53,340 nucleotides of DNA from Candidatus Methanoperedens sp. BLZ2 (GTDB lineage: Archaea > Halobacteriota > Methanosarcinia > Methanosarcinales > Methanoperedenaceae), in NCBI RefSeq assembly GCF_002487355.1, contig NZ_NTMG01000042.1:1-53340 (forward strand), given 5' to 3'. The translations under genes and the position numbers were made by a program. Within the stretch, counting starts at the first letter, position 1; every line of letters begins with the position of its first letter. Below are positions 1 through 53,340 of this stretch, in pieces. A model generated the notes under the pieces. The model was not told the DNA's origin. It did not search any database and was given only the letters and a program-made list of their open reading frames with translations.

Positions 1-152
1 GATCGCCCGAAGGCATGGTAAGATTAGCTTTGAACTTATTTAAAGCCAGCGCCGTGCCTGATGAGGGTAGCAAAGAAAAGAAAATATAAAGGAGAAATAA
101 AATATGAACGAAAGTAAAGGAATGCAATTAGGCGCGGTGCTTGCGGCAACAC
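1..152 (+). repeat. Leader cassette, copy A (promoter + 5' UTR + signal-peptide start)
   Basis: This block matches 2122-2265 almost base for base. It covers a TATA-box region, an untranslated leader, a Shine-Dalgarno sequence and the first codons of a signal peptide (both proteins share SKGMQLGA followed by a hydrophobic core). The passenger genes behind the two copies are unrelated. The similarity therefore reflects duplication of an expression and secretion cassette, not of whole genes. A shorter, degraded third copy is visible around 3800-3865 (gcgccgcgc, tgatgag, aaaaatat, then ATG). Confidence 0.8.
35..45 (+). promoter_or_regulatory. TATA-box-like element of leader copy A
   Basis: CTTATTTAAAG resembles an archaeal TATA box. 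It lies about 64 bases before the ATG at 104, which would put the transcript start near base 66 and give a leader of roughly 38 bases. The same 11 bases recur at 2156-2166 ahead of the gene at 2224. Confidence 0.5.
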
Positions 153-673
153 TACAACTTTTTGTAGTATTTGCATCAACACCCGCCAGTGCGTATGAGG
201 ATACTGGACTTAAGTGGGCAGGAACATCAACTGAATATGGATGGGACTGGTGGGGGTCGATACCATCTGATTGGAAACCTGCAATAAGAGAGGCCGCATC
301 TACTTGGAATGCTGCAGGTTCAACGTTCAGGTTCAGTGAAGACTATTGGACATCAAATATATATAAAGATCAACTTGCTGCTGACAAACAGGCTGAGACG
401 ACTACGACTGTTTATACCTGGGACCCAAATACAATTATAGATGTTGAAACAGTGTTTAATAGCAATCTAGAATGGTCAACAACAGGAAATCCAGCTCCTT
501 GGCAATCAGATGTTCAGGATGTAGCCACACATGAGTTTGGTCACTGGTTAAAATTGGGTGAGACTCCTGATGAGTGGACAAACACCATGTATAATGAAGG
601 GTGGGGTACAATCGGGAGACGAACATTAGAACAGGACGATATAGATGGTATAATACACATATATGGAACGTAA
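104..673 (+). CDS. Secreted matrixin-like zinc metalloprotease
   Basis: 189 residues. Residues 1-30 form a signal peptide ending in ASA. The mature part has the zincin signature HEFGH at 143-147 with catalytic Glu144, and a Met-turn candidate TMY at 161-163, as in the matrixin (M10) clan. The position of the third zinc ligand (His+10) is Glu153 instead of His, and the usual Gly before it is missing, so metal binding is atypical. The start has a good ribosome site (ggaga, 91-95). The gene at 697 follows closely, and the same pair recurs in decayed form at 3851-4581. It probably acts outside the cell; the substrate is unknown. Confidence 0.75.
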   Translation: MNESKGMQLGAVLAATLQLFVVFASTPASAYEDTGLKWAGTSTEYGWDWWGSIPSDWKPAIREAASTWNAAGSTFRFSEDYWTSNIYKDQLAADKQAETTTTVYTWDPNTIIDVETVFNSNLEWSTTGNPAPWQSDVQDVATHEFGHWLKLGETPDEWTNTMYNEGWGTIGRRTLEQDDIDGIIHIYGT

Positions 674-696
674 TAACTATAATGAGGAGATACAAT

Positions 697-1323
697 ATGA
701 AGAAATTACACATAACGATATTGCTGGCAGCAATACTTATTACTGGTGCTATGGCATTAATTGATGCGAATACAGAAGAACCTACTTTTGCCGTAAGTTC
801 AGCCTCATGGACCAAAGCTGTATTTAACAACTCACACCTAGCAGATAGATCAGATAGTATTATCATAGGTCGTGTTATAGAAATCCTTCCAAGTAGATGG
901 AATACCCCAGATGGGATAAAACCGACATCGGACTATAAAATGGCAACATCAAAAGAAGAATTCTATAAACAACGAAAAGCAAAAAAGATCTATACAGATG
1001 TAATTATTAAAATAGATAGAATAATAAAAAATAAATCAACTCCGGCAATGATAACTGTGAGGACAATTGGTGGGGAAGTAGGAGAATATGGAATGGAGGT
1101 AGAAGATGAGGCTAAGTTTGAAGCTGGTGAGAATGTACTGCTGTTTCTTACAAAAGAAGATATGGATACGGATAATAGTGCTGGAACCCACTACAGAGTA
1201 TATGATATGAAATATGGTAAGTTCAGCATTACAAATGATAATCAAGCAGTAAGACCCGGTCTTCCCGAAGCACACAAGAAAATACCTCTTGAAGAGTTGT
1301 TGAATTCCATAGGGACTCAATGA
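697..1323 (+). CDS. Secreted or membrane-anchored partner of the matrixin-like protease
   Basis: 208 residues from the ATG at 697, which has GAGGAGA immediately upstream; the frame stays open back to 601 but that part overlaps the protease gene. Residues 1-25 form a signal peptide or anchor. The core contains a pattern (D-S-I-I-I-G-R-V-I-E-I) that recurs as D-N-V-F-I-G-K-V-I in the product of 4003-4581, followed in both by a beta-rich stretch and an E-G-x-x-x-L-L-F/E segment. I know no function. Co-localisation with a matrixin-like protease in both copies suggests an exported substrate, chaperone or inhibitor of it (inference). Confidence 0.6.
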   Translation: MKKLHITILLAAILITGAMALIDANTEEPTFAVSSASWTKAVFNNSHLADRSDSIIIGRVIEILPSRWNTPDGIKPTSDYKMATSKEEFYKQRKAKKIYTDVIIKIDRIIKNKSTPAMITVRTIGGEVGEYGMEVEDEAKFEAGENVLLFLTKEDMDTDNSAGTHYRVYDMKYGKFSITNDNQAVRPGLPEAHKKIPLEELLNSIGTQ

Positions 1324-1334
1324 GTCTCTTTTTT
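1312..1334 (+). terminator. Hairpin plus T-tract at the end of the protease-partner gene
   Basis: GGGACTC (1312-1318) pairs with GAGTCTC (1322-1328), with one G-U pair and a 3-base loop, followed by six T. It overlaps the stop codon of the gene ending at 1323. Confidence 0.5.
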
Positions 1335-1377
1335 CATTTTTTATGAAAACTAGGAAACAATCATCTGTGAAGAGAGT

Positions 1378-1476
1378 TTATATTCTTTTTAAATACGATT
1401 TCATTATTGCCTGAGTTCCCACAGTATTAGGCACATGAGTGCCGTCTGCGCTCGTTATCCCAAATTTATCATATGC
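1378..1476 (-). pseudogene. Short open fragment, possible C-terminus of a lost gene
   Basis: Reading leftwards, 32 sense codons precede a stop, with protein-like content (KFGITSADGTHVPNTVGTQ). There is no start codon and an in-frame stop lies immediately upstream at the palindrome CCTAATTAGG. It lies downstream of the UbiA fragment in the same direction. I cannot name the family; it may be chance. Confidence 0.2.
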
Positions 1477-1549
1477 CTAATTAGGCACAGCACAATACCT
1501 GATCCTACTTCCGAAAACCAAATAGTATAGCTGCATTGATAGTATTATC

Positions 1550-1837
1550 TTAAATATTTGTGCCGAAATTAATAAAATCATGTAATTTCCATGCATTTTT
1601 CTCTGATATCTGACCTGATGCGATCGCTCCCTTTGGCTTGCAGATTTTATCTATTTCAACATCATAGATATCATTTATGATATCACATGCACCATGGATC
1701 AGTATTCCGGCAATGATCCCGATAGCTGCCCTGTAATCCCGGGTGCCAGGGACTGCGCATGTTACTGCTACTACAGAAAGGTCAACAATACTGCTTTTCA
1801 ATTTAAGGATTAATATATATGGATTTTTTAAAATCAT
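1550..1837 (-). pseudogene. N-terminal fragment of a UbiA-family prenyltransferase
   Basis: 95 residues containing the first aspartate-rich motif of UbiA enzymes (N-D-I-Y-D-V-E-I-D) followed by K-P-K-G-A-I-A-S-G, which matches the start of geranylgeranylglycerol-phosphate geranylgeranyltransferase-like proteins. Full-length members have about 280-300 residues with a second Asp motif; here the frame ends right after the first transmembrane pair. This is a truncated remnant, probably non-functional. A complete UbiA gene lies at 41112-42047. Confidence 0.6.
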
Positions 1838-2121
1838 TCTTATTCCCCCGTGTTTAATTCATAAAAATATGAATTATTTGTTGTAATTTAGCACCATAAT
1901 TGTTTATTTAAACATTTTCTTTTTAGTTTTTAGTAATATTGATATAAAAACGATAGATTTAAATATTATACATGAAAATAAGTTGGTGTACGGAGAAAAT
2001 CTGTACATAAGAATGGGTCGGTAAAGTTGGCAGGTTGGGGAGAAAAAATCTCTGATAACTGGATTTTACAACCCATAAAAAACGTGGGGTTCAGCGGTTC
2101 TGCGAGAGCAACTGAACCCCG
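1838..2121. other. AT-rich intergenic region with a 9-bp stem-loop
   Basis: No convincing coding content. GGGGTTCAG (2086-2094) and CTGAACCCC (2112-2120) are perfectly complementary around a 17-base loop and abut leader copy B. A short motif GGCAGGTTGGGGAG (2029-2042) reappears inverted at 33471-33484. The role of the stem-loop is unknown; copy A cannot be checked because the window starts inside it. Confidence 0.4.
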
Positions 2122-2265
2122 GATCGCCCGAAGGCATGGTAATGTTAGCTTTGAACTTATTTAAAGCCAGCGCCGCGCCTGATGAGAGCAGCAAAGAAAA
2201 ATATAAATGGAGGAATAAAAAATATGAAAAGTAAAGGAATGCAATTAGGTGCGCTGCTTGCGGCG
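2122..2265 (+). repeat. Leader cassette, copy B
   Basis: Near-identical to 1-152 (see that entry). The match runs through the TATA-like CTTATTTAAAG at 2156-2166, the leader, the ribosome site and the first codons, then stops within the hydrophobic part of the signal peptide. Confidence 0.8.
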
Positions 2266-3039
2266 ATGCTGCTGTTGAGCATGGCGTTTGTGCCGGCGGC
2301 AAGCGCCCAAGGTGCGCCTGAGAATAAAGATAAAAAAATTATTGAGATAAAACAGCTTAAACCTGAGGCTGGCAGCGAGGTTATATTAGATTCGCTTCAG
2401 GCAACTAAATGGTCCGATGGTTCTGTAAAGATAAGTGGCAGTGGCGAAAAGCAGGTTGGAGCACCAGCTCAATACTTTCATTGGGAAGTAAATATATCAA
2501 AAGGTACTTACAAAACAACAAAACTTGCCGTAGCAGATTTAAGAGAAACTACACCCATAATTACCAACGTTGAAATAAATAATGGCAAATCAAAATCGAT
2601 TCCAGACGAATCTGCCGCAATGACTACTGGCCAGCATTCAGCAACCGTGCTTGTTGTGACAGATGACCCACCCGGAGAAGACTTGGCAAAAACAACTCAT
2701 CAATTAACATGGACGATCAACACCGATGGAACTGTAGATTTTAACTGGCGCACTTCGGGTTGCTGGGCTGCCAATCCATCTTCTTTAGATACGCATTGGT
2801 TTGTGGATTCATGCAACTTCTTAGGTAGCGTCACCTATTCTTCCGGTCGAACCTCTCTATCCTCTGAAGTTAATAGCAAATTCCATAACTATGACTGGGG
2901 TTTTGATAGTTGGGTTACTTACGCCGAACATTGGAGTAAGATACAGGGAAGAAATGATTCCTGGTATGACTATTGGTGGGACACCACTCATTCTGGTGAA
3001 GATTGGTTTTTGCTTGATGGGGATGTGTATGCTAGCTAA
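2224..3039 (+). CDS. Secreted protein of unknown function, aromatic-rich C-terminus
   Basis: 271 residues from the ATG at 2224, preceded by TGGAGG at 2208-2213; an upstream in-frame ATG at 2182 falls inside the duplicated leader and is unlikely. Residues 1-29 form a signal peptide ending ASA. The C-terminal third, from about residue 170, is very rich in Trp, Tyr and His, has two Cys (one in WFVDSCNF), and no recognisable enzyme motif. Expression signals are shared with the protease at 104. Two small membrane proteins follow directly, which could be dedicated partners. Function not recognised. Confidence 0.6.
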   Translation: MKSKGMQLGALLAAMLLLSMAFVPAASAQGAPENKDKKIIEIKQLKPEAGSEVILDSLQATKWSDGSVKISGSGEKQVGAPAQYFHWEVNISKGTYKTTKLAVADLRETTPIITNVEINNGKSKSIPDESAAMTTGQHSATVLVVTDDPPGEDLAKTTHQLTWTINTDGTVDFNWRTSGCWAANPSSLDTHWFVDSCNFLGSVTYSSGRTSLSSEVNSKFHNYDWGFDSWVTYAEHWSKIQGRNDSWYDYWWDTTHSGEDWFLLDGDVYAS

Positions 3040-3074
3040 TGCACCTCCCGTTTTAATTTGTTACTGGATATAAT

Positions 3075-3611
3075 ATGCTTCAAACTTTAATAACTTTTTT
3101 TTGGAAGAATTATATTTATCTGCTATTTGCTCTTACAATTGTAATATTATTTCTAATGATCAAAGTAAGAGCTGAATCAAAACGAGCATCCTTTGACTCT
3201 GCTACTTTATCAGTATCAGATATTTTACTGGTTCTATCTTTTCTTACGGTCTCAGTAAGTGGGTTGCTGGTACTTCTTGATATAGAAATTTTCGGACGGA
3301 TTTCGTTAAGTGAACCACTTAATTATGTGGTTCTTTCCTTTATAATAATTTCCATAACAGGATCTTCAATCATAATTATAAAAAAAAATGTTAGACACCA
3401 GAAAAAGATACACGATTCCGCCTCTCTTATATTTGTAAGTGCTTTATTGATCCTTTCTTTTTTAACCGGATTTTCCATTGGAGCAAGACTTTCTTTTATT
3501 AATTTAATATTGACCTTATTTTTATTAGCGAAAGCTCAAAATTATCGATCTGTTTTTTTTATTGCCTTAGTGTTTAATCTATTCTTTTTAGCGTCGTATT
3601 TTTTATTTTAG
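3075..3611 (+). CDS. Polytopic membrane protein, unknown
   Basis: 178 residues, almost entirely hydrophobic, with about six predicted membrane spans separated by short Lys/Arg-rich loops (for example KKNVRHQKK). No family motif seen. It starts 36 bases after the secreted protein at 2224-3039 and is followed 5 bases later by another membrane ORF, so the three may be one transcript. Confidence 0.55.
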   Translation: MLQTLITFFWKNYIYLLFALTIVILFLMIKVRAESKRASFDSATLSVSDILLVLSFLTVSVSGLLVLLDIEIFGRISLSEPLNYVVLSFIIISITGSSIIIIKKNVRHQKKIHDSASLIFVSALLILSFLTGFSIGARLSFINLILTLFLLAKAQNYRSVFFIALVFNLFFLASYFLF

Positions 3612-3616
3612 ATTCT

Positions 3617-3817
3617 TTGAACTATAAAAGATTGGTTTGTATAGGAGCGCTTTGGGGAGTCGTATCTTTTAGCATAGTTGCTGCTATTCAATTAAATCTC
3701 ATCAAATTACCGTATTTTGCTGTTTTTACTGTGATTACTGGTATAGTAGTTATTGCGGCAATAGATGGAATCTGGCAACTGTTCAATAGACTACGAAAGT
3801 ATATGCGCCGCGCTTGA
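3617..3817 (+). CDS. Small two-span membrane protein
   Basis: 66 residues with a TTG start, two hydrophobic segments (about 7-24 and 32-50) and a basic C-terminal tail. The TTG start and lack of a clear ribosome site make the start uncertain. It sits directly behind the membrane protein at 3075. Confidence 0.45.
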   Translation: MNYKRLVCIGALWGVVSFSIVAAIQLNLIKLPYFAVFTVITGIVVIAAIDGIWQLFNRLRKYMRRA

Positions 3818-3850
3818 TGAGGGAGAAAAAAAGGAAAAAATATAAAAAGG

Positions 3851-4006
3851 ATGAAAAAATATGAAGAGAAAAAAACTGCTTTACATGAGTTGGGTCATGC
3901 ACCGGGTGGTCACAGTTATGATCCCAATTTAATGGCTGATGGATTAAGATCATATACACAATTAGGGCAGCACGATATTGAGGACTATAAATATATATGT
4001 AGATGA
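3851..4006 (+). pseudogene. Remnant of a matrixin-like metalloprotease
   Basis: A 51-codon frame whose product keeps only the zinc-binding end of a matrixin: HELGHAPGGHS at residues 12-22, a downstream L-M resembling the Met-turn, and a C-terminus ending H-D-I-E-D, comparable to D-D-I-D-G in the intact protease at 104. The motif is one residue short between the second and third His. Upstream it is joined to a degraded copy of the leader cassette. The stop overlaps the ATG of the next gene (ATGA). It is a deletion derivative of the pair at 104-1323. Confidence 0.7.
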
Positions 4007-4581
4007 TAAATATGCTAACGAAAACTAAAATAAGTATTGTATTTGTAATACTGGCAGGTTTGATCGGCACAGGTCTCTTGTTCATGCAAACAAATGGATA
4101 CAATAGCGGAGAAATCAGCTATAGTAGTGGTGATGTTGCATTTAATGTTACCGATGACCGCGAATTAGTAAGTTTTGCAGATAATGTATTCATTGGAAAG
4201 GTTATAGCCCAAACTGGAAATAAAGCAAACACTCCACCACCTGAAGCTGGCGATACACCAGGTTTTTCGCCACAAACGCAGTTTAGCATTGAGGTTGTTG
4301 AGAATATAAAAGGAAACCTCAGCGGAATGATCATAGTGAGCCAATATGGAGGATACAAAGAGAAAGGAGGAGTGAATGAATTACATCTCATCGAAGGAGA
4401 CAAACTTCTGGAGCCGGGTAACACTCATCTGTTTGCTACCAGATTTAATGATATTGATGGATGGCATACTATAATTGTACCCAACTGTGGTAATCTTCCT
4501 GTTACAAATCAAACAGATCATCAAAATAAGGTAGAAAGATTTAAAAAAGCATATTCACAGGAAATACCTTCTAAGTTTTAG
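4003..4581 (+). CDS. Second copy of the protease-partner protein (secreted or anchored)
   Basis: 192 residues from 4003, or 189 from the ATG at 4012. The N-terminal hydrophobic segment (about 10-28) is a signal anchor. It shares the D-N-V-F-I-G-K-V-I pattern and the following layout with the product of 697-1323. A Pro-rich insert (about residues 70-90) differs. No ribosome site is evident, consistent with translational coupling to the broken protease frame that it overlaps by 4 bases. Function unknown. Confidence 0.55.
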   Translation: MINMLTKTKISIVFVILAGLIGTGLLFMQTNGYNSGEISYSSGDVAFNVTDDRELVSFADNVFIGKVIAQTGNKANTPPPEAGDTPGFSPQTQFSIEVVENIKGNLSGMIIVSQYGGYKEKGGVNELHLIEGDKLLEPGNTHLFATRFNDIDGWHTIIVPNCGNLPVTNQTDHQNKVERFKKAYSQEIPSKF

Positions 4582-4621
4582 CTATCTATGAAGGAACAGA
4601 AAATATAAAAGAGAATAAAAT

Positions 4622-4987
4622 ATGAAAAATGAAAAAGTGTTGATAATTGGGATAATACTCGGCCTTGTAATTTTCGGCATACTTGAATTATTAAATATTT
4701 CTGGAACGATTTCCCGGGGGACCATAAGCGCAATTCTCGTGGGCATAACCATTGGCTTACTGATAGATAATAATCCAATTAGGCACACATTTATTTCGAT
4801 TTCCATATATAATTTAATCGCCTGGACAGCAATAGCTATATTTGATCCCGAGGCTGATATTCTGTTTGGATCCGGGAAAGCAGTTGTAGGTGTATTTATC
4901 GGTTTTATGGTAATCATGATTGGTCTATTTTCAATCATTGGGTCGTTTAGTGCATTTGTTACATATAATCTGAGAAAGAATAGATAG
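4622..4987 (+). CDS. Small polytopic membrane protein
   Basis: 121 residues with four predicted membrane spans and a basic C-terminus. Not recognised. It lies 8 bases upstream of the ABC permease gene at 4996, so it is probably co-transcribed with the ABC transporter and could be an accessory subunit or an immunity-type protein (inference). Confidence 0.55.
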   Translation: MKNEKVLIIGIILGLVIFGILELLNISGTISRGTISAILVGITIGLLIDNNPIRHTFISISIYNLIAWTAIAIFDPEADILFGSGKAVVGVFIGFMVIMIGLFSIIGSFSAFVTYNLRKNR

Positions 4988-4995
4988 GAGCTTTT

Positions 4996-5745
4996 ATGAA
5001 TCTTTCAGAAATAGGAATTATTGGGGAAGATGAAATATTAAGAGGTTCAAGGAATAAATATACACTAAGTGGATTTTTTATCTTTCTTTTTGTAGTAATA
5101 AACCATTACAGCACATCAATATTATCTTTGTTCTCTTTTAAAAGCAATGCAGACATCCCATTTTATCTGATTTCTTATTTCATTATTTTATTTTTAGGCC
5201 CGTTTCTAATCATGATGGCATCTTTTGATATCATCAGTAATGAAGTAGAGACTGGTTCAATAAGATATATTATCTCAAAAATAGACAGGGCTTCATTTGT
5301 ATTGGGCAAATTTTTGGCTTTGTTTATAGTATTTGTATTTGCTTTATTTGCGATTACAATTATAAATTTATTCTATACATATTTTTCAAATAATACAATT
5401 CAATTAGGTACAGCAGTTCTATTTTGGGGATTTTCAAGTCTCTATTTGGGATGTTTTATAACTATCTTTTTATTTATTTCAGCTCTGTCAGAAAACAATC
5501 GTACTTCTTTGATAATGTCTATTGTTTTTCTGGGTATTTTATTTTTCCTTCTTATTCAAGGAAATGACAGCTTCCTAAAGTACTTTACACCTTTTTCTTA
5601 CGGTATTAATAATATAGGGTTTTTCGGAAAATCCACACATGTGATTGATTTTTATGCATTATTTAAAAACACCTTTGCAATGATCATTTATGAAATAATA
5701 TTTTTATCAATGAGTTTATTTGCCATTAAGAGGAGGGATTTATGA
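4996..5745 (+). CDS. ABC-2 family transporter permease
   Basis: 249 residues with about six membrane spans. After the second span the cytoplasmic segment F-D-I-I-S-N-E-V-E-T-G-S-I-R-Y-I is the hallmark of ABC-2 permeases of the NosY type. The stop overlaps the start of the ATPase gene at 5742 by 4 bases, indicating a coupled pair. Such transporters export or extract lipids, peptides or drugs; the substrate here is unknown. Confidence 0.8.
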   Translation: MNLSEIGIIGEDEILRGSRNKYTLSGFFIFLFVVINHYSTSILSLFSFKSNADIPFYLISYFIILFLGPFLIMMASFDIISNEVETGSIRYIISKIDRASFVLGKFLALFIVFVFALFAITIINLFYTYFSNNTIQLGTAVLFWGFSSLYLGCFITIFLFISALSENNRTSLIMSIVFLGILFFLLIQGNDSFLKYFTPFSYGINNIGFFGKSTHVIDFYALFKNTFAMIIYEIIFLSMSLFAIKRRDL

Positions 5746-6671
5746 CCTCGATCATCACAACAGAAGGTCTATCTAAAAAGTATGGCTCCCAATTTGTTTT
5801 AAATGATGTTTCATTGAATGTAAAAAATAAGGATATCTATGGATTTTTAGGTGAAAATGGGGCTGGCAAAACTACTACTATAAAATTATTGTCCGGTCTT
5901 TTGATATCTACAAGCGGAAAGATCATTATAGATGATATGGATATGGATATTGAATCAAACAATATAAAAAAAATTATTGGATTAGTCCCTCAGGATTCGA
6001 GTTTTTACGATAGCAGAAACGCATTGAGTCATATGATCTATTATGGAAGATTAAAAGGATTAACTAAAAAAGATGCCCTGGAACAATCAAATATATTATT
6101 AGACAAAGTTGGTTTGAAAGAGGCAATGAAAAAAAATGTAGGTTATTTCTCACATGGTATGAAAAAACGCCTTGCAATTGCTCAGGCTCTTTTGAACAAA
6201 CCAAAAATATTAATTCTCGACGAACCAACAAATGGGCTCGATCCAGCCGGAACCCGACAAATAAAAGAAATACTTTGTGAATTCAACAACAATGGGATTA
6301 CTATAGTCATTTCGTCTCATAATTTGTTGGAAATACAAGAAATATGTAATAGAGTTGGAATTATACATAAAGGGAAAATAATTGCAGAAGACAAAATAGA
6401 GACAATTCGACATCTTGAATCCAATGGTGTGGTAACAGTGGGAGTTTATAACCTATCTCATAAGATAATAAATTTGATAGAAAGTTTGGAGTTTGTAGTT
6501 AAAACTGAGTTAAAAGCTGAAAATATTTTAGATATATTTGTGAATTCTATGGACGATACAAAACCAGAGATTAATAAATTAATTGTTGAAAATGGTGGAA
6601 GAGTTTTCAAGCTTGTAGAAAATTCACTGTCTTTGGAAGATGCTTTCTTTAATATCACCAATTCTTATTAA
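5742..6671 (+). CDS. ABC transporter ATP-binding protein
   Basis: 309 residues. Walker A GENGAGKTTT (about 38-47), Q-loop V-P-Q-D, a signature with S-H-G-M-K-K-R (degenerate against LSGGQ, as in many CcmA/NosF-like ATPases), Walker B I-L-I-L-D-E-P and switch His in S-S-H-N. A C-terminal extension of about 90 residues is typical of the DrrA/NosF group. It pairs with the permease at 4996 and likely powers export. Confidence 0.85.
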   Translation: MTSIITTEGLSKKYGSQFVLNDVSLNVKNKDIYGFLGENGAGKTTTIKLLSGLLISTSGKIIIDDMDMDIESNNIKKIIGLVPQDSSFYDSRNALSHMIYYGRLKGLTKKDALEQSNILLDKVGLKEAMKKNVGYFSHGMKKRLAIAQALLNKPKILILDEPTNGLDPAGTRQIKEILCEFNNNGITIVISSHNLLEIQEICNRVGIIHKGKIIAEDKIETIRHLESNGVVTVGVYNLSHKIINLIESLEFVVKTELKAENILDIFVNSMDDTKPEINKLIVENGGRVFKLVENSLSLEDAFFNITNSY

Positions 6672-6752
6672 TGGAGAAAAGATTTTGTTTGAACCCGCAT
6701 TAGAGAGATATAATATCATATAGTCCGATTTTGAATTTTAAGTGGAGATAAT

Positions 6753-7925
6753 GTGAAAACAATAATAACTCTTGATGAAGCGCTTGAAAAAATAAAGCAG
6801 CTTAAAAACACATATTACTTCAGGCGTGAATCAGAAAAGGTTGCTCTTTCTGACTCTGTGGGAAGGGAAATCAGTGAAGATATTATTGCGGATTCCATGT
6901 CCCCGGCATTCGATATTGCCGCAATGGACGGATTTGCCGTTAGACATGAGGATGTTTATCCGCTAAAAATATCCGGGAAAGTATACGCTGGCGACGGCAT
7001 TACAAAGATAAAGAGCGGCGAGGCTATGGCAATCGCAACAGGGGCAATACTCCCGGAAGGTGCAGATGCCGTGCTGAAAATCGAAGATGCAGACGTTCAA
7101 AAAGATATCCTTTATGGGAAAGCTCTCAAGAAATGGGAAAACGTATTCCGAAAAGGCTCGGATTACAGTGCCGGGGACAGGATCTTTGAGAAAGATCACC
7201 GTATAATGCCCCAGAGCGCTGCGCTTTTATATAGCCTTGGCATCGAAAAAGTCCCGGTTTATAAAAAAACCAGAGCCGGTATAATTTCCACGGGCACAGA
7301 AATTTATAATGGAATGATAAAAAATACAAGTGCAGTGCTGATACAGGCATTTTTGAAAGAATCAGGCCACGAATCCGAATTTATAGGCACTGTTCCTGAT
7401 GACTATAATAAAACAAAGAAGATGTTGCTCGAAGCCTGCGAAAAGTTCGATGTAGTATTTACAACAGGCGGTGTTTCTGTGGGTGAGCGCGATTTTGTTG
7501 CAGATATCATTGCCGAAACAGGAGAAACAGTATTCCACAGGGTTGCTATCAGGCCCGGAAAACCCTGCGCTGTAGGCATTGTGAATAATACTCCTGTATT
7601 TGCACTTCCGGGCAAACCAACGGGGGCTTTCACTGCTCTTGAAATAGTGGTGCGAAGATATTTCACGGATATGCCAAGGGCAATGCATAAGATTACGATA
7701 AATGAGGATGTTGTGCTGCCGGAAAAAGGTTTTGAATATATCCTTTTCATGAAGATAGTAAATAACACAGCTATTGGATATGGCACAGATATAAAGTTGT
7801 TTGATCGGGAGTATAATACTGCTATAATCTCGGCATCTCCCCGGTCTTGCGTCGTTGAAGGATATGTAATAACAGACAGAAATATTGAAAAAGGTGAAGT
7901 GGTGAATGTATATCTCTTCTGTTGA
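6753..7925 (+). CDS. moeA: Molybdopterin molybdenumtransferase MoeA
   Basis: 390 residues, GTG start with gtggaga just upstream. MoeA inserts molybdate or tungstate into adenylylated molybdopterin. Visible motifs are D-S-M-S-P-A-F-D-I-A-A-M-D-G-F-A near residue 48, P-E-G-A-D-A-V about residue 100, T-T-G-G-V-S-V-G-E-R-D about residue 235 and A-L-P-G-K-P-T-G about residue 285. Length fits the family. The tungstate/molybdate-type importer genes follow, so metal uptake and cofactor loading are linked. In this lineage the product is likely the tungsto- or molybdopterin of formylmethanofuran dehydrogenase and relatives (inference). Confidence 0.9.
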   Translation: MKTIITLDEALEKIKQLKNTYYFRRESEKVALSDSVGREISEDIIADSMSPAFDIAAMDGFAVRHEDVYPLKISGKVYAGDGITKIKSGEAMAIATGAILPEGADAVLKIEDADVQKDILYGKALKKWENVFRKGSDYSAGDRIFEKDHRIMPQSAALLYSLGIEKVPVYKKTRAGIISTGTEIYNGMIKNTSAVLIQAFLKESGHESEFIGTVPDDYNKTKKMLLEACEKFDVVFTTGGVSVGERDFVADIIAETGETVFHRVAIRPGKPCAVGIVNNTPVFALPGKPTGAFTALEIVVRRYFTDMPRAMHKITINEDVVLPEKGFEYILFMKIVNNTAIGYGTDIKLFDREYNTAIISASPRSCVVEGYVITDRNIEKGEVVNVYLFC

Positions 7926-7961
7926 GGTAAATATGAATAAACAAAGAAGCTGAAGGCTAAC

Positions 7962-8696
7962 ATGAGCAGTGCCGACTTTTTGATACAGGGAATTATCAGG
8001 GCGTTTGAATTGATATTCAGCTTAAACCCCTATATCCTGAGCATAACAGGCGTTTCTATTAAAGTATCAGGCACTGCCACTATACTTGCAACATTTACCG
8101 CAATACTACTTGCGTTTGCTATTTCGTTCCTGAACTTCAGGGGTAAGCAGGCGCTTGTTACACTTATCAATACAGGCATGGGACTGCCCCCGGTTTTTGT
8201 AGGTCTTTTTGTTTTTTTGATGATCGTGCCTGTCGGTCCTTTAGGGTTCCTGGATATTGTTTATACACGGGAAGCAATGATCCTTGCACAGTATATCCTC
8301 ATAACACCAATAATTACAGGTATTTGTCTTGCTTCAATAAAGGCAGTGCCTCAATCCATAATAGAAACCGTTCATACACTTGGCGGAACTCAAAAGGATG
8401 CCGTAATTGAGACTTTAAAAGAGGCAAGGTTCGGAATGATTACAGCGATACTTGCAGGATTCGGAAGGGCACTTGCAGAAGTGGGAGCAATTCTCATCGT
8501 AGGCGGAAATATCGCCTACACTGGAAGTGTGGGTGGAATCGGGGAAGGATTGTCCAAAACCCGTACACTCACGACTGCAATAACATCTGAAACAAGTAAA
8601 GGCGATATTTCGACCTCGATTGCCCTCGGGATCATTCTCATCTCCCTTGTTCTTTCTGTGAATATCCTGGCTAACTATTTCCAGAGGACTGATTAG
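7962..8696 (+). CDS. tupB: Tungstate/molybdate-type ABC transporter permease (TupB-like)
   Basis: 244 residues with about six membrane spans. The EAA loop reads G-F-G-R-A-L-A-E-V-G-A-I-L-I-V-G-G-N-I (about 168-186), as in TupB and ModB permeases; the T-L-G-G-T and V-P-Q-S-I-I-E-T-V segments also fit TupB. It sits between moeA and the ATPase gene, 2 bases from the latter. No substrate-binding protein gene (TupA or WtpA) adjoins it. Confidence 0.8.
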   Translation: MSSADFLIQGIIRAFELIFSLNPYILSITGVSIKVSGTATILATFTAILLAFAISFLNFRGKQALVTLINTGMGLPPVFVGLFVFLMIVPVGPLGFLDIVYTREAMILAQYILITPIITGICLASIKAVPQSIIETVHTLGGTQKDAVIETLKEARFGMITAILAGFGRALAEVGAILIVGGNIAYTGSVGGIGEGLSKTRTLTTAITSETSKGDISTSIALGIILISLVLSVNILANYFQRTD

Positions 8697-8698
8697 AA

Positions 8699-9412
8699 TT
8701 GATAAGAATAGAGAATCTTTACATGGCATTCGGGAATAAAGAGGTTTTAAGAAATATTAACTTTGAAATCAAAGAAGGAGAGATTTTCGCCCTGATCGGG
8801 CCAAGCGGGACAGGTAAGACAACATTTCTTCGCATTTTGAATTTTCTTGAGAAACCAATTAAAGGCGAAATTAAATATAATGGGATGAAAACCCCGGGAG
8901 TACTTGATACAAGGCGCAGGATGTCTCTTCTTTTCCAGACGCCTGCAATCTTTAATAAATCGGTTTTTGAAAATGTAGCGTATGGGCTCAAAGTGCGCGG
9001 TATTGAAAAAAAAATCGTAGAAAAAAAAGTCAATGAAGCTTTGAATATTGTTGGTCTTGCTGGAATGGAAAACCAGAACGCTCGCACACTTTCAGGAGGA
9101 GAGGCACAGCGCATGGCTTTTGCAAGGGCGATCGTCTATGACCCGGAAATTCTTCTTCTTGATGAGCCAACTGCAAATCTTGACCCTGCCAATGTAACGA
9201 AGATTGAAGAGATCATCAAACGCATCAGGAATGAACGAAGGACGACCATTGTGCTTGCAACTCATAATATCCCCCAGGTCAGGCGCATCGCCGATAGGGT
9301 GGGAATATTGCTGAACGGGGAATTGATCGAAGTGAACAGCAAAGATGGGATTTTTTCAAAGCCAAAAGATGCAAGGTCGGAGGCGTTTTTGAAGGGTGAG
9401 ATGATTTATTGA
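8699..9412 (+). CDS. tupC: Tungstate/molybdate-type ABC transporter ATP-binding protein (TupC-like)
   Basis: 237 residues with a TTG start two bases after the permease stop. Walker A GPSGTGKTT (about 32-40), signature L-S-G-G-E-A-Q-R (about 128-135), Walker B I-L-L-L-D-E-P, and switch A-T-H-N. There is no C-terminal TOBE/Mop domain, which fits TupC rather than ModC or WtpC. It energises uptake through the TupB-like permease. Confidence 0.8.
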   Translation: MIRIENLYMAFGNKEVLRNINFEIKEGEIFALIGPSGTGKTTFLRILNFLEKPIKGEIKYNGMKTPGVLDTRRRMSLLFQTPAIFNKSVFENVAYGLKVRGIEKKIVEKKVNEALNIVGLAGMENQNARTLSGGEAQRMAFARAIVYDPEILLLDEPTANLDPANVTKIEEIIKRIRNERRTTIVLATHNIPQVRRIADRVGILLNGELIEVNSKDGIFSKPKDARSEAFLKGEMIY

Positions 9413-9439
9413 GTGGGTTTTATGTTCTTTGTTTGAAAA

Positions 9440-9458
9440 CTTTGCGCTCTTTGCGGTG
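9440..9458. repeat. Dispersed CTTTGCG-type repeat unit
   Basis: CTTTGCGCTCTTTGCGGTG lies between two convergent genes. The same words recur at 25619-25646. Such short elements in intergenic DNA are likely non-coding dispersed repeats. Confidence 0.5.
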
Positions 9459-9461
9459 GGA

Positions 9462-10841
9462 TTACATGATTTTGTTTTTCATCATGACAGCGCCGAAAAA
9501 CCCATCAGTATTATGAACATGCGGTAATGACCTGAAAAATCCATCATCAGAGGTTAATTTGCCAGATTTAAAATCATGCATTTCCGATACCGGAACCAGG
9601 CAAAAATCCCTGTTCTTCGCAAGAAAACCGTGCACGTTATCCTCATTTTCCTCCCTGCTTATCGTACATGTAACATAGACAAATCTTCCTCCGGGCTTAA
9701 CAAGCCTGCTGTATTCACTTAATATCTCTTTCTGTTTCACTGCAAGTTCTCTGACATCATCCCGGGTCAACCGCCATTTCGAATCCGGGTTCCTCCTGAA
9801 AACCCCCATGCTTGAGCAGGGCGCATCTATGAAAACGCAATCCGCCATATTATTATATTCATTTAATGCCTCCCTGTTCGCGGTCTTAATATTGAACGCT
9901 CCAGCTTTTCCCGCACGGCGCCGCAGGTTCGAAAGTTTAACAGCCGACAGGTCTGAAGCGATTATAGTTCCACGGTTTTTCATCAATCCTGAAAGGAAAA
10001 GGGATTTTCCGCCATTCCCTGCACATGCATCAATTACAAGTTCTCCGGGCTTTACCCCTGTAAGAAGCGTAACAAGCTGGCTTCCTTCATCCTGTACTTC
10101 GAAAAGCCCTTCCTTAAAAGCCCGGGTTTTAAAAATATCTTCTTTCTTATTAACAATCAGGCCAGATGGCGATAATTCCGTCCTTGATGAAGAATAACCC
10201 TCCCCGTCAAGCATTTTTTGAAGTGATCCGATATCCGATTTCAGTGGATTCACCCTGATTGTCAAAGGCGGCTCCATGTTATTAGCACTGCATAAAGCCT
10301 CAACTTCTTTAACCGACCCCATTTCTGTGAGCCATTTTTCCACGATCCAGCGCGGATGTGAATGGTATGCGCAAATATATTCGATCTGAGCTTTTTCAGG
10401 ATCAGGGAAGATGACCATGTCTTTATTCCTTAATACTGCTTCAACCGTTCTTTTAACGAATCCGCTTAACTTACTATTGTCCGATGACATCGCTACTGCA
10501 TTGTTTACTATTCCTGCTGCGGATACATTCGTAAATAAGGCCTGGTATGTGCATATCCTGAATAAATTAAGTATTTCCGGATCAAGATTTGTCATAGCGG
10601 CTCTTGATGCGTGTCCGATTATGTAATCCAGCCTTCCCAGATGGCGCAAGATCCCATAAACGAGATCAACGATAACAGTTTTTTCACCAGATGAAAAATC
10701 TTCATTTTTAAAAAGCTCACTAATAATGATATCGGGATATTTCTTATCATGGAGTATTGAATTTAATAGCAAAAGAACTGAATTGTAGCTCTTTTGCCTG
10801 ATAAGAGCGTTACTCTTATAACTCTTATTATTCTTTCTCAA
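9462..10841 (-). CDS. RsmB/NSUN-family RNA cytosine-C5 methyltransferase
   Basis: 459 residues. The N-terminal 140 residues resemble the NusB-like RNA-binding domain of bacterial RsmB. The C-terminal domain is a class I methyltransferase with SAM motif D-A-C-A-G-N-G-G-K-S (about 270), catalytic P-C-S in D-A-P-C-S-S-M-G, and T-C-T in Y-V-T-C-T-I-S-R-E-E-N. It transfers methyl from SAM to cytosine-5 in rRNA or tRNA. The start overlaps the end of the ZPR1 gene by 14 bases, so it is last in a leftward operon (SepF, ZPR1, this gene). Confidence 0.85.
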   Translation of the reverse strand: MRKNNKSYKSNALIRQKSYNSVLLLLNSILHDKKYPDIIISELFKNEDFSSGEKTVIVDLVYGILRHLGRLDYIIGHASRAAMTNLDPEILNLFRICTYQALFTNVSAAGIVNNAVAMSSDNSKLSGFVKRTVEAVLRNKDMVIFPDPEKAQIEYICAYHSHPRWIVEKWLTEMGSVKEVEALCSANNMEPPLTIRVNPLKSDIGSLQKMLDGEGYSSSRTELSPSGLIVNKKEDIFKTRAFKEGLFEVQDEGSQLVTLLTGVKPGELVIDACAGNGGKSLFLSGLMKNRGTIIASDLSAVKLSNLRRRAGKAGAFNIKTANREALNEYNNMADCVFIDAPCSSMGVFRRNPDSKWRLTRDDVRELAVKQKEILSEYSRLVKPGGRFVYVTCTISREENEDNVHGFLAKNRDFCLVPVSEMHDFKSGKLTSDDGFFRSLPHVHNTDGFFGAVMMKNKIM

Positions 10842-11409
10842 AAATGATCATACCCGTCTTAAGACAGGCCGCCTCTTCTTGCGTAAGTTCCCTGTGTGTT
10901 GCTTTTTCTGCAATTATGGCGCTATTGCCCAGAGGATCTTCGATAATAACTGTAATTTCAAATTCCCCGGCTTTGACCTTCTCGATGATAGATTGTAATT
11001 CCTGTGCGCGCCGGGTTTTAGGTTCTTCATTCCATCTTATTACCATCTCCAGGATATCACTCACCCTGTCAAGCACGCCTTCGATATTTGAAATAAAAGA
11101 TTCGGAAGCTGGTCCTGGTTCTATATCGACCCCCAGTTCTGGTATTCTTATTGTTCCTGATGTTGAGCGAACCACACGCACATCAATGTCCTCCCGTGTC
11201 GTGACTTTCATTTCATATCGAACGGGTTTGCGCTGGTCCATGATCATGGTATCAGAATATCTTAAACCGCATTCACACTTTGAAGTAATATGCATTACTT
11301 CACCAAAAAAAGGAATATTATCTTTTACCCAGTTTGTAACAAGTTCTTTGCTGCAAAGGGGGCAAACGCTTCTGGTAACTGTTAAAATACTGCCTGATTC
11401 TGAGTTCAC
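10828..11409 (-). CDS. ZPR1 zinc-finger domain protein
   Basis: 193 residues, a single archaeal-type ZPR1 unit. The zinc finger C-x2-C (16-19) and C-x-C (about 45-47) is followed by the ZPR1 beta domain (S-x-S-G-T-I-R-I-P-E-L-G about residue 80). Eukaryotic ZPR1 is a chaperone for elongation factor 1A; the archaeal role is less studied. It overlaps SepF by 4 bases at its start and the methyltransferase at its end. Confidence 0.85.
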   Translation of the reverse strand: MNSESGSILTVTRSVCPLCSKELVTNWVKDNIPFFGEVMHITSKCECGLRYSDTMIMDQRKPVRYEMKVTTREDIDVRVVRSTSGTIRIPELGVDIEPGPASESFISNIEGVLDRVSDILEMVIRWNEEPKTRRAQELQSIIEKVKAGEFEITVIIEDPLGNSAIIAEKATHRELTQEEAACLKTGMIIFEKE

Positions 11410-11774
11410 TTTAACTTTTGCCTGTCTATACGCATGCCGCGCGGGGTCACGATAACCTGGTCTTCTTTGATCATCGCGATATCACCATGTACATCATTGA
11501 CAACTGCTTTCAGGTCCTTGATCGCCCTGTCAAAAACCATTTTATCTTTTTTTGCAGGCGAGACATCGATCATCAGGATATTGCCCTCATAAATTTGTTT
11601 TTTTAATTCAGGCATCATTTCAAGTCCTGATAATTCAGCTATTTTTATATAAGCGTTGGCTGTTTCGCCCTGAAAACCCTCTTCATATTCTGAAAGATCA
11701 AGTTCCTGATATTCATCCGCATCTGATTTTGTCTTCTTCCCGCCGCCAAAAAGATTATCTATAAATTTACCCAT
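11406..11774 (-). CDS. sepF: Archaeal cell-division protein SepF
   Basis: 122 residues. An N-terminal amphipathic helix (M-G-K-F-I-D-N-L-F-G) is followed by an acidic linker and a SepF core (about 40-120) with G-N-I-L-M-I-D-V-S and a V-x-V-T-P-R-G end. In archaea SepF anchors FtsZ to the membrane. It is the first gene of the leftward cluster with ZPR1 and the RNA methyltransferase. FtsZ itself is not nearby. Confidence 0.85.
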   Translation of the reverse strand: MGKFIDNLFGGGKKTKSDADEYQELDLSEYEEGFQGETANAYIKIAELSGLEMMPELKKQIYEGNILMIDVSPAKKDKMVFDRAIKDLKAVVNDVHGDIAMIKEDQVIVTPRGMRIDRQKLK

Positions 11775-11822
11775 GAAATATTCACCTTTACTTCGTACTC
11801 CTTATTGTTTATATCTATTTAT

Positions 11823-12305
11823 TTATTTCTGTTCAAGGTTCCAGATTTCATCCCCTACATAGTGTATGGACTTTACTGCCTTGCCTTTTCCCCCGACCAT
11901 TTCTTTTCCTGCCATAAGGGCTCTTCCGATACCGATCGCTTTCCCATGTGCTTTCTCTACGATGATAACAAGATCGCCTATGTTTATAGCCGGATCTGCT
12001 TCAACAATCCCCGGGCTCATCGTGTCAGCTCCATTTATGATAAACCTCACAGCCCCAGGATCAACAAGGACTATGCGGCGCGTCGGGTTCAATTTAAGGG
12101 CGCCTTTTACAGTAGGAAATATTTTTCCGTCTATCTTAAACAAAACAGGTTCCCCATCCACGAAAATGAAATCCTGTCCCTCGCTTTCTACATATTCAAG
12201 CTTCCTGCCCTCAAATGATGATGCATCACCAAATGCCTCGACAATATCATTTACAAGAGCTTTCTGATCTGTTTTTCTTAATACATTCCTTGACTTTATT
12301 TTCAT
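11823..12305 (-). CDS. PUA-domain RNA-binding protein (MCT-1-like)
   Basis: 160 residues. The N-terminal region (1-75) is a pre-PUA domain and the C-terminal PUA fold has P-T-R-R-I-V-L-V-D-P-G-A-V-R-F (about 83-97), then G-A-D-T-M-S-P-G-I and G-K-A-I-G-I-G. This layout matches archaeal homologues of MCTS1/Tma20, ribosome-associated RNA-binding proteins. It is transcribed away from the Sm-like gene. Confidence 0.8.
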   Translation of the reverse strand: MKIKSRNVLRKTDQKALVNDIVEAFGDASSFEGRKLEYVESEGQDFIFVDGEPVLFKIDGKIFPTVKGALKLNPTRRIVLVDPGAVRFIINGADTMSPGIVEADPAINIGDLVIIVEKAHGKAIGIGRALMAGKEMVGGKGKAVKSIHYVGDEIWNLEQK

Positions 12306-12318
12306 TACTCACCAATAG

Positions 12319-12329
12319 TTTTAAATATT
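12319..12329 (+). promoter_or_regulatory. TATA-like element upstream of the Sm-like gene
   Basis: TTTTAAATATT lies 61-71 bases before the ATG at 12390 in the divergent region. The spacing to the leftward PUA gene (about 19 bases) is too short for a normal archaeal promoter, so I assign it rightwards. Confidence 0.4.
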
Positions 12330-12389
12330 GTACGAACTACTTTGGTGCACTATTGAATTAATGGTTTATTAATATTAAGGAGCGTTTTT

Positions 12390-12605
12390 ATGGGAAACAG
12401 ACCCCTCGACATTCTAAACAATGCGTTAAATAAGTCAGTATTGATACGGTTAAAAGGCCAGAGAGAGTTCAGAGGCGAATTACAGGGATACGATATACAC
12501 ATGAATATCGTCCTGGCTAATGCCGAGGAAATAAAAGAGAACGGAACGAAAAAACTTGGAACAGCAGTTGTACGCGGGGATAATATAGTATTTATTTCCC
12601 CATAA
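12390..12605 (+). CDS. Sm-like archaeal RNA-binding protein (Lsm)
   Basis: 71 residues, normal length for an archaeal Lsm. The Sm1 motif spans V-L-I-R-L-K-G ... F-R-G-E-L-Q-G-Y-D-x-H-M-N-I-V-L and the Sm2 motif is [10 protein letters not shown]. It forms heptameric rings that bind U-rich RNA. A strong ribosome site (aaggag) lies at 12377-12382. The L37e gene follows 28 bases later; the Lsm-L37e pairing is common in archaea. Confidence 0.9.
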
Positions 12606-12633
12606 GAATAAGATTTAAAAAGGTGATTAAAAT

Positions 12634-12804
12634 ATGTCAAAAGGTACGCCTTCATTCGGTAAGAACCAGAAGAAAACACATGTTATATGCAGAAGATGTG
12701 GAAAAGCATCAATGAACACGCACACAAAAATGTGCGCATCGTGTGGTTTCGGTAAGACTACACACATGAGATCCTACAAATGGCAGGAAAAATGCGGTTA
12801 CTAA
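12634..12804 (+). CDS. rpl37e: Large-subunit ribosomal protein eL37 (L37e)
   Basis: 56 residues. The sequence begins [10 protein letters not shown] and contains a zinc finger with C-R-R-C at 19-22 and C-A-S-C at 34-37, then the basic tail ending E-K-C-G-Y. It has a ribosome site (aggtga) about 8 bases before the ATG. It is short but unmistakable, between Lsm and purF. Confidence 0.93.
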
Positions 12805-12815
12805 GGTGACCACGG

Positions 12816-14216
12816 TTGCATGAAGAATGCGGTATAGTCGGTGTCTCTTTTAAAGAGGAGACATCTGCCGCACTGTCTATCTACTATGCACTTTTTGCTC
12901 TCCAGCACAGGGGACAGGAATCCGCAGGGATAACTGTTCATGATGGCAGCCAGGTCCGTACTTTAAAAGGTATGGGTCTTGTGCCAGATGTTTTTAACAA
13001 GGCAGATATACAGAAACTCAAAGGTCATGTAGGGATAGGACATGTCCGATATTCAACAACAGGCAGTTCAAAGATCGAGAATTGCCAGCCTCTTCTTGTA
13101 AGTTTTAAAAGCGGGACTATAGCTATCGCTCATAATGGTAATCTTGTAAACTCAAAAGAACTGAGGACTGAGCTTGAGAAAGAGGGGCGGATATTCTTAT
13201 CCGAATCAGACACTGAAGTCATAGCTCATCTCCTTGTCAAGGAACTGATGCACAGCGAGCTTAAAGATGCTGTTAAAGATGTAATAAAACAGCTTGTTGG
13301 TTCATATTCACTTGCTATCCTGATAGATAAAACTGTTATTGTTATTCGTGACCCGCTTGGCATAAAACCATTGTGTTTTGGCTCGCTCGATAATGGTTAT
13401 GTAGTGGCGTCCGAGAGTGTCGCCATTGATATTTTGAACGGGCAGTTGATACGTGATGTAGCTCCCGGAGAAATGCTTGTTTTCAACAATGGGACTTACG
13501 AAAGCCACCAGCTGGTAAAATCAAAAAATACTGCCCATTGTGTATTTGAATATATTTATTTCGCAAGGCCGGATTCAGTCATAGATGGCCAGCTTGTATA
13601 TAATGTGAGGATGCGAATAGGAGAGATGCTTTTTAAGGAGCACCCGGCCATAGCAGACATCGTGTCGCCTGTCCCTGATTCAGGCATCACATATGCGATC
13701 GGTTTCTCAAAGAAATCGGGTATTGATTATATGGAAGGGCTTATGAAGAACCGCTACATAGGCAGGACATTCATTATGCCGGGTCAGGATATGAGAGAAA
13801 CGGCAGTCAGGCTGAAACTGAACACTATAAAACCAAATATTGAGGGTAAAAGCATTGTTCTTATCGATGACAGCATTGTGCGCGGAACAACTTCGCGCCG
13901 TATAATAGATATGGTCCGTAAATCAGGCACAAGGGAGATCCATATGCGGGTAGCAAGCCCCCCCATTATTTCCCCATGTTATCTGGGGATCGATATGGCA
14001 ACACGTGAAGAACTTATAGCTGCGCACAAGACAGTAAAAGGCGTTGAGGCCCTGATAAATGCAGATTCCCTTGGATATTTGAGTATAGATGGACTTGTGG
14101 AATCCATCGGGATCCCGATGGATGATCTATGCCTGGGGTGTTTGAGCGGCATCTATCCGGTTGAAATCCCGGGAGAGAAATGTATAAAGAGACAATTGAA
14201 GTTGTCGGAATTCTAA
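12816..14216 (+). CDS. purF: Amidophosphoribosyltransferase
   Basis: 466 residues. It catalyses the first step of purine synthesis, PRPP plus glutamine to phosphoribosylamine. The TTG at 12816 is the only possible start: an in-frame stop lies 9 bases upstream and GGTGA precedes it. Cys5 follows a short propeptide, giving the Ntn nucleophile C-G-I-V-G-V. The PRPP loop is V-L-I-D-D-S-I-V-R-G-T-T (about 348-359). Near the C-terminus C-L-G-C and a later Cys match the Fe-S-type enzymes. It is likely co-transcribed with L37e, 11 bases upstream. Confidence 0.93.
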   Translation: MHEECGIVGVSFKEETSAALSIYYALFALQHRGQESAGITVHDGSQVRTLKGMGLVPDVFNKADIQKLKGHVGIGHVRYSTTGSSKIENCQPLLVSFKSGTIAIAHNGNLVNSKELRTELEKEGRIFLSESDTEVIAHLLVKELMHSELKDAVKDVIKQLVGSYSLAILIDKTVIVIRDPLGIKPLCFGSLDNGYVVASESVAIDILNGQLIRDVAPGEMLVFNNGTYESHQLVKSKNTAHCVFEYIYFARPDSVIDGQLVYNVRMRIGEMLFKEHPAIADIVSPVPDSGITYAIGFSKKSGIDYMEGLMKNRYIGRTFIMPGQDMRETAVRLKLNTIKPNIEGKSIVLIDDSIVRGTTSRRIIDMVRKSGTREIHMRVASPPIISPCYLGIDMATREELIAAHKTVKGVEALINADSLGYLSIDGLVESIGIPMDDLCLGCLSGIYPVEIPGEKCIKRQLKLSEF

Positions 14217-14263
14217 GGGAAAACTAAAAAAGAGGGAACTTCTATTAACAGTGAGGCACAACT

Positions 14264-14896
14264 ATGGGCATAATAAAAAGGCTGGGACTTAACTTTTCCT
14301 GGTTGAAAAGACTATTTAAGAGAAAAAAAGCGAAAATCGGAATATATGGCCCCCCCAATGCTGGTAAAACCACACTGGCCAACAGGATCGTCAGGGATTG
14401 GACCGGGGATGCCATGGGTTCGGTATCCCATATTCCGCATGAGACACGAAGAGCAAGAAGGCGCGAAGATGTTACAATAGTGAGTAACGGTTCTTCCGTA
14501 ACACTGGATATTATAGATACGCCGGGAATTGCTACAAAGATCGATTTTCATGATTTCATGACATTCGGACTCCCGGAAGAGGAATCGAAAAGACGCGCCA
14601 AAGAGGCAACAGAAGGAGTAATGGAATCTGTTAAATGGCTTGAAGACTTAGACGGCGTAATACTGGTAATGGATGCAACCGAAGACCCGTATACCCAGGT
14701 TAATGTTGTCATAATCGGGAATTTTGAAGCTCGGAAGCTTCCCATATTGATAGCAGCAAACAAGATAGACCTTCCAAATTCATCACCGGCAAGGATACAA
14801 AGCGCTTTTCCGCAGCATCCGCTTGTTCCCATATCCGCTCTTGATGGGAAGAATATAGATTTATTGTATAAAGAAATTGCAGAGCATTTCGGGTGA
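14264..14896 (+). CDS. arvA: Era-like small GTPase, archaeal vesiculation GTPase (ArvA/OapA) family
   Basis: 210 residues. A basic amphipathic N-terminus (1-25) suggests membrane contact. The G1 motif is G-P-P-N-A-G-K-T-T (30-38), G3 D-T-P-G (about 86-89), G4 N-K-I-D (about 165-168) and G5 S-A. The gene trio with DUF2073 and a Zn-ribbon protein is conserved in Euryarchaeota. In Haloferax a GTPase of this type is reported to drive extracellular vesicle formation, from which the name is borrowed; function here is inferred from order and domain. Confidence 0.8.
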   Translation: MGIIKRLGLNFSWLKRLFKRKKAKIGIYGPPNAGKTTLANRIVRDWTGDAMGSVSHIPHETRRARRREDVTIVSNGSSVTLDIIDTPGIATKIDFHDFMTFGLPEEESKRRAKEATEGVMESVKWLEDLDGVILVMDATEDPYTQVNVVIIGNFEARKLPILIAANKIDLPNSSPARIQSAFPQHPLVPISALDGKNIDLLYKEIAEHFG

Positions 14897-14900
14897 TTAT

Positions 14901-15257
14901 ATGAAAGGAATTCAGATGGATTTAATATCGGAAGAAAAACTTGATGGCATGACTTCCATGGAAAAAGTGAGGTTGATTCTTGACGAAGTGCGAAGCGGAA
15001 AGATACTCATACTTGAAAAAGGGCTCACTCCCAGTGAACAGACAAAACTAATAGAACTTACAATGGCAGAGATAGAACCTGATGATTTTTCAGGAATTGA
15101 GATCGAAAGTTACCCTGTAAAACAAAACGAAAATTTCCTGAATAAACTTTTTGGAAAAACAACCCTCAAGACACGCCTTACGGTTATAGGCCCGGCATCA
15201 CAGTTAAAAACAATTAGAAAGGATAGGGATTTAATAAGCGCGTTAGTCTCACCATAA
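14901..15257 (+). CDS. arvB: DUF2073 protein (OapB/ArvB family)
   Basis: 118 residues from the ATG at 14901, preceded by gggtga inside the end of the GTPase gene; an upstream in-frame ATG at 14877 overlaps the GTPase by 20 bases and lacks a ribosome site. The protein is small and soluble, with L-D-E-V-R-S-G-K-I-L-I-L-E-K-G-L-T-P near residue 30 and a basic region near residue 80. It sits between the GTPase and the Zn-ribbon gene in the conserved trio. Confidence 0.75.
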   Translation: MKGIQMDLISEEKLDGMTSMEKVRLILDEVRSGKILILEKGLTPSEQTKLIELTMAEIEPDDFSGIEIESYPVKQNENFLNKLFGKTTLKTRLTVIGPASQLKTIRKDRDLISALVSP

Positions 15258-15260
15258 GCC

Positions 15261-15704
15261 ATGCCACATAAATGTACAAGATGCGAGAGCATATTCAAGG
15301 ACGGCGCAGCTATCATATTGAACGGCTGCCCGAAATGCGGGTGGAATAAGTTCCTTTATGTGAGAAATGACTCCCTTGTGCCCGGACCAGCTGCAAAAAT
15401 CGAAACTGCGGCAAACACAGGTCAGATCTCTCCTGAAGCTTCGAATTTCATACGAGAAGTCGATGAGATACTGGGAATTAAGGAAGAAAAAACCGAATTA
15501 ACAATAAAAAATGAACCTAAAGCTGAAAATGCAGCAAAAGAAGTCGGGGACAGGATCGAATCAATCCGCATATTATCACCGGGGCAGTATGAACTAAATC
15601 TTGAATCGCTGCTTGAAAGAAAAGAAATTGTCATGGCGCTCAAAGAAGATGGTACATATATCGTTAATTTGCCATCTGTCTTTAAGAAAAAGAAGGATCA
15701 CTGA
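15261..15704 (+). CDS. arvC: Zn-ribbon protein (OapC/ArvC family)
   Basis: 147 residues. The N-terminal zinc ribbon has C-T-R-C at 5-8 and C-P-K-C-G-W at 24-29. A Glu/Lys-rich linker (about 60-95) precedes a C-terminal beta unit (S-P-G-Q-Y-E-L-N-L-E-S-L-L-E-R) ending K-K-K-K. It starts 3 bases after the DUF2073 stop. It overlaps the convergent gene 15698-16144 by 7 bases. Confidence 0.75.
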   Translation: MPHKCTRCESIFKDGAAIILNGCPKCGWNKFLYVRNDSLVPGPAAKIETAANTGQISPEASNFIREVDEILGIKEEKTELTIKNEPKAENAAKEVGDRIESIRILSPGQYELNLESLLERKEIVMALKEDGTYIVNLPSVFKKKKDH

Positions 15705-16144
15705 CGGTAGAATTTTGTTGGTGTAGCATTACGGCCTGAATATTCAACAGCATGCTTATCTCCAGGAAGATAAATAAATATCGTATTAAGAGTGCTTCCA
15801 AAACTAACAGATTCATGAATATAATAATTTACATTCTTATCATACCTTGAAATATTTTTCACATGCAGAATTGTCTTATCCTGATCTATCTTTATAATCT
15901 CATAACTGAAATTTGAGAAGAGTTCCTGTATCTTTGGTTCTATACTTTTTCCTCCCATCAGGAGAATATACATTTTCGGAATAGCACCAAGATCATAATT
16001 TACTATGAATTCAGCATCTGTCTTATCGAATTTTATTGTAACTGATGAGATCTCAAAAGTACGGCTGCCTGGCGACCCTCCGGACAATGGGAGAAATAAG
16101 AACAATAATAAGATAAGAAATATCACAGGGATTAGTTTTTTCAT
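15698..16144 (-). CDS. Secreted protein of unknown function
   Basis: 148 residues with an N-terminal hydrophobic signal (about 5-24). The remainder alternates beta-type stretches (S-S-V-T-I-K-F-D-K-T-D-A-E-F-I-V) with no known motif. It runs convergent to the Zn-ribbon gene. Not recognised. Confidence 0.55.
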   Translation of the reverse strand: MKKLIPVIFLILLLFLFLPLSGGSPGSRTFEISSVTIKFDKTDAEFIVNYDLGAIPKMYILLMGGKSIEPKIQELFSNFSYEIIKIDQDKTILHVKNISRYDKNVNYYIHESVSFGSTLNTIFIYLPGDKHAVEYSGRNATPTKFYRQ

Positions 16145-16247
16145 CAGGATTTGTTATGCATTCCGCCAATATATCCTTTGCGTCAAATGTGGATAACTAT
16201 TATCGTCCATTAATCACCTTCATACCAAAAAATCCAGGTGAATATAA

Positions 16248-17177
16248 ATGCCAAAAATTACAATTATCGGTGCAGGAGCGGTTGGTTCGACTGCCGCGCA
16301 AAGAATAGCAGAAAAAGAACTCGGGGATGTAGTAATGACAGATATAGTTGAAGGGCTGCCCCAGGGTAAAGCTCTTGATATTCTGGAAGCTGGCCCACTT
16401 CTGGGTTATGATTCAAATATTATCGGAACTAACGATTATAAGGATATCGAGGGATCGGATGTGGTTGTCATTACTGCCGGAATAGCAAGAAAACCAGGCA
16501 TGACAAGGGAAGACTTATTGAAAATCAATACTAAAATAATAACCGATGTTTCAGAAAATATCAAACGTTATGCACCGGATTCTGTGGTTATCACTGTCAC
16601 TAACCCGCTTGATATAATGACTTATGTGTCCATGAAAACCACAGGTTTTGAACCACACAGGGTATTCGGTATGAGCGGTGTACTTGATTCGGGCAGGTTT
16701 GCCACATTTATTGCGCTTGAACTTGGCTGTTCGGTGCGGGATATTAAAGCGATGGTTCTGGGAGGGCACGGGGATACAATGGTGCCTCTTCCCAGGTTTA
16801 CAACCGTGTCAGGCGTCCCGATCACAGAGCTGATGCCGGAATCAACAATCAATCGGCTTGTTGACCGGACAATCAACGGGGGAGCTGAGATTGTTAATCT
16901 TCTCAAAACCGGGAGCGCATTCTATGCCCCATCCGCATCTGTGACAAATATGGTTGAAGCTGTTGTAAAGGATACAAAACGTATTCTCCCGGTATGCGCT
17001 TATTTAAGCGGAGAGTATGGCAAGAAAGACATATATCTTGGGGTTCCTGTCAAACTCGGAAAGATTGGTATTGAGGGGATACTTGAACTTGAACTGACTG
17101 CTGAAGAAAAAAAAGCCCTGGATAGATCTGCAGAAGCTGTAAAGTCAGGGATCGCATCTCTTAATTCTCTGAGTTAA
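16248..17177 (+). CDS. mdh: NAD(P)-dependent malate dehydrogenase
   Basis: 309 residues, typical LDH-like MDH. The Rossmann motif is G-A-G-A-V-G-S-T (7-14), the dinucleotide-specificity Asp is in M-T-D-I, and the catalytic and substrate residues are T-N-P-L-D (about 119-123), G-M-S-G-V-L-D-S-G-R and the catalytic His in G-G-H-G-D-T-M. It interconverts malate and oxaloacetate. It has a ribosome site (aggtga) 8 bases upstream. A TATA-like element for the next gene suggests it ends its own transcript. Confidence 0.93.
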   Translation: MPKITIIGAGAVGSTAAQRIAEKELGDVVMTDIVEGLPQGKALDILEAGPLLGYDSNIIGTNDYKDIEGSDVVVITAGIARKPGMTREDLLKINTKIITDVSENIKRYAPDSVVITVTNPLDIMTYVSMKTTGFEPHRVFGMSGVLDSGRFATFIALELGCSVRDIKAMVLGGHGDTMVPLPRFTTVSGVPITELMPESTINRLVDRTINGGAEIVNLLKTGSAFYAPSASVTNMVEAVVKDTKRILPVCAYLSGEYGKKDIYLGVPVKLGKIGIEGILELELTAEEKKALDRSAEAVKSGIASLNSLS

Positions 17178-17256
17178 TTTAATTATCTGGAAATAATCTA
17201 ACAAATATTGCCGCATTCATCAGTTATATTTTGATCCTGCAAGTTAAACACAAGAA

Positions 17257-17268
17257 TTATTTAAATAT
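17257..17268 (+). promoter_or_regulatory. TATA-like element upstream of the sulfite reductase gene
   Basis: TTATTTAAATAT is centred about 29 bases before the ATG at 17292, predicting a nearly leaderless transcript, although AAGGTGA lies just ahead of the ATG. Confidence 0.5.
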
Positions 17269-17291
17269 CAACCTGTATATCAAGGTGAACC

Positions 17292-18149
17292 ATGACATTA
17301 GAAAAACTCGACATATCGATCCTTAAAAAATCCGGTTATATGAAACAGAAGCAAAAAGACCTTTTCGTGGTCAGGCTTCGAATGCCCTGCGGCAATGTCA
17401 CTTCAGACCAGCTTTCAGGGATAAGCCGTCTTTCCCGGAAATACGGCACCGGATACATACATATCACAACCCGCCAGGGGATGCAGATCCCGAATGTGGA
17501 TATACATAACCTGGATGCGATAACAAAAGAACTCGAAGACAATGGGACGCCGCCAGGCTCCTGCGGTCCGCGGGTACGTAATATAATTTCATGCCCGGGG
17601 AATCTGGAATGCAATTACGGCATTATAGACACTTATGGTCTGGCAGGAATACTCGACAAGGAATTTTTTGGCGAGGATATGCCTGTTAAGATAAAATTCG
17701 CTGTAACAGGATGCCCGAACGCCTGTGCCAAGCCGCAGGAGAACGACCTCGGAGTAATGGGCATACTCAAGCCCTCTATTAATACCGATGCTTGTTCAGG
17801 GTGCGGGACATGCACGTTCATGTGCCCGGAAAAGGCTATAGTTTTAGAAGATGATAAGGCCAAGATCATCTGGGACAAGTGCAACCTGTGCGGCGCATGT
17901 GTTGGAACTTGCCCTTCTGATCTTATAAATGAGGAATGGAAAGGCTATAAGCTCTTTGTGGGCGGAAAGATCGGGAAATACCCCAAACTCGGAAAAGAAT
18001 TAACAGCCACAAAATCCGCCGAGGAAGCTGTGGCCATATTCAGGAGGATCATTAACTGGTCAAAGAAGAATACCAATATTGGTGAGCGGTTTGGAGACTG
18101 TCTGGAACGGGTGGGATTTGAGAAATTCAGTAAAGATATCTTAGGATAG
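17292..18149 (+). CDS. Small siroheme sulfite/nitrite reductase with two [4Fe-4S] ferredoxin clusters
   Basis: 285 residues. The siroheme/Fe-S binding motif is C-P-G-N-L-E-C (about 101-107) plus C-P-N-A-C, with the substrate-side T-T-R-Q-G motif near residue 60. A ferredoxin insert follows (C-S-G-C-G-T-C-x3-C-P and C-N-L-C-G-A-C-x3-C-P, about 168-215). It is the compact group seen in methanogens, about half the size of CysI. It is followed 9 bases later by cysH, so it probably reduces sulfite to sulfide in assimilation. Confidence 0.85.
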   Translation: MTLEKLDISILKKSGYMKQKQKDLFVVRLRMPCGNVTSDQLSGISRLSRKYGTGYIHITTRQGMQIPNVDIHNLDAITKELEDNGTPPGSCGPRVRNIISCPGNLECNYGIIDTYGLAGILDKEFFGEDMPVKIKFAVTGCPNACAKPQENDLGVMGILKPSINTDACSGCGTCTFMCPEKAIVLEDDKAKIIWDKCNLCGACVGTCPSDLINEEWKGYKLFVGGKIGKYPKLGKELTATKSAEEAVAIFRRIINWSKKNTNIGERFGDCLERVGFEKFSKDILG

Positions 18150-18158
18150 TGAAAAAAA

Positions 18159-18878
18159 ATGTCAGAACAACTTAACATTGAAAAATCAGCAAAAGATTAT
18201 GAGAATAAGACGCCCCAGGAAATCCTGGAGCTTGCGCTTAATAATTTTAAAAACATTGCAATATCCTTTAGCGGCGCTGAGGATGTTGTATTGATCGACA
18301 TGGCAAAAAAGATCAGTAATGATTTCAGGGTCTTTTCGCTTGATACAGGGCGACTTCATCCAGAGACATACCAGTTCATCGAAGAGGTCAGAAAGACCTA
18401 TAATATCCCGATCGAAGTGTTTTTCGCAAACCGCGATGCAACTGAAAAGCTGGTGAAAGAAAAAGGATTGTTTTCATTTTACCGGGATGGTCACAAGGAA
18501 TGCTGCGATGCAAGAAAGGTTGATCCGTTAAAGCGCGCCCTCAATACAGTGGATGCGTGGATAACAGGACAGCGAAAAGACCAGAGTCCTGGAACGAGAG
18601 CAAATGTTCCTGTCATACAGAAAGACCCCACCTTCGGGACTGGCAACCTGGTAAAATTCAATCCTATTGCAAACTGGACTTCAAAGCAGGTCTGGGATTA
18701 TATTAGAGAGAATAATGTTCCTTATAATAAGTTGCATGAAAAAGGGTTTGTAAGTATCGGATGCGAACCATGCACGAAACCTGTGCTTCCGGGCCAGCAT
18801 GAACGCGAAGGGCGCTGGTGGTGGGAAGATGCAACGAAGAAGGAATGCGGGCTGCATGCGGGAAATGTGAAAAGGTAG
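18159..18878 (+). CDS. cysH: Adenylyl-sulfate (APS/PAPS) reductase CysH
   Basis: 239 residues. It reduces APS or PAPS to sulfite. Motifs are [10 protein letters not shown] (about 35-44), the S-L-D-T-G-R loop, a C-C-D pair (about 112-113) and C-E-P-C (about 203-206); the two Cys pairs bind a [4Fe-4S] cluster, which marks the APS-reducing type. The PAPS-type C-terminal E-C-G-(L/I)-H is also present. It lies in an operon with the sulfite reductase; Sat lies beyond the toxin-antitoxin pair. Confidence 0.9.
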
Positions 18879-18892
18879 TCCGGATTGGGCAT

Positions 18893-19312
18893 TCAATCTG
18901 GAATTTCACGCAGGGTTAAAACCTCAATTTCCTTCACATCACCAAGTCTCTCATCATTAGTCACGAAGACATCCCCTTTTTTTGTGATTACGGATGCCAG
19001 CTGGATCGCATCGGGTGTTTTTATCCCATATTTTGCCCGAAGCTGCGCCGCTTTTATTGAGACCGGTTCATCTATTGCCACCATATCAAGCTGAGCTTGC
19101 AGGATTGTTTTATACTGCTCAACGAGATCGAATCTTTTTTCTCTGAGAGGTTTTACAAGCAATTCAAGGAGTGTCACATAAGAGGTTATGCCTGTGGCTT
19201 TCCCCTCAGCGATCCTGTCTATCAGCGGTTCGATTTTCCTGAGGTAAAAAGGATGTTCCTCGATGTAATAGATGAGCACATTGGTATCAAGTCCTATCCG
19301 TTTATATTTCAC
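18893..19312 (-). CDS. vapC: PIN-domain toxin VapC
   Basis: 139 residues. It is a PIN ribonuclease with the acidic catalytic residues Asp9 (L-D-T-N-V), Glu in L-L-E-L, Asp in T-P-D-A (about 95) and Asp in T-N-D (about 117). The start overlaps the antitoxin gene by 4 bases. The pair lies antisense inside the sulfate assimilation genes. Confidence 0.88.
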   Translation of the reverse strand: MKYKRIGLDTNVLIYYIEEHPFYLRKIEPLIDRIAEGKATGITSYVTLLELLVKPLREKRFDLVEQYKTILQAQLDMVAIDEPVSIKAAQLRAKYGIKTPDAIQLASVITKKGDVFVTNDERLGDVKEIEVLTLREIPD

Positions 19313-19548
19313 CAGCTCTCCCGCTCCTTTTTGATATAATCTTCGACATCAATATCTTTCCATATTTCCTTGCCAAGACCTTTTAAATCCTTAAGCGATA
19401 ACCGGGTTTTGTTCTCAGTTTTTTTCATTACTATCTCATCATCTTTCTCATAGACCTGCAATACATCCCCTTTTGATATTCCAAGAAGCTCACGTATGTC
19501 CTTGGGTATCACCACCTGGAACTTATGGCTTACTTTTGTTAAAGGCAT
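19309..19548 (-). CDS. vapB: AbrB/SpoVT-type antitoxin VapB
   Basis: 79 residues. The N-terminal swapped-hairpin AbrB domain is S-H-K-F-Q-V-V-I-P-K-D-I-R-E-L-L-G-I (7-24), followed by a C-terminal toxin-binding tail rich in charged residues. It neutralises VapC and probably autoregulates the pair. Confidence 0.88.
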   Translation of the reverse strand: MPLTKVSHKFQVVIPKDIRELLGISKGDVLQVYEKDDEIVMKKTENKTRLSLKDLKGLGKEIWKDIDVEDYIKKERESW

Positions 19549-19649
19549 AGTTGTACTGTATGGTTGTACTGGTATTTTAGCCTAACCAAAGTCCTTCACA
19601 AACAATTATTACACCGCAACCCCATTAAAGCCCAAAATCTGGGATTACA

Positions 19650-20786
19650 ATGACACAAATAAAACCTCACGGCGGAAAATTAATCAACCGCACCTTAACC
19701 GAACAAAAACGAAACAAGATCATAGACCAGGCTTCTGAATATCAGGGCGTCCCTGTAAGCGTTGACCTGATGAAGGATATTGAAAATATCGCTTCCGGAC
19801 TATTCAGCCCTCTTGAAGGCTTTAATGGCCGGGAAGATTACGAGAGCATTCTCTACAACAAACGGCTCTCCAACGGCCTTCCATGGACGCTTCCGATTGT
19901 TCTTGACACCGATAACAGGGATATAAAAGAAGGAGATGAAATTCTCCTCAAAAATGATGCAAATCTCGTAGCTGTAATGCAGGTCGAAGAAATCTACAAT
20001 TACGATAAAAGAGCATTTGCAGAGCAGGTGTTTGGGACAAATGACGCCGCCCATCCGGGTGTGGCAAAGACCTATTCCATGAAGGACACCCTGCTTGGCG
20101 GAAAGATCAGCTTGATAAACGAATCAGAAACCCCTTATTTCAAATATGCGATGAAACCCGCCGAAACCAGGAATCTCTTTAAGGAAAAAGGCTGGGAAAA
20201 AGTAGTAGGGTTCCAGACAAGGAATGTTGCGCATCTTGGCCATGAATACCTCCAGAAATCAGCGCTTACGATGGTTGACGGCCTTTTCATAAATCCTGTC
20301 ATTGGCAAGAAGAAAAAAGGCGATTTTAAAGATGACGTGATCCTTGAAAGCTACGAAGTCCTGATCGATAATTATTATCCCAAGGACAGGGTCGTTCTTG
20401 GCATTTTCCAGACAGAGATGCGCTATGCAGGCCCCCGCGAAGCCATATTCCATGCTATCGTGAGAAAGAATTACGGCTGCACCCATTTCATCATCGGCAG
20501 AGATCATGCGGGTGTGGGAAGCTACTATCATCCTTTTGCTGCGCAGGAGATATTCAAGGAGTTCCCTGATATTGGTATTGAGCCGATGTTCTTCATGTCG
20601 TTCTTCTATTGCAACAAGTGCGGCGGCATATCCAACGACAAGGTCTGTCCCCATGCGGACAGGGTGGATTTTAGCGGCACAAAGATGAGGCAGATGATCG
20701 AAGCGGGTAAGAGGCCGCCAGCAGATTCCATGAGGCCGGAAGTTGCTGATGTGATATTGAAGTCAGGGAAGCCGTTTGTGGAATAA
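19650..20786 (+). CDS. sat: Sulfate adenylyltransferase (ATP sulfurylase)
   Basis: 378 residues, archaeal/dissimilatory-type Sat. It forms APS from ATP and sulfate. Nucleotide motifs are Q-T-R-N-V-A-H-L-G-H-E (about 188-198; the usual Pro after QTRN is Val), G-R-D-H-A-G (about 283) and F-S-G-T-K-M-R. A zinc-binding C-N-K-C ... C-P-H lies near residue 325. With CysH and the sulfite reductase it completes sulfate-to-sulfide assimilation except APS kinase, which the APS-type CysH does not need. Confidence 0.92.
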   Translation: MTQIKPHGGKLINRTLTEQKRNKIIDQASEYQGVPVSVDLMKDIENIASGLFSPLEGFNGREDYESILYNKRLSNGLPWTLPIVLDTDNRDIKEGDEILLKNDANLVAVMQVEEIYNYDKRAFAEQVFGTNDAAHPGVAKTYSMKDTLLGGKISLINESETPYFKYAMKPAETRNLFKEKGWEKVVGFQTRNVAHLGHEYLQKSALTMVDGLFINPVIGKKKKGDFKDDVILESYEVLIDNYYPKDRVVLGIFQTEMRYAGPREAIFHAIVRKNYGCTHFIIGRDHAGVGSYYHPFAAQEIFKEFPDIGIEPMFFMSFFYCNKCGGISNDKVCPHADRVDFSGTKMRQMIEAGKRPPADSMRPEVADVILKSGKPFVE

Positions 20787-20953
20787 GTTAGAAATATACG
20801 GTTTGAAGTTGTTATTGCCCCGGGTCACTTGCAGATATATCCATCTTTTTGTACTTTTTCAAAAACAGTATCGTTAATATTTAGAAAACATTAAAAGCAA
20901 TAAGATAATTTAAGAGAAAGATTTATCGATATTTTGAACGGAAAGGACAAACA

Positions 20954-22765
20954 ATGGTTCAGAGGGAAACAATCACTGGAATTATAAAAGCACTGGGTCT
21001 GGTTTTCGGTGATATAGGAACAAGCCCGATCTATACAATTACTGTTATTTTTCTCCTGACTTCTAAAACACAATCCCATGTTATGGGAATTCTTTCATTG
21101 ATATTCTGGACACTTATCATAATAGTGACAGTGGAATATACATGGCTTGCCATGAGCCTTGGGCAAAAAGGTGAAGGGGGGACAATTGTCCTGAGGGAGA
21201 TACTTGTACCTCTGTTAAAGACAGGAAGAAAAGTATCATTTGTCTCGCTCCTTTCCATTATCGGTATATCTCTCATTTTCGGAGACGGTGTGATCACGCC
21301 AGCGATAAGCATACTCAGTGCCGTTGAAGGCATGGAATTAATTCCCGGGCTTGAAGAAATAAGCCAGAGAACTATTGTTATCATCGCAGCAATAATCGCA
21401 ATTGCCCTTTTTGCAATACAGAAAAAGGGAACCGAAAAAGTTTCATTTGCTTTCGGGCCTATCATGGTCTTATGGTTTTCCGCGCTCGCTCTTTCCGGTT
21501 TGATTTCCATAATCAATGTTCCCTCAATTTTGCTTGCAGTTAATCCATATCATGCAATAAATTTTCTCCTGGAAAACCGGATCGAGGGATTCTTTCTGCT
21601 TTCCCAGGTCATCCTCTGCGCAACAGGCGGTGAGGCTCTATTTGCAGATATGGGACAATTGGGCAAGCTTCCCATAATCAGGGCATGGCATCTGGTATTT
21701 ATTGCTCTTTCGTTGAATTACCTGGGCCAGGGAGCCTATATCATCCAGCATCCCGAAACAACAAACGTTCTTTTTGAGATGGTTCTCCGGCAGGCGCAAA
21801 TTCTTTACATTCCATTTCTCATACTTAGTATTTTTGCAACGATAATAGCTTCCCAAGCCATGATCAGCGGGATGTTCTCCATAGTATATCAGGGGATTAC
21901 GACCCGTGTTTTACCTATGCTTAAAGTTGATTATACTTCAACAAAACTACAGTCGCAGATATACATCGACTCAGCAAATTGGTTTTTACTTTTCTCGGTT
22001 CTGTTCATCATGTTCGTGTTCAGGAAATCCGAATACCTTGCGGAGGCATATGGTCTTGCGGTCACCGGAACAATGGCGCTTACGGGAATAATGATGAGCT
22101 GGATATTTTATTTGAAAAATGAACGGTCAAAATTCATTTTATCATTGCTTGTGACATTTGTGGATATTGTTTATCTCACTTCAAGCCTGCACAAGATACC
22201 ATATGGAGGCTACTGGTCCATAATCCTGGCTTTAGTACCTTTCAGTATAATATTGATTTATACCAATGGGCAGAAAAGGCTTGCTGAAGCGCTCTCGCCT
22301 TTGAACCTGGATGTTTTTCTTGAAGAATATACTAAACTATATAATAATATAAATAAAATCAGCGGGACAGCTCTATTTTTTGCAAGAGATATCAAAAAGA
22401 TGCCTCCTTATATTGGCAATACAATGTTCAATAATAATATAATTTATGAGGATAATATAATTGTTTCCCTTATAAAAACAGAGAATCCATATGAGATTTC
22501 CGGTTCATTTAAGAGCCAGCTTGCAGATGGGCTAAGAGTATTTGAGATTTATATGGGATATATGGAAGTAGTAGATGTTGAACAGATTTTGAGAGAAAAC
22601 GGGATAGATGAAAAAACGATTTTTTACGGCCTTGAGGACATTGTTTCGGACAATGTTATCTGGAGAGTCTATTCTATAATTAAAAAGCTTACTCCGGCGT
22701 TTGTCCAATTTTATAAACTTCCGCCTCACAAGCTTCACGGTGTTATCTCAAGGATAGAGATGTAA
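20954..22765 (+). CDS. kup: Kup-family low-affinity potassium transporter
   Basis: 603 residues, normal for Kup. It starts with A-L-G-L-V-F-G-D-I-G-T-S-P-I-Y (about 12-26), the family signature, and has about 12 membrane spans including G-D-G-V-I-T-P-A-I-S, then a soluble C-terminal domain of about 150 residues. It imports K+ with H+. The upstream 167 bases are AT-rich and presumably carry its promoter. Confidence 0.92.
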   Translation: MVQRETITGIIKALGLVFGDIGTSPIYTITVIFLLTSKTQSHVMGILSLIFWTLIIIVTVEYTWLAMSLGQKGEGGTIVLREILVPLLKTGRKVSFVSLLSIIGISLIFGDGVITPAISILSAVEGMELIPGLEEISQRTIVIIAAIIAIALFAIQKKGTEKVSFAFGPIMVLWFSALALSGLISIINVPSILLAVNPYHAINFLLENRIEGFFLLSQVILCATGGEALFADMGQLGKLPIIRAWHLVFIALSLNYLGQGAYIIQHPETTNVLFEMVLRQAQILYIPFLILSIFATIIASQAMISGMFSIVYQGITTRVLPMLKVDYTSTKLQSQIYIDSANWFLLFSVLFIMFVFRKSEYLAEAYGLAVTGTMALTGIMMSWIFYLKNERSKFILSLLVTFVDIVYLTSSLHKIPYGGYWSIILALVPFSIILIYTNGQKRLAEALSPLNLDVFLEEYTKLYNNINKISGTALFFARDIKKMPPYIGNTMFNNNIIYEDNIIVSLIKTENPYEISGSFKSQLADGLRVFEIYMGYMEVVDVEQILRENGIDEKTIFYGLEDIVSDNVIWRVYSIIKKLTPAFVQFYKLPPHKLHGVISRIEM

Positions 22766-22802
22766 AATATATTTTGTCATTATAAAAATGATGCTCATAA
22801 GG

Positions 22803-22812
22803 TTTAAATATA
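22803..22812 (+). promoter_or_regulatory. TATA-like element upstream of the DUF11-type surface protein
   Basis: TTTAAATATA is centred about 30 bases before the ATG at 22837. It predicts a transcript start near 22833, that is a nearly leaderless mRNA. Confidence 0.5.
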
Positions 22813-22836
22813 ATCGTATTATATACAGTTTTGCAG

Positions 22837-24009
22837 ATGATCCCGAACCGGAAAAAAAAGCATAACTTGATGAATAAATTCTCTTTTCTATTATTATTCT
22901 TGTTTATATCTTCAATACCTGTTGATGCTCTCAAAAACGAGTCCTTTTTCCTTGAAAACAACACCGGATTAGATTTCATGACAGGATATTATAAAATTGA
23001 GATAATCGAGATCAGTAAACCCGGAGATATGCCTTTCGTTAAGGTTAACCTGATTACAGGCGGATTGACAAAATTATATTATTTACGGGAAAATGAAGAC
23101 CCCTCTATCAATACTGAGCCTTTTAATAAGATCAATCTCAATTCATCTTTTATTACCACAACAGTGGCAAAAATTTCAGTGGAATACCCTGATAATTGGG
23201 GGAGTCCCATAAAATATAATATTGAAATACCCGTGGTTGCCGAGAAAATACCAGAAATCGTGTTAACAAAATCAGTCGATAAAACAACACTGAATAAAGG
23301 TGATGTTGTTGAATTTAAATTGATATTGGAAAACACAGGTAATGGGACGGCTTACAATCTTACCATGGAAGACAGGTTCCCACCAGGATTTACAAGCGCA
23401 CCGGGTTCAAGATTCCCGCCCTTGGTACAGGGTGAACTTAAAGCTGGCGAACGCCTTGAGCTTTTGTTCGCCCTGAAGGCAGTGGAACCTGGCTCATATA
23501 ATATTGAACCCACCATTGTCAAGTATAGTTCAAAAAGTGCACAATCTAATCCTGTTTCTTTAACTGTTCTTGAGGATAAAAAAGAAAAATCCAGTCTTGT
23601 TACAGTTATTACACTCGATAAAGTTAATATATTCGCAGGCGAGCCAATAAAAGCTATTGTGAAAATTACAAACAAAGGCAATGTATCTGCTGAATCAATC
23701 CTTATAAAAGGAACCGTTCCGAAAGGAATGGAAGTAATTGAAGGAGACTTAAGACAGGCATATACAAAAATAGAGCCGGATGAATCTGAAGAATATTCAG
23801 CTACCCTGAAAGCAGTTGAAAGTGGAAATTATTCTATTCAATTAAAAACCAGTTATTCTGATGATATGACAGGTTCCTCTGCTAATTCCGATACTATTAT
23901 TGTGACAGGAAAAGAAAAAAATTATCTGTATATCCTTATTCCCGTGATAATGATCATAGTTGGAATAGTGTTATTTATCATGAAGAGACATAGGGAGTAC
24001 AGGTTCTAG
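22837..24009 (+). CDS. Surface protein with two DUF11/CARDB-like domains and a C-terminal anchor
   Basis: 390 residues from the ATG at 22837 (TTG at 22831 and ATG at 22870 are alternatives). A signal peptide spans about 14-32. Two Ig-like domains follow, each with the pattern N-x-G-x-V/P ... F-K-L/A-I-V-K-I-x-N-x-G-N (about 150-245 and 255-350), then one membrane helix at about 364-382 and a short basic tail. The CetZ-like gene starts 7 bases later, so the exposed anchor protein and the cytoskeletal protein are likely co-expressed. Confidence 0.7.
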   Translation: MIPNRKKKHNLMNKFSFLLLFLFISSIPVDALKNESFFLENNTGLDFMTGYYKIEIIEISKPGDMPFVKVNLITGGLTKLYYLRENEDPSINTEPFNKINLNSSFITTTVAKISVEYPDNWGSPIKYNIEIPVVAEKIPEIVLTKSVDKTTLNKGDVVEFKLILENTGNGTAYNLTMEDRFPPGFTSAPGSRFPPLVQGELKAGERLELLFALKAVEPGSYNIEPTIVKYSSKSAQSNPVSLTVLEDKKEKSSLVTVITLDKVNIFAGEPIKAIVKITNKGNVSAESILIKGTVPKGMEVIEGDLRQAYTKIEPDESEEYSATLKAVESGNYSIQLKTSYSDDMTGSSANSDTIIVTGKEKNYLYILIPVIMIIVGIVLFIMKRHREYRF

Positions 24010-24016
24010 AGGAAAT

Positions 24017-25114
24017 ATGCTGAATGTACTTATTATCGGAGTTGGACAATGCGGTAACAGGATACTTGATTCCATTAACAGGGAAGCGTTTGGGGGAAGT
24101 TCCCTTGCAAAATATTATGGAACCCAGAAATTCAAAAGCCACGTTGAAACTATCGCTATTAATACTGCCATAAATGACCTTAAAGAATTGAAGCATACGA
24201 AAGCCAAAGACAGGATCCAGGTGCCGCATCTGCACGGGGTTGGAGCTAACAGGAATGTCGGAAAACAGACTTTTGAGGAAAATAAAGAACTGCTGCTTCG
24301 GGTTATCGAGGAGCGCGGCGATTTTGATGTTGCATTTGTTATGGCCTCGTCATCAGGCGGGACAGGTTCGTCTTTTGCGCCCCTTTTAATAAATGCAATG
24401 AAAGAACGATATAAATACAATGTATATGGGATAATTGTGCTTCCCTTCAGGGAAGAGGGTTCTATATACCTGCAAAATTCCATCTTTTGCGTAAAAGAAA
24501 TAATGGATGGGAATTGTGATGGTACAATAATTGTAGATAACCAATATTTGAAACATCTCGGAAAGGATATAAAAAACGCTTATGATGAAATAAATTCTAC
24601 TGTTGCAAAAAGATTTCTCTTTCTGTTAAAGGCTCTTGACAGTGAAATGATGATGGTGACCGATCTTGGGGATTTTAAAACTGTTATGTCCGGCGGAACA
24701 AAGCTTGCAACGATGGGTTTTGGTATCGGGGATAGAAATATGCCTGTAAAAGGTGTTATCCAGCACAGTATTTCACAGGCAGGTCTGCTTTTTAAGCTTG
24801 ATCCTTATAAGGAATCAAACCGGGCGATGATAATAATTGAAGGAGATCAGAAATATCTGAATATTAATGATATCACAAGTGAGGTTGAGAAGTTATCTGC
24901 CGAAATAGGGCAGATCTTCAAAGGTATTCTTTTACGGGAGGGCCAAATGCCAAAAGTGCTGACCTTGCTTTCGATAAGTTCTTCTTCTGAGCTTGACAGG
25001 TTATTTGAAATAGGTATTGATGCAGTGCATAAAGAACGGGAGAGAAAGGAGCAGACAACAGGATTGAACCGGGAAATAAAGAGCAGGCTTGAAGGATTGG
25101 AACCCCAGTATTAA
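24017..25114 (+). CDS. Tubulin/FtsZ superfamily protein, CetZ-like
   Basis: 365 residues. The N-terminal G-V-G-Q-C-G-N-R (7-14) is the tubulin/CetZ form of the first nucleotide loop, and the T4 signature is S-S-S-G-G-T-G-S-S (about 111-119). The C-terminal half is shorter than in FtsZ. CetZ proteins polymerise with GTP and control archaeal cell shape and motility. Differences in the C-terminal half mean it could be another FtsZ-related group. It is preceded by an anchor protein and followed by a ferredoxin gene. Confidence 0.8.
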   Translation: MLNVLIIGVGQCGNRILDSINREAFGGSSLAKYYGTQKFKSHVETIAINTAINDLKELKHTKAKDRIQVPHLHGVGANRNVGKQTFEENKELLLRVIEERGDFDVAFVMASSSGGTGSSFAPLLINAMKERYKYNVYGIIVLPFREEGSIYLQNSIFCVKEIMDGNCDGTIIVDNQYLKHLGKDIKNAYDEINSTVAKRFLFLLKALDSEMMMVTDLGDFKTVMSGGTKLATMGFGIGDRNMPVKGVIQHSISQAGLLFKLDPYKESNRAMIIIEGDQKYLNINDITSEVEKLSAEIGQIFKGILLREGQMPKVLTLLSISSSSELDRLFEIGIDAVHKERERKEQTTGLNREIKSRLEGLEPQY

Positions 25115-25152
25115 TCGAAATATTCATATCACTATAAGAGGTATCCTACATC

Positions 25153-25389
25153 ATGGCAAAGGACAAGAAATTAATGCAATCTGATATTTGCAACGGATGT
25201 GGAATATGCGTATCGGTCTGCCCGCAAAATATAAAACTTTCAAAAGCGGATGATTTTGATGTAAATAAGGCAAAGCTTGCGATCTCAGTGACAATGGGCG
25301 CAGCAGTGATCGATCAGAATGTGTGTATCGCCTGCGGCATATGCACCCGCAACTGCCCGGTATCGTCGTTGACGATCGTTCCGGCTTAG
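25153..25389 (+). CDS. 2[4Fe-4S] ferredoxin
   Basis: 78 residues with two clusters: C-N-G-C-G-I-C-x3-C-P (about 13-23) and C-I-A-C-G-I-C-x3-C-P (about 58-68). The 35-residue spacing between clusters is longer than in clostridial ferredoxin and resembles the delta-subunit type of oxidoreductases. It is an electron carrier; its partner is unknown. Confidence 0.85.
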   Translation: MAKDKKLMQSDICNGCGICVSVCPQNIKLSKADDFDVNKAKLAISVTMGAAVIDQNVCIACGICTRNCPVSSLTIVPA

Positions 25390-25618
25390 GTTTAATTAGA
25401 TAAAACGCAGGTAAACACAAATATGAGGCAACAAATCTGCGTTTATCTGCGTCCCGATTACCCTTCGGGAGCGGGAATCCACGTATGCCCCGAAGGCATA
25501 CGTGTCTGCGCCTTTCCGAGGCGCGACTCGGAATCTGCGGTTATTTTTTTCAAAATATTGCTATCCTTTTTTTCTGTAATCCCTGAGCACTGTATTTTTG
25601 ATAAATATTTCAGAAATC

Positions 25619-25646
25619 CTTTGCGCTCTTTGCGTGCTTTGCGGTG
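25619..25646. repeat. Dispersed CTTTGCG-type repeat
   Basis: CTTTGCGCTCTTTGCG followed by CTTTGCGGTG, sharing both words with the copy at 9440-9458. Confidence 0.5.
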
Positions 25647-25740
25647 TTTGATATTAGATAATAATAACGAACTAATGCGAACCCGAACGAACTCCGGTAT
25701 TGGTTTGTTCAAATTAATTAAATTAGACATAGATAATCAA

Positions 25741-25804
25741 CCACAGAGCACACAGAGAGCACAGAGCGTACCAGTTTTCTCTGTGTCCTCTGCGCTCTCT
25801 GTGG
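25741..25804. repeat. Inverted repeat of CACAGAG words, T-tract at the right end
   Basis: Arms 25741-25766 and 25779-25804 pair at 21 of 26 positions around a 12-base loop; six T follow. It may act as a terminator or be a mobile palindromic repeat. Confidence 0.6.
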
Positions 25805-25862
25805 TTTTTTCAAATACAAATCTCCTAATCGGTAATGATAATTCAAATTTCAGGGTTCACTC

Positions 25863-26444
25863 ATGCAAATAGGAACGGATATCAGAAAAGCCTCTGAAAT
25901 CATCCGAAATAATGGTATAGTTATCTATCCCACGGAAACCGTATATGGCATCGGGGCAAATATTTTCTCAAATATTGCACTTGAAAAAGTGTTCGCCATC
26001 AAGAAAAGGGATAAGGATAAGCCTGTTTCTGTTGCTGTTTCTGATCTTAAAATGATGGAAGACCTTGTGTATATAGGGAAAAATGAAAGGCATTTTATTG
26101 AAAAATTCCTGCCAGGACCTGTGACTGTTCTTCTTAAAAAGAGGGATTTAGTCCCTGGCGTGCTCACTTCAGGATCGGAACTTGTGGGCATACGTTTCCC
26201 GGCACATGAAACCACTATCAATCTCATTCAACTTGCGGGAGTCCCGATAACATCCACGAGCGCCAACTTTTCAGGGGAAGCGCCGCCGCGAAGAGTGGGT
26301 GAGATAAGGGTGGGCGCAGATTATATTATTGACGGCGGGGAATGTAAAGGTGAGCCTTCGACAGTGGTTGACCTTGTTAATCGAAAGATCATAAGGATTG
26401 GCGCAAATTTTGAAGATGTTTTGGCAGCGCTTGAAGATTTTTGA
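25863..26444 (+). CDS. sua5: L-threonylcarbamoyladenylate synthase (Sua5/YrdC family)
   Basis: 193 residues, YrdC domain only. The motif Y-P-T-E-T-V-Y-G-I-G (about 21-30), K-x-R-x-x-x-K-P-x-S-V (about 46-57) and S-T-S-A-N-x-S-G near residue 137 are all present. It makes threonylcarbamoyl-AMP for the t6A37 tRNA modification. Its 3' end contains a 19-base sequence repeated at 26937-26955. Confidence 0.92.
   Translation: MQIGTDIRKASEIIRNNGIVIYPTETVYGIGANIFSNIALEKVFAIKKRDKDKPVSVAVSDLKMMEDLVYIGKNERHFIEKFLPGPVTVLLKKRDLVPGVLTSGSELVGIRFPAHETTINLIQLAGVPITSTSANFSGEAPPRRVGEIRVGADYIIDGGECKGEPSTVVDLVNRKIIRIGANFEDVLAALEDF
26388..26406 (+). repeat. 19-base direct repeat, copy 1 (inside sua5)
   Basis: ATCATAAGGATTGGCGCAA, identical to 26937-26955, 549 bases apart. 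See the finding on the MNT/HEPN scar. Confidence 0.85.
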
Positions 26445-26590
26445 TCCCGGTATTTATATGGTCATATTGTCTGGCAACCTCCTGGGTTCATTTAGCTGTT
26501 AACCATAGCAAAATTAAAAAGCAAAAAGGACTATTTGATTAATATTAGAGTTATTATCTTATTGCTCTATTATACTGATTGAGGCAAAAT

Positions 26591-26887
26591 ATGACACAGA
26601 CGCTTGAAGAAATCATAGAAGCAATTAAGAAGCGAAAAAATGTTTTAAAGGAAAAATATAATGTAAAAGAGATTGGCATATTTGGCTCTTATGTGAGAGG
26701 GGAACAAACTGAGAAAAGCGACGTAGATATACTCGTTGATTTTTATGAATTGCCTGATGTTTTCAACCTGCTAAAATTAGAACGTTCACTTCGTGGTATC
26801 TTAAAATGCAAGGTTGACGTTATCAGAAAACAAGCGATACGAAAGGAACTAAGAGACCAGATCTTATCCGAGGCAATCAGGATATGA
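26591..26887 (+). CDS. Minimal nucleotidyltransferase, MntA-type antitoxin
   Basis: 98 residues from the ATG at 26591 with GAGG 7 bases upstream; a TTG at 26581 is unnecessary. The nucleotidyltransferase motif is G-I-F-G-S-Y-V-R-G ... S-D-V-D-I-L-V-D (about 28-53). Proteins of this family AMPylate their HEPN toxin partner. The partner frame starts in an ATGA overlap but is truncated after 19 codons. Confidence 0.85.
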   Translation: MTQTLEEIIEAIKKRKNVLKEKYNVKEIGIFGSYVRGEQTEKSDVDILVDFYELPDVFNLLKLERSLRGILKCKVDVIRKQAIRKELRDQILSEAIRI

Positions 26888-26943
26888 TGCGGAATTATAA
26901 ACTTTTTGTAATAGACATACTGGATGCGATTGATAAATCATAA
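26884..26943 (+). pseudogene. Truncated HEPN toxin partner
   Basis: The 19 codons read M-M-R-N-Y-K-L-F-V-I-D-I-L-D-A-I-D-K-S, the usual start of a HEPN-domain protein encoded behind an MNT gene, then meet a stop created at the edge of the 19-base repeat at 26937-26955. The RX4-6H RNase motif is missing. Confidence 0.7.
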
Positions 26944-26955
26944 GGATTGGCGCAA
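26937..26955 (+). repeat. 19-base direct repeat, copy 2 (end of HEPN remnant)
   Basis: Identical to 26388-26406 in sua5. Confidence 0.85.
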
Positions 26956-26958
26956 GGA

Positions 26959-26969
26959 TTAAATATAAA
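26959..26969 (+). promoter_or_regulatory. TATA-like element upstream of the 26996 gene
   Basis: TTAAATATAAA is centred about 32 bases before the ATG at 26996, predicting a near-leaderless transcript. Confidence 0.45.
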
Positions 26970-26995
26970 TTGTATAATAATCATAGTAATTATGA

Positions 26996-27730
26996 ATGCC
27001 TCCGGAAAAAAGCAATTCAAAGACATTAATAAAACTGATATTACTTATCGCAAAAAATAATGGCATTGAATTATCACTTATTACAAAAAACAAGAGATTA
27101 AGTTTTAAGAATGTTGAACTCTTAAATGAAATGAGTTTACTGGATTTTGGATGTAAAGGGGAAAGCGCCCATAATAAAATTCCTCCCGGCATATTGAAAT
27201 TCAAAAATGATTTAGGTACATTCCAGGCCATTGCACAAATCCTTGATAACAAAGAATTGTCAAAATTGATGACAACGAAATATTATGAAAATAATCTAAT
27301 ATCATATAAAACGTATCTGGCAAAATCATTTGCAAAGATCAACGAATTTTCACATCCCGATGAAGATTACCTGGATTATGCCCTGCGCAATTCACCTTCA
27401 ACAGTTCGTTTCTTTTTGAAGGATAATGGCAGCACTGAATTATTGAAATCCGTATATGATAATTATATCAAGTCTGGTAATGAAAATATTGAAAAGTCGA
27501 AGATCGAGATGATGAACAAATATAACCTGCATCTGGTCTGGGAGAATTTGATATTTTCAAATATACAGGAAGATCATAAAAACAAGCTACTTTTGAACCC
27601 CAATAATTATTACACCGGATACTTACCTATCACCAAGAAAACCCTTGAAAAACTCCTGGAATGGCGCCATTGCGATAAAATAGAAGATAAAAATTCTTTC
27701 TTAAATGTGATCAAAAACTTCTTTAAATGA
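26996..27730 (+). CDS. Protein of unknown function
   Basis: 244 residues, soluble and Lys/Asn-rich, with no membrane span or signal peptide. The N-terminal 50 residues could form a small helical DNA-binding-like unit (K-L-I-L-L-I-A-K-N-N-G-I-E). No family recognised. It has its own TATA-like element and stands alone between two scar regions. Confidence 0.5.
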   Translation: MPPEKSNSKTLIKLILLIAKNNGIELSLITKNKRLSFKNVELLNEMSLLDFGCKGESAHNKIPPGILKFKNDLGTFQAIAQILDNKELSKLMTTKYYENNLISYKTYLAKSFAKINEFSHPDEDYLDYALRNSPSTVRFFLKDNGSTELLKSVYDNYIKSGNENIEKSKIEMMNKYNLHLVWENLIFSNIQEDHKNKLLLNPNNYYTGYLPITKKTLEKLLEWRHCDKIEDKNSFLNVIKNFFK

Positions 27731-27782
27731 ATATTTTATTTTTATTTAAATCATGTATGAATAAAAATTCATCTTCGGGGTT

Positions 27783-27870
27783 CAAAGGGTAACGGATACC
27801 CCTTCCGTTAGGGCAATGGCATTAACTTAAGCCCAAATGTCCGTTAGGGAGGGGAGGAAGTGACCCTTTG
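27783..27870. mobile_element. Hairpin-bearing element end (IS200/IS605-like)
   Basis: CAAAGGGT (27783-27790) and ACCCTTTG (27863-27870) form outer arms; CCCCTTCC (27799-27806) pairs with GGGAGGGG (27847-27854). The words CCCCTTCCG and AGGGAGGGG recur in the hairpin at 28273-28292. It looks like the palindromic end of a single-strand-transposed element. The gene-free stretch 27731-28441 holds only this, the remnant below and the S-layer promoter. Confidence 0.4.
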
Positions 27871-28099
27871 CATTTGTATTTTCTGATTTTGACGACAACC
27901 AGAAATCGCATTCTTTTTTTGAATCGAAAACATTAAATAATGCCAGAGCATAATGAATATTAATGAAAACTGCCCTGATACCATTAGCAATAATGGACTG
28001 GCACTTTCTTAATGAAAGATAACGGTAGAAGTTCAGGTCAGCAGTTGGATTTGGTTTGAAACAACCATAATATTGCTCTATCAGGCATGGATTCCAGTA

Positions 28100-28300
28100 A
28101 TGGAACGGTGGAAATGCATTTGAAGCTCCTTGATTGAGCAGGTCGCCACCTTTGAATAAGGTCTAACACTTTGCAAGTGCGGTGTCAACCGACCAGACGT
28201 AACGTGTGATGAAGTCGAAGCTAAACCTTCTATTAAATTTGGTTTGGACATGAGATTAAGCATAGTTACAAGCCCCTTCCGCCAGGGAGGGGTAGTTGAC
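28100..28300 (+). mobile_element. Decayed TnpB (IS1341-type) 3' end with right-end hairpin
   Basis: From 28160 the + strand is open and reads C-K-C-G-V-N-R-P-D-V-T-C-D-E-V-E, then K-F-G-L-D-M-R-L-S-I, resembling the variable C-terminal tail of archaeal OrfB/TnpB proteins. It runs into the hairpin CCCCTTCC-GCCA-GGGAGGGG (28273-28292) followed by TAGTTGAC, a typical right end of IS605-family elements. In such elements this end encodes the omega RNA. No RuvC motifs remain. Confidence 0.4.
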
Positions 28301-28332
28301 TTTAAACTGCTGTTAGTTGGCTTTTGTCGGAG

Positions 28333-28348
28333 AAATTATTTATATATG
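28333..28348 (+). promoter_or_regulatory. TATA-like element upstream of the S-layer gene
   Basis: AAATTATTTATATATG lies about 100 bases before the ATG at 28442. It would give a leader of about 75 bases, which is plausible for a highly expressed surface protein. Confidence 0.4.
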
Positions 28349-28441
28349 TTGAGTTCTTATGACATAAAGTTCTTATAATGCGCTTTTTGCGACATAGAAG
28401 GCAATGGAGAAATGATTAAAAATGATTCGAGGGGAAAAAAT

Positions 28442-31400
28442 ATGGTAAAAGGAAAATACGTTTTAGAAATCGCGATTGTATTATTAATAATGAGTTTAAT
28501 TCCAGCAGCAATAGCTGCACCTGACATAACCAGTTGGGGAAATAATAAAACAAATAATAACACCCCTACTATAAGTATAAGCATAGGAGATACAATTCGT
28601 TTCAACGCGACAGCAAATGAAACACTTAGTCCATGGGAATGGTATGTAGATAATGTTATTACCAAAAGTGCGACCAGTGGAACTAGTGATATTTTCGATT
28701 ATACATTCAACGCCATAAAAACATATACTGTAAAAGTGAATGGAAGCAACGGAAGTAATGCATCTGATACAATATCCTGGACTGTTACTGTACAAGCTGC
28801 CCCCCCCGCCACCTCAAAACCAACTATAACAAGTTGGGGAAATACCAAAACAAACAATTCCTCCCTAAGTATCGAGATTAACCGAACCGAATCAGTTACA
28901 TTCAATGCGACAGCAAACCAGACAATTAATACCTGGAACTGGTTCCTGAACGGTAATAATACCTTAACAAATAATTCAAGTTTTACGTATCAATTTAATA
29001 ATGGTGGTTCTCATACTGTTAGTGTAAATGGAACAAATACTACAAATGGAACTACAGATAATACAACGGTCTGGAATATTCAAGTAATAGATAATGAACC
29101 TCCTGGAAATATCACTCTTTCAACCAATACAAGTGGAACCACCTGGATAAATTGGATTTGGACAAATCCACCAGACTTTAATTTTGCTATGGTTTATATT
29201 GATGAAATTTGGAAGAGAAATGTGAATACAAACACTTATAACACCTCTCCAGACTTCACATTCCTTCCAAATACAAGACATAATATCTCTCTGCGACCGG
29301 TTGACTTCTCTAATAACATCGGAAATTGGACTAATGGCTCTGCTACTACAACTACACAAAAACCAATTATTACCAGGATATCTCCATCAGATCCTGTTAA
29401 TTCCACGGGCATAGAAAACAAGACCTTTGTGATTCAATTAGATCAAATTGCAAATGTTACCTGGACAGGAGCAAAATCCCAATCGAATTTATCCATTAAT
29501 GGCCTCGTGAATCTCACATTTACTCCAACTTCAACTGGATTAAATACTATATCTGTTTCAGCAAGTAATGACAATGGCACCTCAAATACGATTATTTGGA
29601 ACTGGTCTGTCCATCCCACAACCTTCTCAACAGGCAACCGCATCTGGGACGGCAGTAAACCGATTGATTTTGATCGTACTTACACCTGGACCCCCCAGAG
29701 TTTCTCAGGATTCTATTACAATGCAAAAGACGACGTGGGCACTGAGAACATAACAATCACAATGGATAGCTACTCATCCAGAACCATAGGAACGAATAAA
29801 CTCGTTTACTCCACATCCCCCCAGGAAGTTAGCTTTGCCCACTCATTATGGGGCAAATACCAGGTCATAGGCTTCATGGCTGATAAGTATTTTGCAGGTT
29901 ATACATCCAATACTTCTTCAACAAATACTCGTCCAACTACGGATTTCAGCGGGATCAGCGCACTTGCCCAGGGTGGGCTCCATAAAGTGCTTATCGACGA
30001 TGATACAAAGCAGACAATAGCCGTAGGAGGCACCCTTGCCCTTCGGGATGGTTATGTATTGAAAGCAACAGATATTGATATGAACGCAAGGCAAATGCTC
30101 CTTTCACTTTTGAAAGACGGAAGTCAAGTTGATGTTTCGCCCCTTTCTGCAGGTGAGACATATGTTTACACCAAAACCGTTGGCGGCGTTGAGAACCTTC
30201 CATTGATCATGGTACGGTTCGATAGTGTATTCGCAGGCCAGGAACTGCAGACAGCATTCATAAAAGGCCTTTTCCAGATATCGGAAGACACCACGGTAGT
30301 ACGTGCAGGGGATCAGTTCGGCAACATGAAAGTGGATAGTGTAGACCTGAGCGGGATAAGGATGAAAAACAGCGCAAACATCGGCCTGAGCAAGGGAACA
30401 ACTGCCACTGTCATGGGCGATGTCAAAATACAGGTCGCCAATAACGATTCTGCTGTCAGGTTCGCACTTACGGTGGATAGGCCATCTAACCTGGAAGTCA
30501 GGAGCACCGTTTACAAAGACGGAAACCCTCTTGAATGGACACCCTATAATTTCGGTATGAATATTGGGGATACAAGCGTTGGGTTTTACTATGATCTTGA
30601 CGAGGGCGTAGGCGGTGAAAATTTGAAACTTATTAATCCGGTAAGCGGCAGAAGTATACCCGCAGATGGTCTTGAATACTCAACAACTCCACAGGAAGTA
30701 AAGTTCACATACACCGGTTTTGGAAAATACCAGGCTATTGGATTCATGGCCGACAGGTATTTTGCAGGTTATACATCAAATACCCTGACTAATATAATAA
30801 CAAGACCCACCACTGATTTTGACGGGATAAGCACAATTGCAAATGGAAATCTCAATAAAGTGCTTATTGATGATGACACCAAGACGACCATAGCAGTTGG
30901 AAGTACGATTGCTCTCCAGGAAGGTTATGTTCTCAAGGCGACTGATATTGACCTGAATGCAAGGCAAATGCTTCTTACCCTTCTTAAAGACGGAACAGAA
31001 GTTGACGTCTCACCTCTTTCCGCGGGTGAAACTTATATATACACCAAGACTATAGGAGGCACTGAAAACCTTCCACTGATAATGGTAAGATTTGAAAATG
31101 TTTTTTCAGGCGGTGAATTACAGGTTGCATTCCTGAAAGGTATTTTCCAGATATCTGAGAATCCCACAAAAATTGAGGTGGGGAACCAGTTCGGCAGCAT
31201 GGAAGTGATTAGCGTTGACAGCAATATCATAAAAATGAGCAACAGTGGGAGCATTGGACTCAGCAAGAATACAAACAATGCTCTTATGGGCAACATCAAG
31301 CTCAAAGTGGCAGATAACGATGCCCTGAGGTTCTATTTCGCAGTCGATGTGACCCCTGAAATGATAGTGAATCAGCTCTCGATAAGTGCACCCACAAAAG

Positions 31401-32290
31401 TAATGGCCGGGGATACACTCAAGATCAAAGTAACAGCAGGAGGAAAAGCTGTTAATAACACAACCCTGTCATTAGATACCGATATGGGGCCGACTGATAT
31501 TAACGGTGAACTCAATTACACGATCCCGAAAACATTAAAACCCGGGACATATACCATTACCGCAGCAAAGACCGGGTATGAGAAAGCAACAAAGAGCATC
31601 GAGGTCGAGAAATATGTCGATCTGAGACTGAGCATTGAAGCGCCTTCAAAGGCAAACCAGTATGAAACCATAACCATAAAGGTTTTGTACAACGGTACTG
31701 CCATGAGCGGCGCTGCAGTGCTGTTTGATAATACCAGCGCTGGTACAACAGATAGTAATGGGGAAGTAAGCTACAAGCTGGAAACGAGCGGAACGCATAC
31801 AATAACAGCATCAAAAGCATCATATATTACTGTTTCAACGGATATAGATATAAGAGCCCCATATTCGGAATTTAAGGCACTTGATATCAATATCACGCCC
31901 AATCCTGTTTTTGCTGGCGAGGATTTCGTGGTCAGATCCAATATTACCAATGTGGGTACGAAGTCGGACACACTTCCTGTTGACCTTGTTATTAACGATA
32001 CTGCTGTCGATAATAGGACGATCACATTAACGCCCGGTCAGACAGTTGAGATCAATTTTACCAGGCAGGAATCTTTAGCCATGAATGTGACTGTTGAGAT
32101 CCTGGGACAGAGCAATTTATTGGTGGTACAGGAAAAACCAACAAATTACTTTTTGATCGCTGTAATAGCTACTGCAATAGGCGCTGTGATAATCTATGTT
32201 CTTACCTCTAAAGGTTTGTTGAGCATTGAAATATTAAAACAGAAGTTTGCATTGTTGGGCGATAAATTCAGTAATCTTTTTAAGAAGTAA
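28442..32290 (+). CDS. S-layer protein with two Methanosarcinales S-layer domains
   Basis: 1282 residues from the ATG at 28442 (GAGGGG at 28429-28434; an upstream ATG at 28412 lacks a site). A signal peptide spans about 1-26. Two Ig/PKD-like repeats beginning I-T-S-W-G-N (about 28-115, 128-218), a fibronectin-like and a further Ig unit (220-390), then two S-layer duplication domains (about 395-690 and 690-975) sharing F-G/W-G-K-Y-Q-x-I-G-F-M-A-D-x-Y-F-A-G-Y-T-S-N. Two PEGA/Ig-like units, a CARDB domain (about 1150-1235), one membrane helix near 1245-1262 and a basic tail follow. The N-terminal part is very rich in N-x-S/T sequons. It probably forms or decorates the cell envelope. Confidence 0.9.
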   Translation: MVKGKYVLEIAIVLLIMSLIPAAIAAPDITSWGNNKTNNNTPTISISIGDTIRFNATANETLSPWEWYVDNVITKSATSGTSDIFDYTFNAIKTYTVKVNGSNGSNASDTISWTVTVQAAPPATSKPTITSWGNTKTNNSSLSIEINRTESVTFNATANQTINTWNWFLNGNNTLTNNSSFTYQFNNGGSHTVSVNGTNTTNGTTDNTTVWNIQVIDNEPPGNITLSTNTSGTTWINWIWTNPPDFNFAMVYIDEIWKRNVNTNTYNTSPDFTFLPNTRHNISLRPVDFSNNIGNWTNGSATTTTQKPIITRISPSDPVNSTGIENKTFVIQLDQIANVTWTGAKSQSNLSINGLVNLTFTPTSTGLNTISVSASNDNGTSNTIIWNWSVHPTTFSTGNRIWDGSKPIDFDRTYTWTPQSFSGFYYNAKDDVGTENITITMDSYSSRTIGTNKLVYSTSPQEVSFAHSLWGKYQVIGFMADKYFAGYTSNTSSTNTRPTTDFSGISALAQGGLHKVLIDDDTKQTIAVGGTLALRDGYVLKATDIDMNARQMLLSLLKDGSQVDVSPLSAGETYVYTKTVGGVENLPLIMVRFDSVFAGQELQTAFIKGLFQISEDTTVVRAGDQFGNMKVDSVDLSGIRMKNSANIGLSKGTTATVMGDVKIQVANNDSAVRFALTVDRPSNLEVRSTVYKDGNPLEWTPYNFGMNIGDTSVGFYYDLDEGVGGENLKLINPVSGRSIPADGLEYSTTPQEVKFTYTGFGKYQAIGFMADRYFAGYTSNTLTNIITRPTTDFDGISTIANGNLNKVLIDDDTKTTIAVGSTIALQEGYVLKATDIDLNARQMLLTLLKDGTEVDVSPLSAGETYIYTKTIGGTENLPLIMVRFENVFSGGELQVAFLKGIFQISENPTKIEVGNQFGSMEVISVDSNIIKMSNSGSIGLSKNTNNALMGNIKLKVADNDALRFYFAVDVTPEMIVNQLSISAPTKVMAGDTLKIKVTAGGKAVNNTTLSLDTDMGPTDINGELNYTIPKTLKPGTYTITAAKTGYEKATKSIEVEKYVDLRLSIEAPSKANQYETITIKVLYNGTAMSGAAVLFDNTSAGTTDSNGEVSYKLETSGTHTITASKASYITVSTDIDIRAPYSEFKALDINITPNPVFAGEDFVVRSNITNVGTKSDTLPVDLVINDTAVDNRTITLTPGQTVEINFTRQESLAMNVTVEILGQSNLLVVQEKPTNYFLIAVIATAIGAVIIYVLTSKGLLSIEILKQKFALLGDKFSNLFKK

Positions 32291-32327
32291 GGAAAAATTA
32301 TTATAGGGTGAAAATCATTACTTTAAC

Positions 32328-32702
32328 ATGGATTATTGGTTCGGCAATCTCATCAGTGATTATTTTCTGTATAAGATCATCGAAGGGATCATAGCAATAC
32401 TTTCAATGGTTATAATCTATCTGGGTATCCAGATAGCATTGAACTGGAAATTCTTAAATAAGGAGAATCCGAGTTCAAGTGAAATAATCTCACAAAAACA
32501 AAGTTTTAACCGAAGCATACTGTTTATTTTTATTGCCGGTTTTTTTATGTTGATACATGAGTTTCTTGAAGGTCTTGAGAAAGAAGCGCCGGATTTTGTG
32601 ACTTACGAATTGTTTGAGTTAATTGCACTTACCGGATTAGTATTATTTTTACTGGAGTGGCATAAAATATTGACGCAATTAAGAAAAAGATCGATCAAAT
32701 AA
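32328..32702 (+). CDS. Small membrane protein, unknown
   Basis: 124 residues with three hydrophobic spans (about 17-38, 65-80, 95-112). Acidic E-F-L-E-G-L-E-K-E-A lies between spans two and three. It starts 37 bases after the S-layer gene and may be co-transcribed. Not recognised. Confidence 0.55.
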   Translation: MDYWFGNLISDYFLYKIIEGIIAILSMVIIYLGIQIALNWKFLNKENPSSSEIISQKQSFNRSILFIFIAGFFMLIHEFLEGLEKEAPDFVTYELFELIALTGLVLFLLEWHKILTQLRKRSIK

Positions 32703-32728
32703 ATGAGTGATTGAATTGAATTAATCTT

Positions 32729-33250
32729 TCACTTTTTTCTAACCATACTGGCGAAAATAATTGTAATATCTTTTAACAGGCAATAAAAATATGGCCTGAT
32801 TTTTGGATGGATACTTTTATCGATATTATCTCCGATGCTCGTCAATAGCAGGACCGAGATCATAAATATGATCATGGCCTGCCCTGATGAAATAAAGAGA
32901 GGTTCATAATTTGCGGCCTTTAAATTCAGGATCATTCCTAATATTCCAGCAATGATAAATGATACAAGATATCCACTTATTATCCAATAGGCACTCTTAT
33001 CAATTATGAAAAAAGGTAACAATAAAATAACCAGGGTGATCCCGATCTTTATTGCTATGAAATCTAACATGCCATAATTGATAATAATGTATCTTACAAG
33101 CAGATTTCCTTCTCCCATAATTCCTTTTTGCTCGATCATTTTCAGGCTGGTTATGGTATCTCCGATACCGAATGCCAGAAAAGCCAATATGAAGAGTAAA
33201 AATTGTAGCTTATTGTACCAGCATGGGTAATATCCGCTGTCGCCTTTCAA
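32729..33250 (-). CDS. Polytopic membrane protein, unknown (DUF5658-like)
   Basis: 173 residues with about five spans. The segment G-D-T-I-T-S-L ... G-E-G-N-L-L-V-R-Y (about 27-53), followed by a span ending in K-I-G, recalls DUF5658-type proteins. It is transcribed towards the gene at 32328. Function unknown. Confidence 0.5.
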   Translation of the reverse strand: MKGDSGYYPCWYNKLQFLLFILAFLAFGIGDTITSLKMIEQKGIMGEGNLLVRYIIINYGMLDFIAIKIGITLVILLLPFFIIDKSAYWIISGYLVSFIIAGILGMILNLKAANYEPLFISSGQAMIIFMISVLLLTSIGDNIDKSIHPKIRPYFYCLLKDITIIFASMVRKK

Positions 33251-33552
33251 AATTCTCTCCCATCTATCTTATATTTTTACTCCTTAATAAACTGTTAGCC
33301 AAAAGTTGTATTATATTTATATTATATTGGCTTCTTCCTGAAATGAAATTGATTCAATCTTAATCAGATAATCAAAAAGCAAAAGATGAACTTGATCGTA
33401 AGATATAAGTATAATAATAATCATATAACATCTCAGGGCAGGCTGAAAATTTTTTTTATAACACTCCCACTCCCCAACCTGCCCATAAAAACCTCCATTT
33501 TTTGCAAAAAGTTTAAAGTACGAATTGACGATATTATTAAGGGAGGTATAGA
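33251..33552. other. Intergenic region with inverted GGGCAGG/CCTGCCC
   Basis: 302 bases without a gene. GGGCAGG (33436-33442) and CCTGCCC (33478-33484) could pair over 35 bases. The right arm includes the inverse of the motif at 2029-2042. The start of the next gene has a good ribosome site (gggaggt). Confidence 0.4.
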
Positions 33553-33930
33553 ATGACATTTGGATCACCTAAGTATTTTGGAGAACAAGCTTTTAATGAT
33601 GTTTATTGTAAATTAATAGAAAAGGCACGAAATAAACAGAAATCTCATTATGAAGATGTTGCAGTCATAATGGGAAAAACCCCTGAAGAAAAAATGGGGC
33701 ATTATTGGGTAAATGAAACTGGGTATATGTTAAAAGATATTTGTGACTATGAACATAAGCACAATCGACCCATGCTCAGTGCTATTGTCGTACTTAAGGA
33801 GGATGGAGTACCAGGTAAAGATTTTTTTGAATTAGCAAGAGGATTAGGAAAACTTACATCGGTGTCTAAACAGGATGAAAAAGCATTCTGGAATCAAGAG
33901 CTACTGGAGGTTTATAAAACCTGGGGTTAA
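33553..33930 (+). CDS. Conserved-looking protein of unknown function
   Basis: 125 residues, soluble. It contains M-L-S-A-I-V-V-L-K-E-D-G-V-P-G-K-D-F-F-E-L-A-R (about 73-95), which looks like a conserved fold core, and aromatic-rich ends. A strong ribosome site precedes the ATG. No family name can be given. Confidence 0.55.
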   Translation: MTFGSPKYFGEQAFNDVYCKLIEKARNKQKSHYEDVAVIMGKTPEEKMGHYWVNETGYMLKDICDYEHKHNRPMLSAIVVLKEDGVPGKDFFELARGLGKLTSVSKQDEKAFWNQELLEVYKTWG

Positions 33931-34066
33931 AACCTGATTAGTTTGGATATGTTATTTTTCGGCACTGCAGCGGATATGCCAGCCCGAATTTCCGGCATCA
34001 CAACCCATACTTTCGCGGCGACCGTGAATCGCTGATGCTCGCGATGGAGGAAAATGTGACTGAAAA
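33931..34066 (+). other. GC-rich fragment, possible remnant of a lost gene
   Basis: The stretch 33958-34055 is far richer in GC than its surroundings, with CGC, GGC and GCG codons in two overlapping open frames. One frame gives S-G-I-T-T-H-T-F-A-A-T, faintly like a tyrosine recombinase box; another gives N-P-Y-F-R-G-D-R-E-S-L-M-L-A-M-E-E-N before a stop. Neither has a start signal. I regard it as foreign or decayed sequence of unresolved origin. Confidence 0.3.
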
Positions 34067-34516
34067 TTGAGAATGGAATGTTCTGAAAAATCCAGAAAAG
34101 ATTTTAAGCATGACAGTAATCATAAACTTATGAATCCAAAACTTTTGACAAGATGGTTCAGCATTGTTTCTGTTATTTTAGTGCTTTGGGGAATAGTGTT
34201 TGCTTTCTTTGGTCTTGATATTCTTCCGGTAATGAATAAAGACATATTGTTGCCCTGGGAAAGCGCATTGTATGGAGCAATTATGATGGGCTGGGGAGTA
34301 ACACTTTTATTAGTTGGAAGAATTGCCTTTCGCAGGAACGATATTGAGTTAATGAAAGTTATGTTGTATGGACTCGTTATCTGGCTCACTGTGGAAGCTC
34401 TATTCTCGGCGTATCTGGGCGTTTGGTTCAATGTGGGCGTGGATATTGCTGTCCTCGGATTGTTTAGTTTCCCTCTGATAAAAAAAATCCGGTCACAAAA
34501 TGCGAAAAATTTATGA
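34067..34516 (+). CDS. Four-span membrane protein, unknown
   Basis: 149 residues from a TTG at 34067; ATG at 34073 and 34130 are alternatives and the last leaves all membrane spans intact. Four hydrophobic segments (about 30-48, 65-85, 97-115, 118-135). No family recognised. Confidence 0.5.
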   Translation: MRMECSEKSRKDFKHDSNHKLMNPKLLTRWFSIVSVILVLWGIVFAFFGLDILPVMNKDILLPWESALYGAIMMGWGVTLLLVGRIAFRRNDIELMKVMLYGLVIWLTVEALFSAYLGVWFNVGVDIAVLGLFSFPLIKKIRSQNAKNL

Positions 34517-34565
34517 ATCCAAAAAGGTTTCTCACAATTGAGGACGTTATTGGAGAAATAATTTT

Positions 34566-35054
34566 ATGAAAAATCCTATCAAAAAACTATTTGTAGAATA
34601 CGAAAAGGCATTCAATGCACTTGATGTTGAAAAGCAGGTTCCGTTCTTTGCAGAACATTTCATTTCAGCAGGTCCTAAGGGTAGTATCGCGCTGGAAAGA
34701 GATGAGTTTGCTAAAATGGCAGGTAAAGCTGCGGAATTTTACAGAAGTGTGGGACAGACATCCGCAAAAATTCTTTCCATGGAAGAAACCGAAATCAGCA
34801 ATGAATATTCCATGGTCAAAGTCCACTGGGGAGTGACGTTTGAGAAGACCGGAAACAAACTGATTGAATTTGATGTTACGTATTTTATCCAGAAAACCGG
34901 CCCCGAGCCGAAAATCATCATGTTCATAGCTCATCAGGATGAGGAGAGGGCCTTGAAAGAGCTCTCGGTCTCTTGGGGTAAATCTACGAAACTGCGGGTT
35001 CTGTCACGTTGTCGGTTGATACGATTCCGTGACGATATTGTAACTATTATATAA
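34566..35054 (+). CDS. NTF2/SnoaL-like protein with 3' end replaced by a MITE
   Basis: 162 residues. The first 135 residues fit an NTF2-like (DUF4440/SnoaL) cone fold: E-Y-E-K-A-F-N-A-L-D near the start and beta strands ending I-I-M-F-I-A-H-Q-D-E. The last 19 codons lie inside the 129-base element at 34997-35125. Removing that element and one copy of its 9-base target repeat would restore a tail ending N-P-Y-I-I-E-H before a stop. The catalytic or ligand role is unknown. Confidence 0.65.
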   Translation: MKNPIKKLFVEYEKAFNALDVEKQVPFFAEHFISAGPKGSIALERDEFAKMAGKAAEFYRSVGQTSAKILSMEETEISNEYSMVKVHWGVTFEKTGNKLIEFDVTYFIQKTGPEPKIIMFIAHQDEERALKELSVSWGKSTKLRVLSRCRLIRFRDDIVTII

Positions 35055-35125
35055 ACATGGAGAGGAGGAAGCTGTACCCCTGTGCACGAGGTATATCTCC
35101 AATCCACCGAAGACTTGACAGAACC
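34997..35125. mobile_element. 129-base MITE with terminal inverted repeats and 9-base target duplication
   Basis: It begins GGTTCTGTCA and ends TGACAGAACC; the imperfect match continues inward (GTxxTCGGT) for about 22 bases. It is flanked on both sides by GAAACTGCG (34988-34996 and 35126-35134). The interior has no transposase. GGTTCTG ends recall IS6-type elements, so a trans-mobilised derivative is likely. It is inserted in the 3' end of the NTF2-like gene. Confidence 0.75.
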
Positions 35126-35134
35126 GAAACTGCG

Positions 35135-35212
35135 AAATCCTTATATCATCGAACACTAATTTTCTTATTAAAGGGGGAATCTTATGAAAATGAATCGTGT
35201 AGTACATTTTGA
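35135..35212 (+). repeat. Duplicated promoter/5' end of a VOC gene, copy 1
   Basis: It matches 36190-36266 closely from AAATCCTTATATCAT through the ribosome site AAGGGGGAAT to the codons for V-V-H-F. Copy 2 leads a complete VOC gene; copy 1 leads only a chimeric remnant. Confidence 0.75.
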
Positions 35213-35270
35213 TATTGCGAAATTAAAGAAAGCATACGAGGAAGGTGAAGGAACATGGCAAAATACATAG
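35184..35270 (+). pseudogene. Chimeric remnant: start of a VOC gene joined to the end of a PhnB-like gene
   Basis: The 28-codon frame begins M-K-M-N-R-V-V-H-F (compare M-N-M-N-P-V-V-H-F at 36238) and continues D-I-A-K-L-K-K-A-Y-E-E-G (compare the C-terminus of the 36674 gene, D-I-G-K-L-K-K-A-Y-E-G). It is the product of a deletion between two neighbouring genes. It overlaps the next start by 16 bases. Confidence 0.7.
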
Positions 35271-35635
35271 ATGGATTTGTATTAGTAGTACCAAAGGATA
35301 AAATTGCTGAGTACAAGAAAATGGCAGAAGAGGGTGCTAGTGTATGGATGAGATACGGAGCGCTTGAATACATGGAATGCATGGGAGAAGACCTTGTTAT
35401 AAAGGACATGGACGGCATGAAGCCACTTGCATTTACTGAAATGGCAAAAGCAAAACCAAATGAAACTGTTTGGTTCTCATTTATTGTTTATAAGTCAAGA
35501 AAGCATCGCGACGAAGTCAACACTAAAGTGATGGAAGAGATGAATAAACAAAAGGAAAAATACAAAGATGTTTCGATGCCCTTTGATATGGAGCGTTTTG
35601 CTTACGGGGGTTTTGAGGTTGTAGTTGAGGGGTAA
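35255..35635 (+). CDS. DUF1428 family protein
   Basis: 126 residues, full length for DUF1428 (E. coli YbaA-like, ferredoxin-like dimer). The N-terminus is Y-I-D-G-F-V-L-V-V-P-K-D-K and the centre has the E-Y-M-E-C and W-F-S-F-I-V-Y-K-S-R-K-H-R-D segments. The C-terminus M-P-F-D-M-x-R-F-A-Y-G-G-F-E is diagnostic. Function of the family is not established; it travels with VOC and other stress-type genes. Confidence 0.8.
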   Translation: MAKYIDGFVLVVPKDKIAEYKKMAEEGASVWMRYGALEYMECMGEDLVIKDMDGMKPLAFTEMAKAKPNETVWFSFIVYKSRKHRDEVNTKVMEEMNKQKEKYKDVSMPFDMERFAYGGFEVVVEG

Positions 35636-35692
35636 AATCGGAAAGGTTGCTTCAAAAGTATAAAACTTAAAAACACGAATGGGGTGATCAAT

Positions 35693-35837
35693 ATGGCAAA
35701 TATGAAACAAAAAATAAGACCATTTTTATGAAGACAAATTTGGTCTGTCATGGCAGATTATCCCAAGACAATTAGGTGAGTATCTCTCAAATTGAAATTG
35801 CGGAGCTTAAGAAAGCAGAAAGGAAAATAAACTCATG
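35693..35837 (+). pseudogene. Internally deleted and frameshifted PhnB-like gene
   Basis: The start M-A-N-M-K-Q-K-I-R-P-F parallels M-T-N-I-K-Q-K-I-T-P-N of the 36674 gene. After a stop, another frame continues E-D-K-F-G-L-S-W-Q-I-I-P, the family C-terminus, then E-I-A-E-L-K-K-A in a third frame. About 100 central codons are missing. Confidence 0.75.
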
Positions 35838-35960
35838 AATCAAGGTATCAAAACTATCATCTATCCCGTCAAAGATCTAGCCCATGCAAAAATGTTTTCA
35901 GCAAGCTTCTGGGTATCGAACCTTATGTGGATAAATTTTGAATTTGAAGCTAAGGACTAA
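35835..35960 (+). pseudogene. Truncated, frameshifted glyoxalase-type gene
   Basis: The start M-N-Q-G-I-K-T-I-I-Y-P-V-K-D-L-A-H-A-K is a glyoxalase/bleomycin-resistance N-terminus. After a frameshift near 35903 the other frame reads K-L-L-G-I-E-P-Y-V-D-K-F before a stop, the expected continuation. The rest of the gene is gone. It overlaps the preceding remnant in an ATGA. Confidence 0.7.
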
Positions 35961-36063
35961 AAATGGATTTCGCAAAAGTCCATAAACTTGGCATCAACCT
36001 GCGTAAATGTGCCTAAATGCTTATCTTGTTGCCAGATCAAAATCACTTTCCCGAAGTTGAAGC

Positions 36064-36140
36064 TCATTTTTGCACGCGCTGCATGCTTTGCTTGTATGCT
36101 TCGGTATTGCCCCAGCGCTGTTTTGCTTCTTCCTGATATT
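36064..36140 (-). pseudogene. Fragment of a TipAS-domain (MerR/TipA) regulator
   Basis: Reading leftwards: Y-Q-E-E-A-K-Q-R-W-G-N-T-E-A-Y-K-Q-S-M-Q then a stop. The R-W-G-N-T-x-A-Y-K-x-S signature is characteristic of the drug-recognition domain of TipA-like regulators. No DNA-binding part remains. Confidence 0.55.
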
Positions 36141-36189
36141 GATTTTATTTTGCCTGCAGTGATGAAACCTGATAAACTCGAATTACTAA

Positions 36190-36266
36190 AAATCCTTATA
36201 TCATTGAATACATAATATCTTATTAAGGGGGAATTTAATGAATATGAATCCTGTCGTACATTTTGA
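36190..36266 (+). repeat. Duplicated promoter/5' end of a VOC gene, copy 2
   Basis: Counterpart of 35135-35212; it leads the intact gene at 36238. Confidence 0.75.
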
Positions 36267-36669
36267 AATGCCGGCGAAAGATAAGAGCCGTATGAGGAAC
36301 TTTTACGAGACTGCCTTTGGCTGGCAGACGGAACAGCTTGGTAAGGAAATGGGCGAGTATGTGCTGGTCACTACTACCGAAAGCGATGAGAAAACGGGTC
36401 TTCCCAGGAGACCCGGCGCCATCAACGGCGGCTTCTACGAGAGTACCGACCCTCTGTTGCAGCATCCGTCAGTTGTCATTGCAGTTGACGATATCAAGGA
36501 GGCGATGAAAAGGGTGGAAGAAGCAGGCGGAAAAGTGCTGGGAGGACAAGTACTTGGAAAACCTGATGATATTCCCGGTGTCGGAATTTATGTGTCATTT
36601 ATAGACACCGAAGGCAACCGCGTGAGCATGCTCGAGCCAGCGCCCATGCAATCGAAATCAGAGGAGTAA
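36238..36669 (+). CDS. VOC family (glyoxalase/bleomycin resistance-like) protein
   Basis: 143 residues. One vicinal-oxygen-chelate unit: H-F-E-M-P-A-K-D ... F-Y-E-T-A-F-G-W (6-30), then V-V-I-A-V-D-D-I-K-E-A-M-K-R-V-E-E-A-G-G and F-I-D-T-E-G-N-R-V-S-M-L-E. Candidate metal ligands are His8 and the final Glu. The substrate is unknown. It is preceded by AAGGGGGA and starts a run of VOC-type genes. Confidence 0.8.
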   Translation: MNMNPVVHFEMPAKDKSRMRNFYETAFGWQTEQLGKEMGEYVLVTTTESDEKTGLPRRPGAINGGFYESTDPLLQHPSVVIAVDDIKEAMKRVEEAGGKVLGGQVLGKPDDIPGVGIYVSFIDTEGNRVSMLEPAPMQSKSEE

Positions 36670-36673
36670 AATT

Positions 36674-37591
36674 ATGACAAACATCAAACAAAAAATCACA
36701 CCGAATCTGTGGTTTGACCGCCAGGCCGAAGAAGCGGCGAAATTTTACACCTCCATCTTCAAAAATTCCAGGATCGGCAAGATAATCCGTGCCAGCAAAG
36801 CAGGTTTCGAAATTCACGGCCTGCCGGAGGGTACGGTAATGACCATTGAGTTTGAGATTGAGGGACAAAAATTCATTGCGCTTAATGGCGGACCGCTATT
36901 CAAATTCACTCCAGCTGTATCATTTCTTGTCGCCTGTAATACGAAGGAGGAAGTCGATGCGATATGGGAAAAACTGTCTGAAGGCGGTACGGCTCTAATG
37001 GAACTTGGCGAGTATCAATTCAGCGAAAAATATGGATGGACGCAGGACAGGTATGGTCTTTCATGGCAGGTGATGTTCATGGGAGATCGTAAGATAAAGC
37101 AGAAGATCACTCCGACGCTTATGTTTGTCGGCGAGCAGTGCGGGAAAGCAGAAGCAGCGATCAATTTTTACACATCTGTGTTCAACAATGCAAAAGTTGG
37201 TGACATCGACCGCTATGGCAAAGGCGAAGAGCCAGACAAAGAAGGAACAATAAAGCATGCCGCCTTCACGCTTGAGAATCAGGAGTTTGCAGCCATGGAT
37301 AGCGCTCTTAAACACGACTTTACCTTCAATGAGGCCATTTCATTTATGGTTGAATGCGAGACCCAGGAAGAAATTGACTACTACTGGGAGAAACTCACTG
37401 CGGAAGGAGGGCAAGAAAGTGTGTGCGGCTGGCTTAAGGATAAGTTCGGTGTTTCATGGCAAGTTGCTCCCACCGTACTTGAGGAGATGCTGCGAGACCA
37501 TGATAAAGAGAAGGTGGAACGCGTTACCAATGCGTTCCTGAAAATGAAAAAGTTTGACATCGGGAAATTAAAGAAAGCATACGAGGGATAA
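36674..37591 (+). CDS. Double-domain PhnB-like VOC protein
   Basis: 305 residues made of two fused PhnB/3-dmu-9 units (about 3-140 and 143-280). Each begins K-Q-K-I-T-P and has a F-Y-T-S-(I/V)-F motif, and each ends G-(L/V)-S-W-Q-V. The C-terminal tail D-I-G-K-L-K-K-A-Y-E-G reappears in the remnant at 35184. Single-domain relatives are about 140-160 residues, so this is a natural tandem fusion. Function unknown. Confidence 0.8.
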   Translation: MTNIKQKITPNLWFDRQAEEAAKFYTSIFKNSRIGKIIRASKAGFEIHGLPEGTVMTIEFEIEGQKFIALNGGPLFKFTPAVSFLVACNTKEEVDAIWEKLSEGGTALMELGEYQFSEKYGWTQDRYGLSWQVMFMGDRKIKQKITPTLMFVGEQCGKAEAAINFYTSVFNNAKVGDIDRYGKGEEPDKEGTIKHAAFTLENQEFAAMDSALKHDFTFNEAISFMVECETQEEIDYYWEKLTAEGGQESVCGWLKDKFGVSWQVAPTVLEEMLRDHDKEKVERVTNAFLKMKKFDIGKLKKAYEG

Positions 37592-37632
37592 ATAACAAAC
37601 GAACAACATCATTAAAAGTTAAGGAGAAAAAT

Positions 37633-38073
37633 ATGACGAAATTAAACATCTATCTCAATTTTGCGGGCAATACGGAAGAAGTGTTTAACTTTTATAAATC
37701 CGTTTTCGGCGGAGAGTTTACGTCTGTTTTCCGATTCAAGGATATGCCGATGGAAGGCGTAAATATCCCGAAAGAGGACGAAAACAAAATCCTGCACATC
37801 AGCTTGCCAGTTGGCAAAGACAACGTGTTAATGGCGACCGATTCTCTTGAATCTCTCGGAATGAAACTGACGCAAGGCAACAATGTTTACATTTCAGTCC
37901 ACCCTGAAAGCAAAGAAGAGGCGGACAGGATATTTAACGCTCTTTCCGCTGGTGGCACGATAGAGATGCCTATCGCCGACCAGCCGTGGGGCGACTACTA
38001 TGGCAGTTTCAAGGATAAGTTCGGAGTGCAGTGGATGGTGATTTACACTTATCCCAAAGGTTTGATAGAATGA
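37633..38073 (+). CDS. PhnB-like VOC protein
   Basis: 146 residues, one unit. N-term L-N-F-A-G-N-T-E-E-V-F-N-F-Y-K-S-V-F-G-G-E-F (9-30) and C-term F-K-D-K-F-G-V-Q-W-M-V. It is preceded by AAGGAGA and overlaps the next start by 4 bases (ATGA), so it is coupled to the DHFR-like gene. Confidence 0.82.
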   Translation: MTKLNIYLNFAGNTEEVFNFYKSVFGGEFTSVFRFKDMPMEGVNIPKEDENKILHISLPVGKDNVLMATDSLESLGMKLTQGNNVYISVHPESKEEADRIFNALSAGGTIEMPIADQPWGDYYGSFKDKFGVQWMVIYTYPKGLIE

Positions 38074-38639
38074 ATGACATGGGAAAAGTTATTTTAGGAG
38101 TAACAATATCACTGGACGGGTTTGCCGAAGATAGCAATGGTAACGTGGGCGCTCTGTATCCTGACCTCGATACACTGCGAAATACCGGGGTCTTACAGGA
38201 ATCCATAGATACTACCGGCTCGGTAGTGATGGCATGGAAAGAGTTTGCTATGGCAAAAGACCCTGATTCTATCGCGGATAATTATGAGTATCAAGTGCCA
38301 ATATTTGTTTTTACAGATAAAGAACCCAAAAAGCATCCGAAGGAAACTGACAGGTTAACCTTTACTTTCGTTACAGATGGTATTAAAAGCGCAGTCCTGC
38401 AGGCAAAAGCAGCCGCAGGCGACAAAAATGTTACAATTATCGGCAGCGCAAGCACCACCGGGCAATGCATAAGAGCAGGATTAGCTGATGAACTGCATAT
38501 TGATATCATACCGGTATTTCTTAAAAGCGGTTTTCGGCCATTTGAAGATATAGACAATAAATCAATCAAGGTAGAAAGAATAAAAGTGGTGGAACTTCCA
38601 GCCGGCAGGACACATCTTAAATTCCGTATCATAAAGTAA
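38070..38639 (+). CDS. Dihydrofolate reductase-like (RibD C-terminal family) protein
   Basis: 189 residues from the ATG at 38070; the longer frame from 38031 lies inside the VOC gene. The motif I-L-G-V-T-I-S-L-D-G-F-A (about 7-18) and the NADPH-type segment I-I-G-S-A-S-T-T-G-Q-C-I-R-A-G-L-A-D-E-L-H-I-D (about 131-153) define the YyaP/YwjB-like group. The substrate is unknown. Confidence 0.8.
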   Translation: MNDMGKVILGVTISLDGFAEDSNGNVGALYPDLDTLRNTGVLQESIDTTGSVVMAWKEFAMAKDPDSIADNYEYQVPIFVFTDKEPKKHPKETDRLTFTFVTDGIKSAVLQAKAAAGDKNVTIIGSASTTGQCIRAGLADELHIDIIPVFLKSGFRPFEDIDNKSIKVERIKVVELPAGRTHLKFRIIK

Positions 38640-38766
38640 AAAATAGGAAACAGGATAAAATATCTTGAGAAAAGTTCCAGTATGATCATCCGTTTCTGAT
38701 AATTTCTGGATCGCCGATGAATACTCCGGACATAAGTATTAATTAGTTGGGATATAATTAACTCTT

Positions 38767-39954
38767 ATGGGAGTTATTCGACTCGGCTGTTCAGGCTGGG
38801 GATACAGGGATTGGGCAGGTGTGTTCTATAAGGATAAAGAGGAGTCAAAACTAAGAGAATATTCAAGAATATTCAATACTGCTGAGATCAACTCCACATT
38901 CTACGGCTATCCCCGGCCCGGCATCGTATTTGGCTGGGCAAAGTATACTCCGCAGGATTTTAAATTTGCAGTGAAACTTAACCGCCTGATAACCCATGAA
39001 AAAATGCTAGAAATTTCAAAAGGAGTAGAGGATGACCTCAAAAGGTTCATGGAACTCATGAAACCGCTTCAAGAGTCGGGAAAACTTGCCTGCATCCTGA
39101 TCCAGCTCCCGCCGGGAATGAAGTTCAGGAAGGACAGGATAGAAGAATTTCTTAAAATACTGCCTTGCGATATGCGATTTGCACTTGAATACAGGGATGA
39201 AGCATGGCTGACCGAACAAGCGCATGACCTGCTAAGAGATTATAATGTTGCAGCCGTAGCAGTTGATGAACCGCTGCTTCCCCCTGAGGTCAGGCTGACC
39301 TCTGACATTGCATACGTTCGCTGGCACGGAAGAGGTGAAAAAATGTGGTATAACTACCACTATTCGAAAGATGAGCTTGCAGCCTGGATACCGAAACTGA
39401 AGGAGATGTCGCAGAGTGCAGACGTCTATGGATACTTCAACAACCACTACTATGGCTATGCGCCTGAGAACTGTATAGATGTACTGGAGATGCTGGGGAT
39501 GGCTACACCAGAGCAGAAAGAGATGAGGCAGCATATATCAGGTTACTGGAAAGGCAGGATAACGACAAAAGTGATTGCAAAGACGCTCAGCGATTATCTT
39601 GTGCAGGAAAAGAAAGGTATAGCGACATTACTATCAGGATTTATCGAAAATTTAAGGCTTAAAAAAGCAAGAGAGATAAAGGACATCGAGATAATGGAAA
39701 TAGGAACTGATAAGATAGTTGCGGATGTAAGGGGTTATTCGGTTTACATTGATCTGGAAAAAAGGTTCATACTGCACGACTGCGCGGACTGGCAGAGAAC
39801 TGCGCGAGAGAGGCGGTTTTGTAAGCATATCGGTGCATTGATGCTTGCGCTGCCTGAGGATATGGCAAGAAGTGTGCTTGAAAGGATCAGAATGCAGCAG
39901 TGGGAGTTCAGCCAGTATACGGGGGGAGGGGAGATTTATAAGTTGAATCGTTAA
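38767..39954 (+). CDS. DUF72 protein with C-terminal SWIM-like zinc-binding tail
   Basis: 395 residues. Residues 1-245 form a DUF72 TIM-barrel: G-C-S-G-W-G-Y-R-D-W (8-17), F-N-T-A-E-I-N-S-T-F-Y (about 36-46), A-L-E-Y-R-D and R-W-H-G-R-G. The last 130 residues are extra for the family and contain H-D-C-A-D-W followed after 13 residues by F-C-K-H-I-G-A-L-M-L, which looks like a degenerate SWIM finger (normally CxC...CxH). The combination suggests nucleic acid or protein binding; no reaction is known for DUF72. Confidence 0.75.
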   Translation: MGVIRLGCSGWGYRDWAGVFYKDKEESKLREYSRIFNTAEINSTFYGYPRPGIVFGWAKYTPQDFKFAVKLNRLITHEKMLEISKGVEDDLKRFMELMKPLQESGKLACILIQLPPGMKFRKDRIEEFLKILPCDMRFALEYRDEAWLTEQAHDLLRDYNVAAVAVDEPLLPPEVRLTSDIAYVRWHGRGEKMWYNYHYSKDELAAWIPKLKEMSQSADVYGYFNNHYYGYAPENCIDVLEMLGMATPEQKEMRQHISGYWKGRITTKVIAKTLSDYLVQEKKGIATLLSGFIENLRLKKAREIKDIEIMEIGTDKIVADVRGYSVYIDLEKRFILHDCADWQRTARERRFCKHIGALMLALPEDMARSVLERIRMQQWEFSQYTGGGEIYKLNR

Positions 39955-39959
39955 GTCCT

Positions 39960-40475
39960 TCAAATCCTCCATGTCTCCCACAAAACGATCTCATCGAGGC
40001 TTTTTCGTGGTGTGGGGCGTGGGATATCTGAGGGATATCCAACAGGTAGAAGCGTAACTACTCGAATCTCATCCGGGATATTTAATATTTCTTTGACCTT
40101 TTTTTCATCGAATGCACCAATCCAGCATGTGCCAAGTCCCTCTTCAACTGCCGCAAGTGTCATATGATCCACAGCAATCGCAGTGTCAATGGGATAAGCA
40201 AGCTGGCCGCAGGACATTACATATTCTTTTTCGACAGAACAGGCTGCAATAACTACAGGCGCATCTGCCAAAAATTTCTGGTTTCTTGCAGCTACTGAAA
40301 GCGCTTTTCGCGTGACCGCATCTCTTATTACGATAAACCTTCGCTCCTGGCGGTTTGAAGCTGAGGGTGAAAGTCTTCCTGATTCAAGTACTCTCACCAA
40401 TTTTTCCTCTTCCACTTCACGGGGATCATACGCCCGGATGCTTCGTCTTGTTCGAATTGCTGTTTTCACATCCAT
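39960..40475 (-). CDS. Nitroreductase family flavoprotein
   Basis: 171 residues. The FMN-binding start is R-T-R-R-S-I-R-A-Y-D (8-17) and S-P-S-A-S-N-R-Q-E (about 36-44). The C-terminal half has E-E-G-L-G-T-C-W-I-G-A-F-D. Length fits the short archaeal nitroreductases that reduce nitro or other small compounds with NAD(P)H and FMN. It is convergent with the DUF72 gene. Confidence 0.85.
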   Translation of the reverse strand: MDVKTAIRTRRSIRAYDPREVEEEKLVRVLESGRLSPSASNRQERRFIVIRDAVTRKALSVAARNQKFLADAPVVIAACSVEKEYVMSCGQLAYPIDTAIAVDHMTLAAVEEGLGTCWIGAFDEKKVKEILNIPDEIRVVTLLPVGYPSDIPRPTPRKSLDEIVLWETWRI

Positions 40476-40662
40476 AAATCTTCACTCCTTATTTTTTTAA
40501 ATTTTGTTGATATATGATATAAGATATCAATTATACCATTATATTCATTATCCATTATCATCCATATATAATAAAACCCACGAGGGAGGGAATCAAAGAA
40601 ACCATCACCTGGAAATGAAGTAGCTGACTATCAAGAGCTTATTATAATATTTATCTATAAAT

Positions 40663-40869
40663 TCAATTGTCAATTAACAGGAGTTCCAATCCTGGTTTTG
40701 TGATTCTTGCTGTACCTTCATTTAATTCGATCAGTCCGGATTCATTCATAAATTTGAAAATAGCTGTATCTGAAAGCAGTAGCTGATCCCTGATAGTTTT
40801 AATATTCACTTTATCTCCATTTTTCAGTATTTCGAGAATTGAATCTGCATTTTCTCCGAATTTTGACAT
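40663..40869 (-). CDS. Small winged-helix-type DNA-binding protein
   Basis: 68 residues. The layout I-L-E-I-L-K-N-G-D-K-V-N-I-K-T-I-R-D-Q-L-L-L-S-D-T-A-I (about 11-37) resembles a winged helix with the wing E-G-T-A-R-I-T-K-P-G-L-E-L-L. It may be a transcription regulator; target unknown. An AT-rich region with promoter-like sequence lies between it and the 41033 ORF. Confidence 0.5.
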   Translation of the reverse strand: MSKFGENADSILEILKNGDKVNIKTIRDQLLLSDTAIFKFMNESGLIELNEGTARITKPGLELLLIDN

Positions 40870-41032
40870 AATAGTATTAAATAATATGAACTTTCTTAAA
40901 TAATACCACGGAACAAAGTTTCTTAACTCTTTTTCTTAATATAATTTATAAACTATATTTAGTATTATTTTATATCAGCTTCCGTCATTGTAGTGGTTGC
41001 CCTACAAGGGTCAAAATGAAGGAGACTTTAAA

Positions 41033-41125
41033 ATGAATAATGAAAAAATTGAAAACCAGAGAAAAGATGAAGAAGAAAAAGTAGCAGAGGAAATTTTTAA
41101 GAAGGTACTTCTTGGCGCCGCTTAA
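41033..41125 (+). CDS. 30-residue peptide ORF overlapping a UbiA prenyltransferase gene
   Basis: The product is M-N-N-E-K-I-E-N-Q-R followed by a Lys/Glu-rich helix and ends K-V-L-L-G-A-A. It has a strong ribosome site (GAAGGAGA, ending about 8 bases before the ATG). The stop lies 14 bases inside the next frame, implying translational coupling. The charged leader and small-residue tail resemble a peptide precursor or a leader peptide; there is no Cys for prenylation. No homologue recognised. Confidence 0.5.
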   Translation: MNNEKIENQRKDEEEKVAEEIFKKVLLGAA

Positions 41126-42047
41126 AATAAAAATTGTGTATAATAATATTAAGGAGTTGTTAAAACTTTGTAACACTCCAACCACAATTATTTCTCCCTA
41201 TCCTTTCTTTGCAATAGCAATTTTTTTAATATCTCGCAATAATTTCAACTATAATGGGGTTAATTTTCTTTTAATAGGGATTGCTGTTACACTTTTATCA
41301 AATTTCGCTTCTAATTTATGGAACCACTGTAATGACCTGAAAGAAGATGTTGCACAGGGGAAAAAAACAATTTTAACGGAGGAACCACATTTTCAAAAAA
41401 TAGCGATTATTATAGCAATATTCCTTTACATAACTTCTATTCTGGTTGTTTATCGAGTATCGTTGGATGTAGAAAGACCGATTTTAAGATATTTTCTCCT
41501 ATGGGCTCTGGCGACATGGTGTTATTCGGACAATTTCATATTTAAGAAATTAACCGGCTTTCGATTAAAAGAGCATTATTTGGGAGAGTTATTGACATAC
41601 GGAATTGCGTGGCCAATGTTTACTCTCAGTACATGGTTAATATATTCGGATATAACTTCTACCTGTATAATAATTTTAGCAGCTTTTTTATTATTTAGTA
41701 TATCTGGGCTGTTATTAAAAGATTTGAAGGATATATCCGGTGACAGAAAAGCTGGTTTGAAGACACTTGGAGTAGTTTTTTCTCCATCTAAATTGATAAA
41801 ATATTCATGCTATTTAATGCTCATATATTATTTTATTATTTTAACTGCTATTACTATAAATATTTTTAATATGGGGATATTAATTATGGCTATCCCATTG
41901 TATTATTTTTTAAAAAATACATTTATTCATATGTATAGAAAAAAATGGACTCTTGATGTGGGGGATTTAAATGCCCTTAAGTCTCTGGGTTATTCTGCAT
42001 ATGCATCCGTATTTTTTTTAGGTATCAGCACTTTTTTTAAATTTTAA
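41112..42047 (+). CDS. UbiA-family membrane prenyltransferase
   Basis: 311 residues from TTG at 41112; GTG at 41136 is an alternative. Eight to nine membrane spans. The two catalytic motifs are intact: N-H-C-N-D-L-K-E-D (about 78-86) and K-D-L-K-D-I-S-G-D (about 203-211). It transfers a prenyl chain to an aromatic or lipid acceptor; quinone or lipid synthesis are the usual roles. It overlaps the 30-codon ORF at its start and the convergent FIST gene at its end by 11 bases. Confidence 0.82.
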   Translation: MAPLKIKIVYNNIKELLKLCNTPTTIISPYPFFAIAIFLISRNNFNYNGVNFLLIGIAVTLLSNFASNLWNHCNDLKEDVAQGKKTILTEEPHFQKIAIIIAIFLYITSILVVYRVSLDVERPILRYFLLWALATWCYSDNFIFKKLTGFRLKEHYLGELLTYGIAWPMFTLSTWLIYSDITSTCIIILAAFLLFSISGLLLKDLKDISGDRKAGLKTLGVVFSPSKLIKYSCYLMLIYYFIILTAITINIFNMGILIMAIPLYYFLKNTFIHMYRKKWTLDVGDLNALKSLGYSAYASVFFLGISTFFKF

Positions 42048-43332
42048 TACAGGCATTTGTACCAGCGCTTGAAAAGAAAATATTTTTTCCAGACTCTGAT
42101 AAATTATCCCTTGCCTGGAATTCCAATGGAAGATATGCAGAAGGAGCACAAGATAATATCCCAAAATAATTTTTTCCCAATAATTGTTTGACTTTATCTT
42201 TATATTCAAAAACTTTTTCTCCAAAAGCTGTTGTAACACCCACATCTAAGAAGAAATAAGTAAATCTGTCATTATATTTTAAATTTTTTAACGATGATAT
42301 AAATAATTCAAACTTTTCCTCTACTATTTCGTATACGAGAGCCACATCCTCTGAATAATCCGATAGATCAGCATAAAATGGAAATAGCTCAAATGGATAA
42401 TACGACCCAATTCCAAGCAGGAAAACTCCATTTGTTTTTTTATTAAAAAATAAAAGTTCATATGGAATATATAACTTATATTCTCCTTTTTCAAGTTTCC
42501 CTAACAAATCTTCTTTCTTTTTTTCAGCAGCATATATTAGATTTTCCACTGCCTCCACCGGGGCCATACCGTCCAGCGATATTAAAATATTCTTTTCAAA
42601 GATTGCTTTGAATTCTTTGATAACCGTAAATTCTTTATTGACATTTCGCCTGGTTTCTTCTATTGTTTTTCCTTTTTCTGAAAAAATATCATCGTAAATT
42701 GCATTGACATCTTGTTTTTCAATTACCAGAGCTGCGATCCCGCCTCCAATATCCCTAAAATTACAGAATATACTTGGGGAATTGATTCTGACCTGCGTAT
42801 GCATTACATTTACGCCAATTATAGGTACACTATAACCAGTTTGTTTTGCAAAGATTTCAAGTATCGTTGGGGGAAGGTAAAAAATATTATCTTTATCACA
42901 ATATTGCGCAAATTTACTGGCATATTCTTTCTGGTTTTCGATGGTAGCTCCTTTACATTGTTTACTATAATAATACCCTTTTGCAAAAAACTCAGCTGAT
43001 TTAAGGACGCTTGGTACCCTGACAAGAGGAAAATGCAGTACTATACATCCATTATTACATTTTATCATTTTCGCAAGTTTTCCTGCCGAGTTTATTACTC
43101 CTTTTTCATTGACACCTTTTACTCTTATCTTTGCATCGTCATCTCTGCAAAGGACAAGTGCTGCCCCATCTGTCCGCATATCTTCAGGAAATATCATTCC
43201 ATCTACTGAAGCTCCGATTTGCGGTATTTTACCAAACTCCTTATGAAAAATGTCCAGCATTGATTGGTACTTGCCATTGTATTTTAATGTTGCATAAAAT
43301 AAAATAAGATTTGGATGAAAATCATTTCTCAA
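42037..43332 (-). CDS. FIST-domain sensor protein, N-terminus apparently frameshifted
   Basis: 431 residues from a TTG at 43332. The pattern H-P-N-L-I-L-F-Y-A ... G-K-I-P-Q-I-G-A-S-V-D-G (about 4-46) is the FIST N domain and S-Y-Y-P-F-E-L-F-P-F-Y-A-D (about 330) lies in the FIST C part. Upstream the same frame continues K-S-I-T-F-F-T-N-K-K-D-H-E-Q without a start codon; adding one A to the run at 43407-43410 would join it to a GTG at 43415 with GG upstream, 2 bases after the Roadblock stop. FIST domains bind small ligands. Confidence 0.7.
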   Translation of the reverse strand: MRNDFHPNLILFYATLKYNGKYQSMLDIFHKEFGKIPQIGASVDGMIFPEDMRTDGAALVLCRDDDAKIRVKGVNEKGVINSAGKLAKMIKCNNGCIVLHFPLVRVPSVLKSAEFFAKGYYYSKQCKGATIENQKEYASKFAQYCDKDNIFYLPPTILEIFAKQTGYSVPIIGVNVMHTQVRINSPSIFCNFRDIGGGIAALVIEKQDVNAIYDDIFSEKGKTIEETRRNVNKEFTVIKEFKAIFEKNILISLDGMAPVEAVENLIYAAEKKKEDLLGKLEKGEYKLYIPYELLFFNKKTNGVFLLGIGSYYPFELFPFYADLSDYSEDVALVYEIVEEKFELFISSLKNLKYNDRFTYFFLDVGVTTAFGEKVFEYKDKVKQLLGKNYFGILSCAPSAYLPLEFQARDNLSESGKNIFFSSAGTNACIKI

Positions 43333-43416
43333 ACGGGCTTTTTCAATAAGGTCATTGGCAGCTTGCTCATGATCTTTCTTATTTGTGAAAAATGTGATTG
43401 ATTTCGTTTTAACACC

Positions 43417-43770
43417 TTATGTCACACATGCTTCTATGAATTTTGTCGCACGCAGCGTTTCAAGGGATATAAGCTGCTGGTTAGCTTCAGCTTTAGCAAC
43501 AGTAACAAGAACTGTAGACTTTGAAGACGGAGCTATCAGGATACGGTTGTTCCTGAAATAAAAAATAGTTTCCTTCAAACCTTCCCGGTTCATTTCCCCG
43601 AGCACCCGGCTTATGTGTTTCTCAAGCCAGAACATAGTTTCCAGAAGGTGTTCCCTGTAACCAGGAACCCTTATGGTTATGGGCACCCCATCTATCCTGT
43701 ATAACATACAGGCTTCAATTCCTTCAATATCATAGAGTTGATCAAGAGTATCTTCAAGCTCTATTTTCAT
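43417..43770 (-). CDS. Roadblock/LC7-type protein
   Basis: 117 residues from the ATG at 43770 (the longer frame overlaps the KaiC-like gene). The N-terminal helix is followed by G-I-E-A-C-M-L-Y-R-I-D-G-V-P-I and the C-terminal I-L-I-A-P-S-S-K-S-T-V-L-V-T-V-A. This is the dynein-light-chain 7/MglB fold that regulates small GTPases or ATPases. It overlaps the KaiC-like gene by 17 bases and is followed by the FIST gene. Confidence 0.7.
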   Translation of the reverse strand: MKIELEDTLDQLYDIEGIEACMLYRIDGVPITIRVPGYREHLLETMFWLEKHISRVLGEMNREGLKETIFYFRNNRILIAPSSKSTVLVTVAKAEANQQLISLETLRATKFIEACVT

Positions 43771-44680
43771 AGCTCTTTTTCTCCTCCCCCAGGACAAGTT
43801 CAAGAATTTGTTGCGGGTCTTCATCATGTACCCAGTTTTTCCGCACGGATTCAATCTTTACCCTTATTTTTTGACCCGGCTTTCCCATGGTTTTTGTTTT
43901 TTCAATAGCTTGCATAAACCTGTCATCGAATCTGGTTTTTGGCATAACCCGGTCAATTTGTTTTTTTGAAGCTCTCAGTACGATTCCTAATCCTGCTTCT
44001 ATGGAATAAGGATATATTCCTTCACCATGTTTTGATCCCCTGTGTTTCATTATCCTGATAGTCCTGTCATACATCTCCCCAAAACCAAGATTTTGCAAGA
44101 ATAGAACCGTATCAGATAAATACAACGGTGTAGATAATAACCTGTTCATATGTTGAAAATCCCCGGTTGTTCCATAATTGGTAGCAGTTGCACCATCGGC
44201 CGGCTCTTCAAGAACTACAACTGTGGTTCCAAATGCTCGCAGATCCTGGAATATTGTACTGATCGATTTTCTTTTTTCTTTATCAGAATAAAATGTAGGA
44301 TATGTAAAAGGATCAATTACTATCCTTGGATTTGCTCCTGGACTTGATTTCTTTATGATCTCTGTAATATCAAGGCTCGGAAACTCGAGGTCTTCTCCAA
44401 AAATATGGACTATTTTCATATCCCCTGTCTCTATATAATCTTTAATGGCCCCCCATCCTATGTCTTTGCAATCACGGATGATCTGTTGCTCTGACATCTC
44501 AAAGGAAACATAAATTACTTTTTCACCGCGATCCAGGCCGAAAAGTGAGTATTGCAATGCAAAAGTGGTTTTACCGACACCCGGCCCTCCATAAATAGAA
44601 TTGACAGTATTTTTTCTGAAACCTCCATCCATCAATTCATCCAGACCATATATCCCTGTTAAAGTCCTACCCGTTTTCAT
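43754..44680 (-). CDS. KaiC/RAD55-like RecA superfamily ATPase
   Basis: 308 residues. Walker A is G-G-P-G-V-G-K-T-T (31-39), the catalytic Glu/acidic residue is in Y-V-S-F-E-M-S-E, and Walker B is R-I-V-I-D-P (about 118-123). A C-terminal extension from about 220 is charged. Archaeal RAD55/KaiC-like ATPases occur in signalling loci. It heads the operon with the Roadblock and FIST genes. Confidence 0.82.
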   Translation of the reverse strand: MKTGRTLTGIYGLDELMDGGFRKNTVNSIYGGPGVGKTTFALQYSLFGLDRGEKVIYVSFEMSEQQIIRDCKDIGWGAIKDYIETGDMKIVHIFGEDLEFPSLDITEIIKKSSPGANPRIVIDPFTYPTFYSDKEKRKSISTIFQDLRAFGTTVVVLEEPADGATATNYGTTGDFQHMNRLLSTPLYLSDTVLFLQNLGFGEMYDRTIRIMKHRGSKHGEGIYPYSIEAGLGIVLRASKKQIDRVMPKTRFDDRFMQAIEKTKTMGKPGQKIRVKIESVRKNWVHDEDPQQILELVLGEEKKSYENRA

Positions 44681-44794
44681 AAACTACAACCTCATCATTA
44701 TAATGTTATACAGTATGCCTTGGAGAATATTTATAGTTTAGTATTGAAAAAAAGTTTATACAGTAAAAAATCGCCCCATATTCCGGTAAATAGA

Positions 44795-46786
44795 TTATTG
44801 AATCGTATTTGACCTCGAAAATCGTTCTACATTTTTATGCCTGAAATCGGGCAATATCCTGTCAAAGTATTTGACGACGACACATGGTTCAATGCATCTT
44901 CCACATCGGGTACAAACTTTTCCGATTTTAAGGTCAGGCTCAAGAACAATGGCATTAACAGGACAGACTTTCAAACACACACCGCATTTTGTACACTTTT
45001 TTATTCTTATCAGCTGCTTTGCAGTATTTTCAAAAACGGATCGTGCATCTTCATCTCCCGGCGCATTAACAGAAATGTGCCCTGATGAGAATATCCTGAC
45101 ATTCCCATCTTTTGTATTGATCAATAACACACCGAGATCTTCTGAAAAAACATTTTCACCCAGGATATTTGCGATATTTTGCACTTCCCGGGGCAAAAGT
45201 CCTGTGATATTTCCTTCCATTGTATATCCGCCTGTCCTGCATGGCGAAACACCTCCTGTCACTGTTATACCGAATTCTTCTTTTTTGGACATCAATTTCG
45301 TATTTATTTTGAGTTCTTCAGCAAGACGGATCATCTTTGGAGGAAGTGTTTTCCAGCGCCAGAACCCGTGCCTGATAAACGCCTCTTCCAGACCATAGTC
45401 CTTTGCCCAGTTCAAAAGATATTCGTTCCACCGCATAAAAAGCTCAGGATGCAGCTGGCCGAACCTGTAATATTCCGCGCTCAGTTCTGCAGGGCAAAGC
45501 CAGCACCCTACGCGCTCAAAACCCTCGTCATAAAGGGGATTATATTCAAGCTTACGATAAAAAATGTAAAGCCACACCTCGATGGCGCGCCAGTTCCGGA
45601 TCGGGAACACGCTCACCTGGCCTGGAATGAACGGATTCTCTTCTTTTGGGGCGATACGTGAGCGCATGAATGATTCATATCTCCTTTTTCCATCAATTGT
45701 AAGGCATTTTTGTCCTGTGCGCGTGCACTCTTCTATTACTGAATTAATAGGGGCAAGTTTGCAGACCTTGCAGCACCACCTGAAATCCTTCGCAGGAGGC
45801 CCGAAATCCGGAAGATTCTTCCAGAATGCTTCATTTACATTGACTTCAATAAGATCGATATTGTTTTCCCTGCAGAATCTGCGTGCGAATTCAACAGTTT
45901 CCGGGAACTCGATGCCAGTATTTGCAAAGAACACTTTTATTGGTTTTTTCACAGCGCTGCGGGTAAGATCAAGCGTGGTCAGGCTGTCTTTGCCTCCTGA
46001 AAATGAAACATAGACTGGTGTTTCCCTGAATTCTTCCTGGTTGGCAATTCCCTTTATGGTATTGACAGCATCCTTAACAAGCCGTTTCATGTGAGGCGCA
46101 TTTGCCCGGATGACATCTTCAAGCCGTGGTTTCCCTGGCAAAAAAGTTACTTTTTCTGATCCGATCTTTTTTATCTTTAACGATTGCCCCGGGGTCTTCA
46201 GCCCTGTGCTGCCCCTGTATGCTATCCCGAATCCGCAAAGGTTCTTACCTGTTACAAGTACGGTGTCCCCTTTTATGATATCATCAGAGCATTCAATTAC
46301 TTGCTTCCCATCAAGGTTTTTCCCGCTAAGATGGCGTCCGCCGGATGAGATCTTTACGAGTTTTTTACTTATTCGTGATGCGATAAGCGCACATGCCCCT
46401 TCGACCATTAGATCGAGCTTGAAAGCAAGCTCTTTCATATCGAATCTCAATATCCCGAAATGCAACCCGTCCACGATTATTTCATCTGTTTTATCTTCAC
46501 CAGGGATTTTATTCAAAAGGATAAGCTTTTCAGAAATAGGATTTTCACCAAAGGATTTTGAGATCAGGTCATTGATTATATTTTTTTCATGGGGTGAAGC
46601 AAAACGAACATCCCCAGGTGGGGACAGGTCAACCTTTGACCCTTTTTCCCTGCATATCCCGCATTGAGCTTCCAGTAAGGGGATATTGCATTTATGGCAC
46701 CAGAAAAGAAGACTTTCGTCGAGATCGAATGAGGTGTTTATATTTGGATTTTGGTTTTGTTTGGTAATATGCATTTTATAAGTCAC
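44795..46786 (-). CDS. PUA-PAPS reductase-ferredoxin fusion protein
   Basis: 663 residues. Zinc ribbon at the N-terminus (C-H-K-C at 30-33, C-G-I-C at 42-45), a PUA-like RNA-binding domain (about 135-220, K-G-D-T-V-L-V-T-G), an adenylyl-transfer/PAPS-reductase domain with S-F-S-G-G-K-D-S-L (about 270-278), D-F-R-W-C-C-K-V-C and G-C-W-L-C-P, and a C-terminal 2[4Fe-4S] ferredoxin (C-T-K-C-G-V-C-x3-C-P; C-T-R-C-G-R-C). The family is known in methanogens but its reaction is not settled: the ATP-pyrophosphatase loop and RNA-binding domain point to a tRNA or sulfur-transfer role rather than simple sulfate reduction. Confidence 0.85.
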   Translation of the reverse strand: MTYKMHITKQNQNPNINTSFDLDESLLFWCHKCNIPLLEAQCGICREKGSKVDLSPPGDVRFASPHEKNIINDLISKSFGENPISEKLILLNKIPGEDKTDEIIVDGLHFGILRFDMKELAFKLDLMVEGACALIASRISKKLVKISSGGRHLSGKNLDGKQVIECSDDIIKGDTVLVTGKNLCGFGIAYRGSTGLKTPGQSLKIKKIGSEKVTFLPGKPRLEDVIRANAPHMKRLVKDAVNTIKGIANQEEFRETPVYVSFSGGKDSLTTLDLTRSAVKKPIKVFFANTGIEFPETVEFARRFCRENNIDLIEVNVNEAFWKNLPDFGPPAKDFRWCCKVCKLAPINSVIEECTRTGQKCLTIDGKRRYESFMRSRIAPKEENPFIPGQVSVFPIRNWRAIEVWLYIFYRKLEYNPLYDEGFERVGCWLCPAELSAEYYRFGQLHPELFMRWNEYLLNWAKDYGLEEAFIRHGFWRWKTLPPKMIRLAEELKINTKLMSKKEEFGITVTGGVSPCRTGGYTMEGNITGLLPREVQNIANILGENVFSEDLGVLLINTKDGNVRIFSSGHISVNAPGDEDARSVFENTAKQLIRIKKCTKCGVCLKVCPVNAIVLEPDLKIGKVCTRCGRCIEPCVVVKYFDRILPDFRHKNVERFSRSNTIQ

Positions 46787-46913
46787 AAAATGGTTTCATG
46801 TTAATATAACAAAATGCTTTATTAAATTTTGGTATGAACTCATTTTTTGATCCACTCAGCGATGAGAACTCACTGGGATAAATTTATTTATTAGGAACAA
46901 CAACCTAATCTCT

Positions 46914-48296
46914 GTGTTCCTATTTATTAATAGAAAAAATGAGCTGGAAATGCTTGATGAAAAATCCAGACAGCCAGAGCCTCAATTTACAGTGATTTAC
47001 GGCAGGCGAAGAACTGGAAAAACCGAATTGATAAAACAATTTTGCAGGGATAAAGAGTATATTTATTTCCTGGCAGATAAAAGAGGCACGGCCTTAAATG
47101 CAATCAGGTTTTCATCAATAGCAGCGGATCATTTTAAGGATGCAGCCCTCAAAATAGAAGATTTTTACCTGTTGTTCGATTACATTCAAAGACGATTAGA
47201 CGATACGAAAAAAACAGTCATTATAATAGATGAATTCTCATATTTAGTCGAAAAGGATGATTCAATATCTTCGGTTTTCCAGGGCATATGGGATGAAGTC
47301 CTTGTTAAAAAAAATGTTTTTCTAATTCTGTGCGGTTCATCTATTTCAATGATGGAACAAGGTGTGCTTTCATATAAGTCTCCCCTTTATGGCAGGAGAA
47401 CAGGTCAGTGGAAACTGGCACCGTTCTCATTTAAAGAAATGAAGGAATTTTTTCCGAATTCTTCATTGATCGAGCGTGCGGAGATTTACAGTGTTCTTGG
47501 GGGGATACCGTTCTATCTCAACCAATTTAAGAAAAAAAATCTGTTCTCAAATATTGAAGAGAAAATTTTGGCAAAGGGTGAACCTCTTTATGAAGAAGTT
47601 GAATTTTTATTACGGGAAGAATTACGTGAATACTCATCATATTATTCGATATTGGAAGCCATCGCTTCAGGAAGCACAAGAGTAATAGAGATCGCAGAAC
47701 ACTCAAAGATAAAAACCGGGGATCTTCCAAAATATCTTAGCACATTGATCAAACTTGATATCGTTGAAAAGGTCCATCCAGTTACAGAAAAGGAGAAAAC
47801 AAAAAAAACTATTTATAAAATGAAAGATAATTTTTTCAATTTCTGGTTTAAATTCGTATATCCGCATAAAAATGACATTGAGATAGGAAACACTCAAAAA
47901 GTAACAGATATTATCAAACAAGAGTTCACTGCTTATGTGGGGCATATCTTCGAAGACATTGTCAAAGAATTCCTGATAAATATGAATTCAAAAAAATTAG
48001 TTCCATTTAACTTCACAAAAATTGGAACATGGTGGAGCGGAGACAGACAAATTGACCTTGTCGCCCTGTCTAAAAATGAAGCGTTATTTGTGGAATGCAA
48101 ATGGCAAAATCGTAAAACTGATGTAGATATTCTAATAAACCTGGTTGAAAATGCAAAATTCGTGAATTGGCAACGTGAAAAAGATCATTTTATGGTTGTT
48201 TCAAGATCTGGTTTCACTTTGAAAGCAGAAGATTTTGCAGAAAAACAGGGAATATCACTTATTACTGAAACTGAATTGAAGAGGGGTTTTGAGTGA
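46914..48296 (+). CDS. Archaeal AAA ATPase (DUF234/ATPase 2 family)
   Basis: 460 residues with a GTG start. The N-terminus has F-I-N-R-K-N-E-L then Walker A G-R-R-R-T-G-K-T-E (about 30-38), Walker B I-I-I-D-E-F-S-Y, and sensor L-I-L-C-G-S-S. The C-terminal half has a winged helix (about 240-280) and the DUF234 nuclease-like region with F-E-D-I-V-K-E-F and V-E-C-K-W (about 404-408). These proteins are common in archaeal genomes, often in variable regions; function unclear. Confidence 0.85.
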   Translation: MFLFINRKNELEMLDEKSRQPEPQFTVIYGRRRTGKTELIKQFCRDKEYIYFLADKRGTALNAIRFSSIAADHFKDAALKIEDFYLLFDYIQRRLDDTKKTVIIIDEFSYLVEKDDSISSVFQGIWDEVLVKKNVFLILCGSSISMMEQGVLSYKSPLYGRRTGQWKLAPFSFKEMKEFFPNSSLIERAEIYSVLGGIPFYLNQFKKKNLFSNIEEKILAKGEPLYEEVEFLLREELREYSSYYSILEAIASGSTRVIEIAEHSKIKTGDLPKYLSTLIKLDIVEKVHPVTEKEKTKKTIYKMKDNFFNFWFKFVYPHKNDIEIGNTQKVTDIIKQEFTAYVGHIFEDIVKEFLINMNSKKLVPFNFTKIGTWWSGDRQIDLVALSKNEALFVECKWQNRKTDVDILINLVENAKFVNWQREKDHFMVVSRSGFTLKAEDFAEKQGISLITETELKRGFE

Positions 48297-48297
48297 A

Positions 48298-49095
48298 TCA
48301 CATTTTCCTGTTCCTTCTCCTTCGAGTTATTCCCAGCTTCCTGATATTTCCTATCGTTCCAAGATCTGTCCCGTCAAGCAAAAATGCCCTTGCATTTTCA
48401 AGCTCGATAGCATGGTTGGCAAAAACAGGCCCCAGTAAATCCTCATGTATGGACTCATTGAACGGTATCCCTCCGCACAATTCGTTAAATGCAGGCATAA
48501 TAATTACTTCAGGATCCATCCACTCAATATCCCCATAATGATCTCGTATTGATTTCTCGATAAAATGCGTCCTTATCCACACCTTTTCAGAAACAGCATG
48601 CCCCAATGAATCCGTGAGCCTTACACTGGGATGGTTATGGGATACCATCACGTATTTTGCAGATAACAACTCCTCAACAGGCCAGGTATGGCCATGAAAA
48701 TAACCCGCGCCGTCAAGCACAAAACCCCGCATGTCTTGCAATGTAACATTTCCGGTAATTAGCTCCTCAATATCCCCGTCATGATTCCCGGGCACGATAT
48801 CAACAGGCGCATAAGCAGCTATTGTTTCAAGAAAATCCGGGATTTCTTTTTTTTCCTGCCATGATGTATGTGGTACATTATGTTTGATATCCCCAAGAAG
48901 CACGATCCTGTCCGGCTTCATATTTTCAAGATACTCACATATGCGCTTTTTTCTTTTTTTCACCTGGCTGGGGATTGAGAAACCCTTGTGATAGAGCTCC
49001 CATTCGATGCCAAGATGAATATCCGCGATCACAAGAACTTTTATAGTGTTCTTGACGACAAGTGCGGGTTCATTCAAAATAGGGGTTACTGTCAT
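48298..49095 (-). CDS. Metallophosphoesterase (COG1407 type)
   Basis: 265 residues. The calcineurin motifs are A-D-I-H-L-G (24-29), G-D-I-K-H (about 68-72), G-N-H-D-G (about 100-104), H-G-H-T-W and S-H-N-H. It is the archaeal ICC-like group. Its stop nearly abuts that of the convergent ATPase gene. Substrate unknown, often linked to nucleic-acid metabolism. Confidence 0.85.
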   Translation of the reverse strand: MTVTPILNEPALVVKNTIKVLVIADIHLGIEWELYHKGFSIPSQVKKRKKRICEYLENMKPDRIVLLGDIKHNVPHTSWQEKKEIPDFLETIAAYAPVDIVPGNHDGDIEELITGNVTLQDMRGFVLDGAGYFHGHTWPVEELLSAKYVMVSHNHPSVRLTDSLGHAVSEKVWIRTHFIEKSIRDHYGDIEWMDPEVIIMPAFNELCGGIPFNESIHEDLLGPVFANHAIELENARAFLLDGTDLGTIGNIRKLGITRRRRNRKM

Positions 49096-49257
49096 TATTG
49101 ATATCCATTATTTGACATAATTAATTGATATTCCTGATGGGCATATAATTAATGGACTGCATATATAGTTTTCAGCTAATTTCTTGCCAGGTTATAGTCA
49201 AAAAGAGAAAGATAGAATGGAAAAAAATATCGTTAGACAAATCAACAATCCATATAT

Positions 49258-50265
49258 ATGCATGAATATGACGCAATAATTGCCGGGGCAAGTTTTGCTG
49301 GACTTGCGGCTGCCGATAGCCTGGAAGGGGATATACTTCTCATAGACAGGAAGGAAATCGGAACACGGCAGACTTCGGCGTGCGGGACTTTCACCTCAGT
49401 ATTAGAAGAGTCAGGATGCAAAAACTCGATAATGCAGGAATTTGACACACTTACGCTGCATATTCCTGATGAAAGAAAAGTTGAATTGATCGAGCCTATC
49501 AGTACATTTGATTATGAAAAATTCTGCAAAATAATAGGGCAGCGCTTAAAAGTGAAAACCCTGAAAGCATCTGTAAAAGGTGTTGCGGGAGATGTGGTTT
49601 TTACAGATTCGGGAAATTTCAGTTCACAATGTATTCTTGATTGTACGGGCTGGAGAGCAGTCCTTGCCAGTTCTCTCAGGCAGGATTATGTTGACAAAAG
49701 AAATCTTGCATTCGGCCTGGAATCAGAGGTGGATTATACGGATGACAGCTTACATTTGTTGGTTGATCCTGAAATTATCCAGCAGGGGGCAGCCTGGATT
49801 TTTCCGATAGGAAATAAATCCAGGATCGGAGTGGCAAGTTACGCAGGAAAAACCCAGATCCTGCCACAACTTCGCGGATTCACAAGAACACTTGGTCATG
49901 AAATTTCAAAAACCCATGGCGGTTATATTCCATTCGGCCTTCGTGAACCTGTGGTTGATAATCTATTCATGGTAGGAGATTCTGCGGGTATGGCGCCGCC
50001 AACGACAAGTGAAGGAATACGCCCCGCGATAAACTTCGGCAGGGAATGTGCAGGGATCGTCCAGGGTATAATAGATGGTGATAAAATGCTAAAAGATGGC
50101 CTTATTGAGTACAGGGATATTGTAAATAAGAGTAAGAACAGATACAAGTGGCTGCTTAATATGCAAGCGCCGCTTCTTGATAATATTGTACCCGGAACCA
50201 TCAAAAAGGCCGCATGCAGCAGTATATTTTCAAAAATATTTCAGAAAATGTATCTTGGGATTTGA
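49258..50265 (+). CDS. Geranylgeranyl-reductase-type FAD oxidoreductase
   Basis: 335 residues. The FAD Rossmann motif is A-I-I-A-G-A-S-F-A-G-L-A-A (6-18); the flavin-contact motif is L-F-M-V-G-D-S-A-G-M-A-P-P-T-T-S-E-G-I (about 236-254), diagnostic of geranylgeranyl reductase-like enzymes. C-S-x-C-G appears as A-C-G-T-F. It may saturate isoprenoid chains of lipids or quinones. The ATG is the 49258 one, with no clear ribosome site, so the transcript may be leaderless. Confidence 0.8.
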   Translation: MHEYDAIIAGASFAGLAAADSLEGDILLIDRKEIGTRQTSACGTFTSVLEESGCKNSIMQEFDTLTLHIPDERKVELIEPISTFDYEKFCKIIGQRLKVKTLKASVKGVAGDVVFTDSGNFSSQCILDCTGWRAVLASSLRQDYVDKRNLAFGLESEVDYTDDSLHLLVDPEIIQQGAAWIFPIGNKSRIGVASYAGKTQILPQLRGFTRTLGHEISKTHGGYIPFGLREPVVDNLFMVGDSAGMAPPTTSEGIRPAINFGRECAGIVQGIIDGDKMLKDGLIEYRDIVNKSKNRYKWLLNMQAPLLDNIVPGTIKKAACSSIFSKIFQKMYLGI

Positions 50266-50432
50266 TTCGTAGTGATATCGCAAAGATGATCAAAGAGAAT
50301 ACAAAGAAAGAAATTCCCTCAATCAATGTGTGTGGTTCGGAGATAATCTCTGGACACCAAGCTGCTATCATGGCTCTGTTGGCAGTGCTGGGATGTAGTA
50401 GAGAGGTATATCCAATCACACAATTTAGATGA
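50214..50432 (+). CDS. Short ORF of uncertain status
   Basis: 72 residues, overlapping the end of the flavoprotein gene by 52 bases in another frame. The latter part (N-V-C-G-S-E-I-I-S-G-H-Q-A-A-I-M-A-L-L) looks like real protein, and the codons after the flavoprotein stop could be a decayed gene joined to it. I cannot name a family. Confidence 0.3.
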   Translation: MQQYIFKNISENVSWDLIRSDIAKMIKENTKKEIPSINVCGSEIISGHQAAIMALLAVLGCSREVYPITQFR

Positions 50433-50630
50433 AAATAATAGGGAATAATTCTGAAATCGCTATATACAGGCCATGGACAATTTTTCCGGGGTATACCAGT
50501 GACTGCAACGCACGCTCGTTCTCGTGCATCCATTGGAATATCTTGAACAAAAATAATAATCGTGGTCGCTAAAATCGGGGCACGAATAAAACTACAAAGA
50601 ATAAAAGTAGAAATAAGGGGATATAGATAA

Positions 50631-50879
50631 TTGGAGTATATTCGTACTTCCATTTGCATCAAATTTCATAAGTTCTTACACTTAAAACCTAAGGGGGTTT
50701 TATTATTGGGTTCATACACCTGGCATACTTGTTTGAACGTACAAGATTTTGCAGCTACGTTTGGCTGCGATTTCCATGTTTTTCATCGGAAACCTCATAA
50801 TAACTCAGAATATATAGCAGCTGTTTATGTTAAAGAGAACATTCAAGATTTCGAGAAAATTTTTAGATACTCTTTTTAA
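50631..50879 (+). CDS. Short ORF of uncertain status
   Basis: 82 residues with a TTG start (another TTG at 50706 lies behind aaggggg). It has Cys/His-rich elements (H-T-C ... F-G-C-D-F-H-V-F-H). It lies between accessory-looking sequence and the 50930 gene. May be a fragment. Confidence 0.3.
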   Translation: MEYIRTSICIKFHKFLHLKPKGVLLLGSYTWHTCLNVQDFAATFGCDFHVFHRKPHNNSEYIAAVYVKENIQDFEKIFRYSF

Positions 50880-50929
50880 AGATATATACTCACATCGGAT
50901 GGAGCAATTTTTATGACAGATTCGTAATA

Positions 50930-51454
50930 GTGGAACCTATCTGGTATATAAAATCAGATGGGGATATTCTTGTTGATTGTGTTTGCATAGATGACATAAT
51001 TTACGATTTTAAAAAACCTTTTGGGAAAGTTGCAGCAGAAATAATAGACGAGGAAGCCAGAGAATTTATTGAGCAAGCTTTAATAATTGAAAAAAATTAC
51101 ATATTTCTATGCGATAATCCAATATTTTTTCCTTATAACCGTGTGGATAAATTTATTAATAGTCTTAAAGAAATTGATAATTTACAAGACATTGATGGAC
51201 TTATTCATTATCACATTGATGAGAAAGAATTGAACGAATATGATATCAGAACACTTCAACTTTATAGCAATGAAATTCGTAATTTAAGTAAAAATGAACA
51301 ATTAGGTTTGGTAATCTCTCAAAAAAATCCCCTAAGAAATTTCCAATTACTGGAACAAACAGAATTTATCAGTAATCTTTTTACTGAATTTAATAAGGGA
51401 GAAATTTCCATTACAGGAAAGCTATTTAATGAAAAGCTGGAATCCAAGATTTAA
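50930..51454 (+). CDS. Protein of unknown function, AT-rich
   Basis: 174 residues with a GTG start. Acidic, soluble, no membrane span. The N-terminus (W-Y-I-K-S-D-G-D-I-L-V-D) has a beta-hairpin look. Strong A/T bias like the following genes suggests the same acquired segment. No family recognised. The 211 bases after it hold an AT-rich promoter-like stretch. Confidence 0.5.
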   Translation: MEPIWYIKSDGDILVDCVCIDDIIYDFKKPFGKVAAEIIDEEAREFIEQALIIEKNYIFLCDNPIFFPYNRVDKFINSLKEIDNLQDIDGLIHYHIDEKELNEYDIRTLQLYSNEIRNLSKNEQLGLVISQKNPLRNFQLLEQTEFISNLFTEFNKGEISITGKLFNEKLESKI

Positions 51455-51665
51455 TGTTGGTTCTATGATTATGGTAGTTCAATTGAATAATGCAAATGTA
51501 AGATTTAGAATATCGAAAAAACTAATATATCTTGACAGAGTGTAGTAGTTTATTTGGCTGGGCTATAATTTGATCCGGCTTGTGGAGAAACATAAACCAG
51601 AATATTATATAATGATATTAAGATGAGGCAAAATAGTTAAAAAATAATAATAAAGAAGTGACATA

Positions 51666-52964
51666 ATGCTAACGCCTGAAGAAGTTGCTGGAATATTACT
51701 TGATATTGGGGCAGTAAGCCTGAATCCTGCTAATCCATTCATGTATGCTTCTGGAATTCTAAGCCCAGTTTATATCGATTGCCGACTTCTTGGTTCATTT
51801 CCAAATGAAAGGAAATCAATAATAAACACACTTATTGAAAATATTAATAATTTTTGCGAGAAGATAGACGTAATCGTTGGTACAAGCTCATCATCAATTT
51901 TACTTGCTACTCATATTGCTCAATATCTTAAATTGCCCATGGCATATGTAAGAACTTCTGCAAAGTCCCATGGTAAGGAGAAGCAAATCGAGGGGATAGT
52001 AAAAGAAGGTAGCAATGCATTATTAATAAGTGATATCATGTCAACAGAACAGGATATTCCAATTAGCGTAAAAGCGATAAACAATAGTGGCGGGAAAGTG
52101 GTCTATTGTTTAACAATATTCAATAATAATTTGGGATATATCGAAAGATTCTTACAGAAAGAAAAAATTCCATTTTACAATCTTACATGTCTTAAGGTAT
52201 TGTTAGCCTATGCTTGGCAAAAAGGAAAAATATCGATAGATGAGAAAGCAATTGTCGAAGAATGGATGATTGATCCCGAAGATTGGGATAATGTGCGACG
52301 AGATCGCATAGTGCAAATGCTTGAAAAAAGCAAGAGAGAGATAGCGGAGATTCTGCTTAAAATAAAGTCTGTTACAATTAGTTCTAAAAGAATATACAAA
52401 TACTCTTCAGGTATACTCAGTCCGATTTATACGGATAATAGATTACTTATCTCTTATCCTGAAGAGTGGGAATATGTAATCAATTCGTTTGTAAATGTAA
52501 TCGTGAATGAAATAGGTATCCAAAATGTAGATGTTATAGGGGGAGTTGCCACTGCTGGAATCCCACATGCCGCTTACTTGGCAGAAAAACTTGGACTACC
52601 TATGGTATATATTAAATCCACCGCCGAGGAGTATGGAAAACACAGCAAGATAGAAGGTCATATAAATCAAGGCGAGAAGGTACTGCTAATTGAGGATCTG
52701 ATTAGCACAGGGAGCTCCGTAATCTCCGCAGCAAAAGTTTTGAAGGAAGCTGGAGCTAAAGTCGATTGGTGCTTGGCGATTTTTAATTATAGCTTGAAGA
52801 AATCAAAAATTGCTTTGGAGCAAGAAAATATAAAATTAATAACCCTTTCTGATTTATCAACTTTATTAGATGTAGCACTACATACAGCAGTCATTACACC
52901 AATTGAAAGAGACTTAGTGCTTGAATGGAAAAAAGATATGGAGAATGATGCAGAAAGTTTATAA
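51666..52964 (+). CDS. Tandem-fused orotate phosphoribosyltransferase-like protein with complementary degenerate halves
   Basis: 432 residues made of two OPRT units (about 1-205 and 215-425). Both start with a S-G-I-L-S-P-(V/I)-Y segment. The mobile catalytic loop is intact only in the N-half (R96, K100, H102 in A-K-S-H-G); in the C-half the matching residues are Glu321 and Tyr323 (A-E-E-Y-G). The PRPP loop is intact only in the C-half (E-D-L-I-S-T-G-S-S, 343-351); the N-half has S-D-I-M-S-T-E-Q-D (122-130). The C-half also keeps G-G-V-A-T-A-G. In OPRT dimers the loop of one subunit closes over the other's PRPP site, so this chain could form one composite active site. The peptide and radical SAM genes follow, making a role other than pyrimidine synthesis likely. 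Confidence 0.85.
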   Translation: MLTPEEVAGILLDIGAVSLNPANPFMYASGILSPVYIDCRLLGSFPNERKSIINTLIENINNFCEKIDVIVGTSSSSILLATHIAQYLKLPMAYVRTSAKSHGKEKQIEGIVKEGSNALLISDIMSTEQDIPISVKAINNSGGKVVYCLTIFNNNLGYIERFLQKEKIPFYNLTCLKVLLAYAWQKGKISIDEKAIVEEWMIDPEDWDNVRRDRIVQMLEKSKREIAEILLKIKSVTISSKRIYKYSSGILSPIYTDNRLLISYPEEWEYVINSFVNVIVNEIGIQNVDVIGGVATAGIPHAAYLAEKLGLPMVYIKSTAEEYGKHSKIEGHINQGEKVLLIEDLISTGSSVISAAKVLKEAGAKVDWCLAIFNYSLKKSKIALEQENIKLITLSDLSTLLDVALHTAVITPIERDLVLEWKKDMENDAESL

Positions 52965-53015
52965 ATGATTAATAAGCAATAATATTTAAGACAAGGAGGT
53001 TATGAGGTGAGACAT

Positions 53016-53153
53016 ATGGAAACCATAATAGAATATGATGAGTTCTATAAAATGAAAAAAGATATAAAAAAGGGAAAAATAGGTAAAGAAAAACAGGATT
53101 CTCAGATGGAATTTGAAGAATTTATTCTTTCTGGATGTAAATGTACCGGGTAG
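53016..53153 (+). CDS. 45-residue candidate RiPP precursor with C-terminal Cys-Lys-Cys
   Basis: From the ATG at 53016 (GTG at 53007, three codons longer, also fits the AAGGAGGT at 52993-53000). A Lys/Glu-rich leader-like part (1-30) is followed by M-E-F-E-E-F-I-L-S-G-C-K-C-T-G at the very C-terminus. The layout (charged leader, short core with two Cys, radical SAM gene next door) is that of ribosomally made, modified peptides. No known precursor family recognised. Confidence 0.6.
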   Translation: METIIEYDEFYKMKKDIKKGKIGKEKQDSQMEFEEFILSGCKCTG

Positions 53154-53160
53154 GGAAACC

Positions 53161-53340
53161 ATGAAATGGCCATATAGCGTGTTTATAGAATTGACCAATA
53201 AATGCAATTCCCATTGTTTGCATTGCAGAGAAAATAGCGGCAAGAACCTACAAGATGAATTATCTACAGAAGAAATTAAAACAATCTTAACAGGCTGTCC
53301 CAAATCCCACTTCAATGAAAAAATGACATTATTTTCAATT
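53161..53340 (+). CDS. Radical SAM enzyme, 5' part (window ends)
   Basis: 60 codons, no stop before the window end. The N-terminus runs S-V-F-I-E-L-T-N-K-C-N-S-H-C-L-H-C-R, with the CxxxCxxC cluster at Cys15, 19 and 22 and the L-T-N-K-C context of peptide-modifying (SPASM-type) radical SAM proteins. It starts 7 bases after the precursor stop. Whether a SPASM domain is present lies outside the window. Confidence 0.85.
   Translation, partial: MKWPYSVFIELTNKCNSHCLHCRENSGKNLQDELSTEEIKTILTGCPKSHFNEKMTLFSI

Follow-up and report, generated by a model that had tools for sequence, protein, structure and literature searches.

Can a phosphoribosyltransferase be the partner of a radical SAM enzyme in the modification of a peptide? 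This question is raised by the end of the window, a stretch of 53,340 nucleotides from Candidatus Methanoperedens sp. BLZ2 which is an entire contig (C63) of a near-complete genome in 85 contigs. The earlier note had read here three consecutive genes, for a tandem OPRT-like protein, a 45-codon peptide with a Cys-Lys-Cys tail and a radical SAM enzyme, and had seen in them a possible new RiPP-type system. The three frames and the gaps between them (51 bases from the PRTase gene to the small ORF and 7 bases from the small ORF to the radical SAM gene) were borne out. The radical SAM gene reaches the contig edge because the window is the whole of C63. Its frame does start at ATG 53161 and carries CxxxCxxC, but its own sequence ends at 53290 and not at 53340. 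Taken as a whole, the locus is probably best explained by a fused-dimer PyrE that is not a peptide-modifying partner, followed by a peptide/radical SAM branch that is split by an insertion sequence. The features of the locus are as follows.

51666 to 52301, plus strand: half 1 of the tandem OPRT, residues 1-212; VRTSAKSHGK loop kept (R96/K100/H102), PRPP motif decayed to SDIMSTE (S122-E128)
52302 to 52964, plus strand: half 2 of the tandem OPRT, residues 213-432; EDLISTG kept (E343-D344), with K317 in place of the loop R and E321 in place of the loop K
52993 to 53010, plus strand: Shine-Dalgarno-like sequence AAGGAGG and GAGGTGA ahead of the peptide ORF
53007 to 53153, plus strand: small ORF, candidate precursor peptide of 48 (GTG) or 45 (ATG 53016) codons, ending SGCKCTG
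53161 to 53290, plus strand: 5' part of the radical SAM/SPASM gene, about 43 codons, with CxxxCxxC; remainder on C30:84370-83411 (minus strand)
53287 to 53290, unstranded: TTAA, the target site duplicated by the insertion and present again on C30
53291 to 53340, unstranded: terminus of an IS1182-family element, transposase 3' side, inside the radical SAM gene; full element at C67:62641-64433

Upstream of these features the window holds broken-looking short frames (50214-50880) and an orphan 174-aa ORF (50930-51454), which are perhaps the edge of an acquired segment.

The 432-codon tandem ORF at 51666-52964 encodes a predicted orotate phosphoribosyltransferase, PyrE (EC 2.4.2.10). The protein scored 312 bits against the OPRT equivalog NF001729 (cut-off 245), in two matching stretches, and 209 bits against TIGR00336 (cut-off 106.8), and an OPRT match was found in each of its halves. 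Its solved relatives in the PDB are OPRTs. An AF2 model built from 13 sequences had a mean pLDDT of 86 and a pTM of 0.58, and it matched OPRT chains with a target-normalised TM of about 0.9 over the length of one half. With PyrE as defined by NF001729/TIGR00336 the protein shares the fold, the PRPP motif in half 2, the catalytic loop in half 1 and a pyrimidine-operon context, the last as seen for its tandem relative. It differs in having two domains per chain, from which loop and PRPP motif have been lost in a complementary way, so that one composite site is predicted and not two. Judged from sequence, the fused PyrE with its probable composite site would be a novel form of a well-known enzyme. 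No paper describing a tandem OPRT surfaced in the literature searched, and the viral and plasmid collections contained only single PyrE as relatives. An altered substrate, suggested by the change of K to Leu in the SGxKSP motif of both halves, was considered and rejected, as SGIL is found in single PyrEs of the DPANN-type order too. A defence-system reading was also rejected; no PADLOC family covers any tested protein, and the OPRT gave only weak partial matches to ShosT and PsyrT.

The alignment of the two halves indicates how such a site could be built. Half 1 keeps the loop with R96 and K100 and has lost the PRPP motif ED(L/V)xSTG, and half 2 keeps the motif (E343-G349) and has lost the loop. 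R96 and K100 of half 1 correspond to the catalytic loop Arg and Lys of E. coli, R99 and K103. The same pattern was observed in a second tandem protein, described below. In half 1 of both tandems the loop VR..(A/K)K.HGK is present and SDI..TE replaces EDL.STG; in half 2 of both, EDLISTG is present, the loop Arg has become K and the loop Lys has become E. R, K and the ED..TG motif are all kept in the single PyrEs that were aligned (11/11). In the published mechanism K103 of the OPRT loop acts in the site of the adjacent subunit and is essential (PMC10087573; PMC5430920). Since the OPRT active site pairs the PRPP site of one subunit with the loop of the other, the tandem protein probably makes a single composite active site. 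The halves may fold back on each other as an intramolecular pseudo-dimer, an arrangement which the pTM of 0.58 leaves open. The half-1 loop (R96, K100) would then close over the PRPP/orotate site of half 2 and give one active site, and this composite site would turn orotate and PRPP into OMP and PPi. That each half keeps only its own share of a two-subunit active site is directly testable by mutation.

The second tandem PyrE, of 437 residues and 46% identical, was found in a distant DPANN-type archaeon (G517). Among 371 genomes from the phylum to which a Woesearchaeota PyrE relative belongs, it was the one further tandem, and a further search of 353 genomes of the order of G517 gave a tandem at the cut-off used in G517 only. 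The locus there reads pyrD-pyrK-pyrC-(195-aa ORF)-tandem pyrE-pyrF, which was confirmed by NCBIfam, and this canonical pyrimidine operon has neither a radical SAM gene nor the peptide. The 195-aa ORF between pyrC and the tandem pyrE (L113:4015-4602) belongs to no family. In the tree both tandem halves stand apart from the PyrE of the genus itself and are placed with DPANN/bacterial-type PyrEs, and this placement fits lateral acquisition. Half 1 of the window protein and half 1 of the G517 protein group together with a support of 100/93; the second halves of the two tandems are not joined. In another family of the same order (f4; L010-L013) a DPANN/bacterial-type PyrE replaces the usual one of the order, and it has a separate position in the tree.

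A remnant of the native pyrE was found on C5 at about 107439-107635 (L090:3940-4136, minus strand), and this pseudogene carries two internal deletions and a frameshift. It lies in conserved synteny, after a dCMP-deaminase-like and a CdsA-like gene (both named by reading), at the place where a relative keeps pyrE. No other PyrE over the cut-off was found in this genome. The pyrF gene is intact and lies about 12 kb past the last gene of the run on C30 in which the radical SAM gene continues, and a better-scoring DHODH gene on C43 is likely the canonical pyrD. As pyrF is kept and the native pyrE has decayed, the pathway needs an OPRT, for which the tandem is the only candidate found, and it is probably the working PyrE of this genome. 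In a metagenome-type assembly the pyrE deletions could be assembly errors. The tandem pyrE would have been acquired from a DPANN/bacterial-type source, and it would then have displaced the native gene.

In this assembly an IS1182-family element lies within the radical SAM gene and divides it. The final 50 bases of the window begin with CAGGCTGTCCC at 53291. The same 50 bases stand at the ends of C75, C19, C60, C79, C67 and C38, and on C67 they belong to a full element some 1.8 kb long (62641-64433), of which they make up one end. The transposase of this element scored 432 bits against NF033551, the IS1182 family (cut-off 270), and the terminal repeats CAGGCTGTCCCAAA are present at both of its ends. 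In transposase score and terminal repeats it is alike to the family and it shows nothing notably different; several copies are at contig ends. The opposite end of the element was found at seven further places, including the end of C30, where the radical SAM protein continues. TTAA stands on both sides of the insertion, at 53287-53290 and on C30. When the frame is read across the insertion it gives a protein of 362 residues, which aligns with homologues over the junction with no gap of note. Because the element splits the radical SAM gene, the peptide/radical SAM branch is probably off in the assembled genome. The assembly is fragmented and of metagenome type, and some cells of the population may lack the insertion. 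The same element also ends contigs C32, C58, C51, C30, C14 and C39, and its copies at so many contig ends explain part of the fragmentation. An insertion sequence can go unnoticed in a frame that extends to the end of a contig, and a broken gene then looks intact.

The C30 part of the radical SAM protein supplies the rest of PF04055 and, at the C-terminus, a SPASM domain (PF13186), the domain for which a look beyond the window had been proposed. The best scores of the protein were 249 bits for AhbD (cut-off 500) and 246 bits for NirJ2, followed by peptide-acting families. When 393 genomes of the phylum were searched, it matched AhbD-like proteins best, with an identity of about 40%. With AhbD/NirJ (TIGR04545, TIGR04055) it has in common the radical SAM core, the SPASM-type C-terminal cysteines and this identity, but it is well below the equivalog cut-offs, it has the 45-codon ORF in front and heme genes are not adjacent. 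With PqqE, mycofactocin MftC and SkfB it has the domain architecture in common, as well as a short ORF immediately ahead of the gene, but here the scores are lower (about 100-151 bits) and there is neither a PqqD/RRE nor a homologous precursor. At the 29 homologue loci inspected, no small ORF with a comparable CxC was seen immediately ahead of the gene. The earlier note had held that homologues which never sit near the peptide or the PRTase would speak against its system; none was indeed found near such a peptide or PRTase, though none of them is a clear orthologue. In the viral and plasmid collections only generic radical SAM proteins were relatives of the C30 part. Two further loci were observed during these searches. 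In G692, a DPANN-type genome (L114:4561-6729, minus strand), two adjacent radical SAM/SPASM genes follow a 42-codon ORF ending CMVCWPDD, which has no similarity to the window peptide; a peptide system is possible there. In G739 (L136:3301-7854) a DegT-type aminotransferase gene and two U32-peptidase-like genes, as named by reading, flank a radical SAM/SPASM gene, and the group may be a small biosynthetic cluster.

The small ORF was confirmed as described, with 45 codons from ATG 53016 (or 48 from GTG 53007), the tail SGCKCTG and its end at 53153. Shine-Dalgarno-like sequence, AAGGAGG (52993-52999) and GAGGTGA (53004-53010), lies upstream of it. When the 196-base gap was shuffled 20,000 times at the dinucleotide level, an ORF of at least 45 codons arose in 1.7% of cases, and one together with a Shine-Dalgarno sequence in 0.075%. 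The CKC ORF of 45/48 codons exceeds chance. Searches of 31 genomes of the genus and of IMG/VR gave no homologue of the peptide, and the viral and plasmid collections contained no relative. A frame with no conserved counterpart had been named as evidence against the system; the peptide has none within these 31 genomes and IMG/VR, which is the extent to which that point stands.

On C30 the radical SAM gene is followed, on the same strand and with close spacing or overlap, by genes for a TRZ/ATZ amidohydrolase, a 338-aa protein, a 321-aa protein, a DHODH paralogue and an adenylosuccinate-lyase-like protein. The amidohydrolase scored 225 bits against Amidohydro_1. It is near the MTA/SAH/5'-deoxyadenosine deaminases, with a best score of 322 bits against an equivalog cut-off of 609, and it is below every such cut-off. 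The transporter or peptidase suggested for the region beyond the window did not appear; Pfam, NCBIfam and reading of the C30 genes gave no RRE/PqqD, peptidase or exporter. The two orphan proteins of 338 and 321 aa overlap in an operon-like way (L054:14085-16059, C30, minus strand), and the viral and plasmid collections contained no relative of either. The predicted C-terminal helices of the 321-aa protein resemble membrane spans. Its single-sequence model is poor (pLDDT 43); by eye the strand order recalls a PRTase, but profile comparison gave a probability below 1% for the orphan proteins as degenerate PRTases. In the 338-aa protein, residues ~8-120 match (37%, E ~1e-9) a segment inside large baseplate-J-like proteins in other genomes of the genus (L096, L098), perhaps a shared mobile module.

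Several readings of the run have to be weighed with these data. A RiPP system in which the CKC peptide is matured by the radical SAM enzyme and receives a phosphoribosyl or nucleotide group from the PRTase would agree with the gene order and short gaps, the SPASM domain, the Cys tail and an ORF above chance. It is nevertheless highly improbable, because the PRTase is a PyrE of canonical type, which in another genome occurs in a pyrimidine operon that lacks both the peptide and the radical SAM gene, the native pyrE has decayed, the searches gave no homologue of the peptide, the radical SAM gene is broken and an RRE or transporter was not seen in the reconstituted operon. A role of the PRTase as peptide modifier was rejected on the operon context of the tandem relative and the native pyrE decay. 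The idea of the PRTase as a RiPP partner is not supported, given these same two points and its score over the OPRT equivalog cut-off, and the phosphoribosylation or nucleotide attachment of the peptide that the earlier note had inferred gained no support. No paper pairing an OPRT with radical SAM peptides surfaced in the literature searched, and the link of the tandem PyrE with the peptide and the radical SAM gene is an adjacency in one genome only. Against the fused-dimer PyrE as the best explanation it can be said that PyrE and the DHODH paralogue flank the peptide and radical SAM genes in one close run, and such a run might be the mark of a dedicated pathway. That the whole run, from the fused OPRT to the DHODH paralogue, is one pathway to a peptide-derived metabolite bearing a pyrimidine or phosphoribosyl group, with the OPRT also serving UMP synthesis, is given very little credence.

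For the downstream genes taken by themselves, the peptide/radical SAM pairing is plausible from anatomy alone. They may form an independent unit, with a 5'-deoxyadenosine deaminase, that merely lies behind pyrE and makes a RiPP or a peptide-derived cofactor of the PqqA/MftA kind. This is a serious but somewhat less than even prospect, and it is compatible with the fused-dimer PyrE as it concerns the downstream genes only. The SPASM radical SAM gene with a precursor-sized ORF 7 bases upstream, the adjoining TRZ/ATZ deaminase of the MTA/SAH/5'-deoxyadenosine group and the distant radical SAM gene of G692, which is also behind a small Cys-tailed ORF, all argue for it. The nearest curated families are, however, the AhbD/NirJ heme enzymes, all with scores well below cut-offs, and a second example of the peptide was not found, the G692 ORF being without similarity. 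Rather tentatively, the peptide may be the substrate of the radical SAM enzyme in such a unit, and the deaminase could dispose of 5'-deoxyadenosine. The same AhbD (249 bits) and NirJ2 (246 bits) scores, with about 40% identity to AhbD-like proteins, would suit a tetrapyrrole-modifying paralogue of AhbD/NirJ, with the small ORF a non-precursor accessory or no gene at all. This is rather unlikely, since the scores are far below the 500-bit equivalog cut-offs, a separate AhbD-like gene is present on C29 and no heme genes adjoin the radical SAM gene in the C30 run.

Returning to the fused-dimer PyrE, the presence of the tandem and the loss of the native pyrE suggest that a core metabolic gene has been displaced in this archaeon. 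If true, the composite site would be a clean natural example of the passage from a homodimer to a one-site pseudo-heterodimer.
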